Shown piece by piece: positions 1 to 64,000 of a DNA stretch of 64,000 nt. The DNA is from a virus, in the IMG/VR virus record IMGVR_UViG_3300042463_000890, positions 1 to 64,000 of that record. One strand, written 5' to 3'. Below the pieces are notes generated by a model. It saw only the letters and a list, made by a program, of their open reading frames with translations. It ran no database searches and had not been told where the DNA came from. Positions within the stretch are counted from its first letter, which is position 1. Every line of letters begins with the position of its first letter. Both the position numbers and the translations under genes were made by a program.

Positions 1-290
1 GCAACATCAGAATTTAAGTAATATAAATTATTTTCAAATGGTGGATAATTAGTTTGACCACTATAGGAATTATTAAATAATAGAGCGAATTTAGCCGTAG
101 GTCTAAATATATCAGACTTTTGACGTTCATCATCATATACTTGTTCTAATCCAACATCAATACTTCTATCAAATTCGGTTATTTCTTTAGTATTTTGTAC
201 TAAAGGAACCTGAAAAAATAAATTAGTGTCAGGAGCTGATTTATACCTTAATGAACCTAAAACAACTCGTGTATCAATTCTATTACCCAT
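1..290 (-). CDS. Partial unknown protein, probable virion/baseplate gene (3' end outside window)
   Basis: Reading leftwards from an ATG at 290-288, the frame stays open to the window edge and gives at least 96 residues, beginning MGNRIDTRVVLGSLRYKS. The start lies one base beyond the stop codon of the 1,707-residue gene upstream, so the two are probably co-transcribed and translationally coupled. The visible part is rich in Asn, Tyr and Phe with no signal peptide or membrane segment, as is common in tail proteins. I recognise no family. A virion role is inferred only from its place after the gp25, gp6 and 1,707-residue genes. Confidence 0.7.
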   Translation of the reverse strand, partial: MGNRIDTRVVLGSLRYKSAPDTNLFFQVPLVQNTKEITEFDRSIDVGLEQVYDDERQKSDIFRPTAKFALLFNNSYSGQTNYPPFENNLYYLNSDV

Positions 291-291
291 A

Positions 292-3200
292 TTAATCAGT
301 TATAGTTTCAAAGTTTATCCATTGTTTTGCAAATCTATCAAAAGCGGTTTTACCTTTTTTAAGTCCAAAGTAAAAGTGTTGCGGAGCTCCAACTGTTATA
401 ATCCTTTCTGATGAACTCCAAGGTGCCGCGTTAGGAGATTGTGATGTCCAAATTGGTTCAAGGTCTCCTGAGCCATCTACGGAATAAATATATCCTTTAA
501 AGTACTGTGTTTGAGAGTTTCCATTTGTTCTAAAATATCTAGAATTTGGTTGTAGTCTATCCATAGATTGGTACCTGTACTGTAAATATGAAGAATTTAA
601 AGGTTGTGTATACCAATCATTTGATTGAGAGCCGAAAATGGTGTCGGGGCCAGCGTTAGGTGGTGATGGTGTTTTTACATTCCATTGATAAAAAGGAACT
701 ACTTGGGAAAAGACTCTAAAATAATTAAATGCACATGGGTCAGTTACAGTGGCCGTTGGTGAAATAATTGTTCTTTTTGGTGTAATAAAGTCTCTTAATT
801 GTGTATCAGATGAAAAAAAGATTCCAAAAATAACGTCTTCATCATCCCCCCATCCAAAGTATATTGGGTCTTGTCCCGTTACTGGAGGATAATTTCCAGC
901 GTCAAAATCTGAAATTCCTAATTCGGAACTTATCGATATCATTTGAGCGTAATCTCCGTCCACAAAATTTTTACTCCTTCTGTCAAAATATGTTAACACA
1001 TTCGCTCCTCCCCCTCCAAAAAGAGATTCTAAAAATTTGGTATTGGTCAATCTATTAAGTATAAATAAATTCAAGATATCCTCTATGTCGGTAAATGATG
1101 TGTCATTTAATCTGTTCATAACGTAACCATCATAATCATCTGACATCACCAATTCTTGTAAATAAAAAGTTCTAGGACCTAAATCTAAAATTGTCGTAGG
1201 ATACTTTAAATTACGATAGTTACCCCCATACCCTCCAAAAATACCTGTTGGTGGGTTTGAACCAATAAAATTAGTCCCATCATATGGGCTACTTCTATAA
1301 TAAAAGTTATTTGTCGGGTGTAGGTACATGGTGTCTCTACAGTATTCAGAATAAGGTTGGTTTGGTGGATTTGCGGTAGGACTAGTGAAAAATCTATCGT
1401 TCTTGAATGAGAATGCGTATAATGTACCATTTATCCAATTATTAGTAAAAATGTGCGAGAACACATTTCTACATGCCGCAAAGGTTATTTGAATTCTAGA
1501 CGACCACTCAGTTAAAAGTTCAAAATCTTTACCATTAACTAAAGTACCTAAAATAGATGATACTAAAATATAACACCCGTTTTCCATAATAGGTCTACCT
1601 TCAACACCATTTTCATAACATGATGCAGGATTTGCAAAATAAGTAACTTCACCATTAGGTAATGTATAATAACATCCCAATGGTACCATATCAGAACAAT
1701 TAAAAGTGTTTAATATATTCTGAGGGTCTGGTAATTCAGCGTTATTTTCCAATCCTTCTTGAGGGTCTCCAGCTGATGGTGTATTTTGAGATTGTGGTTG
1801 GTTCTGACTAGTCCCGTCATCCTCAATCAGGTATATCGCAAAATTAGGATTACCATGAAGTGCATAACTATTATTTAAAATATCTTTAGTCGATGTAGAT
1901 GTTGGTAATCTATCGGACCTCATAACAATTTGATTGTTAGTTACAGTTACGTTGTTATTAAACTGAAACAATGTAATTGCATATCTTGGTGAATAAAGGA
2001 AACCTGTTTGGATTGGTGTGGTGAAAGGAACTGCGACACTTCTTTGTAGGAAAGCAGAACCGCCTTCAACACTCTCATTATCGTAATATCCTCTAGTAAC
2101 ACCCATAGCGGTATTAGTTTGGTCGTTATAGAAAGTACAACCTGGTAATGGTACTAAAGAGGTGTATTGAATCGTAAAACCATTAAATTGAGGTGGTGAG
2201 CTCCAAGGTTTAATTCTTGTTCCGTAAGTCGCGTTTGGGTTAACAACAAAAGCACCTAATGTTCCAGGAGATGACCCCCCAGGGTTAAACCCTAAATTGG
2301 TACCATCTAAACTTGAATAATAACTTGGTAAGTTAGAGGTGAATGCGGTAAATACCGCTCCTGGTCCGACAACCGATGGTTGGAAATGGAATGAGTCGTA
2401 ATAAAGATTTAACCCTGTTGAATTTGCGGTATCCGTTACTGTGGTATCCGCAATCATATTTGTATGTGATACTGATTTGTAACTACCTTGTATAGGATAA
2501 TTCATTTTATAATCACCCGTTACTACGAATTGCCCTGCGTTATGGTAGAAATTATAACCAAATAATACACTCAAGTCATAAGTATGTTGTCTTCTTGAGG
2601 TGTTTGGGTCTACCCCTCTAACTAAAAACACTACTCCTTGTTGGTTGGCATCACTAAAATATGTCATAGGATTAACATCTCCAGTACTTACCCAACATCC
2701 AGTTGTGGAATCAACAAGGTTCCATCTCATTACATTATTAAGATATCTGTTAAGTAATGATTGTGGGTTAGCAGGGTTTGATACTGAAGAAAAAGTCCCG
2801 TATGTCATTGCAGTAATGACTTGGAAATATTCCATGTCCATACCAAACTTATGGTAATTAGCATCATCAGGGTCTTGAGTTATTACGTAAAGTGCGTTTG
2901 GTTGACTTGTTAAAGTACCTGAACCTGCTGGGTCAGCGTAAGATATTTGAATTGGTGTTGGCCCTACATTTATAGTAACTCCAGTCATTGACGATGTACC
3001 AAATTGATTCCAACTTGTAAACCCTGTTAAATTTACGTCTTGACTTAATAAAGGGTCTTGGAATGTCACCAATTTTCCTGGGGTAAGTTGTGATAATTGT
3101 GCAGGTACAACTGAAATTGCAATTACGTTATCTAAATGCCATTTATCAGATGGCAATGGAGATGTCGTAGTTGGTGCGATATTAACATCTGACTCAAAAG

Positions 3201-5415
3201 TAACTCTTATCCTATTAACTCCTCCACCAGGATTATTAGGTCCCGCGTCGAAGTATTTTGCTTTAGTATTAAACAGGTTAAGTCTTTCTGATGTTGTTAA
3301 ACTGTTTGTAAATATAGAATTACTTGTAGTGTCATCATAAGGTAAAAGTTGTGGAACATATGCTTGGATGGTGGGAGCATTTGGGTCATTTGATGACCCT
3401 GCGAATAATTGACCAATTATCAAAGGATATGTGAATGAGCTACCGTTTAATAATTCAGCATATTGACCTGATTGACTAAATTTTGATAAAGCGGAATTTA
3501 AACCGATTTCTTCAAATAATGTATCAACATTTCCACCAGCCCCTGATGGGTCAACAGGTCCTGGGTCAGGATTTCCACCTTGTTTACAATCACATAATTC
3601 ACAATCAGAATAAGATAAATTTGGTATTGCTATATTTGTAAAATATTTGTATAAATCCAACATTTGTTCAACCAAAGCATATTGGTCGACACATTTTTGA
3701 CAATCGTCATTTAAACATCCCCCACAAAACGCTGAGACTATATAACAAACTACGACAATAATTGTTAATACAATAGCAACTATTACCGCTAATATAGGTC
3801 CTAAAATATATTTTAAAAGAAACGCTAAAATGTGAACAATAACTATTAAAACATATAAAATAGGTTTAAATAAAAAAATCATTATCACAAAAAGTAGATA
3901 AATCAAATCAAACCTTAATATTGAATCATTGTTTGGAAATTTAACGTTTTCACTTTCACAAACATCATCTAAGTTATTTTTAATGGATACCATTCTATTA
4001 GGGAGATATCCTTTTCTATATTGGTCAATTAATTGTGAAACAGTATAAACTTTATTATAAACCATAGGATAGAACCTGTCTTCACAATCAATAGCTTCTT
4101 GGAGCATTTGTAACCCAATAGGTGTTAATGGGTCTCCGTAGTCTTCCCAATCTAAACTAAAAGCATATGAATTTCTAGCATTAACAAAGTCAGCAATTGA
4201 TGCGGGGTTTTGAAGGGGGTCGGTACTTGAGTTTATCCAACCATATTCTTTAATATTAGGAACTAAAAAATAACCTCTCTTGACAGGTTCATTTAATGTT
4301 GGTTCTTGATTCCATTTAACTTTAAATCTGTACTTACCTTTAGTTGGAATTCCTTTTGATGGGTCATTAGATATAACTCTTTCACCAAACTCATTAGTTA
4401 CCACATAATCTAAATTCATAGGAACATCCACCATCCACGCTCCATTTTCGTCAATAACTTGACCTCCTTGTTCTAACTCAAAAGTTTCTAATACAGGTCT
4501 TCCATTTATATCCTGTTGTATTGTTTGTCGTATCGCCAAAATTTCACCAGGACCTGTTACCAAATTACATAAATTGCCTTGTTTTAATTTAGGCTTACAA
4601 TTTTTTTTCATGAATTGGTCATCATTTGATGAGATAATTGAACCCATGAAAATGGCGGTAGGTGTTATAGTAATATTAGCTTCTGCAGTTAAATCAAAAT
4701 CAGTTCTAGTTATCCCTATATTACAAATTTCGGGTTGTCCCCAAAGAGGTTCAACTTCGATAGTTCTATTAATTGAAACGATTTGTGGTAATTCGTTAAG
4801 GTTATTTGAACTTTTAAATTTAGTTCCCGCAACTTGAGCAGGTGTTGCAACACCCATTCTAACTAAATCTTGTGGTGATAATGAAAATTCACCTATGTCA
4901 GATAAATCGATATCTACGTGTATTGTTTGTGACCCAATAGGTACACCAAAAATCATATAATCCCCACTATCGTTTGTTCTTGCAGTATAACGATAATATT
5001 TGTCATAGACCTCTATTAAAGTTTGGTCTAATAAAACGTCTTCTCTATCGAAAAAAGTACCTGTAGGATTATGTCCACTATGTTGTTGTACGTATGGTAA
5101 TAAATTATATCTATAACCATCCTCATTTAATTCTGTTAAATTTTTATAAGGGTATAAATCGGCAATAATTGGATTTTCTTCATCTTCTGAAGTTAGGGGT
5201 ACAAAAATTGAAACCTTGACATTAGGGATACCGAACCCATCGTTTGCGGTTACCCTACCAATTACAACACCATAATCAGAACATGGTCTTGTATAAATTT
5301 GACTCTGTAGAATTTTTAAAGACAATATCTCTAAAAACTCAAAGTCTTGGTCTAAAAGTACTTTTAATGATTTATCAACACCTACTTGTGTTCTTATCCT
5401 ATATGAATTCGACAT
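292..5415 (-). CDS. Very large virion/baseplate-associated protein with N-terminal CarboxypepD_reg-like domain and internal membrane segments
   Basis: A 1,707-residue protein. Residues about 45-80 (YGVVIGRVTANDGFGIPNVK and following) look like a carboxypeptidase-regulatory/transthyretin-type beta-sandwich. A second such stretch may lie near 145-175 (SGDYMIFGVPIGSQTIHVDI). Residues about 500-565 are almost entirely hydrophobic, enough for two or three membrane passes, and are followed by a Cys-rich patch with several CxxC-like pairs. The remaining ~1,100 residues are Asn/Thr/Gly/Tyr-rich, beta-type virion sequence. It sits downstream of the gp25-like and gp6-like genes in the same direction, so a baseplate or baseplate-attached role is likely. 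A TATTTAT motif lies 15 nt before the start. The membrane cluster is odd for a virion protein and could insert into the host envelope during infection; that is inference. Confidence 0.85.
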   Translation of the reverse strand: MSNSYRIRTQVGVDKSLKVLLDQDFEFLEILSLKILQSQIYTRPCSDYGVVIGRVTANDGFGIPNVKVSIFVPLTSEDEENPIIADLYPYKNLTELNEDGYRYNLLPYVQQHSGHNPTGTFFDREDVLLDQTLIEVYDKYYRYTARTNDSGDYMIFGVPIGSQTIHVDIDLSDIGEFSLSPQDLVRMGVATPAQVAGTKFKSSNNLNELPQIVSINRTIEVEPLWGQPEICNIGITRTDFDLTAEANITITPTAIFMGSIISSNDDQFMKKNCKPKLKQGNLCNLVTGPGEILAIRQTIQQDINGRPVLETFELEQGGQVIDENGAWMVDVPMNLDYVVTNEFGERVISNDPSKGIPTKGKYRFKVKWNQEPTLNEPVKRGYFLVPNIKEYGWINSSTDPLQNPASIADFVNARNSYAFSLDWEDYGDPLTPIGLQMLQEAIDCEDRFYPMVYNKVYTVSQLIDQYRKGYLPNRMVSIKNNLDDVCESENVKFPNNDSILRFDLIYLLFVIMIFLFKPILYVLIVIVHILAFLLKYILGPILAVIVAIVLTIIVVVCYIVSAFCGGCLNDDCQKCVDQYALVEQMLDLYKYFTNIAIPNLSYSDCELCDCKQGGNPDPGPVDPSGAGGNVDTLFEEIGLNSALSKFSQSGQYAELLNGSSFTYPLIIGQLFAGSSNDPNAPTIQAYVPQLLPYDDTTSNSIFTNSLTTSERLNLFNTKAKYFDAGPNNPGGGVNRIRVTFESDVNIAPTTTSPLPSDKWHLDNVIAISVVPAQLSQLTPGKLVTFQDPLLSQDVNLTGFTSWNQFGTSSMTGVTINVGPTPIQISYADPAGSGTLTSQPNALYVITQDPDDANYHKFGMDMEYFQVITAMTYGTFSSVSNPANPQSLLNRYLNNVMRWNLVDSTTGCWVSTGDVNPMTYFSDANQQGVVFLVRGVDPNTSRRQHTYDLSVLFGYNFYHNAGQFVVTGDYKMNYPIQGSYKSVSHTNMIADTTVTDTANSTGLNLYYDSFHFQPSVVGPGAVFTAFTSNLPSYYSSLDGTNLGFNPGGSSPGTLGAFVVNPNATYGTRIKPWSSPPQFNGFTIQYTSLVPLPGCTFYNDQTNTAMGVTRGYYDNESVEGGSAFLQRSVAVPFTTPIQTGFLYSPRYAITLFQFNNNVTVTNNQIVMRSDRLPTSTSTKDILNNSYALHGNPNFAIYLIEDDGTSQNQPQSQNTPSAGDPQEGLENNAELPDPQNILNTFNCSDMVPLGCYYTLPNGEVTYFANPASCYENGVEGRPIMENGCYILVSSILGTLVNGKDFELLTEWSSRIQITFAACRNVFSHIFTNNWINGTLYAFSFKNDRFFTSPTANPPNQPYSEYCRDTMYLHPTNNFYYRSSPYDGTNFIGSNPPTGIFGGYGGNYRNLKYPTTILDLGPRTFYLQELVMSDDYDGYVMNRLNDTSFTDIEDILNLFILNRLTNTKFLESLFGGGGANVLTYFDRRSKNFVDGDYAQMISISSELGISDFDAGNYPPVTGQDPIYFGWGDDEDVIFGIFFSSDTQLRDFITPKRTIISPTATVTDPCAFNYFRVFSQVVPFYQWNVKTPSPPNAGPDTIFGSQSNDWYTQPLNSSYLQYRYQSMDRLQPNSRYFRTNGNSQTQYFKGYIYSVDGSGDLEPIWTSQSPNAAPWSSSERIITVGAPQHFYFGLKKGKTAFDRFAKQWINFETITD

Positions 5416-5430
5416 TCTTTATCTTTTTTG

Positions 5431-5437
5431 ATAAATA
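5431..5437 (-). promoter_or_regulatory. TATTTAT candidate late promoter element before the 1,707-residue gene
   Basis: On the minus strand TATTTATC is followed by an A-rich run, 15 nt before the ATG at 5415. It belongs to the family of sense-strand TATTTAT motifs found before most virion genes in this window. The role as promoter is inferred. Confidence 0.5.
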
Positions 5438-5488
5438 GTTTATGGTCTATTTTACAAAAGATAAATCACTTTTTTATAAAATAAATTA

Positions 5489-7327
5489 TCAAGAGAAATT
5501 AACAGTTTTAAGATTCTTAACTCTTACAATTACATCTTTACTAGGAAATCTTAATTGATAGGTTTGACTTGGTTCGGCAAAAATAGTGTCATCGATTAAT
5601 TCTATTTGTTTAGTGTCCTCATTAGAATATCTTTGGGAAGTTTGAGATGACGAGTATTGTCCCCCAACTTTGTTAAACACTTGAATGTCCGCAACGGAAA
5701 TAACGCCATTTTCACTCTGTACTAACCTTCTAATTTCAGAGATATAAACATTTTGTCCCATTTGTCTATTTGAAGGACTTAAATATTCTGTAATAATATT
5801 AACTATTTGAGAAATTACCGTCCCTTGATTTTGACTATTATCTAAAACAACGTCGATATTGATTCCCAAATCAATTACATTTGCACTTTGTATTGAGATA
5901 TAGTCATTAATCATTCTATAATTTGACAAATAATTAGCAACATTATTCTTTAATGTGTTAGAGACTATTTCAGTTAAACTTCCTGATTCGTCGTACGCTA
6001 ACATTTTAATGATTATTTTATTGTTTTCTTCGGTTATCGCTACTTTTGCGGGAGCCCCAAATTGTGACGGCATTGTTCTTATTATTGAGTCATAGTCATT
6101 AATGGTTACCGCTCTATTTTGAGCCGCAAAATTAAATGCCACTAAATTTCTAACTTCTTCTGTTGTTGGTGAGGGAGCCCCTCCGATTGCCGCAGTGACA
6201 TTAGTACAAGACAATGAGTTAACCACACTTGTATTGATAGACTCTGAAGGTCCGTTGACAAAGAATGATATATTACCAATTTGAGTAATTACATTTACAC
6301 CTAAATTACTAGCCGTTCCTCCTCCAATTCTATACTGTATGAATAATGTTGAATTACCTTTTAAGGTACTACCTAACGCAAAGTTATTAGAATATTTGTA
6401 CAAATCTAATTGATACCCGTTTCTGGCAAATTCTCTCAACTGTTCGTCAGCGGATTGGGTTCCTCCACCAAAAGTCATTTTTAAAAATCCTTCAGGTGTA
6501 AATTCAGTAATAAATTTATCACTTGTCTGTATGTATCTACCAACTTTAATTCCAGGGTTGTCGGACACTTTTGTTGGGTCCTCAACAAAAACTCTATCTT
6601 CAATTAACGCTTTTACTTCATACCATCTATTATCCAATCCTAAAAATTCTTGAGCCGATGGAACGTTTGAGTATTGGGTTCCGTCTTTTAACAAAACACT
6701 TGTAACTCCCAATACATTTTTCTCAGGTAAAAATAATTCAAAAAATGGTCTAACATCGTTAGGTGTAATTACTCTTTTGAAAACTTTGGTAATCCCATTA
6801 ACAACTGTTTCTCTTTTAACAATAGTATAATTTAACAATTTGTTATTGGCGTCAAAATTAGGTATCTTTAACCTGTTTGGGAATCCTTCTGCGTTAATTG
6901 CTGAAGCGAAATCAATGTCATATACGGTTTCAAATACTTGTCCTGCACCATTTACTTGTGACCCTCTTCTTAAAATACCACAATATCTTAAATCTTCTTT
7001 ATCCCCAAAAGCAGGAACTGTTATTGAGAAGTCAACTAATGCGACTGAAGGTCTTTGTCCAGGGATTTTTAAACCGTATGTTCTTGCAATGTTAAATATT
7101 GAAGACCTTTGTTGGGCATACTGAAGTACAGTTTCTTGAATACTTCTATCTATGTTAAATTGTAAGTTGTCGGTAACCGCAGCATTTAAATCTAATAATG
7201 CCGAGAATACTGAGGCGTCGTTAAAATTATCAATCAACTCAGGATAATAAGTTCTTGTAAAATTAACAAGTTCAGTTCTAATGGATTGAAAATCCCTAGT
7301 AGTATATGATATTTTTTTATTTGCCAT
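5489..7327 (-). CDS. Baseplate wedge protein, gp6-like / baseplate J-like
   Basis: A 612-residue protein close in size to T4 gp6 (660). The N-terminus (SYTTRDFQSIRTELVNFTRT, then YYPELIDNFNDASVFSALLD) is the typical opening of baseplate J/gp6 wedge proteins, followed by a helical segment and a beta-rich middle. In T4, gp6 dimers form the continuous ring of the baseplate wedge around the hub and transmit the sheath-contraction signal. Here the gene ends 73 bases before the 1,707-residue gene and starts 6 bases after the gp25-like gene. The gp25-gp6 adjacency is characteristic of contractile tail systems. No Shine-Dalgarno sequence is visible. Confidence 0.9.
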   Translation of the reverse strand: MANKKISYTTRDFQSIRTELVNFTRTYYPELIDNFNDASVFSALLDLNAAVTDNLQFNIDRSIQETVLQYAQQRSSIFNIARTYGLKIPGQRPSVALVDFSITVPAFGDKEDLRYCGILRRGSQVNGAGQVFETVYDIDFASAINAEGFPNRLKIPNFDANNKLLNYTIVKRETVVNGITKVFKRVITPNDVRPFFELFLPEKNVLGVTSVLLKDGTQYSNVPSAQEFLGLDNRWYEVKALIEDRVFVEDPTKVSDNPGIKVGRYIQTSDKFITEFTPEGFLKMTFGGGTQSADEQLREFARNGYQLDLYKYSNNFALGSTLKGNSTLFIQYRIGGGTASNLGVNVITQIGNISFFVNGPSESINTSVVNSLSCTNVTAAIGGAPSPTTEEVRNLVAFNFAAQNRAVTINDYDSIIRTMPSQFGAPAKVAITEENNKIIIKMLAYDESGSLTEIVSNTLKNNVANYLSNYRMINDYISIQSANVIDLGINIDVVLDNSQNQGTVISQIVNIITEYLSPSNRQMGQNVYISEIRRLVQSENGVISVADIQVFNKVGGQYSSSQTSQRYSNEDTKQIELIDDTIFAEPSQTYQLRFPSKDVIVRVKNLKTVNFS

Positions 7328-7333
7328 ATATTA

Positions 7334-7789
7334 TTAAATATTGATAATCACGAAATCACTTTCATTAAATGCAGAATCTGTGATAATATAATCTATTTTT
7401 ATTTTAGCGGTATGTTCCATTTCTCCAATACCAGGAACTTTATAAACTCTTTTATCGTCTTCAATATAAGAGCCTTTGTTTTCTTCTCCTTCAGAAGCTG
7501 GTTTTACACTTATGTTTTGAATCGTAATTCCTGGCATATATTCAGAAACAGAGTCACGAATCTCAGCTTCAATGTCTGAAAATGTTGGTCCATCCATTGG
7601 TTCAAAAATGAACTCGTATAATCGGGTTCCAAAATCAGGTAAATAATATCTAGTTCCTTTTCTTGTTAAAAGTAAGTGTACAAGATTACTTCTAATTTCA
7701 GAATCTTTATCTTCAGATAAACTTAAATAAGTTCCTTTTGCCGAATCTTGAAATGGGAAATTTATACCGTATGTTTTACCTTCTGCCAT
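7334..7789 (-). CDS. Baseplate wedge protein gp25-like (GPW/gp25 family)
   Basis: A 151-residue protein with the features of the GPW/gp25 family. An N-terminal segment mentions no catalytic residues but carries the typical stretch IRSNLVHLLLTRKGTRYYLP, then DFGTRLYEFIFEPM and a helix beginning FSDIEAEIRDSVSEYMPGI. This fold forms part of the baseplate wedge and contacts the sheath's first ring; despite the old lysozyme name it is structural. T4 gp25 is 132 residues; the extra length here is a short loop with KPASEGEENKGSYIEDDKR. It heads the gp25-gp6-large protein group, downstream of the nrdA terminator. Two TATTTAT motifs lie upstream, at 5 and 31 nt from the start. Confidence 0.9.
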   Translation of the reverse strand: MAEGKTYGINFPFQDSAKGTYLSLSEDKDSEIRSNLVHLLLTRKGTRYYLPDFGTRLYEFIFEPMDGPTFSDIEAEIRDSVSEYMPGITIQNISVKPASEGEENKGSYIEDDKRVYKVPGIGEMEHTAKIKIDYIITDSAFNESDFVIINI

Positions 7790-7794
7790 ATCTA

Positions 7795-7801
7795 ATAAAT
7801 A
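7795..7801 (-). promoter_or_regulatory. TATTTAT element proximal to the gp25-like gene
   Basis: Minus-strand TATTTATT ends 5 nt before the ATG at 7789. This is unusually close for a promoter -10 element, so the second copy at 7821-7827 is the better candidate; this one may be incidental. Confidence 0.3.
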
Positions 7802-7820
7802 TATGTCGCGATTATTTCTT

Positions 7821-7827
7821 ATAAATA
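7821..7827 (-). promoter_or_regulatory. TATTTAT candidate late promoter before the gp25-like gene
   Basis: Minus-strand CTATTTATAAGAAATAA lies 31 nt before the gp25-like start and directly after the nrdA terminator. It would start a new transcript for the baseplate genes where the replication transcript ends. Confidence 0.5.
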
Positions 7828-7842
7828 GATAAAAAATAAAAA

Positions 7843-7861
7843 TCCCGACAAAGTGTCGGGA
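7843..7861 (-). terminator. Rho-independent terminator after nrdA
   Basis: A perfect 8-bp stem, TCCCGACA/TGTCGGGA, closes a 3-base loop. On the minus strand it is followed by a T-rich tail (TTTTTATTTTTTATC). It lies 13 bases past the nrdA stop and separates the replication/nucleotide block from the baseplate genes. Confidence 0.88.
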
Positions 7862-7873
7862 TAAGTGTCGTGA

Positions 7874-10306
7874 TTAAGATGAACATCCAAAACAATCAAA
7901 TTGACTATTTTCAGGTTTTGGTGGTAGATTCATATGACTAAAATCAACTTTAGGTGGTTCAGGAGTTGTTTTTGGTTTCTCAATTTTAGAGATATCGACC
8001 GCCAAATGTTTCGCCCCTGTTGAAATCGCTTTTGTTCTTACATAGTAACAAAGAGTTTTAAGTCCTTTCTCCCAACCATAAAAATGTGATGACGATATTT
8101 TAGATAACGTTGGGTTAGCCATATAAATGTTCATTGACTGTGATTGGTCTATAAATGGAGCTCTATCTGAGGCCATAGTTATCAACTCTTTCTGAGAAAT
8201 TTCCCAAATAGTTTTGTATTTTAAAATTAAATGTTCAATACGTTTAACTTTAAAATTATATCTTTTATCTTCAGGGTCAAGGTAATTAATGAAATTAATA
8301 TTTTGAATTGAACCTTCATTTAAGATAATCTCATTTTTTAAATCCTCGCACCAAATTCCAATCTTTTCAAAATCATTAATCAAGTATTTGTTAACAATCA
8401 TAATCTCACCACCAACTACACGTCTGTTAAAGATTGCTGAGTGAGCGGGTTCTGTCATTTCATATGAACCTGTAATTTTAGCGGAAGACGCGACAGGCAT
8501 CTGAGCGGTAAATAATGAATTACAAACACCATGATTAGAGACTTCTAATTTAAGGTTATCCCAATCCCACATTCTACCTAATCCTTCATAATCTAATCCC
8601 CACATATCAAATTGAAATATTCCTTTTGACATCGGTGACCCTTCAAAATGAGCATAAGGTTTATATTCACCTGATTTACACAACTCCATACTTTCAGTGA
8701 TAGCTGCGAAATAAATTGTTTCAAAAATTTCTTTATTCAATTTTTTAGCTTCTTCAGAAGTGAATACATAATCCATTAAATAAAATACGTCCGCAAGACC
8801 TTGGGTTCCAATAGCGATTGCTCTTTGTTCTCTACCTCCCTTTTCTCCTTTAAAAGTTGAGTAGTTGTTAATATCAACCACTTTATTTAAAGCTCTAACA
8901 ACTTTTCTAACCTCACTATATAAAAGATTATAATTGAATGAACCGTCCTTAACAAAATTCTTCAATACCATGGATGATAATGTACATATCGCAGTAGTAT
9001 TTTCGTCAGTGTACTGATAAATCTCATTACAAAGATTTGATTGTTTAATTACTCCAATATTTTGATGGTTAGTCTTCTTGTTTGCATTATCTTTAGAACA
9101 AAGATATGGTACACCTGTTTCAATTTGTGATTCGATAATTTTGTTCCAAATTTCCTGTGCCTTAACTTTCTTACCAAGTCCCATAGAAACCGCTTTATTA
9201 TAATTCTGTTCGTATTCGTCACCGTAAGACTCTTGTAAAGGTTTTATACCCGCCTTTTTAATGTCATTAGGACAAAACAAATACCAATCATCATTATTTC
9301 TAACCGCCTTCATAAAATTATCAGGAATCCATAATGCAGTAAACAAATCTCTCGCTCTTAACTCTTCAGCCCCTGTATTCTTTTTAATATCTAATAGGTC
9401 AAAAATGTCTTTATGCCAAGGTTCTAAATAGATTGCCGCAGAACCAGGTCTACGTCCTTGTTGGTTAAAGAATCTTAATGATTCATTAACAATCTTCAAA
9501 TATTTTAACAATCCTCCCGCATATCCACCTGAAGATGAAATACGACTTTCTTTACTTCTAATATTTGACATAGATAGTCCGATACCTGCCGCGTCTGAAG
9601 AATACGTAGAAATGTCTCTCATAGTATTCAACAACCCTTCTCTAGAATCGGCATCGTTGTAGTGTAAAACGCAAGATGCTAACTGAGGTGTTTTAGTACC
9701 CGAATTAATCATGATTGGAGTCGCGGGTGAAATTAATTGATTAGACAATGATTTATAATATTCCAAAGCCTCTTCCCATGTTTTAGTAACCCAAAGTGCA
9801 ACTCTCATGTACATGTGTTGAGGTCTTTCGACTACAATTCCGTTTGATAATTTTAAAAGGTACATCTCTTGTAATGACCTCCAAGCAAAATAATCAAAAT
9901 TATAATCATTATCATGATTAATCGCATCGTCAATAACATTAGGACCGTATAATGCAATTGTTTGCATCAATTCACTATTAATAACTCCTTCTTGATGAAG
10001 TTTAGTCATAGTGTTTGAAAAACTTTCGTCCGTTTCTTTATGATAAGAAGATATAGCAACTGAAGATGCTAGTCTTGAATAATCGTGGTGACTACCAGTA
10101 TATGCTGCGGCAATTTCATAAATTAGTTTATCTAATTCTTTTGTTGTAATAATACCTTCAGTTGGTACTGAAGTAATAACTTTAATAAAGATTTCATCAG
10201 AATTAACGGTTAATCCTTTTGAAGCTCTTTTAATTCTGTTATAAATTTTTTGGGGATTGAAAGACGCGTCGTCCCCACTACGTTTTTTTATTCTTAGTGA
10301 CATCAT
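7874..10306 (-). CDS. nrdA: Ribonucleoside-diphosphate reductase class Ia, large (alpha) subunit
   Basis: An 810-residue large subunit that reduces ribonucleotides to deoxyribonucleotides in the cytoplasm, using a radical supplied by NrdB. An N-terminal ATP-cone spans about residues 3-95. Catalytic residues are visible: C212 (ASCVLHYND) and C441 (AICTLSS) as the redox pair, and N424-L-C426-N-E428 for the thiyl radical site. The tyrosine pair Y754-Y755 (LCYYVRT) serves radical transfer. C805 and C808 near the end form the mobile CxxC that is re-reduced by glutaredoxin or thioredoxin. The YYVRT form resembles the eukaryote/T4-type branch more than E. coli NrdA. It starts 10 bases after nrdB and ends at a strong terminator, so it is the last gene of the replication transcript. 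Confidence 0.97.
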   Translation of the reverse strand: MMSLRIKKRSGDDASFNPQKIYNRIKRASKGLTVNSDEIFIKVITSVPTEGIITTKELDKLIYEIAAAYTGSHHDYSRLASSVAISSYHKETDESFSNTMTKLHQEGVINSELMQTIALYGPNVIDDAINHDNDYNFDYFAWRSLQEMYLLKLSNGIVVERPQHMYMRVALWVTKTWEEALEYYKSLSNQLISPATPIMINSGTKTPQLASCVLHYNDADSREGLLNTMRDISTYSSDAAGIGLSMSNIRSKESRISSSGGYAGGLLKYLKIVNESLRFFNQQGRRPGSAAIYLEPWHKDIFDLLDIKKNTGAEELRARDLFTALWIPDNFMKAVRNNDDWYLFCPNDIKKAGIKPLQESYGDEYEQNYNKAVSMGLGKKVKAQEIWNKIIESQIETGVPYLCSKDNANKKTNHQNIGVIKQSNLCNEIYQYTDENTTAICTLSSMVLKNFVKDGSFNYNLLYSEVRKVVRALNKVVDINNYSTFKGEKGGREQRAIAIGTQGLADVFYLMDYVFTSEEAKKLNKEIFETIYFAAITESMELCKSGEYKPYAHFEGSPMSKGIFQFDMWGLDYEGLGRMWDWDNLKLEVSNHGVCNSLFTAQMPVASSAKITGSYEMTEPAHSAIFNRRVVGGEIMIVNKYLINDFEKIGIWCEDLKNEIILNEGSIQNINFINYLDPEDKRYNFKVKRIEHLILKYKTIWEISQKELITMASDRAPFIDQSQSMNIYMANPTLSKISSSHFYGWEKGLKTLCYYVRTKAISTGAKHLAVDISKIEKPKTTPEPPKVDFSHMNLPPKPENSQFDCFGCSS

Positions 10307-10316
10307 AATTTAAATT

Positions 10317-11264
10317 TTAAAAATCATCAGTAAATGATAGGGTTTCGTTAAGTTTCGCTTTTTGATACTCAACAGTTCTTGATTCGAAAAAATTACCTTT
10401 TGTTTCTACCGCAATTTGTTCCATGAACTTAAATGGTTGTTCAACATTAAAATGTTTTTTACAACCCATTTTAACTAATAATCCATCTACAACAAATTCA
10501 AGGTATTGTTTCATAAGGTTTTGATTCATACCAATTAGAGAAACAGGTAAAGATTCAGTGATAAATTCTTTTTCAATTTCCAATGCCGATAATAAAATTT
10601 CTTTTATTCTTTTTTCACTTGGTTTATTCTCAACATGATTGTTTAGTAAGTGAATTGCAAAGTCGCAATGTAAATTCTCGTCTTTAAATATAAGAGCGTT
10701 TGCATTACATAAACCTTGCATAATCCCTCTTGATTTCAACCAAAATATTGAACAGAATGAACCTGAAAAGAATATCCCTTCAACCGCCGCAAAAGCAACT
10801 AATCTTTCCTGAAAAGACGCATTCTCAATCCATTCTAATGCCCACTTAGCTTTTTTCTGTACCGCAGGTAATCTATCAATTGCGTTAAAACAATCATCTT
10901 TTTCTTGTGGATTTGACACATAAGTATCAATTAAAAGAGAATACATTAATGAGTGAATATTTTCCATCATTAACTGAAATCCATAGAAGAATTTCGCTTC
11001 AGGATATTGAACTTCCCTGTAAAAGTTTTCCGCCAAGTTTTCATTAACGATACCGTCTGAAGCGGCAAAAAATGATAGTACATTTTTTACAAAGTATTTT
11101 TCATTATCAGAAAGACTTTCCCAATCTCTGATATCATTAGACAAATCTACTTCTTCCGCAGTCCAAAAAGCGGCTTGGTGCATTTTATAATATTCCCAAA
11201 TATCATTGTATTGGATAGGGAATATAACAAATCGGTTAGGATTTTCAATCAAAATTTTTTCCAT
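10317..11264 (-). CDS. nrdB: Ribonucleoside-diphosphate reductase class Ia, small (beta) subunit
   Basis: A 315-residue ferritin-like subunit that houses the di-iron centre and the tyrosyl radical for NrdA. Ligands align with mouse R2: D70 ([10 protein letters not shown]), E101 and H104 (MENIHS), E162 (AVEGIFF), E196 and H199 (KDENLH). Y108, four residues after H104, is the radical tyrosine, so this is the Ia type and not a Tyr-less variant. The C-terminus LSFTDDF is the short peptide that docks on the large subunit. It lies 2 bases after the helicase gene and 10 bases before nrdA. The sequence pattern is eukaryote-like, in keeping with its NrdA partner. Confidence 0.96.
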
Positions 11265-11266
11265 AA

Positions 11267-12652
11267 TTAAATATTGTTTTTTTGTTCTCTTTGTTTTCTT
11301 TTTTCCATCAAGTCTTTAACTCTTTGACGGTTTTGTTCTTCTTTTTGTTCTTCAAGACCTAAGAACGTTACTGATGATTCAGTATCAATTTCCAACATAC
11401 CATTATCAAACTTACAATTCTCAAACACAATACCATCATCACCAATTCTTGATTTTGTAATTGCGATAGTTGCAAGTTTCATTTCTTTTTGTTGTAGTGT
11501 TTTAGCCACAGATATGATAACGTGACCAACTTGAGCCTTTTTAATAGAGCCTCCCATTTGGTCTGTTGTTACAACCTCAGATGAGATTGAACTTCTATTA
11601 CCTTGTGTTGCGGTCCACCCAACCAAATTAAGTTCATGACACATAGCCTCAAACGCTCTCATGACAGAACCTTCAGATTTCCATTCATCACCTAAATTTT
11701 TATCAGGTACAACACAATCAATGTAATCCAAAAGTATCATATCAATTTTAATCCCATCAGCAATCATTTTTCTGATTTGATTTTTGATTTGTAACATGGT
11801 CATTGTATCAGAAGGTAATTTTTTTAACACAAGTTTATTGTCCATTGTGTCTTTAATTTCTTGTACTTTATTCATTACCTCTTCTTTTTTATTTGACATG
11901 TCGTCAGGATGAACTTTTGTCCAAAGTGTAAAGTGTTTTCTTTGGATAATTTTAGGGTTATCCTCGAAGAAAATTTGAAGTACGTTATAACCTAAATTAA
12001 ATGCGTGGTTTGAAATTTTTGTAAGTAGAGTTGATTTACCAACTCCTGTTGGAGCTAATACTACCCCTATCTCACCTTTAGCCAAACCGCCCTTCAATAA
12101 TCTGTCAATAGATGGTATACCCATTGGGATTGGGTGTCTGAAATCTTCATTTAAAACATCATCTAAATTAGAGAATACGTCAGACATTCCATCTTCTCTT
12201 TCTCCTACTTGTAACGCCTCTCTGATAACAGTTTCTACTGTTTCATAATTTTCAAACTCACCGCCATCGATGACTTTTTGTGCTTTAGTTATTGCCTTTT
12301 GTAACTCTTGTTGTTTACAAAATTTCAATGCTTTATCTTGCACAAAAGAACCTCCATCAATAGGAGCTTCTTTAATTTTGTTCAAAGTATCTAATACAAT
12401 TTTAGAAGCGAGTTCTTGTTGTAATTCAGACTTTGTAATTTGTTCTAATGTTTCGAACGTGGGAGTATGCTCGTATTTTGAATAATACTCCTTTATCATT
12501 TGTGTTATTATTTTGAAGTACTTATTATCAAAATAATTAACATCCATAACATCAATGATTGACCTTGCAAAGTCTTTATCAATGATAATCTGATTCAATA
12601 ATTGAATCTGAAAACTGTTCCCTAAATAATCAAAATTTTTGTTTGTCGCCAT
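11267..12652 (-). CDS. Replicative DNA helicase, DnaB/T4 gp41-like
   Basis: A 461-residue RecA-fold helicase. An N-terminal helical domain of about 150 residues (DnaB-N type) is followed by the ATPase core with Walker [13 protein letters not shown] (K206) and Walker [11 protein letters not shown]. Such hexamers unwind the parental duplex at the phage fork and recruit primase; T4 gp41 has 475 residues. The tail after residue 440 is highly charged ([20 protein letters not shown]). It is the only gene here with a clear Shine-Dalgarno sequence, AGAGGA, 6 nt before the ATG, and a TATTTAT motif precedes it. It lies immediately upstream of nrdB. Primase and clamp-loader genes are not in the window. 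Confidence 0.93.
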
Positions 12653-12673
12653 ATTTTTTCCTCTATTGTTTTA

Positions 12674-12680
12674 ATAAATA
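12674..12680 (-). promoter_or_regulatory. TATTTAT motif upstream of the helicase gene
   Basis: Minus-strand TATTTATTAAAAC, 21 nt before the helicase ATG and directly after the upstream stop codon. It is the only replication gene start with the motif, so it may be a secondary promoter or a chance match. Confidence 0.3.
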
Positions 12681-13133
12681 TTAGGCCTTAAGAGGAATGT
12701 CCAAGTACTCGTATGTTAATTTTTTGGAAGAAAAAATGTCAGTTAAATCTGAAAGTAGAGTTTTTATGTGCGGACGGATGTCTACGGTGTATCTTATTTT
12801 TGGCGGGAATATTTTAGCATCCATCATTCTATGACAAATTGTCACATCATTTAATTTAATAAAAATTTTAAAGTGTTCTGGACCATCGGTATTTGAGGTG
12901 TCTAACACCGCAGGATTAGAAGCAATCTCATAAGAATTTGCTAACATGTAATCCACGGTTTTCATCTTTAAATCATATTCTAGTAATTCCTTAAAAGTAT
13001 GTAGATACTCATACAATTCCAAAGAGTTTTTAGCCTCAGGATTAAAGTCTCTAACATTGAAAAATCTTTGAACGATAATATTATCGTTAACCATCATAAG
13101 GAATTCCAATTTTGTTGATTCTTGTTCTTTCAT
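12681..13133 (-). CDS. Conserved-context hypothetical protein in the replication block
   Basis: A 150-residue acidic protein that I do not recognise. It has no membrane segment or cysteine cluster; the only Cys is in ICHRMMD. The first half is helical with a predicted loop at NTDGPEHF. The second half looks like alternating strands (FKIFIKLNDVTICHR) and ends in a helix-rich tail. It lies between the FEN-type exonuclease (10 bases upstream) and the helicase (28 bases downstream), so a role in replication or helicase loading is possible by position only. T4 places accessory factors in similar positions, but I see no specific match. Confidence 0.75.
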   Translation of the reverse strand: MKEQESTKLEFLMMVNDNIIVQRFFNVRDFNPEAKNSLELYEYLHTFKELLEYDLKMKTVDYMLANSYEIASNPAVLDTSNTDGPEHFKIFIKLNDVTICHRMMDAKIFPPKIRYTVDIRPHIKTLLSDLTDIFSSKKLTYEYLDIPLKA

Positions 13134-13143
13134 AATTTTTGTT

Positions 13144-14148
13144 TTATTTGTTTTTGAATTTTTTCTTTTCTTTTCTTGTTAATTTTAAAAATGGGGTTAA
13201 AAAATTTACCCAATTATTGTCTCCTTTAGGTAGAAACTTGAAGAACCCATCTTCCATCATCATTCTTATTATATTTCTGTGCCCTCTACCATCAGGGTCT
13301 AAACTTTCAGAGTAATAAAGTTCAACAACTTCTTTGCCTTCTTCAGTTATTAATGGTTTTGATAAATCTACTATTTTTTCATTTATTTCAAAAAATTCAT
13401 CACCATATATACCTGTTTTAGTTTTACCCGTTAGTAAATTATTTAAGACAGTGTTGTTCTTATCTTGTTCAAACAACTCATTAGCTTTTTGTAAAATATC
13501 GGTTATTTTTAAAGGTCGGTCAAGTAACTCAGGAAATAATTTCACTAAAGTTTTTTCACCTAAATAATATATCCCATCGATATTATCCGACTTATCACCC
13601 ATTAAAATTTTACAAATCTTTACGTTGTGATGAGGTACTTCAATGTCATACATTTTTATATTATCACCTTGTTTGTAAAGTTTTTTTGTGTTAGGTGAAT
13701 AAATGGATACTCTATCTGAAATTAATTGTGTGAGGTCTCTGTCACCCGAAAAAATAGTTATTTGTTCATTTTCTGAAATTTGACAATAATATGCAATAAG
13801 GTCATCTGCCTCATTGTTCTCAATGTTTACTTGTCTAATAAACATTTCTTCCAAATATTGTTTAATACGTTCCTTTTGTGTGTTAAAGGAGGTTACTTTA
13901 AACTCATTTGTTTCTTGATTTCGATTTTCTTTATATCTAGGATATATGATTTTTCTACTATTCGAACTCCCTTCTCCGTCCCAAAAAACAACTACTTTAT
14001 CAAAGTTATCTTCTTCAATAAAACGTCTTAAGGTATTTAAAAAGTGCCAAGTACCACCAACATGATTTCCTTCATGAAAGAAGTCCTTGACACCGTGAAA
14101 TCCAATTTTAAGAAGATTATTACCATCAACAAGTAATGTCTTGTTCAT
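13144..14148 (-). CDS. 5'-3' exonuclease / RNase H, T4 Rnh (FEN)-like
   Basis: A 334-residue FEN-superfamily nuclease that removes RNA primers and 5' flaps during lagging-strand synthesis. The acidic two-metal site is visible: D8 in TLLVDGNNLL, then VVFWDGEGSSNSRK, the NNEADDLIAYY motif, IFSGDRDLTQL, and GDKSDNIDG followed by a helix-hairpin-helix-like GEKTLVKLF. T4 Rnh has 305 residues and the same motif order. The last 30 residues are very basic (KLTRKEKKKFKNK), probably a DNA-contact tail. It sits 22 bases downstream of the UvsX-like gene, inside the replication transcript. Confidence 0.9.
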   Translation of the reverse strand: MNKTLLVDGNNLLKIGFHGVKDFFHEGNHVGGTWHFLNTLRRFIEEDNFDKVVVFWDGEGSSNSRKIIYPRYKENRNQETNEFKVTSFNTQKERIKQYLEEMFIRQVNIENNEADDLIAYYCQISENEQITIFSGDRDLTQLISDRVSIYSPNTKKLYKQGDNIKMYDIEVPHHNVKICKILMGDKSDNIDGIYYLGEKTLVKLFPELLDRPLKITDILQKANELFEQDKNNTVLNNLLTGKTKTGIYGDEFFEINEKIVDLSKPLITEEGKEVVELYYSESLDPDGRGHRNIIRMMMEDGFFKFLPKGDNNWVNFLTPFLKLTRKEKKKFKNK

Positions 14149-14170
14149 TTTATAATTTTAATTCGGTTTG

Positions 14171-15178
14171 TTACTCTACTTCTTCTTTTTCTGTTTTCAA
14201 TACAAAATCGCCATCAACACCAATAATTTCTTTCCAATATTCGGCGTATTCCGCTTTATATTTTTCTATTGATGATTTTTCTTCAGCCGCGTCTTTACCA
14301 GGTAAAAACCCGTGAGGTGTGACAATTATTTTACCATCTTCAAACCCGAGTCCGTTGATGTGGTTTTTAAGAACCGAAACTTTTGTTCTTGATGCAAACT
14401 TAACAGTTCTTTTATCTTTAGTCGCGGTTATTTTTGTGGTTCCCGCCCCTTTTTGGTTACCAAATAAAAACACTAATGATGAATTTAACCAAATTGCTTC
14501 ACCACCTTTAGCTTTAATCTTTGGTTGTCCAAAAGGATTGTCAGGTAATTCAACCCAAGGTTGGTTAACGATAATCAGAGTATTTTCATATTTTGAGTCG
14601 GCCTTTCTTGAACCTGAGATACGTTGATTGATACCCATACCAATTTTATCTGCCAGTACAGAAGCATTATGTTGTTTTCCTCCTTTACCATCGTAAGTCA
14701 TTTTACAAGGTACTGAACCTACCGAATCCCACATTATACACAATGAATAATCTAATTCACCTTTTTCTTGTGCATCTAATAGTTCATTGATGTAATCAGT
14801 AATCTGTTCAATGTAATCAAAGTTATTGTTAAATAGGAAAAACCCATCCCATCCAATTTCACCTGTTTCTTCATCAACAACTTCATCACACTCTAAACCC
14901 ATTAATTTTGAATGTTCAAAAGACCATTTTTGTTCTGTAATAATAAAAACAGGTAAGATATTTTTTCGTTGAGCGTCAACCGCAGTTTTGATTAGAGCAG
15001 TTGTTTTTCCTGTATCGGAGTGACCTAATAACATATTTAAATGTCCGATAGCGGGGCCTGGTAACCCAACCGCGTCTAAGAACTCAGGACCCAAATCAAA
15101 GTATCTTTGTGGTTTGTATTTTGCCGATGTCGAAAATTTCTTCTTTAACGAAGAAAAATCAGTTTTCTTTATCGCCAT
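14171..15178 (-). CDS. uvsX: RecA/UvsX-like recombinase
   Basis: A 335-residue RecA-fold ATPase. Walker A is GHSDTGKTT (K58), following a lid sequence (LGPEFLDAVGLPGPAIGHLN) similar to T4 UvsX. Walker B corresponds to SLCIMWDSVGSVP, and the region around SVLADKIGMGINQRI and LIIVNQPWVELPD matches the core and the loop-2 zone. UvsX forms filaments on single-stranded DNA for recombination-dependent replication and repair, loaded over gp32-like SSB. Here the ssb gene lies just upstream in the same direction. The C-terminal ~60 residues are charged and Glu-rich. It lies 2 bases after the small 74-residue gene. Confidence 0.92.
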   Translation of the reverse strand: MAIKKTDFSSLKKKFSTSAKYKPQRYFDLGPEFLDAVGLPGPAIGHLNMLLGHSDTGKTTALIKTAVDAQRKNILPVFIITEQKWSFEHSKLMGLECDEVVDEETGEIGWDGFFLFNNNFDYIEQITDYINELLDAQEKGELDYSLCIMWDSVGSVPCKMTYDGKGGKQHNASVLADKIGMGINQRISGSRKADSKYENTLIIVNQPWVELPDNPFGQPKIKAKGGEAIWLNSSLVFLFGNQKGAGTTKITATKDKRTVKFASRTKVSVLKNHINGLGFEDGKIIVTPHGFLPGKDAAEEKSSIEKYKAEYAEYWKEIIGVDGDFVLKTEKEEVE

Positions 15179-15180
15179 AA

Positions 15181-15405
15181 TTAATTGTATTTATAAAATT
15201 CTTTAATTGTTTCTAATTTGTCTTTTGCGGATGCAATTTTATCAACAAGTTTATCCATTTCTTCTATGTGTTGTGGATGTTCTCCAATTCCAACGGGTGA
15301 AGTAAAATAAACAAGTAAAGATGTCTCAGCATCTGCCATTTCAGCTTCGTATTTTTTACACAAAGCGTCATACATTTTTTGTGTAATTTTGTTTTCTTTG
15401 TCCAT
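15181..15405 (-). CDS. Small hypothetical coiled-coil protein
   Basis: A 74-residue protein, mostly charged helix (KMYDALCKKYEAEMADAE and HIEEMDKLVDKIASAKDKL) broken by a short loop with SPVGIGEHPQ. It begins 76 bases after the ssb stop, past the ssb terminator, and ends 2 bases before the UvsX-like gene. Position between SSB and recombinase suggests a recombination or SSB-related helper (T4 encodes small mediators such as UvsY), but at 74 residues and without a recognisable motif it cannot be called UvsY. Confidence 0.7.
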   Translation of the reverse strand: MDKENKITQKMYDALCKKYEAEMADAETSLLVYFTSPVGIGEHPQHIEEMDKLVDKIASAKDKLETIKEFYKYN

Positions 15406-15435
15406 GTAATTTGTGATTTTTTGTTAAAAAAATAA

Positions 15436-15472
15436 GAACATGGACACTTTGTCTATGTAAGTGTCCATGTTC
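15436..15472 (-). terminator. Terminator hairpin after ssb
   Basis: A perfect 12-bp stem (GAACATGGACAC / GTGTCCATGTTC) with a 13-base loop. On the minus strand it is followed by TTATTTTTTTAA. It lies 10 bases past the ssb stop. Because no promoter is obvious before the next gene, partial readthrough into the replication genes seems likely, giving more SSB than downstream products. Confidence 0.85.
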
Positions 15473-15481
15473 GATTAAATA

Positions 15482-16330
15482 TTAGAACGGCATATCATCG
15501 TCCGCATCATCATTCGCCTGTGGGTCTTCATAAGTTTCTTTTTTTCCACCTATGTTAACTTCAGATTCTTCAGAGTTACTGTAAACGTATCCTCCTTTTT
15601 CACTGTCCCATTTAGGGGTTTCTCCACGAGCAATTGCTTCAAGATATTCTACAGGTTTTTTAGAATACACGTCTTCCCATGTTAATTCATCATTAACCCA
15701 AGAATCAGATGTTTCTTTATCTTCATGGATTGGAGCTGGGTCATCGTACATTACAGTCTGAATTACTGTGTAAACCGCTCCTGTTGGAGTTTTTGCTTTA
15801 GTCAGCTCGAGGATAATGTCGCGACCTTTCTCAGGGTCTGTAATATCACCTTTAGCTCTCCAAATAGGAATAATTTTGTCAAGAATACCTTCATTCTTGT
15901 AATTGTGTTTGAAACGCCAAAACTTAACTCCGTCTTGTTCGTTATCACGGTCAACAACTTTTACAATGTAAAATTTACGAGGTTTATAAGTTGTAGCCAA
16001 TTTTTTGTCACTGTCTTTTCCTGTAGCCATGAGTTCATCATAAACTTCAGTAAGAGGTGAGCGTTCATTGTCATTTTTTCCTGGGTCATAGAATTTTTGC
16101 CATTTACCATCCACTTGAACTTCGTGGAACCATACTTCTTTAAATGGTGAGGACCCGTCTTTTGTTGGTAGGATTCTTAGTCTTTTTTGACCTTGTTTTT
16201 CATTATCTTTGAGGATTGCCGCAAAGTATTTTTTCATTCTTTCATCTTGTGTCATTGAGGAAGAAGATGAGCCTCCTTTTTTTGATTGTTCGTACTGTGA
16301 TAGTACTGCGTCTAAACTGTTTGTCGCCAT
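15482..16330 (-). CDS. Single-stranded DNA-binding protein, gp32-like
   Basis: A 282-residue protein with the three-part plan of T4 gp32 (301 residues). A short basic/Ser-rich N-terminus carries the cooperative-binding region, the core spans about residues 35-215 (KRLRILPTKDGSSPFKEVWF, KFWRFKHNY), and the acidic C-terminal tail ends DDADDDMPF, the usual site for partner recruitment. It contains no cysteine, so the zinc site of T4 gp32 is absent. It coats single-stranded DNA and coordinates helicase, UvsX and polymerase. It has its own sigma70-like promoter upstream and a strong terminator downstream, which fits high independent expression. Confidence 0.88.
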   Translation of the reverse strand: MATNSLDAVLSQYEQSKKGGSSSSSMTQDERMKKYFAAILKDNEKQGQKRLRILPTKDGSSPFKEVWFHEVQVDGKWQKFYDPGKNDNERSPLTEVYDELMATGKDSDKKLATTYKPRKFYIVKVVDRDNEQDGVKFWRFKHNYKNEGILDKIIPIWRAKGDITDPEKGRDIILELTKAKTPTGAVYTVIQTVMYDDPAPIHEDKETSDSWVNDELTWEDVYSKKPVEYLEAIARGETPKWDSEKGGYVYSNSEESEVNIGGKKETYEDPQANDDADDDMPF

Positions 16331-16356
16331 AATATATAGATTTAAATTGTTTACTA

Positions 16357-16385
16357 ATAATAAGTGTCAGCCTTGTGTTTGTCAA
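16357..16385 (-). promoter_or_regulatory. Sigma70-like promoter of ssb
   Basis: On the minus strand TTGACA (16385-16380) and TATTAT (16362-16357) are separated by exactly 17 nt. The predicted transcript start is about 20 nt before the ssb ATG. It overlaps the tail of the preceding terminator region, so it restarts transcription there. It is distinct from the TATTTAT elements of the virion genes. Confidence 0.65.
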
Positions 16386-16390
16386 ATAAA

Positions 16391-16415
16391 TTCGGCCTCT
16401 ATTTTTGAGGCCGAA
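16391..16415 (-). terminator. Terminator after the proline-rich gene
   Basis: A perfect 9-bp stem TTCGGCCTC/GAGGCCGAA with a 7-base loop, 3 bases past the stop of the 224-residue gene. The minus-strand tail TTTATTTG is a modest T-tract. It separates the late tail transcript from ssb. Confidence 0.75.
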
Positions 16416-16418
16416 CTA

Positions 16419-17093
16419 TTATTGTATTCTTTTAAAATTGTCAATTTCAGGTTCTTCGTCTCCAAATGCTCTGAAACTTCTTTTAATCTCATTAGGTGAA
16501 TACCCTTCAACATCTTGTTGTGTTAAAACATACTCATTTTTTCCAGACTTTTCAATGTCTTCTTGTTTATCAACAAAAAAATCACTTAATTTCTGATTAT
16601 AAGGTCCTGAATCTAAACTTCTTAACTCTAATTTTTCTTCAGGTGTCTTAGTTCTATATTTTTCAACCTTAGTTTCCAAATCATTTAATTTGTTCATTAT
16701 CTCATCCATTGCGGATAATTTATTTTCCAAATCGTTTAAATGATTAAACAAAGTATCAAAATATTCTTCTTGTTTTTTCTCAACATTTTTTTGAGATTTA
16801 ACCAAATCAGTTACTTCAATTTCTTTACCTTTCTTATCTGTTTCACCAACCTTTTCAACTTCAGGGTCATTGGCAGTGTCTACAGGTTCTCCTGCGGGTG
16901 GAGGAGGTACTGCTCCTGCATCACCTGGAGGTGGTGGGACTGCTCCTTCAGCTGGCGGTGGAGGTGGTGGTAATGCCCCAGCGTCTCCCTCAGGTGGAGG
17001 TGGTGGTGGTAAGGTGGCTTCTTGCTCGTTGATATAGTTATTTATTTTTCTATATCTTTCAAGTTCTTCAATAATCTTTAAGTCAACTTTCAT
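16419..17093 (-). CDS. Proline-rich, coiled-coil hypothetical protein (probable virion-associated)
   Basis: A 224-residue acidic protein with three visible parts. Residues 1-28 are helical and charged. Residues 29-70 hold four runs of four to six prolines alternating with Glu/Gly/Ala/Asp, an extended polyproline-II-type stalk. Residues about 90-150 form a heptad-rich coiled coil (LFNHLNDLENKLSAMDEIMN), followed by an acidic C-terminal region. I recognise no family. It ends the tail operon, 6 bases after the 74-residue gene and 273 bases after the hub gene, so a structural or assembly role is plausible. Polyproline runs of this length often stall ribosomes without EF-P, which may limit its synthesis. 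Confidence 0.75.
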   Translation of the reverse strand: MKVDLKIIEELERYRKINNYINEQEATLPPPPPPEGDAGALPPPPPPAEGAVPPPPGDAGAVPPPPAGEPVDTANDPEVEKVGETDKKGKEIEVTDLVKSQKNVEKKQEEYFDTLFNHLNDLENKLSAMDEIMNKLNDLETKVEKYRTKTPEEKLELRSLDSGPYNQKLSDFFVDKQEDIEKSGKNEYVLTQQDVEGYSPNEIKRSFRAFGDEEPEIDNFKRIQ

Positions 17094-17099
17094 TTTATA

Positions 17100-17324
17100 T
17101 TAACCGTTTAATAATTGTTTAACTCCAGTTGTAGTTTCAACTTGAATTTTTTTATTTTTTTGGATTGTATTATCAACCCTTTCAATAAGTCCGTCTTTCA
17201 TTCTTATGGTGTAACAGTCTCCTGTTTCCATATCACAAACTTGTTTGGTTCCGTCACCCATATCTTTTTCGGTAACTTTAGTATTTTTACCTAAATAGTT
17301 ATCTAAAATTAATTTTGTACTCAT
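17100..17324 (-). CDS. Small hypothetical protein
   Basis: A 74-residue protein of unknown function. It has two cysteines six residues apart (KQVCDMETGDCYTIRM), predicted short strands and a Lys/Thr-rich end. It starts 42 bases after the hub gene and ends 6 bases before the proline-rich gene. A TATTTAT motif lies 15 nt before its ATG, so it probably heads a short late transcript with the proline-rich gene. Confidence 0.7.
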   Translation of the reverse strand: MSTKLILDNYLGKNTKVTEKDMGDGTKQVCDMETGDCYTIRMKDGLIERVDNTIQKNKKIQVETTTGVKQLLNG

Positions 17325-17339
17325 AATATTGTTTTTACT

Positions 17340-17346
17340 ATAAATA
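17340..17346 (-). promoter_or_regulatory. TATTTAT candidate late promoter before the 74-residue gene
   Basis: Minus-strand GATATTTATAGTAAAAAC, 15 nt before the ATG at 17324. It fits the extended consensus with the A-rich run after the core. Confidence 0.5.
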
Positions 17347-17366
17347 TCTTTGTATGTTAAAAAAAC

Positions 17367-20300
17367 TTATGGTGTAGGTGAAGGTGTTGGGGTAGGAGTT
17401 ATTTGTTCCATAGATTTCCATATATCAATTGCTTTTTGGGCTTTAGCTTCTAATTGTGATAGTGTTGCAGATTGAGATTGTAGTTGATTATACATTGAAC
17501 TACCTTGTGATGTGTTAGCTCCAAAGTTAATCGCCCAAAATTTAAATAAATTAGGACCGTCAATAGATGTTATTTGACTTGTTTTACTTCTCCATCTGTC
17601 AATTAAAACTTTAACGTTATTTGTTAAATCGTCAAATACCGCATAAGATTTTGTGTTACCATCACTTCCTTTCAAACAAAAATACTGTTGGTTATTTTCA
17701 AAATATTGTGATTGGTTCCCCCAATATTGATTTAAATCTATACCAGCGAAATTATTTTCATACGCCTCAAATCCTGTTGAATTTCCTGATTCAAGATAAA
17801 GTGCAACGAATACCGCGTATTTCAATTTACCGTCATCACCGCCAACTGAAACTAATTGTTGTATAGTTCCTTTTACAATACTATAAGCCAATTTTTGTGT
17901 TGTTGGTGTAATTGATACAAATTTAACATACTTCTCAGCCGTTGGGGAACATGTATTTGTTTGAGTAAACTCCTTGCCTCCGTTAGCATTAGATACCGTA
18001 TTGTTAGACTGTGAAATCACGTTACCATTCGCATCCTTTGTTTTATCTTTAGATTTTTCTTTGTTTTTTTCAACAATTGATTTTAGTAAATTATTCTTTA
18101 AAGATTGAAGATAATTATCAATTTTAGGTAACGCGGCAACAGGTTGTCTGATACCCGTGAAATTAGTTTCAAATACCCCAGGTCCTATATTGTGTGTTAC
18201 TTCTAAAATCATGTAAGGACCACTAAACATAGGTACGTATCTTAAATTAAAATACATCGTAGGTTGAATCATTGCATTACCCAACATCTGAACACTACAG
18301 TTGTAACTTCTGTTTTTATACACATTATATAGTGATAAACTTTGAGTCGCCCCTCCTCGATTACCCGCTTGATTAGCCATTTGATTTAAAACCTGTAAAG
18401 ATTCCGCGGTGGCGACTCCACTACCTTGACTAACAGAAAAATTGGTAAATACCCCTTGATTTTGAGGTCCCATATCCACATTAAAACCAACAACTTTATT
18501 TGATTTGTCCCAATCATTTTTGTTTTTTAAATCTTCAACTAATGGATTATCACTCGCCCTTCTTAAATCAAAAACGTCATTTCGGTATCTGTAATCAACA
18601 TTATTTTTTATATCTAATATTTCACTTGGTTTACCTCCATAAAAACAAACTAATTTCGCACTTGATTGTCTATAATCAACGGACATAAAAGTACCAAATA
18701 AAGTATTTGCGAATTCAATACTACCTTCAGCTCTTGGTTTTGGATTTTTAACTGCGTCCTGAACATTGTAGAAATTAACGTATGAAGGTATATTCATAAC
18801 CACAAAATGGTTTTCAACTAAAATTGATTCAACCATCGCCATCATATCCGACTTTGGGTTAATATTTGTTAATCTATTTTTTAACTTGTAGATATCAACC
18901 AATATTTTATCCCCAATATTTCTACTCGCTCTGTCTAATAAAAGTACATCCTCAAAAAATGTTTTTGTACTAAAATCATTACCTGATATCCATTTATCAT
19001 TTAAAGATTTAAAAGATTCCCATAAATCAACTTTAGTTGCGGGTCCTTCCAAATCAGATTCTACTTGTCCTTCAGCAACACTATTAACATTAGGTAGTGA
19101 GGTTTGTAATTTTGGCATTAAGTTGTTAATTACTTTACCGATAAATTCATTAATACCTAATAAGTAATTTGACATTGTTTCGTAAAACTTGTTAAGTCCT
19201 TCTTTTGAATTAGGATTTGGTACTTGAGGATACGTTGGGGCGGGTGAAGATACAAAACTTACAATATATTGTGTATCTCCCGTATTTGTCGCCAAGGCTC
19301 CGTAAACATCAATAATTGTTTCATTAACTAATTCTTGATAAAATGCGGTTGTAGGAGGTCCTATTGTCTCTAATCCTTCAAATAAAACAGTACCTTGGTT
19401 ATTTCTTAAAACAGTATATTTCTTACCGCCCCCAATTTGTATTACACTAATTGTGTCTCCACTGTATAATGTCGCCAATGCAACACTTTGAGCTGGATTA
19501 TTAACAGGTGGTTCTGTTGGTGGTATAGGGTCGGGTTGAAACTGATTTAATTTTTGTGTTGCATAAACTTTAATTATGTTAGAGAACTGAATCACATTAT
19601 CCACCGTAAATGCAATATTTAAATCAACAAAAAAATCAGTAATATAAGAACCATTATTACTATAAACTAATTCAGGTATTTCTGAAAACCCTACATAGGT
19701 TTTTAATGCTGCCCACTCCAACGGATATTGGGTTTGTGAGTCACTCAAAGTAACAGACCCTCCGTTAGTTGGTAATGAATTAGGTGTTGTAGAAGTATAA
19801 CTACCCCACGTATATGGGTCAGTTAATGGTAAATTAGAAAACGTGTAAAATAATTTTTTATCAAAATTACCAGGGTTTCCATATTTAAAAATTACATCAT
19901 AAGTCAAGAAACTTTTTAAAATAGGTTGCATTCTTTTAATCTGTTCTTGTTGTAATTTTTGAACTATTTCTTGTCCTGTATTACCTGTGACAATAGGGAC
20001 TTTCATAAAACTTCTAAACAACATTTGGAAGTTTTTGAATGACTTTTCAGTCTCTGTTAAATTTTCAGAATTATCGGGTTCGTAATCATATATTGATTTG
20101 GAAAAATTTAAAAACTCTTGTTCAAATAAGTCTAATATTTGTTTTTCAAACACCGACAACATCTCACTCATCTTGGTGTACTTAGCTTGAATCCCGTTAA
20201 TCGAGAAATTTTCTTGGATTGATTGTCCTGAAAAAATTTCTTTCATATATTCATCGGGATTTGGTTTTCTTAATCTTCCATTGTCAAAATATCCATAATT

Positions 20301-23300
20301 TGGAGCCGCCCAAAATAATCTAGCAGACCCGTCATAGACTGCTTGGTTATCATTAACTTCAATTCTTATCTTATCGTTTACAAAACATTCATTTAATGTT
20401 TGATTCAATAAAGAACCATTTGATGGCATTATATAATAAAATTGGTTATCAGGTGTTTTAACAGTTACAGACCAAGGTATTATTCTTAAATCTCTATTTA
20501 CATTACCACTATCAAATCCTTCAGGTAAATCAATTATAGCGTCTTGCACATAATTAATTGTTACCCCAGAATCTGTGATTCCACTTTGTATCGCAGAATC
20601 AGTGTATCCTGAAAAAACTTCATATCCTTGATAGAAGACATTAAAGTCATTAATTAATTTTGGGTAGAATCCTGTGTTAATTAAACTAGACAGTTCAGTA
20701 CCAATTGTGGTGTCTTTTTGTAATACAATGTCGATTGGGGCTCCGTTAATAATTAAACCATAATTTCTTGTTTTAGCGGAAGTTGTTGGGTCGAAATTTG
20801 TTGTATAAGAAGTACCAGTCCAAACTGAATCCAAGATATCAACCTCATCATTAACAAACTTTTTATATCGGTGCCAAATAGAACCTATTTTTAGAATCCA
20901 AGCGTAAGGTACTTTGTGTATTGCACCAAACTTTTTAATCGCAGCATAAATGTAATCTAAATCAGTTGCAGATGGTGGAGTCGTTTTATTATCATCTTTA
21001 AATTTTTCTCTGAGTGTTGATAATGGTAAACTATTTAAGAAAAGGTATGCCGCTTCAACAAATGGATATTCAAGGTTATCTCTAAAATTATCAACCCCTT
21101 TTTGTATTGAATTTATAAAATATGGGGTATTAAAAATTGAAGTCGTTTGGATACTACTTACATACCCAGCATAATCAACATATTTTATGTCACCTTCAGT
21201 TGGTAATTGTAAATTGTAACCTCTAGCTTCATAAAATACTTTTAAATCTGTCGTATAAGTTACATTAGGTTGATTTACCTCATTATAAATAAAATTTGTA
21301 ATAGGTCTTACTTTTTCAACCGATAAATCAGAAGGAAAACTACAAATAACTTTTTTACCTGTATCAAAGGTAAGTGTCTTAGTTGTGTTAAAACTGTTTT
21401 CGGATTTTAGAATTGTCGTACCATTAGCCAAATATTTTTTATCCCAATTACTATTAGTAAATGGAAAAATATCTAACATATCAAATTTATTTGATGTTGT
21501 TGAGTTATCAATATATTCAACAAACTCGTTTTCATTTGGTAATGAAACTAATGGTTGTGTATTAGTTTTATTAAAAAGACTAATATCTAAAAATTCAAAA
21601 CTAGAATTTTCAACTTTATTTTTAATATATTTTGTATTGAATATCCCTCTAATGTAATTTTGCCAACTCTCCCCAATTCCCTGATTTGAAAACTGTCTTA
21701 GAATTATTGTAAAATTTGTTGCGTTAAAACCATAATCTTTTAATTTTTGAATTATAAATGGATTATCGTTAGATAAACTTTTTACAATGTTTAAATTTTC
21801 ACATTCGGCTATTAAGTTTGTTATTTTATCGGAGTCAGATATTAATGTGTTAGTTCTTGATAATCTTGAGTAGAAAGATGTCAACAATATTCTTTCATAT
21901 ATTTCATAAAAATATTTTACTTCTTCTTTATTAGAGAATACATCATTACCTATAGGAAATTCAATTGCATCTAACGTAACTCGTTGTGGTTCAGTTGTTT
22001 CGTTAAAATTTGCAGTCAAATCGGCAGGTGGAAGGGTTCTTTCAACAAACCCTTTAATAAATTCTTCAACAAATTCAATTTCGGGCCACACATCATATAG
22101 ATAACCTTTAGTTCTACTAATAATACTACTATCACCAGGATATCTGATTTCATATTTTTCTTGACCATTTTCTCCTGTTGTTTCAACAATTAATTGAGGC
22201 CATGGGTATACTGGTACCTCTTCATCAACACCCGAACTTAGATTATCTTGGCTAGCCCCACCAACTTGTTTATCAAAAATAACACTCTTCCTAATTTTAT
22301 TATCTCTTTGTTCCCAAGCATCTCTATGAACATCGTCCATTAATCGTAAGAAAGCTTCACCATTAGCAAAAAACACCGCCAAAACATTTCTGATGTTAGG
22401 AATAAATCCAATACCACTATTTTTGTTTTCTAATAAATTAGACAACGCTTTTGTCAGTTCAGCTTCAATTTCTTCTCTATATGCCTTTAAAGCTTTACCC
22501 ATCTTATCAATGTAATCAACAAAAGTATTAGGACCTTCAAATACATAATAAATAACTTTAGGAGTTTTATCACCATCCGAAGTTTTTACACTAGCAGACC
22601 CTAAGTAATTTTGTTTTTGTAACTCGGCTGAAAAACTATCTAACTCTTGCTGAGAAGGTTCTTTTTTACCTTTAACAACAGTATAAGTTTGTTTTATGTC
22701 AATATCAGAAAAATTAATCTCCTTTGGAAAAATGTCGTATGATATAGGAGTAAATGGAATTGATATTTGTTTTGTTTTTCCGTTAATCGTATATTTCCCT
22801 TCCTTACCTACCGTAGGATTTTCCTCAAGTATCTTTTTATATTTTTCGATTATTTTTTTTAATTCAGGAATTGCAACTTCTTCTTGTTTTTGTTTTGATT
22901 TAAATTCTTCTTTAAAAGGATAAACTGTTGTTTTATTTTTATCGTTTAAAACAAATACATTTTTTTTATCCAAATATTTATCAATCCAAGACGAACCCGC
23001 AGCGTAGTATACTTCCTTACCAAAATTATTTAATGATTTTTGGTAATCTTCACAATAAGTTAAAGGGTCTAAATTTTCTTTTGTAAAAGAATCTAATACA
23101 TTTTTGACAAAATTTTCAATTCTGTCTTTCATTTGTATAACCGTAATTTCAGGAAAATCCTCAGGAATTAATCCTTTGGACTTATATTCGCTATACATTT
23201 CCTTAACTTTTTGATACCCTCTTTCAACAATCGCATCATCAACAGGTGAAAACTGAGAAGCGTTACCTTGTAATGTTTGTATTTTAACTCTTGATTTATA

Positions 23301-24056
23301 CATGTGAGGAGTTGCTAACAAATATCCCATACTAATTTCTTTGAGTACTGTATATTTGTAAGTGTAAAACTCTAATGTTATATCAAAATTTCCTGAATAT
23401 GAGTTATAGGAAGAGGTAAAACTATTTAACATCAATGCCAACCTAACGGCTTTACCATAAAATCCTTTAATAGTTAGATAAAAGGTTGGGTATGGTAAAT
23501 TAAAAAAGGCCGCGTATGGAGAATTATCCGCCCCTTCAAATAAGGCTCTACCTTTAATATCGACAAGTCTCACAGTAATTTTAGGGGTGAATGCCGTATT
23601 TGTTTTAATTGAGATGTTCATTATCCCTAACAACCCATTGTCAACCGCACCAGGTTTTCCACCTGAAGTTATAGTCTGTCTGATAAAAAAGTCGTCATCT
23701 TTTTTGGGGTTAGATATTGAGGTGGATTTAGGTTGATTAACTCCCTCTCCTTTAAGAGTATCTTTACCTGTTATTTCATCAGTGTAACTATTATCTAAAA
23801 ATGTTTTACCTCCAGGTTTTAAAAAGTTAATTGACGCAACCGATACTGTTTGTATCGCGTCTCTATTATCAACTCCAACCGCTAATTTTGTTCTTGGTAA
23901 AACCTTACATTCCAAATTAGCATACATAACCAAATCTTCATGTCTAACAAGGCGTTCTTTAGCCGCCCCGTTTTCGTCAATTACTTTGTTCGGGTCTATT
24001 ACAATAATGTTATTGTAATCAAATTCTACTAAAATATTTTCTTGGTTATCTGCCAT
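17367..24056 (-). CDS. Giant baseplate hub protein with C-terminal lysozyme/glucosaminidase-like domain
   Basis: A 2,229-residue protein. The N-terminal ~300 residues are beta-rich tail sequence (AFFNLPYPTFYLTIKGFYGK). Residues about 1,860-1,975 resemble the end of late-control/gp27-type hub proteins (GFNVDMGPQNQGVF; YVPMFSGPYMILEVTHNIGP; GVFETNFTGIRQPV). Residues about 2,030-2,210 look like a peptidoglycan hydrolase: ALYLESGNSTGFEAYENNFA places E2089 as candidate catalytic acid and NNFAGID as the substrate loop, as in glucosaminidase/transglycosylase folds. A Thr/Pro tail closes the protein. The arrangement recalls T4 gp27 plus gp5 merged into one chain. Its start overlaps the gp53-like gene by 11 bases. 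The hydrolase assignment is moderate; the virion role is strong. Confidence 0.85.
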   Translation of the reverse strand: MADNQENILVEFDYNNIIVIDPNKVIDENGAAKERLVRHEDLVMYANLECKVLPRTKLAVGVDNRDAIQTVSVASINFLKPGGKTFLDNSYTDEITGKDTLKGEGVNQPKSTSISNPKKDDDFFIRQTITSGGKPGAVDNGLLGIMNISIKTNTAFTPKITVRLVDIKGRALFEGADNSPYAAFFNLPYPTFYLTIKGFYGKAVRLALMLNSFTSSYNSYSGNFDITLEFYTYKYTVLKEISMGYLLATPHMYKSRVKIQTLQGNASQFSPVDDAIVERGYQKVKEMYSEYKSKGLIPEDFPEITVIQMKDRIENFVKNVLDSFTKENLDPLTYCEDYQKSLNNFGKEVYYAAGSSWIDKYLDKKNVFVLNDKNKTTVYPFKEEFKSKQKQEEVAIPELKKIIEKYKKILEENPTVGKEGKYTINGKTKQISIPFTPISYDIFPKEINFSDIDIKQTYTVVKGKKEPSQQELDSFSAELQKQNYLGSASVKTSDGDKTPKVIYYVFEGPNTFVDYIDKMGKALKAYREEIEAELTKALSNLLENKNSGIGFIPNIRNVLAVFFANGEAFLRLMDDVHRDAWEQRDNKIRKSVIFDKQVGGASQDNLSSGVDEEVPVYPWPQLIVETTGENGQEKYEIRYPGDSSIISRTKGYLYDVWPEIEFVEEFIKGFVERTLPPADLTANFNETTEPQRVTLDAIEFPIGNDVFSNKEEVKYFYEIYERILLTSFYSRLSRTNTLISDSDKITNLIAECENLNIVKSLSNDNPFIIQKLKDYGFNATNFTIILRQFSNQGIGESWQNYIRGIFNTKYIKNKVENSSFEFLDISLFNKTNTQPLVSLPNENEFVEYIDNSTTSNKFDMLDIFPFTNSNWDKKYLANGTTILKSENSFNTTKTLTFDTGKKVICSFPSDLSVEKVRPITNFIYNEVNQPNVTYTTDLKVFYEARGYNLQLPTEGDIKYVDYAGYVSSIQTTSIFNTPYFINSIQKGVDNFRDNLEYPFVEAAYLFLNSLPLSTLREKFKDDNKTTPPSATDLDYIYAAIKKFGAIHKVPYAWILKIGSIWHRYKKFVNDEVDILDSVWTGTSYTTNFDPTTSAKTRNYGLIINGAPIDIVLQKDTTIGTELSSLINTGFYPKLINDFNVFYQGYEVFSGYTDSAIQSGITDSGVTINYVQDAIIDLPEGFDSGNVNRDLRIIPWSVTVKTPDNQFYYIMPSNGSLLNQTLNECFVNDKIRIEVNDNQAVYDGSARLFWAAPNYGYFDNGRLRKPNPDEYMKEIFSGQSIQENFSINGIQAKYTKMSEMLSVFEKQILDLFEQEFLNFSKSIYDYEPDNSENLTETEKSFKNFQMLFRSFMKVPIVTGNTGQEIVQKLQQEQIKRMQPILKSFLTYDVIFKYGNPGNFDKKLFYTFSNLPLTDPYTWGSYTSTTPNSLPTNGGSVTLSDSQTQYPLEWAALKTYVGFSEIPELVYSNNGSYITDFFVDLNIAFTVDNVIQFSNIIKVYATQKLNQFQPDPIPPTEPPVNNPAQSVALATLYSGDTISVIQIGGGKKYTVLRNNQGTVLFEGLETIGPPTTAFYQELVNETIIDVYGALATNTGDTQYIVSFVSSPAPTYPQVPNPNSKEGLNKFYETMSNYLLGINEFIGKVINNLMPKLQTSLPNVNSVAEGQVESDLEGPATKVDLWESFKSLNDKWISGNDFSTKTFFEDVLLLDRASRNIGDKILVDIYKLKNRLTNINPKSDMMAMVESILVENHFVVMNIPSYVNFYNVQDAVKNPKPRAEGSIEFANTLFGTFMSVDYRQSSAKLVCFYGGKPSEILDIKNNVDYRYRNDVFDLRRASDNPLVEDLKNKNDWDKSNKVVGFNVDMGPQNQGVFTNFSVSQGSGVATAESLQVLNQMANQAGNRGGATQSLSLYNVYKNRSYNCSVQMLGNAMIQPTMYFNLRYVPMFSGPYMILEVTHNIGPGVFETNFTGIRQPVAALPKIDNYLQSLKNNLLKSIVEKNKEKSKDKTKDANGNVISQSNNTVSNANGGKEFTQTNTCSPTAEKYVKFVSITPTTQKLAYSIVKGTIQQLVSVGGDDGKLKYAVFVALYLESGNSTGFEAYENNFAGIDLNQYWGNQSQYFENNQQYFCLKGSDGNTKSYAVFDDLTNNVKVLIDRWRSKTSQITSIDGPNLFKFWAINFGANTSQGSSMYNQLQSQSATLSQLEAKAQKAIDIWKSMEQITPTPTPSPTP

Positions 24057-24369
24057 AATAGAAGAAGTGGTTCTCTAATTCGTTTTTATAGTCTTGTAAT
24101 GAAGCTACTAAAGGAAATGGAATTGTCAATATTGCACCATCAGGAATGTTCCATTCTTGTCCACCATAATTAGAATTCGCCACTAAAATTAACCATCCAA
24201 ACACGGGAGTATCATAATATTGTTGCGACACTTTATCTAATCTTGATTGTCCAACTTTATAAATAAATCTCTTATCAGTTGTTTTAGATGGTAAATTAAT
24301 ATAAGGAACAACAGTTTGTTGTCCATTTATTACGAAATCGGTATATCTATTATAAGTTTGTCTTGCCAT
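24046..24369 (-). CDS. Baseplate wedge protein gp53-like / LysM-type tail protein
   Basis: A 107-residue protein with a LysM-like core. Typical features are IYKVGQSRLDKVSQQYYDTP, then FGWLILVANSNYGGQEWNIP and the closing DGAILTIPFPL. T4 gp53 and the small LysM tail proteins of contractile systems share this pattern and join the wedges to the hub rather than binding peptidoglycan. Its last 11 bases overlap the start of the giant hub gene, and it follows the 1,695-residue gene by 2 bases. The overlap suggests coupled translation of the two. Confidence 0.8.
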   Translation of the reverse strand: MARQTYNRYTDFVINGQQTVVPYINLPSKTTDKRFIYKVGQSRLDKVSQQYYDTPVFGWLILVANSNYGGQEWNIPDGAILTIPFPLVASLQDYKNELENHFFYYGR

Positions 24370-24371
24370 TG

Positions 24372-27300
24372 TTAATCAAATTTAATTTTACCATCAAATG
24401 TTGATTTATTTGTATCAACATTAACCGTTTTATATAAATCAGAAATTAATTTCTTTTTATCATCATCAGTTGGTTGTGGTTCTGTACTATATTCAAATTT
24501 TCTAGCCTTTCCTTTAGGATACATTAATTCATCTAATCCTTCAGTAAGTTTTTTGAATTGTGTTTCTTTTTTAAGTTTTTCAAATAATTTTTCTTCTTCT
24601 TTAATTTCTTTTTCATAAGTTTTACCTAAATCGTCAACAATTTTTTCAAATTTATTCATTAATTTTACAGGGTTTTTCCAATCAACTAAATCACCTTTTA
24701 TAACATAATTAATAAATTCATTTTTTTTGTTTTTGTCAGATAAAATTCTTGCCATAAACAAATAGAAAGTTTTATCAGGAAGTGATGAAATGTCATCTTT
24801 AAATGTTATAAAATCACCAGAATTGTATGTATCGCTACCAAAGGCGATGTGATAAGGAAAGTCCCCAATTAATTTGTTAAATCCTCCAGTCCCAACAGTG
24901 ACATTTTCTAATGTTCTAAAATCATAAATCAATTCTTCATAAGTATCATTAGGAATACTTGCACTTTGTTTACTTGAATCGCTAACTTCTGTAGTTCCTG
25001 ACAGGTTATAAATTCTAGGAAGATTAGTTTCTAATAATTTACCATCAGTTTTTTGAGCTACAACATTTATTTTTCTTATTATCTGTACATAATTTTGTTC
25101 TTCAACAACAATTTCTTGGACTGTTGTTGCGACACCGTTCTTATATGTAGTCGCTAAATTTTCCAAATAAGCTTTGATATTGTTTTTAACATCTCTTATT
25201 GGTTTACTGTCATCATCTATGTTAAAAAAACTTCCTAATTTTTTTATAATAGGGTTATTGTTTGCATCAATATCATCCAAGGCAAAGGCTAATCGGTTAT
25301 CAATTTCTTTTTCCCATTCTTTAGGCTTACCATAAATTTCAATTAATACTCCTTGTCCTGGAATAGTATCTCCTGTAACAACTGTACCGCCACTAAAATC
25401 TCTAACACTATTTAATAGTTGTACAAGACCATAGTTGTATGATGAATTAATACTTTCTAATTTGTTAGTAATAAGTTCAAAATAACTTTTCGTACCATCA
25501 ATTAAATTATCCATTATTTTTTGGTAACCTATTTCACCTGTTTGTCCACTTGGTGTTGGTATGTTTGTGACAATCTCTCCTATCGTTGACCCTCCGTCAT
25601 TAGTTGATGTTGTATCCACGTTATTTTGAGTTGCGGGAGTTTGACTTGCTAATATTGCGTCAACAATTTGTTTATCTAATGCGGAAGTGTCTTCAGTCCA
25701 AACCGCTCTTTCATCATATATTTCAGTGTTACCATAATAATTAAATGATAACGCATTTTGTAATTGTTCTACAGGTCTTGCAAGTCCATGACCTCCGATA
25801 AAATCAAAACCCAGTGTAACATTCGCAATCATTGGTTGGATACCAATCCCTTCAGGATTTATATCAAAAACTAAAGGTTCATAAGTAAATGAAACAGTTT
25901 TAGGCACTATTTTAGTATGGTAGAAATCTCCAATTCTTAATACCAAAATAGGTGGAGCACCAAATGATGTATTAACCGCGTCGTTAAATTTAGGTTTACC
26001 ATCAGTACCAATTGTTGGTATTGTTTCACCAGGTCTTACACATTGATTTAAAAAAGTAAGTCTTGCGTTTAATCCTTCGGGTGTCATGGAATGGAAGACA
26101 GGATTAAAATATTTAATTTTCTCCTTTATCGTATCCAAAACCATTGGATTTGATTCTTTAATTACTTCAAAATAATCACACTCAGAAAATAAATTTCTTA
26201 ATATTTTTTTACTAATACCTTCTTTAATTTTTTTAATATAATCAACAGTTGGTTGTGGTTTTGGAACTGGTACATTTTGTTCAGGATTAGGTTGTGGTAA
26301 TACTGTAGTTGTTGTAGTTGTTGGTTGTGGAGGTAATTCAACTTTGATATCTTTAATTCTAACTCTTCTACAAGCCATTGCGTTAACTGAGTAGATTTGA
26401 GAGTTTGAATTCACAGTCCCTGTTCCACCTGTAATATTTTTAGTACAATTTACATCAAAGAAACTCTCACCACTTTCAGATTTAGGAATTGAAATCTCTT
26501 CGCCTTTTGCGTCAGTTAAAACTACTTTAAATTTTTGGCTATCGATATATTCCGCCAAATTAGCGTCACCAATCTTATATTCCTTAAAAAATTTGATAAC
26601 TGAATCGTTTCTTCTTTTAGATAAATTTTGGTTATAACTAACTGAAGCGGGTGCGGACGCGGAACCTATCATAGATAATGTTATTGTTCCTCCTTGTTTT
26701 AATATATTGAATGCTTCAACTACAAAGTTTTTATCATCTTTAGCAATCTTATTATAGTTAGATACGACTACAGAGTCGAAAAACTCTCCAACTTTTTTAG
26801 CTCTACTGCAATATTCCGAATACGTTACCGATTCTCCAGGTACTGTTCCTGTTTTTTTACAAAATGAAGAATCCTCACTAAATGTTGAATTAGCTCTATC
26901 AATATATGTTGGTTTTAATCCGATGTATGAATCAAAGGTTTGATTATATGGAACTGAAGAAGTTGTTGAATTACTATTTGGGTCGGGAATATCATTATGG
27001 AAATAAAATGACAATCCTTCGTAAGTAGACTTAAAACTAGCCGCATCAACATTATCATTTGGTGCGGTATTATTATTAGTGTTCTGAGTTCCTGTAGTAT
27101 TAATTGGGTCGTTATCTTTAGGTATCGATTTATTAATACCCGCAAGTTCTTCATCCGTCAATCTTGGATTATTTAAAATTTCCTGATATGTGAACAAATC
27201 TTTTACAGGTATAGTATTAAACTTTTTAGCTAATTCATAAATGTCATATTTAACACATCCCGCAAAAAATGAATCTATAATTGAATTAATTCTTTCTTTT

Positions 27301-29459
27301 GCCTGACCTTTTAATTGTTTTTCAATTAAAGTATTCATTACTGAAGGGTGGTCAACAATTATCTTCCAACTTATACTACCAGTTCTTGTTGAATCTTTAT
27401 AAGTATAAATTGGTTCAGGTCTACCTAAGAAACTTGTTTGTGACCAATTGGCTTGGCTTGTGTCGTTAAATTTTAAATCATATGGCGGAAACCACATAAC
27501 TCTACCTCCATTAGGACCTTTTTCACAAGTAGGTAATTCATCGTAAGTAAATCCAGGTCTGCTTGATGTCCTCCAAGCTAAGTTCTCGATTGAGAACATG
27601 TATTTTTTTGCATATCCTCCTCGTCCAACATCATTATCAGGAATGATATTAGTTGAACCAGGGTTTCTAAGTGGTGCGATGTTTAAATTATATGTATTAT
27701 CAAATACTGAGTTTGTAAACCTTCTTCCTGAAGTTGTAATACCATCTGTTTTTTGTAAATCTGCGTAAGTATAATAAGGAGTATCTTTTTGGAATACTCT
27801 ACAATACTCAATACCTGCTTCGCCACCTGTTGTATTATCAGTATAAGAAACCACTTGAGAACCTTTGGTCATTTCTTTGTACCCATCGTTAAAGACTTTA
27901 CTAACTTGATTAATCGCATTACCAACATGTTTTAATCTCGCAATTCCTGAAACATTATCTGCGGAATCAATAAGTCTTTGAGTTTGGTCTAATATTGAAC
28001 TTTGTTTAAAAGTAATATTTGTTGATTCATTACTTAAATAACTTGAACTTATTATATTAAATTCTTCATCTAAAGAACCTGAGCCTCCGCCAGGTGTTGA
28101 TTTAAACCCTGCGTTTCCTTTATATTTTGGTGAAGTCCACACGAATTGACCGTCAATACCTCCTCCATCAGTATAAGACTTCCCTTTTAAACCAAAATTA
28201 ATTTTTTCGTCATTACCTTCAAATAAAATACCCAATTCAGAAGGTCCGTATACAGGGACTTGGTCTTGTTGTCCAAATGGATTAACAGGAATTTGATTTG
28301 GTGGTGATGTAATTGTGGATGGTTCGGCATTTCTACTACCAACATAATATCCGCCAATTAGAGTTCCGTTGTCAGGATTAATAAGGTTAACTGCTAAATT
28401 AATTAACCCTTGAGCAACTCCTAATAATCCACCAAAATTTTTGTCGTACCCTGGTTGATATCTATTATAATTAATGTTTGCAAATAATGCAGACCTTTGT
28501 CCGTTACCTGTGTTAGCTAAAAATATTTGTGAAGGATTTCTTTTAATATTTAAAATAGGTCCTAAAAAACCACCTGTTAATTGATTAATAACATTAAGAG
28601 CGGTTGATGTTTGTTGAGTTTGAGCTCCATTAGCAGTGTTTTCATCAAAATAATCACCAGGGATTGGTGATACAGGCCAATAAGCTCCACCTAATCTTGT
28701 TAAAAAATCAGCGGCTGCTAATAATGGATTTTCAGGTACTGTTATCCTCCAATTTTTATATACTAATGGTTCTTGTCCTGTAACAATTAAACTAGCCTCA
28801 AAAGGGTCTGAAAGTGACTCTAAATTTACAAGACCAACTGTATTTTGGTAAATTTCAGCGTCAATTCTATCTTGGAAAAGTTTCTTTAAAGTTTGTGCAC
28901 CTAATCTGGCCAAATAAGAATCTTGAGACAATGTACCATCAGAACCTGTCGGATTATCAGATAATAAAATTTCATATGGTGAATATGATGAGGGTCTAAA
29001 AGTTGGTGGTTCCCAATAAGGTAGGTATATTTTATTGTTATTTTGAATACTGTCAATAACAACCATCTGATTGAATCCTCCTTCAGGCCCGTATATATTT
29101 TCGATATATGCAGCATCGATGTAAAATTCATTTACAATGTCTAAAATTGTATCATTTGGGTCGTACTCACCTTTGTTAGGTTCAACAGGTAATGGTGGTC
29201 CGTTATACGTTATTTCGGTATTAAACCCTCCTTCAGGTCCGTATTCGTTTAACGGATATAACTGTTGAGCAAAAACTCCATCACTAATTAATTCATCAGG
29301 AGAATCTATTACAGGACTTACTGTTAAATTTGTTTCATAGTTTACCGCTCCCGTAGGTGGTGAGAATACACCATTAACGGAATAGGGTGGCAAGTTTTTA
29401 TTAATTAAAGAATTTCTAAAACTTGATGAATTTATAAATGATAATGAACTTTCTGACAT
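24372..29459 (-). CDS. Giant baseplate/tail protein with internal OmpA-like domain
   Basis: A 1,695-residue protein. Two stretches are typical of tail/baseplate proteins: about 670-720 (WFPPYDLKF, FLGRPEPIYTYKDSTRTGSI) and about 1,180-1,250 (KTVSFTYEPLVFDINPEGIG). In between, residues about 895-1,045 match the OmpA C-terminal fold: GSASAPASVSYNQNLSKRRN corresponds to the peptidoglycan-binding motif with its YNxxLSxRR signature, ending ACRRVRI. A Thr/Pro/Gln linker of about 30 residues follows. The last 130 residues are a Lys/Glu-rich coiled coil. It lies between the tape measure and the gp53-like gene, a position used for tube-cap and hub-adaptor proteins. A TATTTAT motif stands 15 nt before the start. 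Confidence 0.85.
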   Translation of the reverse strand: MSESSLSFINSSSFRNSLINKNLPPYSVNGVFSPPTGAVNYETNLTVSPVIDSPDELISDGVFAQQLYPLNEYGPEGGFNTEITYNGPPLPVEPNKGEYDPNDTILDIVNEFYIDAAYIENIYGPEGGFNQMVVIDSIQNNNKIYLPYWEPPTFRPSSYSPYEILLSDNPTGSDGTLSQDSYLARLGAQTLKKLFQDRIDAEIYQNTVGLVNLESLSDPFEASLIVTGQEPLVYKNWRITVPENPLLAAADFLTRLGGAYWPVSPIPGDYFDENTANGAQTQQTSTALNVINQLTGGFLGPILNIKRNPSQIFLANTGNGQRSALFANINYNRYQPGYDKNFGGLLGVAQGLINLAVNLINPDNGTLIGGYYVGSRNAEPSTITSPPNQIPVNPFGQQDQVPVYGPSELGILFEGNDEKINFGLKGKSYTDGGGIDGQFVWTSPKYKGNAGFKSTPGGGSGSLDEEFNIISSSYLSNESTNITFKQSSILDQTQRLIDSADNVSGIARLKHVGNAINQVSKVFNDGYKEMTKGSQVVSYTDNTTGGEAGIEYCRVFQKDTPYYTYADLQKTDGITTSGRRFTNSVFDNTYNLNIAPLRNPGSTNIIPDNDVGRGGYAKKYMFSIENLAWRTSSRPGFTYDELPTCEKGPNGGRVMWFPPYDLKFNDTSQANWSQTSFLGRPEPIYTYKDSTRTGSISWKIIVDHPSVMNTLIEKQLKGQAKERINSIIDSFFAGCVKYDIYELAKKFNTIPVKDLFTYQEILNNPRLTDEELAGINKSIPKDNDPINTTGTQNTNNNTAPNDNVDAASFKSTYEGLSFYFHNDIPDPNSNSTTSSVPYNQTFDSYIGLKPTYIDRANSTFSEDSSFCKKTGTVPGESVTYSEYCSRAKKVGEFFDSVVVSNYNKIAKDDKNFVVEAFNILKQGGTITLSMIGSASAPASVSYNQNLSKRRNDSVIKFFKEYKIGDANLAEYIDSQKFKVVLTDAKGEEISIPKSESGESFFDVNCTKNITGGTGTVNSNSQIYSVNAMACRRVRIKDIKVELPPQPTTTTTTVLPQPNPEQNVPVPKPQPTVDYIKKIKEGISKKILRNLFSECDYFEVIKESNPMVLDTIKEKIKYFNPVFHSMTPEGLNARLTFLNQCVRPGETIPTIGTDGKPKFNDAVNTSFGAPPILVLRIGDFYHTKIVPKTVSFTYEPLVFDINPEGIGIQPMIANVTLGFDFIGGHGLARPVEQLQNALSFNYYGNTEIYDERAVWTEDTSALDKQIVDAILASQTPATQNNVDTTSTNDGGSTIGEIVTNIPTPSGQTGEIGYQKIMDNLIDGTKSYFELITNKLESINSSYNYGLVQLLNSVRDFSGGTVVTGDTIPGQGVLIEIYGKPKEWEKEIDNRLAFALDDIDANNNPIIKKLGSFFNIDDDSKPIRDVKNNIKAYLENLATTYKNGVATTVQEIVVEEQNYVQIIRKINVVAQKTDGKLLETNLPRIYNLSGTTEVSDSSKQSASIPNDTYEELIYDFRTLENVTVGTGGFNKLIGDFPYHIAFGSDTYNSGDFITFKDDISSLPDKTFYLFMARILSDKNKKNEFINYVIKGDLVDWKNPVKLMNKFEKIVDDLGKTYEKEIKEEEKLFEKLKKETQFKKLTEGLDELMYPKGKARKFEYSTEPQPTDDDKKKLISDLYKTVNVDTNKSTFDGKIKFD

Positions 29460-29474
29460 TTATTTCATTTTATT

Positions 29475-29481
29475 ATAAATA
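29475..29481 (-). promoter_or_regulatory. TATTTAT candidate late promoter before the 1,695-residue gene
   Basis: Minus-strand CTATTTATAATAAAA, 15 nt before the ATG at 29459, in the 26-base gap after the tape-measure gene. It is one of the best matches to the extended consensus. Confidence 0.55.
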
Positions 29482-29485
29482 GTAA

Positions 29486-31381
29486 TTAACCAAAATTATA
29501 AGAGTTTAATTCACCACTTTTTATTTGTTGATTTAATTGGTTAGGATTAGAATTAGGGTTCATACCTGTAATAACCGCTTGAACAATTTGTTGTTTAACC
29601 GATAAGTCATTTAATGCCATTGATAATGAATTAGTATCAATTCCTTGAGATGTAACATTTACTGTTATGTTTCCATCAACAGAAATTTTTTGATTAGATT
29701 CAGTCGGGGGTGTGTTAGTATTATTACCTAAATTTGTACCTCCAACAATCGCATTGTTATAAATTCTTAATTGGTCTTGTTCAAATGGTATTACAAAATC
29801 TTTAACTTCAGTTGTTTTAGGGGGTATTAATTTTTCTTTTTCACCAACATAAGTTGCGGTTTTTTCGGCTAGTCCTGTAAATAATTGTGTTAATGGATTA
29901 GTTGATTTGGTTAAATCGTCAATTGCGGTCTTACTATTCTTTAAAGCCTCGTCAAACGCTCCTTGAATATAGGTACTAGTACTCGTCAATGCGGTTGTAA
30001 ATCCTCCTAAGGCGTCTCCCTTATTTATACTATCAAGTAAATTACTTAGTCCACTACCTAAAGCTTCTCTTAACGTATCAATTTGTAATTTTTCACCACT
30101 CGCCGCTTTACCCAAAACATTATATCCCTCTACTGTTGCCTGTCTACCCTGCTCAACAATCCTTGTACCCGCCAAAGCAGTTCCTGTTCTGTTCTTCATA
30201 GACTCCAATATACCAGCAATTCTTTCACTAGTTTTTAATTGTTCTTTCGCCAAATCTTCCATACTTTTTTCAGTATCAGAAGCTTTACCTAATTGTTCAA
30301 TATCTTCTTTACTTAATTCTGTAATCGCCTTTGTTTGAGTTTTACCTTCTTTATCTTCAAATGTAACTTGATATTGTCCTCCCTCTCCCATTTCAGCGAG
30401 ATTAGCAATCATTTTTTGTTGTTCTTCAGTTGCAAAATCAGGGAAACTAATTTTACTTAATTTGTCATCTAATTCTGCACTACCTAACGCCATTTTAGTC
30501 AATTCATCTGCGGTCATGCCAACAAGTGGAGCGATTTCTCTTAATTGTCGTCTAGCTCCTGGCATTATTTCAAATTGACCTTTTTCATTTAATTGGACAA
30601 ATTGTTTTGACATTTCAGCAATTTGATTTTGTAATTCAGCAGGGTCATTTTGAGCCAAATCCATTAATCTTAATGGGTCTAACAAATCACTTTGGGTAAC
30701 TCCTAACCTTTGTAACCCTGCCGCCATATCAATCGCTTTCTCGGGACTAAATAAACTATCCGCGAGAGTAAGGGTTTTATTCATGTCTATTCTCAAGGCG
30801 GTAGCTTGAGCAGCCATTTTTGCAAGTCCCTGAACACCATTTTCAAATCCAAACTTATTTAAAGCGGACATATTTTCTAAAACTTTGTCTGAAACCGCAA
30901 CCGCACTAACACCTTGTTGTCTAGCAACATCAACTACGCTTTTCATTTCTTTATTAATATGTGAAATAGAAAATCCTGCGTCTTTGAACCCTTTAACTAA
31001 TTCTGCGGTTGATTGTTCTGTTACTTTAGTAACCGCATATATTTCTTCAATTGTTTTACCTTGTGTTATGACATTTCTTCCAAGTTCCTTTGCTACGTTA
31101 AACATGATGTCTGAAATTTCTTTCATACCACCACCCATCTCTTTTACTTTGATGGCTGCATCCCCCATTGCTGCCTGCATTGCAACAACATTTTCTCTAC
31201 CTTGTCCAAATTGGTGGGCAATACTAGTCGCATACCCTTCCATTTCCTCCATGGTTTTGATTATTTCGGAACCTTCAAAATTGGTCATGATAGCATCCCC
31301 AATATCTTTACCCAAACTTTTAAGATAATCCCCAAAACCTTGGATTGGGTTTGTTGTTCCTGTAGATGAACCTGCTTGCAT
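29486..31381 (-). CDS. Probable tail tape measure protein
   Basis: A 631-residue, mostly helical protein rich in Ala, Met, Lys and Gln. Long uninterrupted helices dominate residues 20-500 (VVAMQAAMGDAAIKVKEMGG; QRLGVTQSDLLDPLRLMDLA), as expected for a protein that spans the tail tube and sets its length. The C-terminal 130 residues are Asn/Thr-rich. It lies downstream of the tube and gp26-like genes and upstream of the large baseplate genes, the standard tape-measure position and that of T4 gp29 (590 residues). By the usual 1.5 Angstrom per residue rule, 631 residues would give a tail near 95 nm. No membrane segment is obvious. A TATTTAT motif precedes it. Confidence 0.75.
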   Translation of the reverse strand: MQAGSSTGTTNPIQGFGDYLKSLGKDIGDAIMTNFEGSEIIKTMEEMEGYATSIAHQFGQGRENVVAMQAAMGDAAIKVKEMGGGMKEISDIMFNVAKELGRNVITQGKTIEEIYAVTKVTEQSTAELVKGFKDAGFSISHINKEMKSVVDVARQQGVSAVAVSDKVLENMSALNKFGFENGVQGLAKMAAQATALRIDMNKTLTLADSLFSPEKAIDMAAGLQRLGVTQSDLLDPLRLMDLAQNDPAELQNQIAEMSKQFVQLNEKGQFEIMPGARRQLREIAPLVGMTADELTKMALGSAELDDKLSKISFPDFATEEQQKMIANLAEMGEGGQYQVTFEDKEGKTQTKAITELSKEDIEQLGKASDTEKSMEDLAKEQLKTSERIAGILESMKNRTGTALAGTRIVEQGRQATVEGYNVLGKAASGEKLQIDTLREALGSGLSNLLDSINKGDALGGFTTALTSTSTYIQGAFDEALKNSKTAIDDLTKSTNPLTQLFTGLAEKTATYVGEKEKLIPPKTTEVKDFVIPFEQDQLRIYNNAIVGGTNLGNNTNTPPTESNQKISVDGNITVNVTSQGIDTNSLSMALNDLSVKQQIVQAVITGMNPNSNPNQLNQQIKSGELNSYNFG

Positions 31382-31398
31382 ACTTTTTAAGTTTTAAT

Positions 31399-31405
31399 AT
31401 AAATA
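31399..31405 (-). promoter_or_regulatory. TATTTAT candidate late promoter before the tape-measure gene
   Basis: Minus-strand CTATTTATATTAAAAC, 17 nt before the ATG at 31381. Confidence 0.5.
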
Positions 31406-31414
31406 GGTTCCGAT

Positions 31415-31522
31415 TTAATTTTTTGGAGTATTTTCTTCTATGATTTTGTTGATTAGAAATTTTCGAGCGTATGTGGGGATATTAAGAAATTCATAATATG
31501 AAGTTCTTAATATTTTAGCCAT
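31415..31522 (-). CDS. Short ORF after the gp26-like gene; likely +1 frameshift extension of it
   Basis: From an ATG at 31522 this frame encodes 35 residues (MAKILRTSYYEFLNIPTYAR and following) to a TAA at 31415. The same frame is open upstream without stop to 31,620, so it overlaps the end of the gp26-like gene in the +1 frame. The run T6-C at 31577-31571 lets a ribosome pass from TTT TTT into TTC. That would replace the last four residues of the gp26-like protein by 51 residues and give a product of about 301 residues. In T4, gene 51 follows gene 26 at this place. Whether it is read by frameshift, from its own ATG, or not at all cannot be decided here. Confidence 0.55.
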   Translation of the reverse strand: MAKILRTSYYEFLNIPTYARKFLINKIIEENTPKN

Positions 31523-31556
31523 AACATAGAATTCTTCAAGTAGGAATAGTCTGTAA

Positions 31557-32321
31557 TCAGAAGAAAGGGCGAAAAAATTCAGCCCCAAAGGTAATCTCGA
31601 AAGATACCAATTCTCCTGACGGGGCTATAACTTGTCTTCTTAAGTCTAAAGAGATTTGATTTTCTCTCATAAAATTTCGAATGTGTTTAGAATCCATAAT
31701 TGGTAACGATGCAACAAATTGAGCGATATGTCCTCTATCTGAATTACCGTCAACTTCTTGGATTTGTCTTTCTAATCTCCATGTTATTTTTGGAGCAACT
31801 CTACCAACGGGATATTGTTCTACCATTTTTTCAATATCCATAATTTCACCATAAGTTAATGGTTTCAATTTAACTGTTGAGCCACTTCTTGGTAGTTTAG
31901 TAGTAAATAATCCGTTCTCATCAGGTGCGTTTGGAATACGTTTAATATTTAACTCATCCAAAAGGATTTCGGTATCAAACGGTTTACCTGTTTTTGGGTC
32001 GGTAACTGATATTTTATATTCAGGCCCAAATGAAGTATTTCGTAAAAATATGAGAATCGCTTCAATATCCCCTTCAAGCATTTCATCAGGTCTGATGTCG
32101 TGTTCGTATATTTTGTTTCTTAATAATGATAGTACTATATTTGTAGATGAGCCAGGTTGTGACGCAACTGATACTAAAAAGTTTTCATCATTAGCGGTTA
32201 AATAACCAACTTTAACTGATTTCTTTTTTGATTTATAAAAAATACCCCCTGTTGGTAATTGTACCACATCATGTGGTAAATTAAAATTTTCTTGTCCTAC
32301 GGTATATGCGTTTTGTTCCAT
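31557..32321 (-). CDS. T4 gp26-like baseplate hub / tail assembly protein
   Basis: A 254-residue protein matching the T4_baseplate (gp26) family by its N-terminal pattern (VVQLPTGGIFYKSKKKSVKV, then LTANDENFLVS), the central LLRNKIYEHDIRPDEMLEGD, and KLKPLTYGEIMDIEKMVEQYP. Members of this family act in baseplate hub assembly and stand upstream of the tape measure, where other phages keep tail assembly chaperones. The gene ends FFRPFF* beside a T6-C run, and a +1 frame continues for 51 codons (see 31415-31522). It starts 36 bases after the stop of the small zinc-finger-like gene. Confidence 0.82.
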   Translation of the reverse strand: MEQNAYTVGQENFNLPHDVVQLPTGGIFYKSKKKSVKVGYLTANDENFLVSVASQPGSSTNIVLSLLRNKIYEHDIRPDEMLEGDIEAILIFLRNTSFGPEYKISVTDPKTGKPFDTEILLDELNIKRIPNAPDENGLFTTKLPRSGSTVKLKPLTYGEIMDIEKMVEQYPVGRVAPKITWRLERQIQEVDGNSDRGHIAQFVASLPIMDSKHIRNFMRENQISLDLRRQVIAPSGELVSFEITFGAEFFRPFF

Positions 32322-32357
32322 GTTTTTCTTTTAAAAATAATTTGACTATTATAAAAA

Positions 32358-32486
32358 TCAATCTTTCTTTTTAGAATCTGATTGTTTATTATTTTTTTTC
32401 TTTTTTTTATGTCTATTGTCAAACTCTTCTTTAGTTTCAAATATTTTACCACAAGTTTGACATGTATATCCTGTTAAGTTTTCCAT
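32358..32486 (-). CDS. Micro-protein with degenerate C2H2 zinc-finger-like motif
   Basis: A 42-residue frame between the tail tube and gp26-like genes. It opens MENLTGYTCQTCGKIFETKE and has the C2H2 spacing Y-x-C-x2-C-x3-F-x5-F-x3-H, but the second zinc His is missing; a basic tail of nine lysines follows. It begins 15 bases after the terminator that follows the tube gene and ends 36 bases before the gp26-like gene. The pattern argues for a real gene, perhaps a nucleic-acid-binding regulator. The lost ligand means zinc binding is uncertain. I recognise no specific homolog. Confidence 0.6.
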   Translation of the reverse strand: MENLTGYTCQTCGKIFETKEEFDNRHKKKKKNNKQSDSKKKD

Positions 32487-32501
32487 AATTATATAATAAA
32501 A

Positions 32502-32529
32502 AAAGTTCCACGTTTGTACATGGAACTTT
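32502..32529 (-). terminator. Terminator after the tail tube gene
   Basis: A perfect 9-bp stem AAAGTTCCA/TGGAACTTT with a 10-base loop, 24 bases past the tube stop. On the minus strand the stem runs into TTTTTTTATTATAT, a typical T-tract. Confidence 0.85.
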
Positions 32530-32552
32530 AAATTTTATGTTAATTCTAAATT

Positions 32553-33041
32553 TTAGTATACTAATACACAACGGTCCATCTGAAGTGTTGCAGAAATTGT
32601 TGCAATACCATCGGTTGAATATCCTAAAGAGTCAAAGTTAACTGAAGTTAAAAATGTCCCTTCAATAATCCATTTTTCAACAACAACACCTGTTGGGTCT
32701 AACATTTCAAGGTCCACATTCTTTTTATAACCCGCAGCGTAACCCATACGACCTGTTACAGATTCCGCACATAAACGAACCCACTCCATAAGAGCTTGTG
32801 ATGCTGAAGGACCAATAGGGTCACGGAATTTAACGTTAATAGGATTCCATTTAAATCTACCAGCAACATATGTCGAGGTATTTAAAAACGGTATCTCTGT
32901 AGCGTTAACTGTGATTGACGGTCTAGCGGCGGTTTCTACAAACCATTCATTGATACCCAATGTAGATGGAAATCTCATGATGAACCTGTTCTGTCTTTTA
33001 GGTTCATAAGGTATCGGCATTTTCATTAATAAATCAGCCAT
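32553..33041 (-). CDS. Tail tube protein, gp19-like
   Basis: A 162-residue protein, the usual length of T4 gp19 (163). The opening MADLLMKMPIPYEPKRQNRF is followed by FIMRFPSTLGINEWFVETAA and a beta-rich core with FKWNPINVKFRDP, GYKKNVDLEMLDPTGVVVEK and a closing ISATLQMDRCVLVY. Hexamer rings of this protein form the inner tube through which DNA passes. It lies two genes downstream of the sheath and is followed by its own terminator, which fits the high copy number needed. A TATTTAT motif lies 34 nt before the start. Confidence 0.93.
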   Translation of the reverse strand: MADLLMKMPIPYEPKRQNRFIMRFPSTLGINEWFVETAARPSITVNATEIPFLNTSTYVAGRFKWNPINVKFRDPIGPSASQALMEWVRLCAESVTGRMGYAAGYKKNVDLEMLDPTGVVVEKWIIEGTFLTSVNFDSLGYSTDGIATISATLQMDRCVLVY

Positions 33042-33075
33042 TTTGTTGTATTTTTTTTTCTTCTTTTATTTTATT

Positions 33076-33082
33076 ATAAATA
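33076..33082 (-). promoter_or_regulatory. TATTTAT candidate late promoter before the tail tube gene
   Basis: Minus-strand GATATTTATAATAAAATAA, 34 nt before the ATG at 33041, one of the closest matches to the extended consensus. Confidence 0.55.
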
Positions 33083-33149
33083 TCCCCAAGTAAAATTTTT
33101 CTCTTTACTTTTGGTTTTTTAATTTTAATCTTCCATTATAAGTATCTAG

Positions 33150-33968
33150 TTAATATAATTTTTTCTTTCCTCCAGCAGTTGAATAAGTTTTAAGTATCGG
33201 TTCTTTTTCAAAATGTTGTTTCATTTTTTCTAAATTTCTAACATCATCATCTGAAAATCCAATTGTAGGTAAGAAATTATTAGATACTTTGTTCTTTAAA
33301 AAAGCTTTCTTTTGAAGGTGGGAAGCCATATCTCTAACATACGAAATAAATTCTTTCATCGCTTTAACTTTACCTTCTTCAGGATTTGTTGCAGAACCTT
33401 CTCCATAACTTACAGGGTAAAATTTACACATATCTAAATACTCTCTAATCATTTCTCTTGGGGAAGACTCCTCTTCGTCCGTTAAATTTCTATATTTTGT
33501 TAAATTTTTAACCAACTCCTTTGCAGATATCCCTCCTGTATTTGAGACAATTAAATTATAAACTGCCTCTTTTAATACATTTGGTGTATGTCCTCTTGCA
33601 GTGATTATGGAAAAAATAGACCCGTTATTTATCGCCTCCACAAAATCATCCCATGCAGGTCCTTGCTTTGCCGTCAAAGAATCTACAATAAATTGTTTAT
33701 CTCCTTTAACCCCAAAATATCTAAACGGTTCTTCTGCAAAACCTACTATGGTATGACCTTCATACTCAAATGGTTCTTTACCTATTTCAGTTCTATATTC
33801 CGCAAAGTCTTCTGTTGACATACCAACTTCATTACCACCTTCGTCTTTAAGGATTATCTTTGTTGGCATAACCATAATATTATCATCCCAGTCGAATGAA
33901 TAATATTTCATGTCAGGAGTACCCTCCTCATCAATTCCCTCTTTAAAAATTCTTCTATTAACTTTCAT
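33150..33968 (-). CDS. HAD-superfamily phosphatase-like protein in the tail cluster
   Basis: A 272-residue protein with three haloacid-dehalogenase landmarks: motif I YYSFDWDDNIM (nucleophile D26, acid/base D28), motif II IITARGH (T123), and motif IV GFSDDDVRNL (about D236-D238). The cap region between motifs I and II is about 90 residues, a C1/C2-type insertion. HAD enzymes remove phosphate from nucleotides, sugars or proteins; the substrate here is unknown. The N-terminus MKVNRRIFKEGIDEEG is a charged extension before the domain. It lies between sheath and tube genes, after the sheath terminator and 108 bases before the tube. Such a place for an enzyme is unusual; candidates include nucleotide salvage or protein dephosphorylation, both speculative. 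Confidence 0.72.
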   Translation of the reverse strand: MKVNRRIFKEGIDEEGTPDMKYYSFDWDDNIMVMPTKIILKDEGGNEVGMSTEDFAEYRTEIGKEPFEYEGHTIVGFAEEPFRYFGVKGDKQFIVDSLTAKQGPAWDDFVEAINNGSIFSIITARGHTPNVLKEAVYNLIVSNTGGISAKELVKNLTKYRNLTDEEESSPREMIREYLDMCKFYPVSYGEGSATNPEEGKVKAMKEFISYVRDMASHLQKKAFLKNKVSNNFLPTIGFSDDDVRNLEKMKQHFEKEPILKTYSTAGGKKKLY

Positions 33969-33984
33969 ATAATTAAATGGCTAA

Positions 33985-34008
33985 AAGGTGGGGAATAAAC
34001 CCCACCTT
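33985..34008 (-). terminator. Terminator after the tail sheath gene
   Basis: A perfect 9-bp GC-rich stem AAGGTGGGG/CCCCACCTT with a 6-base loop, 10 bases past the sheath stop. The minus-strand tail is short (TTTT); the plus strand has a longer T-tract, so it may act in both directions, though no plus gene ends here. Confidence 0.78.
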
Positions 34009-34018
34009 ATTTTTTGTT

Positions 34019-37000
34019 TTAGATATTTTCAAACGACGCTCCTGTTGGAGTAATGTAGAATGTGATATCAATGAATTCAAGTGACTTAGTTGGTTTGATG
34101 TAAATCTTACCTGTCATTTGGTTTCTATCTAAGTCAGCAGCATCTGAAGAAACTGTTACACGGAAATCGTATACCCCTCTGTCTCTTCTAATTGCGTCTA
34201 AGATAGGATTCACCGCATTTAAGAAGTCTTGTCTTACTTTCTCGTCATTCTGTTCGAATAGTAATCTTACAGAAACCGCTGAAATCAACTTACGAGCTTG
34301 TAGTAACAATCTTCTAACGTTTATTCTGTCAAGTGCAGACTCTCTAATCTGTAAAGTTTTGTTACCCCAAATAACCGTACCAACATCAGAGAAAGTAGCG
34401 ATTGGGTTAAGTCTACCTTTATATAGAGTATCTCTATCTTCTTGAGTTAACTTCTTACGTGCTTTAATTGCGTTTACTATACCACGAGTGTAACCCGCTG
34501 ATGCGAACCATGGGAAAGCGATATTATCTGTTAACGCTAAGTTTCTACAAACTTCAGCAGTTGCTGGAATGTAAATCTGAGTGTTATTTACAGTATCACG
34601 AGTTAGAACCCAAGGGTAGTAAGTACATGTATAGTTAGAATCGATTCCCGCAGTTTCTAAGTTGTCAACCGCTTCTTGAGGATAAATCAAGTCTAATTGG
34701 TCACCTGTTTGAGGTACAAACATATTGTAGTCAGGTGTAGTACAGATGTACAAGGAATCCGCTCTATCGTTTTCAACCATGTCAATCGCGGTACCTACCA
34801 ATCCTGGATGATTTAAATAATCAATACCTGGTGTTACAAATACGTTAATATTAACCGCTTCAGGATTAGCAAAAGTTCTTTGTCCTAATAAGTATGCGTA
34901 GTAGTCAGTGTTTGCCCAATCTTGAGTATTGTCACCAACTGTGATTTGTTTAAACGCTCCCCACCCTGATGCAGTTGGGTATCTAAACGAAGGACACGCT
35001 CCTTTTAAATAACCTGACCTACCTAGAACAAAACGGTCTTGGTTGGTTCTATATTCTCTGTAAATATCCCAACCGTCAAAACCTCCTGAACATAAGAATG
35101 AGAACTTACGTGCGAATAATCTATAGTATTGGTTAGTTTCATCTTCAGGGTCTTGAGTAAATTCAGATGCTCCAACAAAGAATGCTGGTGTTCCACTTGT
35201 ACTAAATGCTCCTGAAATTGTAATTCCACTTGCGTTTTTATCCATGTGGTAACCTCTAGTTTTGTATGCCCATTCATCACCTGAAACATCAGTACAAACA
35301 TCCAATGGTAATTGTTTACCTTTATAAGTGTAAAAATCAACGTCAAAACCAATAGTGTCAGAAATACCCAAATATGTTCTTCTCACATTATCTCCTGCAC
35401 TTCTTACGATATCGTCCGCTCCTGAAGATAAACCAAATGGTGGGTTATAAACAACCTCACCTGGGAAGTCATATTTAGTTTTGTATATTGGGAATGGAGG
35501 TCTAAGACCTGCGTATTCTCTAAATGCGTAACCTTGGAATCCACAAGGTAATGCGTCTACAGGAGCGTCAGGATTAAGTTCCAACATTATAAATTTAGAG
35601 TTTAATTCATATTCACCGTCTACTGAACCAACTTTTTTACCAACGAAATTGTTGTTACTTGGGTCAAGTGAACAGTTAGTGAATTTTTCTAATACTGTAG
35701 GTGCTGAATCAGAGTCAAAGAAATCTCTAACAAATAAATCAAATGTTCCGTTTCCAAATGAAATGTTAGCAATTGAAATCTTAACCTCGATATTAGCCGC
35801 GTCACCGTCAGCGATTGTTGTTACTTTGAACAGGTTGTAAACTTTATTACCTCTAAGTTCAGATACAACCCAAGGTGACATAGGTGATTGATATTTTTCA
35901 AGGTACCACGCGATTGATGTAGGGTCATTACCTTGTCTTGCGTCAGGTAAAGCGGTTAAACTACAATTTAATCCTCTAATGTATCCTTTTCTCCATGCGT
36001 AATTTAATAACGCTTGGAACCTTTCTTCGACAAATAAAGGAACTTCTCTTCTTGGTTTTGCGAAGTTAGATGCTCCAAACACTTTAGAAAGATATTTAGG
36101 GTCTGAGTTTTGGAATGATGTTTCAAAGAAGAAACTTTGACCATCATTATTAGTTACGTTTAGACCAAAAGTTGCATATGGGTTTTTAGTAACCGCACTA
36201 TAACCATTTGTACAATCCATTGATACGTCAGTTAATCCTGTAACTTCGTATACCGCTCCGTCATCAGAAGAATACGTTGCCAATCCTCTTGAACGGAATG
36301 TTGCGATTACTAAATCGTCATAGTCAGTGTAAGCAACACCATCAAACACATATAATGTACCAATCAATTTACCTGTGTAACAATTTACAGGAACAGGTGA
36401 AGGTGTTGGTGTTACATTAGGAAGTGGTGTTGGAGATATACATGGATTAACAGGTGATGGTGAAGGTGTTGGTGTGGTTAATGGTACTGTTGTTGTAGTT
36501 GTAACAGGTACAGGTTGTAAATCTGATACAACACTAAAGAATGAGAATCCACTATAAATTGCGTTTCCTAAGTTATCAAAAGTTGCATAATACCATGGGT
36601 CGTTTTGAGATGCACAATAATTAATCTCAGAAGCGTTAACGTTCTCAACACCGAATACGTTAGTTTCCGCGGTAAATGTTGTTGACAACGCACTATAAAC
36701 ATCTCCTGAAATTGGTCCGTAGTAGTAAATAGAAGTTGCCTCTGTAGATGGAGTTCTTAACACATCAAAAATTTGATTAATCATATTTTCATATAATGTA
36801 GAAGTACTACCATCAAAATTCTCATATGGTAAATATAATTTTTCTAAAAGGTAATCAGGAATGTCTGCAGTGTCTAAGACAATGGTCGATGAATTATTTG
36901 TACATCCTGTAAAGTCAATTGCATAATCTATAGTTAGATATTCATCACATTGTTCAACACAGTTTACAGTGGTGCTAGACAAACAATAAAAATCAACCGT

Positions 37001-37351
37001 ACTACAGTCAACGTTAGCCTTTGTACTTATAGACCAAGAAGGTCCAGCGTCGTAACCCGAAAGTCCTAAAACTCTAGTTACAAACAACTGATTAGATTGT
37101 TGTAAATATGATTTAGCAATGTATGCCGCCTCATACTTAGGAATTTGGGTGTTTATGAATTTCTCTGGAGACGTTCCTCCAAAATATGTAGAGAATTCAT
37201 CAAAGTTTCTAATAAAAATAGGTTCAAATGCAGGTCCTTTAATTGTTTCACCCACAATACCTAAAGTAGTAACCCCAACGCTTTGGGCTACGAAACTTAA
37301 ATCTACTTCTGATGTATATACCCCAGGGGATACGAATACTTTGTTTGCCAT
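34019..37351 (-). CDS. Tail sheath protein, gp18-like, with Thr/Pro-linked insertion
   Basis: A 1,110-residue sheath protein, about 450 longer than T4 gp18 (659). The N-terminus KVFVSPGVYTSEVDLSFVAQ is diagnostic, as is the end with NVRRLLLQARKLISAVSVRL, YKGRLNPIATFSDVGTVIWG and a last strand IKPTKSLEFIDITFYI. These conserved ends drive the contractile fold. The extra mass lies in the middle: residues about 105-430 carry Cys-containing beta sequence and a Thr/Pro/Ser linker at about 283-325, so additional domains are probably exposed on the outside of the sheath. A TATTTAT motif stands 39 nt upstream and a terminator follows. Confidence 0.93.
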   Translation of the reverse strand: MANKVFVSPGVYTSEVDLSFVAQSVGVTTLGIVGETIKGPAFEPIFIRNFDEFSTYFGGTSPEKFINTQIPKYEAAYIAKSYLQQSNQLFVTRVLGLSGYDAGPSWSISTKANVDCSTVDFYCLSSTTVNCVEQCDEYLTIDYAIDFTGCTNNSSTIVLDTADIPDYLLEKLYLPYENFDGSTSTLYENMINQIFDVLRTPSTEATSIYYYGPISGDVYSALSTTFTAETNVFGVENVNASEINYCASQNDPWYYATFDNLGNAIYSGFSFFSVVSDLQPVPVTTTTTVPLTTPTPSPSPVNPCISPTPLPNVTPTPSPVPVNCYTGKLIGTLYVFDGVAYTDYDDLVIATFRSRGLATYSSDDGAVYEVTGLTDVSMDCTNGYSAVTKNPYATFGLNVTNNDGQSFFFETSFQNSDPKYLSKVFGASNFAKPRREVPLFVEERFQALLNYAWRKGYIRGLNCSLTALPDARQGNDPTSIAWYLEKYQSPMSPWVVSELRGNKVYNLFKVTTIADGDAANIEVKISIANISFGNGTFDLFVRDFFDSDSAPTVLEKFTNCSLDPSNNNFVGKKVGSVDGEYELNSKFIMLELNPDAPVDALPCGFQGYAFREYAGLRPPFPIYKTKYDFPGEVVYNPPFGLSSGADDIVRSAGDNVRRTYLGISDTIGFDVDFYTYKGKQLPLDVCTDVSGDEWAYKTRGYHMDKNASGITISGAFSTSGTPAFFVGASEFTQDPEDETNQYYRLFARKFSFLCSGGFDGWDIYREYRTNQDRFVLGRSGYLKGACPSFRYPTASGWGAFKQITVGDNTQDWANTDYYAYLLGQRTFANPEAVNINVFVTPGIDYLNHPGLVGTAIDMVENDRADSLYICTTPDYNMFVPQTGDQLDLIYPQEAVDNLETAGIDSNYTCTYYPWVLTRDTVNNTQIYIPATAEVCRNLALTDNIAFPWFASAGYTRGIVNAIKARKKLTQEDRDTLYKGRLNPIATFSDVGTVIWGNKTLQIRESALDRINVRRLLLQARKLISAVSVRLLFEQNDEKVRQDFLNAVNPILDAIRRDRGVYDFRVTVSSDAADLDRNQMTGKIYIKPTKSLEFIDITFYITPTGASFENI

Positions 37352-37390
37352 TATTAATTTCTTTTTTTAGCTATTGATTTATTTTTATTG

Positions 37391-37397
37391 ATAAATA
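37391..37397 (-). promoter_or_regulatory. TATTTAT candidate late promoter before the tail sheath gene
   Basis: Minus-strand AATATTTATCAATAAAAA, 39 nt before the ATG at 37351. Confidence 0.5.
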
Positions 37398-37434
37398 TTA
37401 GATAAAAAACCAAAATACTTTACTTTGTAGTAAC

Positions 37435-37441
37435 TATTTAT
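37435..37441 (+). promoter_or_regulatory. TATTTAT element before the ribbon-helix-helix gene
   Basis: Plus-strand ACTATTTATAAATT, 35 nt before the ATG at 37477, in the divergent space facing the sheath promoter. The A-rich continuation is weaker than at other sites. Confidence 0.4.
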
Positions 37442-37447
37442 AAATTG

Positions 37448-37476
37448 GGTAGAATAAATTCTGCCTTTTTTCTACC
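37448..37476 (+). promoter_or_regulatory. Hairpin/inverted repeat directly before the ribbon-helix-helix gene
   Basis: GGTAGAA (37448-37454) and TTCTACC (37470-37476) form a 7-bp stem that ends at the base before the ATG. Inside lies a second inverted repeat, AGAAT-AA-ATTCT (37451-37462). It could be an RNA hairpin over the start codon or a DNA operator for the encoded repressor-like protein. Function is inferred from position only. Confidence 0.4.
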
Positions 37477-37638
37477 ATGTCTGACAATAAGAAAATAAAG
37501 AATTTAAAGATATCAGTTGAGGTTCACGATATACTTAAAAAATATTGTGATAAAAAGGGAGTAAAGATGTATAGGTTTTTAGAAAAACTTATAACTGATA
37601 AATGTAAAGAAAAACCTGATATATACGGGGAGAATTAA
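37477..37638 (+). CDS. Small ribbon-helix-helix (Arc/MetJ-type) DNA-binding protein
   Basis: A 53-residue plus-strand protein. After a basic leader, KNLKISVEVHDILKKYCDKK gives one strand and helix A, and KGVKMYRFLEKLITDKC gives helix B, the order and length of ribbon-helix-helix repressors such as Arc. These dimerise and insert the paired strands into the major groove. It is alone on the plus strand between the divergent sheath gene and the convergent 345-residue gene, whose stop it overlaps by four bases. An inverted repeat sits right at its start, suggesting autoregulation or control of the sheath transcript. No specific family member is recognised. Confidence 0.72.
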   Translation: MSDNKKIKNLKISVEVHDILKKYCDKKGVKMYRFLEKLITDKCKEKPDIYGEN

Positions 37639-38672
37639 ATTAGATTAATAAACAACTCTAATTTAGACTCTAAAACATCGTCATTTTTTTCTATTATAAT
37701 TTTTAACACATCGTTTGTGTTAATTTGAATTTCACTAACATCTGAACCATAATAATCGTTGTTAATATAAACATCAAAAGTATTAATATTTTCACTTAAC
37801 CCGACAAGGATATTCGCGGTATAATTAAATAATTGAGACAAGGTTGTATTACCAATAACAAAAATTAAATTTTCAGTAAAACTTGATGGGTCATCATCTT
37901 TTTTAACTTTTCTTTTTGTTGTTCTAGTATCAACTTCCACAACTTGTAGTAGTCTATTTATTGCAGGAGACACCTCAAATTCATCTTCATCAATTAAAAA
38001 CCCTAACATAGTAAATTCATAACTTTGGATATAATATTTTCTTTTCTCAGCATCTAAAACAGATTCATCAGAAATATTATTCATAACTATTGGGATATAA
38101 TGTCCTTTAATTACTTGATAGGCTTGTCTTGATGAAAATTTCTCTAAAACAATTTTATTAAACTTATTTAATTCCCTCATTCTGTTACAAAGTATTTTAA
38201 CTTGATAAGTAATATCGACAGGAACAGGTTGAGGTATTTTATATATGTCCATACCATGTCTATTACCATCCCATGTAGGAACTTGAGCATAAAAATATTG
38301 TCTTCTATTTGGTATGGTATATAATAAAGACGGGTTTGTACCATACTTAACTTCGGGAACTCTTACCGTTGTAATAAAAGGTAATTCAACATTTTTGTCT
38401 AAATTTTGTATATCCCAAGTTTCAGTAAACTGAGACCAATTTTGAGTTGTAACAATTATATCTATAGTCGGGACTGTTTTCCCTTCAACACTTAGTTTTA
38501 ACTCGTCTTTTACAAAATCTAAAAACCCCCTATCCAAATCAGCGTGTAAAATAGATTTTGGCAGATATGTACCATCTTTATTAATTTTTTCAACTAATTC
38601 TTCCCTTCTAGGTAAAAGAGTTTTAGATGAGGTTAAAGGTATATTCTTTTTTATTTTTTTTGGTAATGGCAT
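37635..38672 (-). CDS. Probable tail terminator / sheath stabiliser, gp15-like
   Basis: A 345-residue protein. The middle carries a pattern I associate with gp15-like tail-completion proteins: VPEVKYGTNP, IPNRRQYFYAQVPTWDG, PVPVDITYQVKILCNRMREL, then KFNKIVLEKFSSRQAYQVIK. T4 gp15 (272 residues) caps the tube and sheath before head joining. The C-terminal ~100 residues are a separate beta-rich extension (NTFDVYINNDYYGSDVSEIQ). It lies just upstream of the sheath gene in the transcription order, as gp15 does relative to gp18 in T4 (genes 16 and 17 intervene there). It overlaps the 496-residue gene by one base. The assignment is by pattern and position and remains tentative. Confidence 0.6.
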   Translation of the reverse strand: MPLPKKIKKNIPLTSSKTLLPRREELVEKINKDGTYLPKSILHADLDRGFLDFVKDELKLSVEGKTVPTIDIIVTTQNWSQFTETWDIQNLDKNVELPFITTVRVPEVKYGTNPSLLYTIPNRRQYFYAQVPTWDGNRHGMDIYKIPQPVPVDITYQVKILCNRMRELNKFNKIVLEKFSSRQAYQVIKGHYIPIVMNNISDESVLDAEKRKYYIQSYEFTMLGFLIDEDEFEVSPAINRLLQVVEVDTRTTKRKVKKDDDPSSFTENLIFVIGNTTLSQLFNYTANILVGLSENINTFDVYINNDYYGSDVSEIQINTNDVLKIIIEKNDDVLESKLELFINLI

Positions 38673-40162
38673 TATTTTAAAATTTGAGGCATTTCATTAA
38701 AAATCGCCATTGTCTTTGAAACGACTTTGTAATTACGATTATCAAAAATTAATATCTCATCATTTTTTGAGAAAGCTATTTTATCTACTTTTTTACCTGA
38801 ATAATCTCTCATACCATAAGTATTAATTGTAAACACCCCGTTTTTATCGGTATAGGAAGATAAAGGTTTTATTTGATAACTAACACCGTCAATTATAACA
38901 TCAACACCTCCCCATCTATCCATTTTAGAACCAAAAGGAAAATATACAACGTTATTGGTATTCATTTTATTTAAAAACTTGTCAACCGAATCCTTTTCTA
39001 ATTTAAATCCCCTTTCAATTGATTTCCATTGTCTATCAACTAAAAGTTTGACAAAGTTTTTATCTTTTTTAAATAGTTTTACCATCCAATCAACAATATC
39101 CCCTTCAAAAACATCATCAAAATATTTTAAATAAATTAAATTGTGTATTTCTTCTTTTGTATCAAAAAAATTCATTATCGACCAATCTTCTCTAGGGTCC
39201 CCAATTTTACTACCTATTGTGTGTATACCTCTCAAACCTGGTGAAAAAATGGGTGTCTCCGCTTTCCAATGTCTAGGAAAAGCTTTTTCTAACGCAGTTC
39301 TAATATTTGATGAAGTTATACCAATCTCTTCTGTTTTTTTAACTCCTTGATATTTCGGGTATGCTAATTCAAAATTTTCTTTAGTTATTGCAATAGTATT
39401 TTTTTCAGGGTTTATTATTAAATCCCCTTTGTTAAAAATGAAATCTCCTGACGCTCCTTCAATCTTTATTTTTCCATCAATTGGGTCGGGGTCATTAACT
39501 GGTAGAACACTATTAAAATAATATCTTTTAGTTGTGCCTTTTTCAAAAAGACCTAATGTGGTGTAGGTATATTTTGTCGGTTCTGATTCAGAGGTTTCTT
39601 CAGACTCTATCAATCTACTTGACACAATTTCAGAAATTACAAATAATTTGTTTTTTTGATTTATCATGTCAACTTCCTTGGCGGTATAAACAGGTTCTTC
39701 AGTGTCTTTATAAACAAACGAATCATATTTATATGGGTTATATGTAACAATTTTACTTGACGATTCTTCAGGTATGTTATCACAAGGATATTCACAATAA
39801 TCTACTAAAGTACCAATCACAAAGGCGTGAACATTCTTTGACATTTCTTGTCTAACACGTTGTTTCCCGCCCTGTCTAACTCTAAACTCAACATTTTTAA
39901 GTTTTACATAATCGGCATGTAAAATAACTTTTGACTTATATGTTACAGAAAATGTGTGTTTATGTAAATTATAATAAACCATAACTTTTTTACCTCGGTA
40001 ATCTTCTTCAGAATTGTTATGACCACATTTATGACAAATAAACGGGTCATTACCACCATCACTTAAGTCCCAAGACCAACCACAATTATCACAAATAACT
40101 TCTTGATTAGAAATTTTTTCTAATAATTTTGTTTTTTGTTTTTCTGTAATTAATATTTTCAT
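38672..40162 (-). CDS. Zinc-ribbon protein with C-terminal PD-(D/E)xK-like nuclease domain
   Basis: A 496-residue protein. After a short N-terminus (MKILITEKQKTKLLEKIS), C24, C27, C43 and C46 form a zinc ribbon (ICDNCGWSW ... FICHKCGH). The middle (60-300) is beta-rich and unknown. The C-terminal part holds RWGGVDVIIDGVSYQIKPLS, where D421, Q430 and K432 fit the D-x(n)-(E/Q)xK core of PD-(D/E)xK enzymes. The superoxide dismutase fusion at 42825-44363 shares the same GGVD...QIKP signature. Possible roles are DNA processing or attack on host DNA. It overlaps its neighbours by one and four bases, so it is part of a coupled minus-strand group with connector-like genes. Confidence 0.68.
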   Translation of the reverse strand: MKILITEKQKTKLLEKISNQEVICDNCGWSWDLSDGGNDPFICHKCGHNNSEEDYRGKKVMVYYNLHKHTFSVTYKSKVILHADYVKLKNVEFRVRQGGKQRVRQEMSKNVHAFVIGTLVDYCEYPCDNIPEESSSKIVTYNPYKYDSFVYKDTEEPVYTAKEVDMINQKNKLFVISEIVSSRLIESEETSESEPTKYTYTTLGLFEKGTTKRYYFNSVLPVNDPDPIDGKIKIEGASGDFIFNKGDLIINPEKNTIAITKENFELAYPKYQGVKKTEEIGITSSNIRTALEKAFPRHWKAETPIFSPGLRGIHTIGSKIGDPREDWSIMNFFDTKEEIHNLIYLKYFDDVFEGDIVDWMVKLFKKDKNFVKLLVDRQWKSIERGFKLEKDSVDKFLNKMNTNNVVYFPFGSKMDRWGGVDVIIDGVSYQIKPLSSYTDKNGVFTINTYGMRDYSGKKVDKIAFSKNDEILIFDNRNYKVVSKTMAIFNEMPQILK

Positions 40163-40455
40163 TTTTTCTTTCTAACTTTATTAAATCCCCTTCTAATTTT
40201 ATCATTATATTCTCCCCCTACAATCGTTAAAAAATTGTATCTTTCAAAATCAATGTCAGGGTACTTAGTTTTAAATATTCTACTAACTCTTTGTATCACC
40301 CAATTTTCATAAACTCCAAAGTTGTCAGGTTTATTTCCTGGCCCACCTTGTTTAATGTCGTCATTCAAACTATCAATAGCATAATTAACAAATTCACCTA
40401 TTTCATATATTCTTCTTAATACACCAATCTGATTTTCTGTAATTATTATATTCAT
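40159..40455 (-). CDS. Small hypothetical basic protein sharing an N-terminal motif with its neighbour
   Basis: A 98-residue protein opening MNIIITENQIGVLRRIYEIG, which matches the first nine residues of the downstream 496-residue protein (MKILITEKQ). The rest is helical (FVNYAIDSLNDDIKQ) with a loop of Gly/Pro, and the C-terminus is strongly basic (DKIRRGFNKVRKKK), as for a DNA- or capsid-interior-binding protein. It overlaps its neighbours by four bases and one base. No family is recognised. The shared start may be a sorting or packaging signal (see findings). Confidence 0.7.
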   Translation of the reverse strand: MNIIITENQIGVLRRIYEIGEFVNYAIDSLNDDIKQGGPGNKPDNFGVYENWVIQRVSRIFKTKYPDIDFERYNFLTIVGGEYNDKIRRGFNKVRKKK

Positions 40456-40970
40456 TATAACCCTCTAAATTCATTGTCAATAACCGCCGATGCGGTAATT
40501 GTTCTGTAAAATGGTTTATACCCTGCATAGGTATGTTTGTTGTCAGATATTACACGACCATCATTATTTACAGTATAATACCTAACTCTATTCTCAGTTT
40601 CATAATATCCAATATAATCTCCATAGTTTATATCAATACCTAATTCATCCAATTGTCTTTGATAGATTGATATTCTGATGTTACCAGGTTCGGTTTGATT
40701 TATTTTAGAATTTCCTAAGTTTTTATTTTCAGGGGCTGAAATTTGTACAAATGCTTTAAACTCAACAGGGGGTAAAAATTTTACACCATCTTTTACAGTT
40801 TCACCATAAACATCATCTGTTTTTGTTTTTAATCTATCTACCCTGTAAAGGACTAAAGTAAAGTTCATATCACCATATAACCACTCCTCACCTATTGAGA
40901 GGTCTAAGTTATAATCTTCGGCACCGAAAAACTTACCTATTCTTGTTATTGGAACTTTATTTGTTGACAT
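40455..40970 (-). CDS. Putative head-tail connector/neck protein (gp14-like candidate)
   Basis: A 171-residue beta-rich protein. The order of elements, with LVLYRVDRLKTKTDDVYGET, then PPVEFKAFVQISAPENKN, then IRISIYQRQLDELGIDINYG and DYIGYYETENRVRYYTVNND, recalls neck proteins of the gp14 type, which join the portal to the tail. T4 gp14 is 256 residues, so this is shorter. It lies on the minus strand upstream of the gp15-like gene, while a gp13-like gene lies on the plus strand 3.4 kb away. A TATTTAT motif ends only 4 nt before its ATG. Identity is a tentative reading. Confidence 0.6.
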   Translation of the reverse strand: MSTNKVPITRIGKFFGAEDYNLDLSIGEEWLYGDMNFTLVLYRVDRLKTKTDDVYGETVKDGVKFLPPVEFKAFVQISAPENKNLGNSKINQTEPGNIRISIYQRQLDELGIDINYGDYIGYYETENRVRYYTVNNDGRVISDNKHTYAGYKPFYRTITASAVIDNEFRGL

Positions 40971-40974
40971 ATTG

Positions 40975-40981
40975 ATAAATA
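40975..40981 (-). promoter_or_regulatory. TATTTAT element before the connector-like gene
   Basis: Minus-strand GATATTTATCAAT ends 4 nt before the ATG at 40970. If it is a -10 element the transcript would start inside or at the gene, so either a leaderless message or a downstream start must be assumed. Confidence 0.4.
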
Positions 40982-41021
40982 TCCATTCAATTGTTATTTT
41001 TATTAAAACGTAAAACGAATA

Positions 41022-42782
41022 GTGTCTGAAAATATATCAAATCTAATTGAACAGAGAGCACTTTCAATCTTGGATTCATATTCAGGGGCGAATAACTATA
41101 TACTAAAATTAAAAAATCAGAAAGATAATAATAAAAAATTTTATCCGACTAGGTCTCAATCAGACTATATTATATCTTTTCATGATAAGTCCCCAAAAGT
41201 AGGAAAAAAATGGGTTGACTTGGACCCTTATTTCGCAAAGAAAATCGCAGATGAAAAACTCTACATGGAAATTCCAAAACAAATTTGGGTAGAGAAATTA
41301 TTAGCCGAAAAAGAAAAATCATATCATATATGGGGTAAAATATTCGAGTCTCAAGAAAACCATGATTTTTGGGTCCCTAAAGCCGCGTTATTAAAAACCC
41401 ATAAAGTTGAAAAGATTGATATAGATTATTCTAAATATTCTCATAGACCTCCTCTTGAGCACCAAAAAGAAGCTATTGAAAAATTAGCAGGGTCAAAGAG
41501 ATTTATTTTAGCGGATGATATGGGATTGGGTAAAACTACATCAACGATAATCGCCGCTTTAGAAAGTAATGCGAAAAGAATATTAATAATTTGTCCTGCA
41601 TCACTTAAAATAAATTGGGAAAGAGAGATTAGAAATTATACCGATAGAAGTGTTTATATTGCCGAAGGGAAGAATTTTTCAACTGAACATGATTTTGTTA
41701 TTGTTAATTACGATATTCTAAAAAATTTTTATGATATTAAAGAAAAAGAACAATCACTAATATATCAATTTGACCCCGAATTAATCATTATTGATGAAGC
41801 TCATTATATTCAAAACGCTCAAGCCCAAAGAACCAAACTTGTTAATAATTTTTCTAAAAAAGTAGACAAACTTTGGTTACTGACAGGGACTCCAATGACA
41901 TCAAGACCTATGAATTATTACAATTTATTAAGTCTAATTGAAAGTCCTGTCGCCCAAAATTGGATGGCTTACGCAATTAGATATTGTCAAGGGTATCAAT
42001 TTAAAGCTGGTAATAGAAAAGTATGGAATGTGACAGGAGCTTCTAATTTAGAAGAGCTTAGAGACAGAACCTCCAAACAAGTATTAAGAAGATTAAAAGA
42101 AGATGTATTAGATTTACCTGATAAAATAATAACACCTGTATACTTGAGATTAAAATCTAAAATGTATGAAGGTTTAATGGGCGAATACTATGATTGGTAT
42201 GACAATAAAACCGACGAGTCAAATTCATTAACAGTCCAATTTTCAAAATTAATGAAAGTTAGACAAGTTATCGCAAATGAAAAAGTCGACTCTACTATAG
42301 AATTGGCTCAAAATATAATAGACCAAGACAAAAAGGTTATTATTTTTACAAACTTCACTGACACGTTAACAAAAATTAAAGACCATTTTGGTAAACAAGC
42401 CGTTTTTTTAGACGGTAGTTGTACTAAACCACAAAGACAATATGCGGTTGACCAATTTCAAGAAAATGAAAAAATAAAAGTTTTTGTTGGTAACTTAAAA
42501 GCCGCAGGAGTTGGTATTACATTAACCGCTGCGGAGGCGGTTATTATGAACGACCTGTCATTTGTACCATCAGACCACTCTCAAGCTGAAGACAGGTCAT
42601 ATAGATATGGTCAAAAATCTAATGTTTCTGTATATTACCCAATCTTTGAAAACACGATTGAAGGGATTATTTATGATATGTTAAAAAACAAGAAAAATAT
42701 ATTTGAAACTGTGATGGGGGACAATTTAAACAAGTCTGACATCATCGAAGAAATGATGAATAAAATTAATACGCTGAGATAA
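41022..42782 (+). CDS. Snf2/SWI2-family DNA translocase (helicase)
   Basis: A 586-residue two-lobe ATPase. Motifs in order are I LADDMGLGKTTS (K171), Ia ILIICPASLKINWERE, II IIDEAHYIQ (D258-H261), III WLLTGTPMTSRPMNYYNLL, IV VIIFTNFTDTLTKI, V NLKAAGVGITLTAAEAVIM and VI SQAEDRSYRYGQ. The DMGLGKT and the RxYRxGQ pair mark Snf2 rather than UvsW-type enzymes. Members remodel protein-DNA or branched-DNA structures; SMARCAL1/HepA-type members anneal strands. The start is a GTG, since an in-frame stop lies 18 nt upstream and no ATG falls between. It is the first gene of the plus-strand run; the 51-base gap before it is shared with the divergent connector-like gene. Confidence 0.92.
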   Translation: MSENISNLIEQRALSILDSYSGANNYILKLKNQKDNNKKFYPTRSQSDYIISFHDKSPKVGKKWVDLDPYFAKKIADEKLYMEIPKQIWVEKLLAEKEKSYHIWGKIFESQENHDFWVPKAALLKTHKVEKIDIDYSKYSHRPPLEHQKEAIEKLAGSKRFILADDMGLGKTTSTIIAALESNAKRILIICPASLKINWEREIRNYTDRSVYIAEGKNFSTEHDFVIVNYDILKNFYDIKEKEQSLIYQFDPELIIIDEAHYIQNAQAQRTKLVNNFSKKVDKLWLLTGTPMTSRPMNYYNLLSLIESPVAQNWMAYAIRYCQGYQFKAGNRKVWNVTGASNLEELRDRTSKQVLRRLKEDVLDLPDKIITPVYLRLKSKMYEGLMGEYYDWYDNKTDESNSLTVQFSKLMKVRQVIANEKVDSTIELAQNIIDQDKKVIIFTNFTDTLTKIKDHFGKQAVFLDGSCTKPQRQYAVDQFQENEKIKVFVGNLKAAGVGITLTAAEAVIMNDLSFVPSDHSQAEDRSYRYGQKSNVSVYYPIFENTIEGIIYDMLKNKKNIFETVMGDNLNKSDIIEEMMNKINTLR

Positions 42783-42797
42783 TTCAAAGTTTTAGAT

Positions 42798-42804
42798 TAT
42801 TTAT
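42798..42804 (+). promoter_or_regulatory. TATTTAT candidate late promoter before the SOD-fusion gene
   Basis: Plus-strand GATTATTTATAGTATATTAA, 20 nt before the ATG at 42825, in the gap after the Snf2 gene. It suggests the fusion protein is made late with virion genes. Confidence 0.5.
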
Positions 42805-42824
42805 AGTATATTAATTTTAGCCAC

Positions 42825-44363
42825 ATGAACAAATTAGAAGAAAGAGTTCATTTACTTAACGAACAAATACTCTTACAAGAAAAAAACCAAGACAAATTAC
42901 ATTTCCTTAATGAAATGAAAAAGATTGGTATAGAAAAATTACCATATTCTTATTCATCTTTAAAACAATTTATCGATTCTGAGACTATGTCTTATCACTA
43001 TAACAAACATTATAAAGGTTATGTTGATAAACTAAATAAAGCTCTGTCAAAAAAGGATTACGGTGATTTAGAATTAGAAGAAATTATTAAATCAATTAGT
43101 AAATACAATACCACAATTAGAAACAATGCGGGAGGAGCGTTCAATCACGCTTTGTTTTGGAAAATGTTATCCCCAAAAAAACAAACTCCTAAAGGAGACT
43201 TATTGAAAAAATTAAAATCCGATTTTGGAAGTTTTGAAAAATTTAAAACTGAATTTGAAGAAATTGCTAAAGAAAGATTCGGTTCAGGTTGGGTTTGGTT
43301 AGTTTTAACTAAAAAAAATCAATTAAAGATAATGTCCACCCCTAACCAAGATAACCCATTAATGAATGTTGTTAAAAGTGGTGGGTACCCAATATTAGGG
43401 TTAGATTTATGGGAACACGCATATTATCTAAAATACAAAAATAAAAGAGACGAGTATATCTCTAACTTTTGGAAATGTGTTAATTGGGATTTTGTAGACG
43501 AATTATTTTCATTACGCTCTAATAGAAAATTAAATGAAGGGAATATTATTAAACAAGTAATTAGTGAAGGTATTTCTGAAAGATGTTCGAGAGAAGAAAA
43601 TGAAGCAATACGATTTATTTTTAACATTAATCCAAAGGTTAAACAAATTTTTAGATTAAAAATAGATTCTATTTTAAAAGAAGTCTTCAAAGAAAATTAC
43701 TATGAAAAAGGTGAATATGGTGAAAATGAATCTTCAGGTATCTATGATTTAGAGACTGAAGGTAGGTCAGTAATTAATAAACTTAACACTAACTACACTT
43801 GTTTTTGTATTTTATTAAATGATGTTAATAAAGTTTTAGAATATGAAAAACAACCTAAAATTAAATTGATTGGACAACCTCCCTTTGTTCAGATTAGTGA
43901 AACTAAAAAATTTGTTAATGTAATTGAAAAATACAAAGACAGAATTTTTAACATACAGTCACCAACGTTTTCAAACCTAATGTCAACTTTAACTAAAACA
44001 AATTCAATTGGAGATAAAACTGAAAACTCAACCGTTAATATTTTAAAGAAAAAATTTGGTGAGGAAAACGTTGTTCAGATTGGTAAATTAGGGAGTACTG
44101 AAGACATGGTTGGGGGTGTTGATTGTGAGATAGTAATTGATTCCATAACTTACACCGCACAAATAAAACCTTACACTAATTTTAAAAAGATTGATGATAG
44201 TTATGTGGTTTACGGCACAGGTCAAGTTAAACCGTATAAAACAGACTTTTTAATTTTTACTAAAAGTAATAAAGATGTTTTAGTTTTTAAAAATGAATCT
44301 ACTAAAATCATAAATGGTAATTTTGTTTTACCTGTGGGTAATTTAATTTATCAACTCAATTGA
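42825..44363 (+). CDS. Mn-type superoxide dismutase domain fused to a PD-(D/E)xK nuclease-like domain
   Basis: A 512-residue fusion. Residues about 38-235 are a complete Fe/Mn superoxide dismutase: metal ligands H58 (SYHYNKHYKGYVD), H108 (NNAGGAFNHALFW), D194 and H198 (LDLWEHAYY). The NNAGGAFNH form and Q175 in STPNQDNPLM point to the Mn or cambialistic type. Residues 240-430 are unknown, mostly helical. Residues about 395-512 hold MVGGVDCEIVIDS and AQIKPY, where D433, Q446 and K448 fit a PD-(D/E)xK core, as in the gene at 38672-40162. A 37-residue charged helical leader precedes the dismutase. The gene stands before the neck gene with a TATTTAT motif upstream. All dismutase residues are intact, so activity is likely; the joint function is unknown. 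Confidence 0.9.
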   Translation: MNKLEERVHLLNEQILLQEKNQDKLHFLNEMKKIGIEKLPYSYSSLKQFIDSETMSYHYNKHYKGYVDKLNKALSKKDYGDLELEEIIKSISKYNTTIRNNAGGAFNHALFWKMLSPKKQTPKGDLLKKLKSDFGSFEKFKTEFEEIAKERFGSGWVWLVLTKKNQLKIMSTPNQDNPLMNVVKSGGYPILGLDLWEHAYYLKYKNKRDEYISNFWKCVNWDFVDELFSLRSNRKLNEGNIIKQVISEGISERCSREENEAIRFIFNINPKVKQIFRLKIDSILKEVFKENYYEKGEYGENESSGIYDLETEGRSVINKLNTNYTCFCILLNDVNKVLEYEKQPKIKLIGQPPFVQISETKKFVNVIEKYKDRIFNIQSPTFSNLMSTLTKTNSIGDKTENSTVNILKKKFGEENVVQIGKLGSTEDMVGGVDCEIVIDSITYTAQIKPYTNFKKIDDSYVVYGTGQVKPYKTDFLIFTKSNKDVLVFKNESTKIINGNFVLPVGNLIYQLN

Positions 44364-44370
44364 TATTTAT
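44364..44370 (+). promoter_or_regulatory. TATTTAT candidate late promoter before the gp13-like gene
   Basis: Plus-strand GATATTTATATAATAAAAAA, 13 nt before the ATG at 44384 and starting immediately after the stop of the fusion gene. Confidence 0.5.
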
Positions 44371-44383
44371 ATAATAAAAAACT

Positions 44384-45505
44384 ATGGCAATTATAGCAGA
44401 ACCAGAAAGAAGTCAACTTTACACAAGACTTAGACATATTTTAGGTGCTCCTCTTAGAAGTGTTGAATTGGAAGATGAGCAATTGGATTCTCTTTTAGAG
44501 ATTGCAATCGAGGATTATTCTCAATATGTCCAAGATTGGTTAATTGAATCTCAATGGACTGCATTATATAATTTAAATTTAGACACCCAATCTTTAGCTA
44601 AAGCATTTGTTACTAAAAGTTTAGATTATGAACAAAGATATACTTACGCATATTCTAAAATAGTGGGTTTACAGACCAACGGTGATTCCGTTCTAAAAAA
44701 AGATTACATCCAATTAGTTAGAGGGCAACAAATATATGAAATTCCTGCGGGTAGAGAGTTAAATGAATTATTGTGGTTTACTCCCGCAGAACTTAATAAT
44801 TTATTATTTGACCCTTGGACTTTCGGAGCTTTAGGTGGTGTTGGTTTAGGAGGCCCTGGGGGTTATTCACAAATGGGAATGTCTGGGTCATATTTTATGA
44901 TGCCCGCGTTTGATATGTTACTGAGAATGCAAGAAATTAATATTCAAAGAAGAATTATTGCTGGTGATTTAACCTATAGAATGACGGCATTACCTGAAGG
45001 TAAAAAGGCTATTCATCTAATGAATGTCCCTGGAGGTAAATTTGATTTTGGTAACGCTACTTTAATGAGAGGTAAAGTTTGGTATTGGTATTATGAGGCG
45101 GAAGGTTCTGATAGAGACAAATGTCTAAAAGACAATCCTGACATTATTAAACTACCTTCAGATGTACCGTTTGAAAAAATCTCTTGGGAGGATTTAAACA
45201 ACCCTGCTCAGATATGGGTTAGAAGATATTTTTACGCAAGCGCTAAAGAAACTTTATCTAAAGTTAGAGGTAAATTTAGTGGTAACATTAAAACTCCTGA
45301 TTCGGAATTAACTTTGGATTATCAATCATTAGCGACTGAAGGTAAAGATGAAAAAACTAAATTGATTGAGGAATTAATTGGTGCTGAAGGTAGACTTACA
45401 AGACTAAGACCTGAAAAGGTTATGGAGAGAGAAGCTTTGTTAGCGGAAAACCTTAACAAACAAAAAAGATTTACTGCAATGCCAAGACAAATTTACGTTA
45501 TTTAA
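44384..45505 (+). CDS. Neck protein, gp13-like
   Basis: A 373-residue protein. The helical N-terminus (LRHILGAPLRSVELEDEQLD, then LLEIAIEDYSQYVQDWLI) and the later IWVRRYFYASAKETLSKVRG followed by KFSG are typical of T4-type gp13 neck/head-completion proteins. T4 gp13 has 309 residues. With gp14 it builds the neck that links the portal to the tail. A Gly/Met-rich stretch at residues 142-180 (GGVGLGGPGGYSQMG) is a flexible loop. It follows the fusion gene by 20 bases and precedes a small beta-rich gene by one base. The gp13 call is by pattern. Confidence 0.75.
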   Translation: MAIIAEPERSQLYTRLRHILGAPLRSVELEDEQLDSLLEIAIEDYSQYVQDWLIESQWTALYNLNLDTQSLAKAFVTKSLDYEQRYTYAYSKIVGLQTNGDSVLKKDYIQLVRGQQIYEIPAGRELNELLWFTPAELNNLLFDPWTFGALGGVGLGGPGGYSQMGMSGSYFMMPAFDMLLRMQEINIQRRIIAGDLTYRMTALPEGKKAIHLMNVPGGKFDFGNATLMRGKVWYWYYEAEGSDRDKCLKDNPDIIKLPSDVPFEKISWEDLNNPAQIWVRRYFYASAKETLSKVRGKFSGNIKTPDSELTLDYQSLATEGKDEKTKLIEELIGAEGRLTRLRPEKVMEREALLAENLNKQKRFTAMPRQIYVI

Positions 45506-45506
45506 T

Positions 45507-45845
45507 ATGAAATCTACATTAGTTAGGAAAAAAATTGGCGATAAAATCTATCAAGAATTTACACAAGAAAGAATGGTAAAAATTGTTACTAATAGTTCAT
45601 ATACCACAAATGGGGAATCTATTTTAATTATAAAAGACTCCCCTATTTGTAATCTATATTTAGATAGGTCAACAACTAAAACTATAAAAATTAAAGCGAT
45701 GACTAAAGTTTCAATCATACCAAAAAACTCATCAATTGATGAGTTTTATGATGAACTTGTAATTGAAAAAGGCGCTTGTGTAGAATTAGAGTTTGTAGAT
45801 AATAGTTGGTATATATTATCTTCAGATGGTCTAAAATTAAACTAA
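45507..45845 (+). CDS. Small beta-rich probable virion protein
   Basis: A 112-residue protein of predicted strands (ILIIKDSPICNLYLDRSTTK; KAMTKVSIIPKNSS). The end GACVELEFVDNSWYILSSDG resembles the closing strand of beads and tips found in tail-fibre-type proteins, where VELEFVDxxWYxxSSDG recurs. No enzyme motif is seen. It starts one base after the gp13-like gene and overlaps the convergent polymerase gene by 9 bases at its 3' end. A neck, collar or fibre role is inferred from place and fold. Confidence 0.65.
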   Translation: MKSTLVRKKIGDKIYQEFTQERMVKIVTNSSYTTNGESILIIKDSPICNLYLDRSTTKTIKIKAMTKVSIIPKNSSIDEFYDELVIEKGACVELEFVDNSWYILSSDGLKLN

Positions 45846-48626
45846 TTCTTCCCATCCTTCTGACGCCAACTTATAAATGTAGTCAGGGTCTAACCCTCGT
45901 TTTTCCCAATATTTAATTTCACCTTCAGATAAAGCCAATACCTCATCTAATTTATCTTGGTCTTTTTCTTCAAATGGAACGCCATTAATCAATTCACATT
46001 GGTCTTTAGTAAAGAAACTTCTATCTTCAGGTTTATTAACTAACAACCCATCTCTAATTTCTTCTTTGAAGACCACCAATAAAGGTTCTATTCTTTTATT
46101 AAATGTTGCAATTGCTCTCGGAACATTGTAATCTCCCTTCATTTCAGGATTATTTTCAATTTCAGATTGGTCCAACATATAACAATTAATTTGTACCATT
46201 GATGTAACAGAATCGTCAGGATATTTTCCATGGTCATCAAAATAATATTTAAGTTGTTCCTCGCTCCATCCTCGTTTAAGTTTACTGACTTTCTGAACAT
46301 CCCCTTGAGACGCCTTGGTTCCGTTATTAACATAATAAATAACATCCCCCAAGCTTACATTTAACTTATTTTTTGCCGCAAGTTCCATATGAGCCATCAT
46401 ACTCATCGCTCCACCTGATTTTGTTTTTTGGTTAGAACGTTTTTTATAATCTTCCATACTTAACTTAACCTTTGCCCTTTGAGCAATTTTCATAAGTGGA
46501 ATTTGTTTATCATGGATTTTGGTAAGGTATTCATAGTACCACTCAACAAATTCTTGACCCTTACCTTCAAGTAATTGCTTCACTCCTTTATCTAAGAAAT
46601 CCTCAATATATAATGGTAATTTTTTGGACTTAATTGTATTACCTGTCAATTTAATTTTACCACTCGCTTCCATAACCGCATAGTTCTTACGAGCTAAATT
46701 AATACATGACGGCCATGTACCATCGGTGTCCAAAGCCATTTCACCTCTCATGAAAGTATCGTTAAATTCCGCAACGTCAGCATCATCCCCTGTATATTCT
46801 TTACCTTCTTTAACTTTCCAATTAAGTCCTTTACCAATATACCTACGATTCTCCCATCCTTCAGGTTTAGAGAAGTTAACACCATCCGTATCCATTACAA
46901 GAGGAGTATAACCTTTTTTCATAAAGAACTTAATCATTTGTCGAAGATATTGTCTACCTGTACAAGTAATTTGTTCACCCATATACATATCACCCCAAGC
47001 AAATACTTGTGGAGCAGATAACGCACCGAACATCGAGTTGATGAAAATCTTAATTGGTAACTGTTTTCGGTCATATGATAGGGATTTCTTTTTGTCTTTA
47101 TCGTACCATTCACCCGCCAAATTTTTGTATTTAATACGTGTTGTTCTGAAATAAGATAACATACCTTTCATTGCTCCTGTAATATCACATTCAGGGAATA
47201 CATCATGTACTAATTGTATTGAGGGATATAGTGACGAGTAGTCAAGTTTTAATACGTTTCTTGAATAACCTACTTTAAGTAATCTAGATAAACCACCAAC
47301 AAATTCTGTTTTTTGTTGTTTTTCAGGAATTGCCAATTTGTACTTATAACTCCAAGCCAACATCAACATCTTCCATAATGTTGCGGTACCCATTGTGGAT
47401 ACTCTTTCATATGTTGTTGGTACCATTGAAGCCAATAAAAATGTCCCTTGATTGAACTCATCATCGACTAATAAAGTTTCCTCCAAGTCATCGTCAAGAT
47501 ATCTCTCAACAATATCATCACCTGTTGTTTTAATATATGTTCCTGGAAATCTTGTATCTAAATTATCAAACTTAGGGTTATCGGCTCTTTTATATTTACC
47601 GTTTGTTACGTTTAACCAAAATTCTTCTTTCTTTGCATACATCGGACCAATTTTATCGTGGTCAATATATATTCGGTCAGGAGCCTCAGCATTAATGTAT
47701 TGAGTGATATACTTCAACCCAGCAGATTTGATACTTGAGTTAATTGCTTGAGCTCTTCTAACTGAATGCAAAATGTCAATATTATTGTAACCCCACATAC
47801 CAATTTGATTATACTTCTCAACCTCATTTGCAAGTTTCAATAAACTTTCACTTTGTTTGATGTTAATATTTGGGTTTAACGTCCTACATATCTTTTTAAT
47901 ATCCAAATTAAGTGCTTTACATCTTTCAAATATCCAATACCAGTCGAAGTTAAATGAGTTATATCCTCCTATAATTGACGGTTTAAGTTCATTTATGTGG
48001 TTAAAGAATTGTACTAACCCTCTTCGTTCTTCATCTTCATTAGAACATTCAATAACCTTTCTAAAACCTTTATTGGTTTTCATACCTATCATGAATATAC
48101 GACCGTCTTTTGGTTCTAATGCGGTCGTCTCCAAGTCGAATACAAATCTTGTGATATCATTGTATTCCTCAAAACCTTTAAATAATCTTTTTTCTTTTTG
48201 AATTAAGTATTGTTCTACAGGAGGTAATATTAGAATTTTGTCTTTTGTTCGTTCCCCCCATGGGTCAACCCCTCCATCTCTAAAAAATTGAATTAATGAA
48301 CGATAACCTTTTAGTGACTTAACCATAAATTTAAGTCCGTTTTCCATTCGTTCATTATCACCTGTCTCTAATTTTTCAATCATTATACCATGTGTTGACA
48401 TGGCTTCTTTTTGTAATCCTTTAGATGATTGATAAAAATTTAGACCTCGTAAATCCCCTACCCAAGCAAATGGGGTGAATGTATCTTTTCGGATTTCTTT
48501 TCCTTTACCAGGAATTTCTTTAATCTTATAGATTGAATCTGACGCATAATCAAATTCTATCGCAACAATGTGTTCTTCAGGGTCGTTTCCGTGTAAGAAC
48601 GATTCAATTTCTTCTTGAGTAATCAT
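45837..48626 (-). CDS. Family B DNA polymerase, T4 gp43-like
   Basis: A 929-residue replicative polymerase with proofreading. The exonuclease domain shows Exo I VFDLETTALE (D164, E166) and Exo II around GGYNSFNFDWYWIF. Polymerase motif A is KLDYSSLYPS (D462), motif B is KIFINSMFGALSAP, and motif C is VMDTDGVNF (D579, D581). T4 gp43 has 898 residues and the same order. It is transcribed alone on the minus strand from a sigma70-like promoter about 60 nt upstream, apart from the helicase/UvsX/SSB block 30 kb away. The 3' end overlaps the convergent gene by 9 bases, and no terminator is visible. Confidence 0.97.
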   Translation of the reverse strand: MITQEEIESFLHGNDPEEHIVAIEFDYASDSIYKIKEIPGKGKEIRKDTFTPFAWVGDLRGLNFYQSSKGLQKEAMSTHGIMIEKLETGDNERMENGLKFMVKSLKGYRSLIQFFRDGGVDPWGERTKDKILILPPVEQYLIQKEKRLFKGFEEYNDITRFVFDLETTALEPKDGRIFMIGMKTNKGFRKVIECSNEDEERRGLVQFFNHINELKPSIIGGYNSFNFDWYWIFERCKALNLDIKKICRTLNPNINIKQSESLLKLANEVEKYNQIGMWGYNNIDILHSVRRAQAINSSIKSAGLKYITQYINAEAPDRIYIDHDKIGPMYAKKEEFWLNVTNGKYKRADNPKFDNLDTRFPGTYIKTTGDDIVERYLDDDLEETLLVDDEFNQGTFLLASMVPTTYERVSTMGTATLWKMLMLAWSYKYKLAIPEKQQKTEFVGGLSRLLKVGYSRNVLKLDYSSLYPSIQLVHDVFPECDITGAMKGMLSYFRTTRIKYKNLAGEWYDKDKKKSLSYDRKQLPIKIFINSMFGALSAPQVFAWGDMYMGEQITCTGRQYLRQMIKFFMKKGYTPLVMDTDGVNFSKPEGWENRRYIGKGLNWKVKEGKEYTGDDADVAEFNDTFMRGEMALDTDGTWPSCINLARKNYAVMEASGKIKLTGNTIKSKKLPLYIEDFLDKGVKQLLEGKGQEFVEWYYEYLTKIHDKQIPLMKIAQRAKVKLSMEDYKKRSNQKTKSGGAMSMMAHMELAAKNKLNVSLGDVIYYVNNGTKASQGDVQKVSKLKRGWSEEQLKYYFDDHGKYPDDSVTSMVQINCYMLDQSEIENNPEMKGDYNVPRAIATFNKRIEPLLVVFKEEIRDGLLVNKPEDRSFFTKDQCELINGVPFEEKDQDKLDEVLALSEGEIKYWEKRGLDPDYIYKLASEGWEELV

Positions 48627-48689
48627 ATTATACTATTTAGACGGTTCATTTGCTGCCGAACTTTTGCCGACATTTACCTTGTCTATATA

Positions 48690-48718
48690 AGTATAAAAAT
48701 CATATCGATTTAAGTCAA
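48690..48718 (-). promoter_or_regulatory. Sigma70-like promoter of the DNA polymerase gene
   Basis: Minus-strand TTGACT (48718-48713) and TATACT (48695-48690) with a spacer of exactly 17 nt. The leader to the ATG at 48626 would be about 57 nt. It contains the direct repeat TCGGCA twice, 5 nt apart (GTCGGCAAAAGTTCGGCAG), a possible operator. Confidence 0.65.
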
Positions 48719-48813
48719 ATATCTTACAATTTTAAATTACACTGTAACATTTTCAGCAACTATAGTTCCTCCACTTAAAAAAGTAACATACACACTACCC
48801 ATATTATCTTTAA

Positions 48814-49404
48814 CTATATTGGTGTAGGTGTTAAAGTTGGGGTCGGTGTAGGATTAAATGTTGTGGTTGTAGTAGTTGTAGGATTAAACGTAGTTGTTGT
48901 TGTAGTATAATTAGGTGTTGGTGTTGGTTGAGGGCAAGTAGGACAACTTGGACATGGAGAAGTTGTTGTTGTGGTAGTGTAAGGTCCGTTTATACAACAA
49001 GGGAATTCTGACACATAACAACTGTCATACGGTAAATCATCAGCAATAAAAGATTCTTGAATATTAATATACAGTTTTTCCCTTATTGGTAAGATTAAAA
49101 CCCCGTCATCATTTCTTAACATAAATTGACCTTCATATCGGCCAACTTTATTTGTATCTCTATTTTGAAATTGATAGTAAATATAGTATTCAGGTTCTGC
49201 ATTTGGGTCTATAAAAGTTTTCTCTACAAACCCTGCAGGTCTTGATGTTACTTTAGATACACCTGTTGCAGTGTCAACCATAGAAAAGAAAATTGCGGAT
49301 AATTCTATGGTTTTCATAAAATTATCGAAATCACTTCTACCGTCTTTAACTACTTGTAATTTTAATAAAGGAAGAGTAGCATTTTTTTTAATGAAAAATT
49401 CCAT
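48814..49404 (-). CDS. Tail/baseplate accessory protein with Thr/Pro-rich C-terminal stalk
   Basis: A 196-residue protein. Residues 1-130 form a beta-rich domain (MEFFIKKNATLPLLKLQVVK; FFSMVDTATGVSKVTS) like the N-terminal attachment domains of tail or baseplate side proteins. A Cys-rich turn follows (SPCPSCPTCP), then a stalk of Thr runs and FNP spacers ending TPTLTPTPI. The same stalk sequence occurs in the protease-bearing protein at 57498-60599. A TATTTAT motif lies 17 nt before the ATG. Directly after the stop a reading frame shifted by -1 continues for about 30 codons (see findings). The role is unknown; an exposed virion element is likely. Confidence 0.72.
   Translation of the reverse strand: MEFFIKKNATLPLLKLQVVKDGRSDFDNFMKTIELSAIFFSMVDTATGVSKVTSRPAGFVEKTFIDPNAEPEYYIYYQFQNRDTNKVGRYEGQFMLRNDDGVLILPIREKLYINIQESFIADDLPYDSCYVSEFPCCINGPYTTTTTTSPCPSCPTCPQPTPTPNYTTTTTTFNPTTTTTTTFNPTPTPTLTPTPI
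48851..48910 (-). repeat. Two imperfect 30-bp units encoding the Thr/FNP stalk
   Basis: Two adjacent 30-bp segments, each starting GGATTAAA on the plus strand, differ at several positions. They encode TTTTT(T)FNPT-type decapeptides and are closely related to the exact 30-bp pair at 58171-58230. Confidence 0.7.
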
Positions 49405-49421
49405 CCAATCTATTTTATTCT

Positions 49422-49428
49422 ATAAATA
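49422..49428 (-). promoter_or_regulatory. TATTTAT candidate late promoter before the 196-residue gene
   Basis: Minus-strand AGTATTTATAGAATAAAA, 17 nt before the ATG at 49404, after the end of the glycosyltransferase operon. Confidence 0.5.
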
Positions 49429-49452
49429 CTTTACTTGTATAAAATAAACAGA

Positions 49453-51159
49453 TTAACTTTCTTTTCTTAATTTTCCATCATAGTGGTCAAACCTATTATG
49501 TTCAGTTGGTGTCATTAATAACAAACCTGAGGATATATGACCTTTAATTGTTTCTTGATACATATGACTCATCCAAGTCTGCTCAAATGGGTGTCCCCAC
49601 TTTGTTTCTAAAAACATTTTTTTGTTTCCTTCTTTTGAAACTATTTGAGGCCAATTACAATAATATACCTCACCTAAAGCATAAGGAACATCTTTATGTA
49701 TTTTAATTTTTGTAAACACAGTATTTGGAGCCTCAGGGTCTAATCCTAATTGTGGGAGTGTTGGTTTTTCGGGCCAATGGGTTTCTCTAAAATTTTGAGG
49801 TACGTTATACCAACTCCATTGTGTTGAATTGTTACCAAAAAATTCAGTAAAATTTAATTTAAGAAAATCTAATTCTTCTTTTTTTATGATTTCTAAAGAT
49901 TTGTTAAATAAATCATTAACATATCTGTTAAATCCATTTTTACAAGTCTCCCCTGGTTTTGGGTAAAAAAACATGTCATCTTCAAAAAATAACATATACT
50001 CTAATTTAGTTTCGTCAAAATGTTCTGCAATCCATTGTCTTCCACCACAGATTCCTAAGTTGTCCATTTTTATATGGGTGAATCCGTAATCGTCACAAAG
50101 TTTTTTATATTCAGGAGTTGTTGATAAATCTGTAGAGTTATTTAACAAATATTTTTCTGTCTTATCTAAAAAATCAGAATCATATTCTTCCATTGACTTA
50201 ATTAAAGTTCTAAACTGATTTGGACTATTAAATGTTAGAACATAAAGTCCTACACCTTTATTGTCAGATTGTTTTAGAACATTTATTTTTTTAAGTATAT
50301 TTTTCGAATCTTTAATTTTTTGACCTTGAGTCTTCACAACTAAAGAATCATTTTTCAAATCCTCAAAAAATTTACCAACTAATCCGTTACTTTCAATTTC
50401 AAAATAATTTATTAAATTATGATTTTTATATAACATTATTGAAAATACAGATTCTTCAGTCCCCATATAACCTTTAGAAAGAGTATCTTTTAAAGATGAA
50501 TAATATATTGTATTAATATCACTAATACTATCTTTAGGCCCTCCAAAGAACCCTCCCCTAGGAATTAATTTTACATCGGATGATGCCCATTCATTAATTT
50601 TTGGATAACTAAATCCGTGTATTTCATTATTTGCATTATACGGAAAACAAACAAATGAAAACTTATTTATATATTTTGGTAATTTTTCTAAAACTTTATC
50701 ATGTGTGAAATATCCTGAATGAACTGTGTTTGTCAACCCAGCATCAATCCAAAACATGTATTTTGAATTAAACCTATCTAATAACTTCGCATCATGTAAT
50801 AGAAATATCTTTGACATAACTAACGGGTTATACATTTCTAATTGAGCTTGTGTAGAATCTTTTAACCAACTCGCCTGATTAAACCAATTAGGGTCTTTTC
50901 TTATTTTTTGTATTAAAGGATAAAATTCGTTTGTTTTAAACCAAGTTTGACTTCTAACTATAAACTGAGTATTTTCTTTTTTTCTATGTTGCCAAACAAA
51001 TGATTCTAATTCTGGTTCACCAAAAATAATCATTTTATTTTCGACCTTTAGAAGTTGGGAAAATTTGTCTTTATAATGGTCAAATGTTCTAGACCATCCT
51101 TCTTTAAGATTAACTCTTCCTATATCCCATAATCCTGTTACTAAAGTAATTTCAGACAT
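49453..51159 (-). CDS. Two-domain putative glycosyltransferase: HtrL/YibB-like plus GT-A (GT2-like)
   Basis: A 568-residue cytoplasmic enzyme without membrane segment. Residues 1-285 resemble the HtrL/YibB (WlaTC) glycosyltransferase family: TLVTGLWDIGR, NPLVMSKIFLLHDA, YMFWIDAGLTNT, GGFFGGPKDSI and MGTEESVFSIM. Residues about 305-568 are a second GT-A fold: GLYVLTFNSPNQFRTLIKSM, then ICGGRQWIAEHFDE and the metal-binding FFEDDMFF. Two catalytic units on one chain would add two sugars in turn. It is the last gene of the minus-strand group 54439-49453 and overlaps the methyltransferase by one base. Acceptor unknown; neighbouring mucin-like virion proteins are candidates. Confidence 0.78.
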   Translation of the reverse strand: MSEITLVTGLWDIGRVNLKEGWSRTFDHYKDKFSQLLKVENKMIIFGEPELESFVWQHRKKENTQFIVRSQTWFKTNEFYPLIQKIRKDPNWFNQASWLKDSTQAQLEMYNPLVMSKIFLLHDAKLLDRFNSKYMFWIDAGLTNTVHSGYFTHDKVLEKLPKYINKFSFVCFPYNANNEIHGFSYPKINEWASSDVKLIPRGGFFGGPKDSISDINTIYYSSLKDTLSKGYMGTEESVFSIMLYKNHNLINYFEIESNGLVGKFFEDLKNDSLVVKTQGQKIKDSKNILKKINVLKQSDNKGVGLYVLTFNSPNQFRTLIKSMEEYDSDFLDKTEKYLLNNSTDLSTTPEYKKLCDDYGFTHIKMDNLGICGGRQWIAEHFDETKLEYMLFFEDDMFFYPKPGETCKNGFNRYVNDLFNKSLEIIKKEELDFLKLNFTEFFGNNSTQWSWYNVPQNFRETHWPEKPTLPQLGLDPEAPNTVFTKIKIHKDVPYALGEVYYCNWPQIVSKEGNKKMFLETKWGHPFEQTWMSHMYQETIKGHISSGLLLMTPTEHNRFDHYDGKLRKES

Positions 51160-51788
51160 TATTTTTTAATTTTACAAACCCAAACAACTTTGGAGAATTT
51201 ATCTTGGTTATAGAAGCTTAAATTGTTTTCAGATGATGATTTTGAAATGTCATCCTCCACAATTTCACACCAATTCCATATTTTATTATTAATTTCTTTT
51301 TCAAATGTAGACTTATCAATACAATAATCATGAGCCATAATAAAGTCACCTGACTTAATATACTTAGACAATATGTTAAACTCACCTATCTTCCATCCAC
51401 CGTCACATAAAACTAATGTAACACCTTCTGATGAGACATAATTTTTTATTTCTAATGGTATATCTTTATAATCGCCAAATATATCCTCAATCCTAACATC
51501 AATTCCTCTTTTAATCATATCATTATACCAAGGTCTTGCGCTAATATCAAAAGTTAATATATTGGTATCTAAATTTAATTCATCAATCGTTGTCTTTAAA
51601 AACATTGTAAATCCACCTAACGCGGTACCAATTTCTAAAATCCTCTTAGGTTTGACTTCTTTTATAAAATCATAAAATACTTGATATACATCGTGATGTT
51701 GTTGAGCGGAATGACCATCAAACGATGATAAACTGTCGTTCGCTAATAAATTTGTTTTTTTAGTAATTCTGTTTTTAATATTTTCCAT
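51159..51788 (-). CDS. SAM-dependent methyltransferase (class I, Methyltransf_24/CmcI-like)
   Basis: A 209-residue Rossmann-fold enzyme. Motif I is RILEIGTALGGFT (SAM-binding glycine loop), motif II is ILTFDISARPWYND, motif III is VRIEDIFGDY, and the later LVLCDGGWKIGEFN and FIMAHDYCID resemble sugar- and antibiotic-tailoring methyltransferases (CmcI/NovP-like), which often use Asp-bound metal. It is embedded among glycosyltransferase genes, so O-methylation of a transferred sugar is a reasonable guess. It overlaps the next gene by one base and follows the upstream GT by 13 bases. Confidence 0.82.
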   Translation of the reverse strand: MENIKNRITKKTNLLANDSLSSFDGHSAQQHHDVYQVFYDFIKEVKPKRILEIGTALGGFTMFLKTTIDELNLDTNILTFDISARPWYNDMIKRGIDVRIEDIFGDYKDIPLEIKNYVSSEGVTLVLCDGGWKIGEFNILSKYIKSGDFIMAHDYCIDKSTFEKEINNKIWNWCEIVEDDISKSSSENNLSFYNQDKFSKVVWVCKIKK

Positions 51789-51801
51789 GTTTAAAATATA
51801 A

Positions 51802-52509
51802 TTAAAATCTTATATGTGTAACCCCTGTATTTGCTACGAAACTAAAAAAATCTTTAAGTTCGTACATTTTTTTCCAATCCATGTTCATATTAGCATCTAC
51901 TGCTGACATACCAATTTCAACCCCTTCAGCAAATGCCCAAATATCATTTTTAACCCCAAATTCATTTCTTTCTTTCCATTTGTTGACAAATGTTTTAAGT
52001 TTTGGGCTATTTTTAAAAACTAAAAATTGTTCATTAACTACTTGTGCTTTATCATAACGAGTGGTGTTTAACAGTCCGTAGGGTTCTACTTTGTGTCTCC
52101 AAAAACATTTGTGTGGGTCCCTTTTTGTGTCTCCTATCGAATGAGGTCTTTCGTAGATAAAATCTAAATTACTGTTTTTAAATGATTCTAAAAATGAAAG
52201 TAATTTACTTTCATTATAACCATTGAACAAATCCCAATCTGCATCAAAAAATAATACAAAATCAAAATCTAATTTTAATGATTCCATTATTGGGATGTAT
52301 TTTAAATTGTAATTAAAATAATTTTTAATAAATTTTACTTCATTATTGTTAAATTTTACAAATGATGTGTTTTTAACTTCTTTATGGTTCCCGTCAGTTA
52401 TTATTAATACTTTATGAGTAATTGATTTTTCATTTAATTTTTCAGCAAATTTAATGGCTGATTTTAAATATTTTTCACCTATAGCAATAGTACAATACAC
52501 ATATTTCAT
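51802..52509 (-). CDS. Putative glycosyltransferase, GT-A fold with DxD (DAD) motif
   Basis: A 235-residue protein. It opens with a strand and helix (KYVYCTIAIGEKYLKSAIKF), then VLIITDGNHKE, and has the metal/nucleotide-sugar site VLFFDADWDLF. Later QVVNEQFLVFKNSP and DIWAFAEGVEIGM follow the plan of GT8-like and related small GT-A enzymes. No transmembrane segment is present. It overlaps its upstream neighbour by four bases (ATGA-type coupling). Sugar and acceptor unknown. Confidence 0.75.
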   Translation of the reverse strand: MKYVYCTIAIGEKYLKSAIKFAEKLNEKSITHKVLIITDGNHKEVKNTSFVKFNNNEVKFIKNYFNYNLKYIPIMESLKLDFDFVLFFDADWDLFNGYNESKLLSFLESFKNSNLDFIYERPHSIGDTKRDPHKCFWRHKVEPYGLLNTTRYDKAQVVNEQFLVFKNSPKLKTFVNKWKERNEFGVKNDIWAFAEGVEIGMSAVDANMNMDWKKMYELKDFFSFVANTGVTHIRF

Positions 52510-53198
52510 AATTTGTCCGCAATTTTAATTGTGTCTTCATTAAATGGACCATTATCGTGTACGATGATTGGGTCATAACCATTAATTTTTACTTTATTAT
52601 TATTCAATTCTATATTTTTTTTGGAGTTAAGTGAACTCATGAAAAATTCACAATTATAGTCTATTAAAATATCATCATGAAGGAGATACTCAATAGACCA
52701 TTTACCTTGGTCATCAATACCTGTGTCGTAAACTTCTTTGATTATCTTTTCTAAATGAAAAATAATTTTATCAACGTATCCAAAATATGTCCCAGAATTT
52801 AAGTATTTGTATTCTGATGTAATATTTTTTTTGTTATAAAGATGTGTAAATGAATTTGGTGGCCATAGACATTTCTCGGCCCCCATAATTATTGAACAAT
52901 TTTTTTCTTTGAACTTATCCACAATATCTTTAGGTGAGGAGTAAAAATTTGTGTCGGTCGCATCTAAAAATAATATGTAATCATAGTTGTTAATTATATT
53001 ATTTTTAATATACTCCAATAACATTACCACTTTATAAAAGTAAAGTTTGTCATAGTATGAATCACCTTTAAATAAGTTATTATGTCTTATAACATGTATA
53101 TCGTTTTTGTCAAAAAAATTTAATGCGTTTTTGTAAAATAGTGGGGTATAACTATTTGGGTAATCAAACAACACTGTTATTAATGCGATGTTTTTCAT
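52506..53198 (-). CDS. Putative glycosyltransferase, procollagen/PLOD-like GT domain
   Basis: A 230-residue protein with the signatures of the lysyl-hydroxylase-type glycosyltransferase family. NIALITVLFDYPNSYTPLF starts the nucleotide-binding fold, DYILFLDATDTNFYSSPKDI is the DxD-type site, YKYLNSGTYFGYVDKI is the family hallmark, IDDQ follows, and the end DPIIVHDNGPFNED matches the HxNG(P) close. In animals such domains place galactose or glucose on hydroxylysine of collagen; viruses such as mimivirus also carry them. Here the acceptor is unknown. It overlaps both neighbours by four bases. Confidence 0.75.
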   Translation of the reverse strand: MKNIALITVLFDYPNSYTPLFYKNALNFFDKNDIHVIRHNNLFKGDSYYDKLYFYKVVMLLEYIKNNIINNYDYILFLDATDTNFYSSPKDIVDKFKEKNCSIIMGAEKCLWPPNSFTHLYNKKNITSEYKYLNSGTYFGYVDKIIFHLEKIIKEVYDTGIDDQGKWSIEYLLHDDILIDYNCEFFMSSLNSKKNIELNNNKVKINGYDPIIVHDNGPFNEDTIKIADKL

Positions 53199-54439
53199 AA
53201 GTTACCGACTAATCTTTCGCACCAACCTTTAGAAACTGAGTGAGGCCAAACAACCCAATACTTAGGTTTTTCTTTGGTGTTGAACTCTCTCCATATTTTA
53301 CAGTACTTATCAGGGTCAGTCATCATTCTATTTATTTCATTAATATCGGCATCCCTTCTGAAGATAGTTTCATCTTTTTCATCGTGGAAAGCAACAACCC
53401 AAAAGTCATAATCTTTTTCAGGTACTTGACTAAAACTAACATCAATACAATGTTTAAAAATTGACAAGAAACTATTTTCCCATTCCTCATCAGTTTCATA
53501 TATTGTTGGATTTGGCGGATAATTTTTGTCGATAGTATACTGTTGTACCGCTCTTTTTGAAAAACTTAATCCTGCATATATTTCATACTCTTTTAAGGTT
53601 CTCTCAGTTCCGAAACCGTATTTTCCGAAATCAATCGAGGTCTCACCGTCCATCCCAAAAAGTTGTCTATTCTTTTTATGTGAACTATCATTTTTCTTAA
53701 ACCATTCTTTATCGTCATCCCACTGTTTGGTTCTATTTTTTCTTGTGTATTCGTGCCAAATAACTGTTTTGTGTGGATGGAATAAATCATATCCGTGAGT
53801 GTAAGCTCTAACCGCGATTGAAATTTCTTCTCCATGGAAATAAAACTCAGGGTCGTGTTGAACCTCTTTTGCAAATTTACCTAAAGTAAAACAAAAATGT
53901 GCGGAATAAAATCTTGCAGGAACAGGTTCAGTTAAGTTTTCCCACCCAGGAATTGTTTCAGGTAAAAAGAAAACCGCTCCTTCAGGAATAAATCTGTCAA
54001 AAGCCATTCTCCATGGTTCTTTAACTCTACCTTGTGGGTCATTATCAGGGTCAAATGATGAAACGTATGATGTTAATAAAGGTTTTTCAAAACCTTTATC
54101 TTGTAATTGTTTAACCATATTGATTAAGGTTTCATCCCAATCTTTGTCAAACCTCATATGAGAGTCTAACTGTAATGTATAGTCTTCATCTTGGTACAAT
54201 TGTTGAACTTTATTTCTTGCCCAACATACTCCTTTAGATTCTGAATACAATACGTTTTCTACTCTAAATCTTTCGTCAGATTCAAATTCAGTTAATTCGT
54301 CAAATTTATCATCAGGGTGATATTGTCTACAAATACCAATTCTTAAATTTTCAGGATGTTTTGCATTTTCCAACATGTCTTTTAATGTTGGTATTAATTG
54401 CGGGTCTCGATAAGACGCAATCTGAACAAATATTGTCAT
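53195..54439 (-). CDS. Putative GlcNAc transferase of the Skp1-GnT (GT60) family
   Basis: A 414-residue protein. The N-terminus TIFVQIASYRDPQLIPTLKD, the IGICRQYHPDD element, the DSHMRFDKDWDE motif (metal/nucleotide site), and FYFHGEEISIAVRAYTHGYD with HPHKTVIWHEYTRKNR are characteristic of the family typified by the Dictyostelium enzyme that adds GlcNAc to hydroxyproline of Skp1. Bacterial and viral members occur, mostly of unknown acceptor. It starts the minus-strand glycosyltransferase group, 48 bases after the BspA-repeat gene, with a TATTTAT motif 19 nt upstream, and overlaps the next gene by four bases. Confidence 0.85.
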   Translation of the reverse strand: MTIFVQIASYRDPQLIPTLKDMLENAKHPENLRIGICRQYHPDDKFDELTEFESDERFRVENVLYSESKGVCWARNKVQQLYQDEDYTLQLDSHMRFDKDWDETLINMVKQLQDKGFEKPLLTSYVSSFDPDNDPQGRVKEPWRMAFDRFIPEGAVFFLPETIPGWENLTEPVPARFYSAHFCFTLGKFAKEVQHDPEFYFHGEEISIAVRAYTHGYDLFHPHKTVIWHEYTRKNRTKQWDDDKEWFKKNDSSHKKNRQLFGMDGETSIDFGKYGFGTERTLKEYEIYAGLSFSKRAVQQYTIDKNYPPNPTIYETDEEWENSFLSIFKHCIDVSFSQVPEKDYDFWVVAFHDEKDETIFRRDADINEINRMMTDPDKYCKIWREFNTKEKPKYWVVWPHSVSKGWCERLVGNL

Positions 54440-54458
54440 ATTACTTTTTTATCAAAAA

Positions 54459-54465
54459 ATAAATA
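54459..54465 (-). promoter_or_regulatory. TATTTAT element at the head of the glycosyltransferase group
   Basis: Minus-strand ATTATTTATTTTTTGATAAA, 19 nt before the ATG at 54439, directly after the adhesin gene. The motif links the sugar enzymes to the virion-gene class of promoters. Confidence 0.45.
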
Positions 54466-54487
54466 ATGACATAAAAAAATAAATGTT

Positions 54488-56359
54488 TTATATTCCTCCT
54501 CCATCAGATATTGACCATAATTTTGTTCCTGTAAGATAAGTTCTACTTGCTCCTGCCGTCGCAATTGTGTACACAGAGTTTCCACCATTAAATGTTACAC
54601 TTGATTGCAATGAACCTCCTAATGACGCCCATCCGTTAAGTAAAGAATTATAATTAGGTGTTGATAATGTCACACCGTTAAACATATTAAACATTAGTAC
54701 AACTGAAGAAACATTCCAAGAACCTAAATCTTGGTCAAATAATGGGGCGTTGTTAAACATATTATCCATGTTTGTGACATTAGAAACATCCCAGTTTCCT
54801 AATGGTTGGTTAAATGATGTTGCGGTGTTAAACATATTAGACATGTCTGTAACACCTGAAACATTCCATACGTCTATTGGTTTGTTAAAATTCGCCGTGT
54901 TATTGAACATTGAGGACATATTTGTAACATTAGAAACATCCCAATTATCTAGTGGTTGATTAAAGTTTAATGCCGAGTTAAACATACTAGCCATGTTTGT
55001 AACACCTGAAACATTCCAAGTATTTAAATCTTGATTGAAACTTGATGTTATCTGGAACATCCCTGACATGGATGTTACAGATGATACATCCCAACTACTA
55101 ATTGATTGGTTAAACATTGTACACTGAGAGAACATACTTGACATGGATGTTACAGATGATACATCCCAAGAATCTATTCCTAACGACCCTCCATTATTAA
55201 ATATGGTACAACTTGCAAACATACCAAACATGGTTGTAACATTTGATACAACCCAAGAACTTAAATCTTGGTCAAATGACGAACATCCGCCAAAAGTACT
55301 AAACATACTTGTAATATTTGATACGTCCCAAGAACTAACGTTACTGATTGTAGTTATAGATGTACATCCCCCTAAAAATCTAGCTAAATGGGTAACGCCA
55401 CTTAAATTTAAAACATCACTTACTGAATTTAATGTTAGGTTAATACATTGAGCAAAGGCGGAGTTACTTATAGTTGACGGACCTAAACTAAAACATCCCC
55501 ATTGTAATATTCCTGTTATTTTTTCTAAATCCCCTGTCTGTTGGAAACTCCATCCTTCTAATAAACCTGTAATAGTTATTGTGTAATCACCAGAAGATGA
55601 GTAAGTATGAGTAGTTTCAGGTTGATTCCATAATGTTATAGTGTCCGTAGGACCCCCATCCCCCCAATCAACAATAAAGTTATATGTTCCTAAGGAAACT
55701 AATGGTAATTTTACTTGATTTGATAACGTTGAGCCTGGAGAAGTATTTGTTGTATTCCAAGTACTTATAAACGCCAAATTAGGTGGTGTTTGAGTTGGTG
55801 TTGGAGTAATGGTAGGGGTTATTGTTTGTGTAGGTGTTATAGTTGGCGTCAAAGTTGGCGTTTGAGTAGGGGTTGCAGATGGTGGTGGAGGTATGGGGTT
55901 GCAAGCCCCTTCGGTACATGGTAATGATATGTCAAACACAACACCATCTTCCGCAAATGGTGAATTACCACAAACATATATTGTTGTTAACGCAGGAACA
56001 GAACCATAAAAATAATTTCCGTCACACTGAATGTACTCTATATTAACGGATGAAGGAGATATGTTTTCAAACTGAATACATCTACACTCTGAAGGAGTTG
56101 TTGTTGGAGTTAAAGTCGGTGTTGGGGTCGGTGTTGCGGTAGGGCAATTATATAAATGTAAAAATTCGCACCCATTAGAATCAATCATTTTAACCATTAC
56201 AGATGAAACAATATCTAACGGATACACCAAGGTATATAAAAAATTTGGCGGAAAACTAATTCCTGACCCCGCTAAAACACAATATGTGAGAGTATAATCA
56301 CATACGTAGATATCATAAGGTCCTGTACCTGTCGCTCCTGTTATTTCTATTTGATACAT
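54488..56359 (-). CDS. Adhesin-like virion protein: Thr/Pro linkers, PKD domain, BspA/DUF285 repeats
   Basis: A 623-residue protein. Residues 1-70 form a beta domain of unknown type. Two Thr/Pro/Gln linkers lie at about 75-92 and 165-192. A PKD-like domain spans about 196-272 (NFIVDWGDGGPTDTI; HTYSSSGDYTITITG). From about 320 to 590 runs an array of roughly ten BspA/DUF285 repeats of ~25 residues, each built on WDVSNVTNMSSMF, with NQ(P/D)L spacers. BspA-type proteins bind host matrix or cell-surface partners. It is the third gene of the 60599-54488 group (1 base after the second). A tail-fibre or receptor-binding role is inferred. Confidence 0.83.
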   Translation of the reverse strand: MYQIEITGATGTGPYDIYVCDYTLTYCVLAGSGISFPPNFLYTLVYPLDIVSSVMVKMIDSNGCEFLHLYNCPTATPTPTPTLTPTTTPSECRCIQFENISPSSVNIEYIQCDGNYFYGSVPALTTIYVCGNSPFAEDGVVFDISLPCTEGACNPIPPPPSATPTQTPTLTPTITPTQTITPTITPTPTQTPPNLAFISTWNTTNTSPGSTLSNQVKLPLVSLGTYNFIVDWGDGGPTDTITLWNQPETTHTYSSSGDYTITITGLLEGWSFQQTGDLEKITGILQWGCFSLGPSTISNSAFAQCINLTLNSVSDVLNLSGVTHLARFLGGCTSITTISNVSSWDVSNITSMFSTFGGCSSFDQDLSSWVVSNVTTMFGMFASCTIFNNGGSLGIDSWDVSSVTSMSSMFSQCTMFNQSISSWDVSSVTSMSGMFQITSSFNQDLNTWNVSGVTNMASMFNSALNFNQPLDNWDVSNVTNMSSMFNNTANFNKPIDVWNVSGVTDMSNMFNTATSFNQPLGNWDVSNVTNMDNMFNNAPLFDQDLGSWNVSSVVLMFNMFNGVTLSTPNYNSLLNGWASLGGSLQSSVTFNGGNSVYTIATAGASRTYLTGTKLWSISDGGGI

Positions 56360-56360
56360 A

Positions 56361-57494
56361 TTATGGTCCTGGTTGAGCGAAAGGTGGGTAATTTAGTTTT
56401 AGATTATACGGTATTGGTAAAATACCAGGGCTTCCCGCATAAAATGAATGGGTAAATGTGGTTATAATAGGTGAAGTACATGGGTTACCTCCAAAATTAC
56501 CATCTGTTTGATAAATAAAAGTACCAACAAAATTTTCCCTTAAATGGAAATACACCGTATTACCAACAGGTATGTTTATATTACCAAATGAAATAAGTGT
56601 AGAACATTGTTGTAGTGTTTGAGTACTTAGTAAATTCCAAGTCGCACCTGTCGGAAATGGTTGTGTACCATCAAAATACGGTAATATTGCGTAATATAAC
56701 CTGTACGATTGAGCTCCGTATAATGGGTCTAATGTACCTTGAATATTTAAAATGGCAACTTCAGGAGTTGGGGTTAGAGTAACTGTCGGTGTTATAGTAG
56801 GTGTAATAGTATTTGTAGGGGTAACTGTTGGTGTTGACGTATTTGTAGGTGTAATAGTATTTGTAGGGGTAACTGTTGGTGTTGACGTATTTGTAGGGGT
56901 AACTGTTGGTGTTGACGTATTTGTAGGGGTAACTATTGGTGTTGACGTATTTGTAGGGGTAACTGTTGGTGTTGACGTATTTGTAGGGGTAACTGTTAGT
57001 GTAACTGTTGGTGTTGGCGTATTTTTACAATCCGTAGGAGTAGGAGTAGGTGTTTTAGTAGGAGTTGTAGTTGGTTTTACAGGTAAACATCCGCAAGGAT
57101 TTGTACAACTAACTGTAGGTGTTGGTGTATGTGTTGGTGTAACCGTATTTGTTGGGGTGATGCTTGGTGACGGGGTAAAACATGGGGTAAGTGTTGGGGT
57201 AACTGATGGGGTTGGGGTAGGTGTTGGGGTTTGAGTTTTTGTTGGGGTTAAAGTAGGTGTTGGTGTTGGAGTTGGTCTTGGTACATTCAAGTAATATACA
57301 CAGTTGTTATATAAAGTCGTTATTGTGTAAATTCCATAAATCTTTTGCGGTGGTATTAATAATCCCGCGTTAAATGTAAAAGGTAAAATATGGTCCCCCA
57401 AATTTAAAACTAATTCAGTTCCCTGTGGATTGAATAATATATTTGCAATCTCACCATCATAATTTATACTTTTTATGGTAATAATTTGTTCCAT
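56361..57494 (-). CDS. Mucin-like Thr/Pro-repeat virion protein
   Basis: A 377-residue protein. Residues 1-72 form a beta-rich domain ([31 protein letters not shown]). Residues about 75-246 are one long Thr/Pro/Val/Asn/Ser-rich stretch, interrupted by a Cys patch ([10 protein letters not shown]). It contains decapeptides [10 protein letters not shown], encoded by 30-bp tandem repeats. Residues 247-377 are a C-terminal beta domain with [20 protein letters not shown] and [13 protein letters not shown]. The plan is a stalk with a globular tip. Such Thr-rich stalks are classical O-glycosylation targets, and the glycosyltransferase genes begin 1.9 kb downstream. It is 3 bases from the protease-bearing gene upstream and 1 base from the BspA gene. 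Confidence 0.78.
56881..57000 (-). repeat. Four 30-bp tandem repeats encoding [10 protein letters not shown]-type decapeptides
   Basis: Copies at 56881-56910, 56911-56940, 56941-56970 and 56971-57000 are identical apart from one base in the second and one in the fourth. Degenerate copies flank them from 56,809. The unit is a multiple of three, so gain or loss of copies keeps the reading frame. Stalk length could therefore vary between phage isolates. Confidence 0.88.
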
Positions 57495-57497
57495 TAA

Positions 57498-60400
57498 TTA
57501 AAACTTATTTTCTATCGCTAAACAAATTTCACCTTGTTCGTTTATTAATCTTTGCATATCGGAAAAACTTATAAATGCGTAACCATTCTTACCCCATGAA
57601 CGACCCCAACTATTTTTAATTCTAAATAGTTTAGTTCTTAAATCAACACCGTTTATTACGTAAGCATGTCCACCAGCAATTCTACCACTAGCTTTAATTA
57701 AACCGTTTTTATTAGGATAGAACATACCTTGATACCAGTTGGTACCAACAACTACTGGCCCTTTAACTAAAACCGTATTTATTAAAACCGATAAATCGTA
57801 TGTCCATAGATATGACGAGATTTTTCCAGTGTTTTTCAAATATTTCGCACCTCCTCTAACAGATGTTCCATCATAATTTTCACCAACCCATTCATCTAAT
57901 CTTTGTGCTTGTTTATAAATTGTAGTTGGATTTATTATTGGTGGTACACCTCCGTGTTTTATAGGACCGTCCTCAATCCAATGAGCCCAAGCATACCCAA
58001 CACATTGAGGAGTATTTCCTTGATTACCCCACCATTCCTCTGAATCCCAATATTTTGAGGTTAATGTTGTCGGCCTAAATTGTAACCTATTTTCAATTAA
58101 AAACAATTTATCTCTTTTGTCTTCAATATAAATTCTACCTAACGGTTGTGGGTCAATATTAGTCGTTGTTGTAGTTGTAGGATTAAATGTTGTAGTTGTT
58201 GTAGTTGTAGGATTAAATGTTGTAGTTGTTGTAGTTGCCGTTGGTGTCGGGGTATCTCCTGTAGTGTATCCAAAATCATCAGGTAAACATTCTAAAGTAG
58301 TACAATCAGGACAATCAGGGTTAAACATCCTAAACGTATTTTTTAATAACAAGAAATTATGTTTAACCTCAGGTGCAGATAAAGGAGTTACGTACATTCT
58401 AAACTGAGATATCGCACCTTCAAAAGTACCTGCAAAATTTTGTTCAATTAATATATTTGTTTTTAATCCATTAAATGTTGTTCCTGTTAAATCGTTTGTT
58501 GGGAAATTTTCAGGGTCTTGCTGATACGGGCCAAAATATAAAATCTCCTCTCTTGTTACCAATGTTAATATATTAGTACTAGATGGATTTGTTATTACAG
58601 GAGTATCATCCCATTTAGCAATAATAGTACCCGTTTCATTTGTTAAGTTTGATAAAATCTGAGGTTCACCAAAACAATCTAAATAAGTTATATCAGTTGT
58701 AACATCTCCTATTGAATAATTCCATACAGAACATGCTCTAAATGTTAAGTTTTCTCTTAACCCCTGAGTACCCCCGCCCCAAGACACATTAAATGGTACT
58801 CCTACTTGTTTTTCTTTATCGGTGTTTAAAGCTCTTGGTATAATCTCTTCAAAATCTTCAATAGTCCAAAATAACTTACCATTTATATAAATTTTAAGTC
58901 GACCTTTTCTATATTTTTTTTCTAATAACCATTTTTCATTAAGATTAACGATTTCTATTTTTTCGGCCTCTTCCGCTTCAGGACGAGTATATGGAACAGT
59001 AATTAAAGATGAAGTATTGTTAGCCAGTGATTGTAGGTATAACTTTTTTGTTATATCACCTAACCCACCTCGATACCATAAATCACAATCATCGAACCAA
59101 GTGTATCTTTCCCAAACCGCATCGACTTGGAACCAGTGTTCTAAGTCTAACCACGCAGGGTTTATTTTAAAACAATCAGGATAAATTGGTGGTGAACAAT
59201 AATCTAAAACAGTGTAACCTGTTGTATATGTTACACCTGTTGTAGAACAAGAACCTGTTGTTTCACAATCTCCTGTAAACAACAATACTCTTACCCCTAT
59301 TTGAGGATTTTTAGGTTCTCCACATAATCTAAAGGACAACGCATTAGATAATGAATCGTATAATGGGTCTTTTTCACAAGTATCTTCTATAGAAGTAAAA
59401 CCAGTGTTAGGCGGACATGTATCACAATCGTTACAAGTTTCACATTTAGTACAAGAAGGTGTACAAACAGGAGGTAATATACAACCTTCTGATATTGGTG
59501 TAGGAGATGGTGTTGGTGTTGGAGTTGGAAAAATAACCGACTCACATTTATGAGTTTGACATTCCCACCCACAAGATTCACATTTCACCTCACCACAACC
59601 GCATCCACATGAAATACTTTTACTTGGGTTACCGTTACACTTATCACAACCATAATTAACATGTGGGTCATGAACACCACCTTCAGACCTTGGTGGGTAA
59701 ACAAATATACAACGACTATCTGTTATAGTTTTATTACAACAAGCACAAGTGGTTAATCCTGTTAAAGGTGTAGTTATACGAGTGTATCCCGTAAAACAAT
59801 TTGGGGTCCCGTCAGCGTGATGGTAGAATTTATTTTCCGCTCTTGTACCAAAATAAAAAAATGTATTTTTGTTTTTTGGGTATATTTTGTTTAGAGTGGT
59901 CTCACCAGGACCTGGAAAAAATTCATCCTCTAATCTTGGTTTGAGTAACATTTCAACAGACCAACCCTTGTTCATCCTTTCGGGGAAGATATTATAGTCG
60001 TAACCAAATAACCTATAAAATCCTTGATAAAATCCTCCATATAATTCATGGTACCTACCCTCAAAAGGACTAAATTTACTTACAACTTCATACAATACGA
60101 CATCAGGAAATCCTGAAAATCTAACTATATCAAGAGCGGTATTTGCGGTTACTTGAAATAATTTTAGTCTTCTATCAAAACTTAATCTATCAAATTTTTC
60201 TGAATTACTTAATAAACCTTGAGTAAAGGTTATTGTTTGACCTGTCATATACTCAACTAATCCATTATCAACACCTGTTAATCCAATGTCACAAGAAGTT
60301 GACGATGTAAAACATTTTAAATCTAAATCTTTAGGATTATAATAATTTTGGGAGACAAAAATATTATCTCTATTATAATTTTTATAAGTTAAAGTTAAAT

Positions 60401-60599
60401 TCTGAGCAGTTTCAGGGTTATTAATATCAAAATAAAAAGGTAATCTATTACCATAAGTTTGCGCAATCAAATAAGGTGAAAATACCACCTCTTGATTAAA
60501 ATCCATTTCATCACTAGTCAATGACATGTCATGAGCGTCTAAAGACAACTTAGGAAACAAATTTGGTCTTACATATTGATTTATATTTTGACTCGCCAT
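57498..60599 (-). CDS. Virion protein with concanavalin-like middle, Cys-rich segment and C-terminal papain-like protease
   Basis: A 1,033-residue protein. Residues 1-210 are virion-type beta sequence. Around 213-640 is a LamG/concanavalin-like region (RLKIYINGKLFWTIEDFEE), interrupted by a Cys-rich insert at about 270-400 with many CxxC pairs (ISCGCGCGEVKCESC) that could bind several metal ions. A Thr/FNP linker spans about 783-820. Residues 835-1,033 are a papain-fold peptidase: C866 (TPQCVGYAWAHW), H978 (AGGHAYVINGVD) and N996 (IKNSWGRSWGKNGYAFIS), spaced as in family C1. It probably sits on the particle surface and may cut host surface proteins or process virion proteins. It begins the 60599-54488 group. 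Confidence 0.85.
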   Translation of the reverse strand: MASQNINQYVRPNLFPKLSLDAHDMSLTSDEMDFNQEVVFSPYLIAQTYGNRLPFYFDINNPETAQNLTLTYKNYNRDNIFVSQNYYNPKDLDLKCFTSSTSCDIGLTGVDNGLVEYMTGQTITFTQGLLSNSEKFDRLSFDRRLKLFQVTANTALDIVRFSGFPDVVLYEVVSKFSPFEGRYHELYGGFYQGFYRLFGYDYNIFPERMNKGWSVEMLLKPRLEDEFFPGPGETTLNKIYPKNKNTFFYFGTRAENKFYHHADGTPNCFTGYTRITTPLTGLTTCACCNKTITDSRCIFVYPPRSEGGVHDPHVNYGCDKCNGNPSKSISCGCGCGEVKCESCGWECQTHKCESVIFPTPTPTPSPTPISEGCILPPVCTPSCTKCETCNDCDTCPPNTGFTSIEDTCEKDPLYDSLSNALSFRLCGEPKNPQIGVRVLLFTGDCETTGSCSTTGVTYTTGYTVLDYCSPPIYPDCFKINPAWLDLEHWFQVDAVWERYTWFDDCDLWYRGGLGDITKKLYLQSLANNTSSLITVPYTRPEAEEAEKIEIVNLNEKWLLEKKYRKGRLKIYINGKLFWTIEDFEEIIPRALNTDKEKQVGVPFNVSWGGGTQGLRENLTFRACSVWNYSIGDVTTDITYLDCFGEPQILSNLTNETGTIIAKWDDTPVITNPSSTNILTLVTREEILYFGPYQQDPENFPTNDLTGTTFNGLKTNILIEQNFAGTFEGAISQFRMYVTPLSAPEVKHNFLLLKNTFRMFNPDCPDCTTLECLPDDFGYTTGDTPTPTATTTTTTFNPTTTTTTTFNPTTTTTTNIDPQPLGRIYIEDKRDKLFLIENRLQFRPTTLTSKYWDSEEWWGNQGNTPQCVGYAWAHWIEDGPIKHGGVPPIINPTTIYKQAQRLDEWVGENYDGTSVRGGAKYLKNTGKISSYLWTYDLSVLINTVLVKGPVVVGTNWYQGMFYPNKNGLIKASGRIAGGHAYVINGVDLRTKLFRIKNSWGRSWGKNGYAFISFSDMQRLINEQGEICLAIENKF
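58171..58230 (-). repeat. Exact 30-bp tandem duplication in the Thr/FNP linker
   Basis: Bases 58171-58200 and 58201-58230 are identical and encode the decapeptides TTTTFNPTTT. The same unit in diverged form lies at 48851-48910 in another virion gene. Confidence 0.88.
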
Positions 60600-60609
60600 C
60601 TTTTTTATG

Positions 60610-60616
60610 ATAAATA
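60610..60616 (-). promoter_or_regulatory. TATTTAT candidate late promoter before the protease-bearing gene
   Basis: Minus-strand TGTATTTATCATAAAAAAG, 10 nt before the ATG at 60599, in the 50-base divergent space shared with the plus-strand group. Confidence 0.5.
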
Positions 60617-60629
60617 CACCAAAACGAAG

Positions 60630-60636
60630 TATTTAT
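60630..60636 (+). promoter_or_regulatory. TATTTAT candidate late promoter before the plus-strand five-gene group
   Basis: Plus-strand AGTATTTATTGATAAAAAAG, 13 nt before the ATG at 60650. With the site at 60610-60616 it forms a back-to-back pair serving both directions. Confidence 0.5.
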
Positions 60637-60649
60637 TGATAAAAAAGGC

Positions 60650-61483
60650 ATGATAAGTTTTAATAAAGAATATTTCAGGAATAATTGTTATTTCTACTTA
60701 AAAGATAAAGGAGAAACTTTTTCTTTATATTATTCTGTTGCCGACACATTAGTTGAGTCAAGAAAAAAAGACGAGAAAAAAGATTTTCCAAAAAATAAAT
60801 TAAAAAAAGTAGAATCGTTAATAAAAAAATATTTTACATCTAAATCAAAACCTTCAAAAAAAGAAGTCGATAAGGATTTAGAGAACGTTGAGAAATCTGA
60901 AATAGATGAATTAATCGATTCTGACGGTACAATGTTAAGCTCAAGAGTACCATTTTTGAATATGTACTTACACCCAAAGAAGACAATGGACCAAACTGTT
61001 GTTGCTTCAAGAATTTCTAATGACCCTGTAACAAGAGGTTATCGTGTATATTGGGGTGAAAGTGAAGATGAAAAAGATAATGTTGTTTCTGAAATAGATT
61101 ATTCTGACGCATTTGGTTATGAAGAAACCGAATATAAAGATTTTAACGACACAGTTAAAACTTTAAAGAATATGGGTGTGGACAATGCCGTTGAAAGAGC
61201 TAAACAATTTGGTAAACTACCTAAACAAAAGAGAACAAAAGGTAAATTAAAACAAAGATTAGTTGAAAAGGGTTCTATAGAAGAGGAAGAGAAAAAAATG
61301 ATGTCTAAAATGGTTGAAGATATTTTAGCAAAAAAATCTAAAGACTCTTCTGATGTTGTTTCTAAAAATGATGACGCGGTTAGTAAAATTCTTATGAGAA
61401 ATTTAAAATCGATTAAGAAAATTGCGGAAAAAGAGGGGGTGAGTATAAATAAATTAATAAACATCTTGAAATCAGATGAATAA
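60650..61483 (+). CDS. Conserved-type hypothetical Lys-rich protein, first gene of a five-gene group
   Basis: A 277-residue, very charged protein (many Lys/Glu), of unknown family. The N-terminal 35 residues contain a short hydrophobic/aromatic stretch (NCYFYLKDKGETFSLYYSVA); the middle has VPFLNMYLHPKKTMDQTVVA and RGYRVYWGE; the rest is helical with a C-terminal helix-rich end (KIAEKEGVSINKLINILK) resembling a DNA-binding helix-turn-helix. It heads the plus-strand group 60650-63234 and its end overlaps the next start by 8 bases. A virion-assembly or capsid role is possible by company, but I do not recognise it. Confidence 0.7.
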   Translation: MISFNKEYFRNNCYFYLKDKGETFSLYYSVADTLVESRKKDEKKDFPKNKLKKVESLIKKYFTSKSKPSKKEVDKDLENVEKSEIDELIDSDGTMLSSRVPFLNMYLHPKKTMDQTVVASRISNDPVTRGYRVYWGESEDEKDNVVSEIDYSDAFGYEETEYKDFNDTVKTLKNMGVDNAVERAKQFGKLPKQKRTKGKLKQRLVEKGSIEEEEKKMMSKMVEDILAKKSKDSSDVVSKNDDAVSKILMRNLKSIKKIAEKEGVSINKLINILKSDE

Positions 61484-61946
61484 AGATTTATACGGACATA
61501 AAGTACCTATACCTGAAGAAGTTGTAAATTATTTACAACAATGTCATGATGCCGCTAAAGGGGCGGATGAAAATACTGAAGGGTACAGAAGAAACATAGA
61601 TTTGAGAGATAGTAAAGAAGTGACATATCAACAATTAAAAAGAATGAAAAACTTTTTTGATAATTTTAACGGTCATGATAACGATTTACCATTTATTTTA
61701 AATGGGGGTCATTATGTCAAAGGATGGGTTGATAGAACTTTAGGGGGAATGAGAGATGGGATTGATTTAGGCAAAGAAATTAAATCTGAAGTGTTACCTA
61801 ATCAATTTATCCAACAACATGATAAAAATAATATTAAAAACTTGAATAGACCAAGTAAAAGCCATTCAGATAACGTTGGGTATTACGATTTAGCGGTAAC
61901 TGAAAGTTTAAAAAGAATAAACGATTTAATGAAAAAAATAATTTAA
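61476..61946 (+). CDS. Hypothetical protein in the plus-strand five-gene group
   Basis: A 156-residue protein without cysteine clusters or membrane segments. It opens MNKDLYGHKVPIPEEVVNYL and includes helices (TYQQLKRMKNFFDNFNGHDN) with FILNGGHYVKGWVDRTLGGM and an amphipathic C-terminal helix (LKRINDLMKKII). The function is unknown. Overlap with the previous gene (8 bases) and a one-base gap to the next suggest coupled synthesis. Its regular helix pattern and Gly/His-rich loop give no enzyme signature. Confidence 0.7.
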   Translation: MNKDLYGHKVPIPEEVVNYLQQCHDAAKGADENTEGYRRNIDLRDSKEVTYQQLKRMKNFFDNFNGHDNDLPFILNGGHYVKGWVDRTLGGMRDGIDLGKEIKSEVLPNQFIQQHDKNNIKNLNRPSKSHSDNVGYYDLAVTESLKRINDLMKKII

Positions 61947-61947
61947 T

Positions 61948-62244
61948 ATGGCAGTTAATGAACCTTTAAATTTTGAGCAACCAAGTAATGAGTTGTCATC
62001 AATTGCAGAAGCGGAAAGAAAAAAACTTCTACCTAAAAATGATTTCACTAAACAGGCAAATGAATACTCATCAGTTAATAAAGATGCGTTGGCCGATGGT
62101 GATGATTATGGTAAAGGTACGGGTGTATTCTTAGATGTTTATAATCAAGGTGCGGGAGCGATACAAGATATTCTCGAAAGAAAAGCTGAAGTAGTTATTA
62201 ACGAATATCAACCAAACAAACCGTACACAACACCAAGTGCGTAA
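61948..62244 (+). CDS. Small hypothetical protein in the plus-strand five-gene group
   Basis: A 98-residue acidic protein of unknown family, one base after its neighbour and overlapping the WYL-like gene by one base (stop and start share an A). It has PSNELSSIAEAERKKLLPKN and GVFLDVYNQGAGAIQDILER, suggesting a mainly helical fold ending in a short Pro-rich tail. No motif is recognised. Confidence 0.65.
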   Translation: MAVNEPLNFEQPSNELSSIAEAERKKLLPKNDFTKQANEYSSVNKDALADGDDYGKGTGVFLDVYNQGAGAIQDILERKAEVVINEYQPNKPYTTPSA

Positions 62245-62648
62245 TGAAATTAACCAAAATCGCTAAATCATTAATTTTAGAGGTTGCGTCAATAGAAAAT
62301 ATTGTTGATGCAATTAAAAAACGCCAAAAAATTGTGATTTACTACGATGGTGATGAACCAGGTGGTAGGGGTCTTAGAGAGATTGAACCTGTTTGTTTTG
62401 GGTATAGTAAATCGGATAATCCCGTATTAAGAGCTTGGGATTCCGAAGGAGCGTCTCACACGGGTTATAAAGGTGAACAACCTTTACCTGGATGGAGACT
62501 TTTTAGGGTCGACAAGATTTTATCATTTAAACCAACAGGAGAAACATTTAACGAACCTAAACCAAATTACAATCCAAATGGTGACAAAAGCATGAGAAGA
62601 GTTATAATTAATGTTGTATTCGATAACAATCAACAACAAACTGTATAA
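62244..62648 (+). CDS. WYL-domain-like protein
   Basis: A 134-residue protein. After a helical leader (MKLTKIAKSLILEVASIENI), the core reads IVDAIKKRQKIVIYYDGDEP, then GRGLREIEPVCFGYSKSDNP, VLRAWDSEGASHTG and PGWRLFRVDKILS. This is the plan of WYL domains: a strand pair, the RxIEP box, and the final WRLFRVDRI-like strand. WYL domains sense nucleic acid or other ligands and regulate transcription or anti-phage systems in bacteria; single-domain phage versions are poorly described. It overlaps the preceding gene by one base. No DNA-binding domain is attached, so it may act on another protein. Confidence 0.75.
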   Translation: MKLTKIAKSLILEVASIENIVDAIKKRQKIVIYYDGDEPGGRGLREIEPVCFGYSKSDNPVLRAWDSEGASHTGYKGEQPLPGWRLFRVDKILSFKPTGETFNEPKPNYNPNGDKSMRRVIINVVFDNNQQQTV

Positions 62649-62649
62649 T

Positions 62650-63234
62650 ATGAATAGTGAAAATGAATTAATCCAAAAACTTATGATGTCTAAAAAAATA
62701 ATGGACATTCATAGTAAAACACCAAGAAATCAAACTTCAGGTATGAATATTAATATGCCTGTTGTTGAGGAATTTTCAGCTCCACAAGCGTCTTATAATA
62801 TACCTCAAGACGTTTTAACTGAAGTGAATCAATCACCTGTACCTAAAAAAATGAATCAAGAAGTTCCTACAGAACAAAGAATCATGTCATCAAAATTACC
62901 TGATGAAATTAAACGACTAATGATTGAACACCCAATTGCACAACCAAACTCTATGTCTGGCCCTACCTTATCTAATGAGTTAGTTGAAAAGGCATCAAGA
63001 TTGATGGGTACCACACCAATTCAAGAAAATAATCAACAACAAAGAAGACAAACCTCAAATCCAAATGTAAATTTAGATGATATTAGGTCTGTTGTTAGGG
63101 AAACTGTTGAGGAGGTTTTGAAAGAAAACGGCCTTTTATTAGAGTCCACAAGTAAATCAAGTGAAACAATAACCTTTAAAGTAGGTAAACACGTTTTTGA
63201 AGGTAAGGTTACAAAAATTAAAAAATTACAATAA
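62650..63234 (+). CDS. Hypothetical protein ending the plus-strand five-gene group
   Basis: A 194-residue protein. I chose the ATG at 62650, one base after the previous stop, rather than an in-frame ATG at 62611 that would overlap that gene by 38 bases. The N-terminus MNSENELIQKLMMSKKIMDI is a helix. The middle (about 25-130) is low-complexity, rich in Pro/Gln/Asn/Ser. The C-terminal 60 residues hold a helix (DIRSVVRETVEEVLKENGLL) and a two-strand end (TFKVGKHVFEGKVTKIKKLQ). This plan of helix, disordered middle and small C-terminal fold suits an assembly or scaffold-type protein, but the function is unknown. A terminator follows at once. Confidence 0.72.
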   Translation: MNSENELIQKLMMSKKIMDIHSKTPRNQTSGMNINMPVVEEFSAPQASYNIPQDVLTEVNQSPVPKKMNQEVPTEQRIMSSKLPDEIKRLMIEHPIAQPNSMSGPTLSNELVEKASRLMGTTPIQENNQQQRRQTSNPNVNLDDIRSVVRETVEEVLKENGLLLESTSKSSETITFKVGKHVFEGKVTKIKKLQ

Positions 63235-63240
63235 AACTTT

Positions 63241-63270
63241 AACCCCTCTACATGAGGGGTTTTTTATTTT
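63241..63270 (+). terminator. Rho-independent terminator of the plus-strand five-gene group
   Basis: An 8-bp stem AACCCCTC/GAGGGGTT (63241-63248 and 63254-63261) with a 5-base loop, followed by TTTTTATTTT. It lies 6 bases past the last stop. Confidence 0.9.
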
Positions 63271-63277
63271 AATACGG

Positions 63278-63306
63278 TTGATTAAACAAATTAGATGACT
63301 TATATT
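63278..63306 (+). promoter_or_regulatory. Sigma70-like promoter before the last glycosyltransferase
   Basis: TTGATT (63278-63283) and TATATT (63301-63306) are separated by exactly 17 nt. A transcript start near 63313 would give a leader of about 16 nt. An inverted repeat TTTCAAT/ATTGAAA (63305-63324) covers the expected start point, a possible operator or hairpin. Confidence 0.55.
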
Positions 63307-63328
63307 TCAATTATTATATTGAAAAATT

Positions 63329-64000
63329 ATGTCTAAAAAAATTAATGTTTTAATACTACCATCGGATAAAACTGGTGTTGGTAAATTTCGCTCTGTAGAC
63401 CCTCATATTATGCTACAAAACATGTATCCTGATGATTTTCATGTGGATATTGATTATGAACCTAGATTGAATGACCCTAACTTTTGGAAAAAGTACCAAA
63501 TTGTACATGTACATAGAAATATTGGTAATAATTATGACCAAACACCTCATTTAATTAGAACTCTAAAACAAATGGGTATTGTTGTTATTGTGGATATCGA
63601 TGATTATTGGTTACCAACTAAAGAACACCCAATTCATTCAATTATCCTACACGATAAAATACATGAAAAAATTATTACAAATTTAAAAGAGGCTAGTTAT
63701 GTTACAACTACAACAAAAATATTTGCCGATGAAATTCGTAAATTTAACAAAAATGTTGTGGTTTTACCAAACGCAATTAACCCAGATGAACCACAATTTA
63801 AACAAGCAACAGAAGATTCAGATAAAATAAGAGTCGGTTGGTTAGGCGGTTCCTCTCACTTATACGATTTAAAACTTTTAGAAGGGTTTATTTCAAAAAA
63901 TGGTAGTGATATAAATAATAATGTACAATATGTTATTTGTGGATTTGACACACGAGGTTCTGTGACTGAAATTGACCAAAAAACAGGACAAAGAAAACAA
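63329..64000 (+). CDS. Glycosyltransferase, GT-B (GT4-like), partial at window edge
   Basis: The frame runs from the ATG at 63329 to the window end without stop (224 residues seen). The N-terminal fold shows INVLILPSDKTGVGKFRSVD, IVHVHRNIG, VVIVDIDDYWLP, and the link into the second domain with YVTTTTKIFADEIRKFNKNV and VVLPNAINP. The second domain starts IRVGWLGGSSHLYDLKLLEG and carries YVICGFDTRG. These are typical of GT4-type retaining glycosyltransferases with two Rossmann domains; the donor-binding E-x7-E region lies outside the window. It stands apart from the main sugar-enzyme group, behind its own sigma70-like promoter. Confidence 0.82.
   Translation, partial: MSKKINVLILPSDKTGVGKFRSVDPHIMLQNMYPDDFHVDIDYEPRLNDPNFWKKYQIVHVHRNIGNNYDQTPHLIRTLKQMGIVVIVDIDDYWLPTKEHPIHSIILHDKIHEKIITNLKEASYVTTTTKIFADEIRKFNKNVVVLPNAINPDEPQFKQATEDSDKIRVGWLGGSSHLYDLKLLEGFISKNGSDINNNVQYVICGFDTRGSVTEIDQKTGQRKQ

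Follow-up and report, generated by a model that had tools for sequence, protein, structure and literature searches.

A single viral gene joins a complete Fe/Mn superoxide dismutase (SOD) to a C-terminal domain with the predicted fold of a PD-(D/E)xK nuclease, and among its relatives the position of the gene is conserved while the module behind the SOD is exchanged. The gene lies in the window analysed here, a stretch of 64,000 nucleotides comprising positions 1 to 64,000 of IMG/VR virus record IMGVR_UViG_3300042463_000890 (Table 1). A linker with two conserved protease-type sites separates the enzymes, and relatives of the phage encode a matching prohead protease. We lean towards the view that the product is a late, head-packaged polyprotein that would be processed to separate SOD and nuclease molecules and delivered along with the phage DNA.

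The fusion gene and its two halves

The gene is one uninterrupted frame from ATG to stop, encoding 512 residues (59.5 kDa if uncut). At least 585 of at least 599 IMG/VR pattern matches encode a relative of the fusion, a figure in which the weaker matches may be plain SODs. All 80 of the best relatives, which were kept, span residue 1 to at least residue 508 at 58-100% identity. The metagenome search for this architecture proposed in the first-pass annotation, a reading of the DNA letters alone, thus recovered it at full length in all the relatives kept, and the assembly error that the same annotation had named as fatal to its interpretation is excluded, as is a chance fusion. The window protein and 32 of the 80 relatives make up a non-redundant set of 33 sequences (less than 93% identical), used below.

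The architecture has already been deposited, under a label that covers just the first half. In a search of a viral structure library, the C-terminal model is matched along its length by UniProt entry A0A6J5L953 ("superoxide dismutase", 501 aa, from an uncultured Caudovirales phage; 38% identity, E 3.8e-26), so the earlier claim that no such pairing is known does not hold for deposited sequences. It does hold for descriptions of the pairing, none of which was found in the literature searched, namely open-licence PMC, with bioRxiv outside the scope. Among isolated phages, 29 records matched, with the SOD part alone, several of them resembling short unannotated or bacterial records, and none covered 80% of the query.

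Table 1. Features of the fusion gene and its surroundings, in positions of the window
Feature	Position	Strand	Basis
SNF2-type DNA helicase (presumably UvsW-like), left neighbor, conserved	41022..42782	+	
TATTTAT promoter-like element, 20 nt before ATG	42798..42804	+	
SOD-nuclease fusion gene, 512 aa	42825..44363	+	ATG-to-stop ORF, Pfam, IMG/VR relatives
Leader helix, residues 1-30, ending (L/I)xE30	42825..42914	+	alignment, structure model
Fe/Mn superoxide dismutase, residues 37-226, Mn-type signatures	42933..43502	+	Pfam, PDB SODs, ligands
Linker, residues 232-251, candidate prohead-protease sites L-N-E238/G and I-S-E248/G	43518..43577	+	
Middle region, mostly helical, residues 252-390	43578..43994	+	C-terminal model, structure search
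PD-(D/E)xK nuclease fold (predicted), residues 392-512	43998..44360	+	model, fold matches, invariant residues
E400	44022-44024	+	predicted catalytic residue
D433	44121-44123	+	predicted catalytic residue
Q446-x-K448	44160-44168	+	predicted catalytic residues
Neck / head-tail adaptor protein, right neighbor, conserved	44384..45505	+	phrog_211, 3.1e-10

Both Pfam domains of the SOD exceed their cut-offs (Sod_Fe_N at residues 37-116, E 2.4e-22, 79.7 bits against 27; Sod_Fe_C at residues 122-226, E 2.6e-41, 140.2 bits against 20.9), and in a fold search with the whole model PDB SODs match at Z about 17. Residues H58, H108, Q175, D194 and H198 are identical in 33/33 non-redundant sequences. The three His and one Asp metal ligands are also kept in all 136 distinct SOD proteins, as is the second-sphere Tyr pattern, and 133 of the 136 have the Gln-bearing NQD motif. 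The complete SOD reported at first pass is thereby borne out, and every catalytic residue named there, D433, Q446 and K448 included, stands at its position in all 33 sequences. The assignment rests on sequence because the predicted model is weak in this part (pLDDT below 50 at residues 30-54 and 76-85). AGG and NQD, which we take to be signatures of Mn-type SODs, are both present, and the best NCBIfam score is that of the Mn model (206.6 bits, below its cut-off of 363); which metal is used, Mn or Fe, cannot be read from sequence alone. Of the 136 distinct SOD proteins, 134 have a hydrophobic-x-E stretch directly before the SOD core; Glu30 is followed by Met in 128 of the 136 and by Ala in 6.

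In the fold search with the whole model, the best 50 rows all aligned to the SOD part, so residues 232-512 were folded alone (49 sequences; mean pLDDT 85, pTM 0.78). The best Foldseek matches in the PDB were the homing enzyme I-Ssp6803I (E 8.2e-3, probability 1.00) and the resolvase Hjc, at modest E-values (no PDB row at or below 0.001). VIA-align placed Hjc first (Z 8.6 over 102 residues, rmsd 3.4), followed by I-Ssp6803I, the SPARDA nuclease, NhoI, Eco15I, HhaI and DpnI. These top structural matches share the PD-(D/E)xK fold, and the matched portion is residues 392-512. Four residues of this portion, D433, Q446, K448 and the previously unnamed E400, are invariant in 33/33 non-redundant and 49/49 C-terminal sequences. 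Because the Foldseek E-values are modest, the nuclease claim rests on the fold together with E400, D433 and Q446-x-K448, which we presume to represent the PD-(D/E)xK signature. The PD-(D/E)xK-like end suspected at first pass is thus supported by structure prediction, and residues 392-512 are a predicted nuclease.

For the middle region (residues 252-390), no match was found among the rows listed in the search with residues 232-512 as one model. Searching PDB sequences with a profile built from the C-terminus gave nothing useful (best E 0.087), and no family in Pfam, NCBIfam, PADLOC or PHROGs matched it at the sequence level (best E 0.017, below cut-off). Hits to PF21566 and phrog_17195, at E 0.017-0.28 and below any cut-off, were dropped. 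In bacterial and archaeal genomes, a scan built on two short conserved peptides found C-terminal relatives at 0 of 587 pattern matches.

Linker, tags and head genes

The linker is predicted to be disordered (residues 232-251, pLDDT below 50) and carries two candidate sites of the type recognized by the T4 prohead protease gp21, which is described in the portion of PMC9026906 available as cutting after L/I-X-E. Across the 49 C-terminal sequences, position 236 is L, I or M in 48 and position 238 is E in 46; position 246 is I or L in 48, position 248 is E in 48, and position 249 is G, S or Q in all 49. Complete sites are found in 45 sequences for (L/I/M)-x-E238, in 48 for (I/L)-x-E248 and in 44 for both. 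The residue after E238 is mostly S, T or N (S 30, T 8, N 7, G 2, I 1, V 1), which is wider than the strict S/G/A rule. The motif (L/I)xE is very short, and the linker glutamates can be conserved for other reasons. Among 54 distinct tails behind the SOD, [ILM]xE[SGA] starts in the first 30 residues of 46, against 4, 0, 0, 4 and 2 in the five bins of equal size that follow, and against 3, 6 and 6 when the first 30 residues were shuffled three times; these tails are not independent, because their linker ancestry is common. Comparison of the sequences indicates that the linker is kept while the domain behind it is replaced. The first-pass annotation had envisaged a SOD that protects while the same protein cuts, a picture that is not supported because the linker suggests enzymes that become separated and either part is found alone in relatives.

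Most of the large relatives have head genes of the T4 type. Both gp21 (PF03420) and gp23 (PF07068) were found in 7 of 10 large relatives, and bS21 (PF01165) in the same seven, at E of at most 0.01 in all seven and over the family cut-off in five. The three without these genes are linear records of 160-200 kb, which may be fragments, and neither gp21 nor gp23 was found in the window's own partial record (86,648 bases). In six capsid-protein precursors examined, L-I-N-E/A stands about 60 residues in. One large relative, G002, encodes a paralogue of the nuclease (1.9e-11) next to gp23 (L311:2360-3316; G002 118104-119060), flanked by gp21 and by a gene that is called scaffold-like solely for its position and acidic make-up.

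Sites of the same kind recur at N-termini in these genomes. With ORFs called mechanically in the large records (ATG, at least 70 aa, little overlap), (L/I)xE(S/G/A) falls in the first 10 residues of 32/316 ORFs in G002 (5.5 after shuffling), 20/351 in G003 (5.45) and 12/296 in G005 (4.5), where the two bins that follow contain 14 and 12 and the N-terminal peak is accordingly not sharp. The control, crAss001, gave 3/97 against 1.8, and the window's own record gave 0/72 for the strict motif (shuffled 1.1). A stricter two-site regex over local ORFs yielded 4 matches in the first 40 residues and 78 elsewhere, with no N-terminal enrichment; both the strictness of this pattern and the shortness of the loci told against it, and the single-site count in the large relatives was used instead. 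The opening of many tagged ORFs follows MKKIIRLTESDL...VI.EQ and is similar to the SOD-cargo linker, K-L-N-E-S..L-K..I-S-E-G. Enrichment of this kind speaks for a tag, without proving packaging. Thus far, a repertoire of ORFs with N-terminal (R)LTESDL- or ITES-type tags (G002, L321-L336; G003, L411-L426; G005, L427-L440) can be listed as candidate head-packaged proteins, and no description of the LTES tag was found in the literature searched, within the same scope as above. In the window itself, two reverse-strand ORFs at 38672-40455 start with MKILITEKQ and MNIIITENQ. Both starts resemble the tag, but the residues that follow the Glu are unusual. The ORF beginning with MKILITEKQ also contains a CxxC...CxxC stretch and matches phrog_586.

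A TATTTAT word precedes the fusion gene. It lies within 60 bp upstream of 15/43 window genes against 0/43 mid-gene stretches, and of 101/316 ORFs in G002 against 3/316. The reverse word ATAAATA is rarer upstream (5/43 in the window, 34/316 in G002), and the strand-oriented TATTTAT is probably the phage group's own promoter word. Late expression, which the first-pass annotation had read from this word, appears likely because TATTTAT also precedes the sheath, tube and neck genes of the window, though its presence before a DnaB-like helicase gene weakens the argument. The tail sheath is very long (1110 aa, window 34019-37351), with only about the last 215 residues matching known sheaths. Elsewhere in the window, 49453-54439 holds weak glucosyl-HMC glucosyltransferase-like and methyltransferase-like matches, a 2OG-Fe(II) oxygenase and a glycosyltransferase, a cluster for possible DNA or surface modification.

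From these observations we infer, with moderate confidence, the following course. The gene would encode a modular internal-head polyprotein that is expressed together with the virion genes and taken up into the prohead core. There, a gp21-like prohead protease would cut after Glu238 and Glu248, and possibly also after Glu30, releasing two products, the SOD with about 208-238 residues and the PD-(D/E)xK nuclease with about 264; for cuts at 30, 238 and 248, the computed values are about 24.5 kDa and pI 9.4 for the SOD and about 30 kDa and pI 8.2 for the nuclease. Both enzymes would accompany the DNA in the head and pass into the host cell during infection. The SOD might then remove superoxide in the host, or might guard the packaged DNA before infection, and the nuclease might attack host DNA, competing DNA or a defence. 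Carriage in the particle had been suggested as a possibility at first pass, and the linker with its protease-type sites adds new circumstantial evidence for it.

The fusion could instead remain uncut in the cytoplasm of the infected cell, as a two-headed enzyme whose SOD, a redox defence brought by the phage, lowers superoxide for host and phage and whose nuclease processes phage DNA in a resolvase- or packaging-type role or degrades host DNA. Such a role would suit the best structural matches, a Holliday-junction resolvase (Hjc) and a homing enzyme (I-Ssp6803I), as well as the adjoining SNF2-type helicase gene, and in the accessible part of PMC6802176 freshwater phage SODs have already been proposed as a defence against ROS. 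However, it leaves unexplained a disordered linker whose two conserved protease-type sites are kept across unrelated cargo, and the N-terminal tag family and the nuclease paralogue in the head operon point to the head. We consider the cytoplasmic enzyme unlikely, if still a serious contender to the packaged polyprotein.

A conserved slot with interchangeable cargo

The gene is flanked by the SNF2-type helicase, for which we assume the name UvsW, and the neck protein in SOD-bearing and SOD-less relatives alike, an order inspected in 7/7 SOD-less and 40/71 SOD-bearing distinct proteins; one relative lacks the right side, where its contig ends, and some have extra genes in between. In the search based on the C-terminus, SOD-less versions account for 28 of 232 loci, a set of 232 in which many are the same contigs retrieved by more than one scan, and for 7/78 distinct proteins. 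One group of these versions (L113, L114) retains EMKKIEIEKL, a remnant of the stretch directly before the SOD, as if the SOD had been excised. In other relatives, ORFs of about 220 aa, HNH-like by eye, are inserted between the helicase and nuclease genes (L242:2325, L238:757), as if the slot attracted mobile genes.

The slot was also sampled independently of the fusion gene, via the neck protein of two relatives, giving 140 loci, of which 137 are complete across the slot and 96 distinct. Because these scans keep the 80 nearest relatives of each of two queries, the architecture frequencies are not population estimates. A SOD is present in 81/96 distinct loci, an HExxH module in front of it in 54/96, and a nuclease without SOD in 14/96. 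The piece behind the SOD can be one of two related nuclease types, one of three unrelated modules, a stub, or nothing. The commonest arrangement is HExxH-SOD-tail B (23/96), followed by HExxH-SOD without cargo (19), SOD-nuclease A (18, with 3 and 1 more that have a separate further ORF) and nuclease A alone (13, with 1 more that has a further ORF). Less common are HExxH-SOD-tail C (6), HExxH-SOD-tail D (5) and SOD with a stub (4), and HExxH-SOD-tail E, SOD-tail C and tail C-type ORFs alone occur once each. Some relatives have lost the SOD and others the nuclease, so neither is indispensable to all of these phages.

By hhalign, tail C and nuclease A are distantly related (probability 97, E 8.6e-11), and their D and QxK positions coincide in the alignment; the other nine pairs among modules A-E gave probabilities of at most 11.5. 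Tail B had looked like a PD-(D/E)xK domain by eye and was set aside as such, hhalign being unsupportive (probability 1.8). On a FastTree tree of helicase and neck protein, the tail changes at least 15 times (minimum of 50 shuffles, 54), SOD presence 3 times (shuffle minimum 12) and the HExxH module once (shuffle minimum 27). Modules C and E are found as ORFs of their own too (L296, L279, L242; L259, L283, L299), in some cases with an N-terminal tag, and tag-like N-termini are likewise seen in standalone relatives of the cargo modules. Across phages the module is swapped, and in the proposed packaging scheme it would be the cargo. The HExxH module itself comprises about 125 residues (HEWVH...NEDEAN; for example L302:2881-3255 and L264:3885-4259), with HEW(V/I)H in 54/54 and (N/I)EDEA(N/S) in 43/54, and had no significant match in the family searches, NCBIfam among them. 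It is a candidate metallopeptidase that the window protein lacks, the second motif being the candidate source of the Glu expected downstream of HExxH.

With 81/96 distinct loci, the SOD is the most constant module while the cargo changes, which would also be expected if its fold were a dimerising or head-binding carrier for swappable cargo, with catalysis secondary; the fold search moreover returned SOD-fold chains of plastid RNA-polymerase structures. The intact active site argues against this carrier: a protein serving purely as a scaffold would probably have lost part of it, yet the four metal ligands and the second-sphere Tyr pattern are kept in 136/136 proteins and the NQD Gln in 133/136. 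In addition, 19/96 loci have HExxH-SOD with no cargo behind it to carry. We regard the carrier as quite improbable. Finally, four relatives have only a tag stub behind the SOD (L254, L256, L277, L310) and two a truncated nuclease (L265, L269), which we read as decaying cargo; such tails might hint that the fusion is itself a chance joining, read-through or assembly artefact, a notion with practically no credence left, refuted by the 80/80 full-length relatives and opposed by catalytic residues invariant in both halves in 33/33 sequences.

Returning to the packaged polyprotein, a broader proposal can be made tentatively, and with less confidence than the course set out above for this one protein: a single precursor, composed of an optional metallopeptidase, a SOD and an interchangeable effector, may be packed into the head, cut by the capsid-maturation protease and co-delivered, from a fixed slot of large phages that probably infect Bacteroidota. 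If so, redox protection and DNA attack would reach the host at once, and capsid-maturation proteases would split multi-enzyme cargo in addition to maturing heads. The LTES-type tags on dozens of ORFs would mark an injected proteome and offer a lead to proteins that lack one. The proposal would also provide a testable reason for the carriage of SODs by some phages, and a natural blueprint by which multiple enzymes could be packaged as, and then set free from, a single head-targeted chain. The fold families, and packaged, protease-matured proteins as an idea, are already known; in the literature searched, we saw none of the SOD-nuclease pairing, swappable cargo behind a constant SOD, or protease-type sites between enzymes.

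Comparison with known systems

Bacterial SodA (PF00081 and what we take to be PF02777) has in common with the phage protein both Pfam domains, the four metal ligands and the AGG/NQD Mn-type signatures. Identity of the SOD part to bacterial SODs is 46-50% for Bacteroidota and 48-50% for Halomonas and Lentisphaerae (12 loci). To our knowledge, bacterial Mn SODs have neither the leader helix nor the C-terminal cargo of the fusion. A viral parallel is A245R of the chlorovirus PBCV-1, a SOD that is expressed late and packaged in the virion; it is of the Cu/Zn type, unrelated to the SOD of the fusion, and belongs to an algal virus, and the available portion of the source mentions no nuclease fusion for it (PMC7019647). 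The predicted nuclease shares its fold and E...D...QxK pattern with Hjc, I-Ssp6803I, NhoI, DpnI and the SPARDA nuclease, and differs from them in the roughly 140 mostly helical residues in front.

At the level of the genome, the large relatives resemble the bS21-encoding freshwater phages of 293-331 kb whose predicted hosts, in the part of PMC9723584 available, are Bacteroidetes. bS21 lies close to gp21 on the opposite strand in both (in 7 of the 10 large relatives), the sizes are compatible (up to 322 kb among the relatives), and the word "superoxide" has no occurrence in the text of PMC9723584. The phages that carry the fusion gene are T4-like and probably infect freshwater Bacteroidota, the placement of bS21 near gp21 being the sole basis of this reading of habitat and host.

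A precedent for the proposed packaging is provided by the internal head proteins of T4 (IPI, IPII, IPIII and Alt), which have a capsid targeting sequence and are processed by gp21. In the accessible parts of the sources, T4 internal proteins are described as diverse, ejected and able to counter host nucleases (PMC3012670), and a staphylococcal nuclease fused to IPIII is packaged and processed in T4 heads (PMC9026906). The fusion and its relatives have in common with them the L/I-X-E sites, a T4-like head gene set in the relatives, and diverse, swappable content attached to a conserved targeting or cleavage stretch. As a candidate counterpart of the N-terminal capsid targeting sequence, the leader of the fusion offers (L/I)xE30, followed by Met or Ala. 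Unlike the T4 proteins, for the fusion packaging is proposed from sequence, its candidate sites also lie between domains, and it and its relatives join two or three enzymes in one frame.
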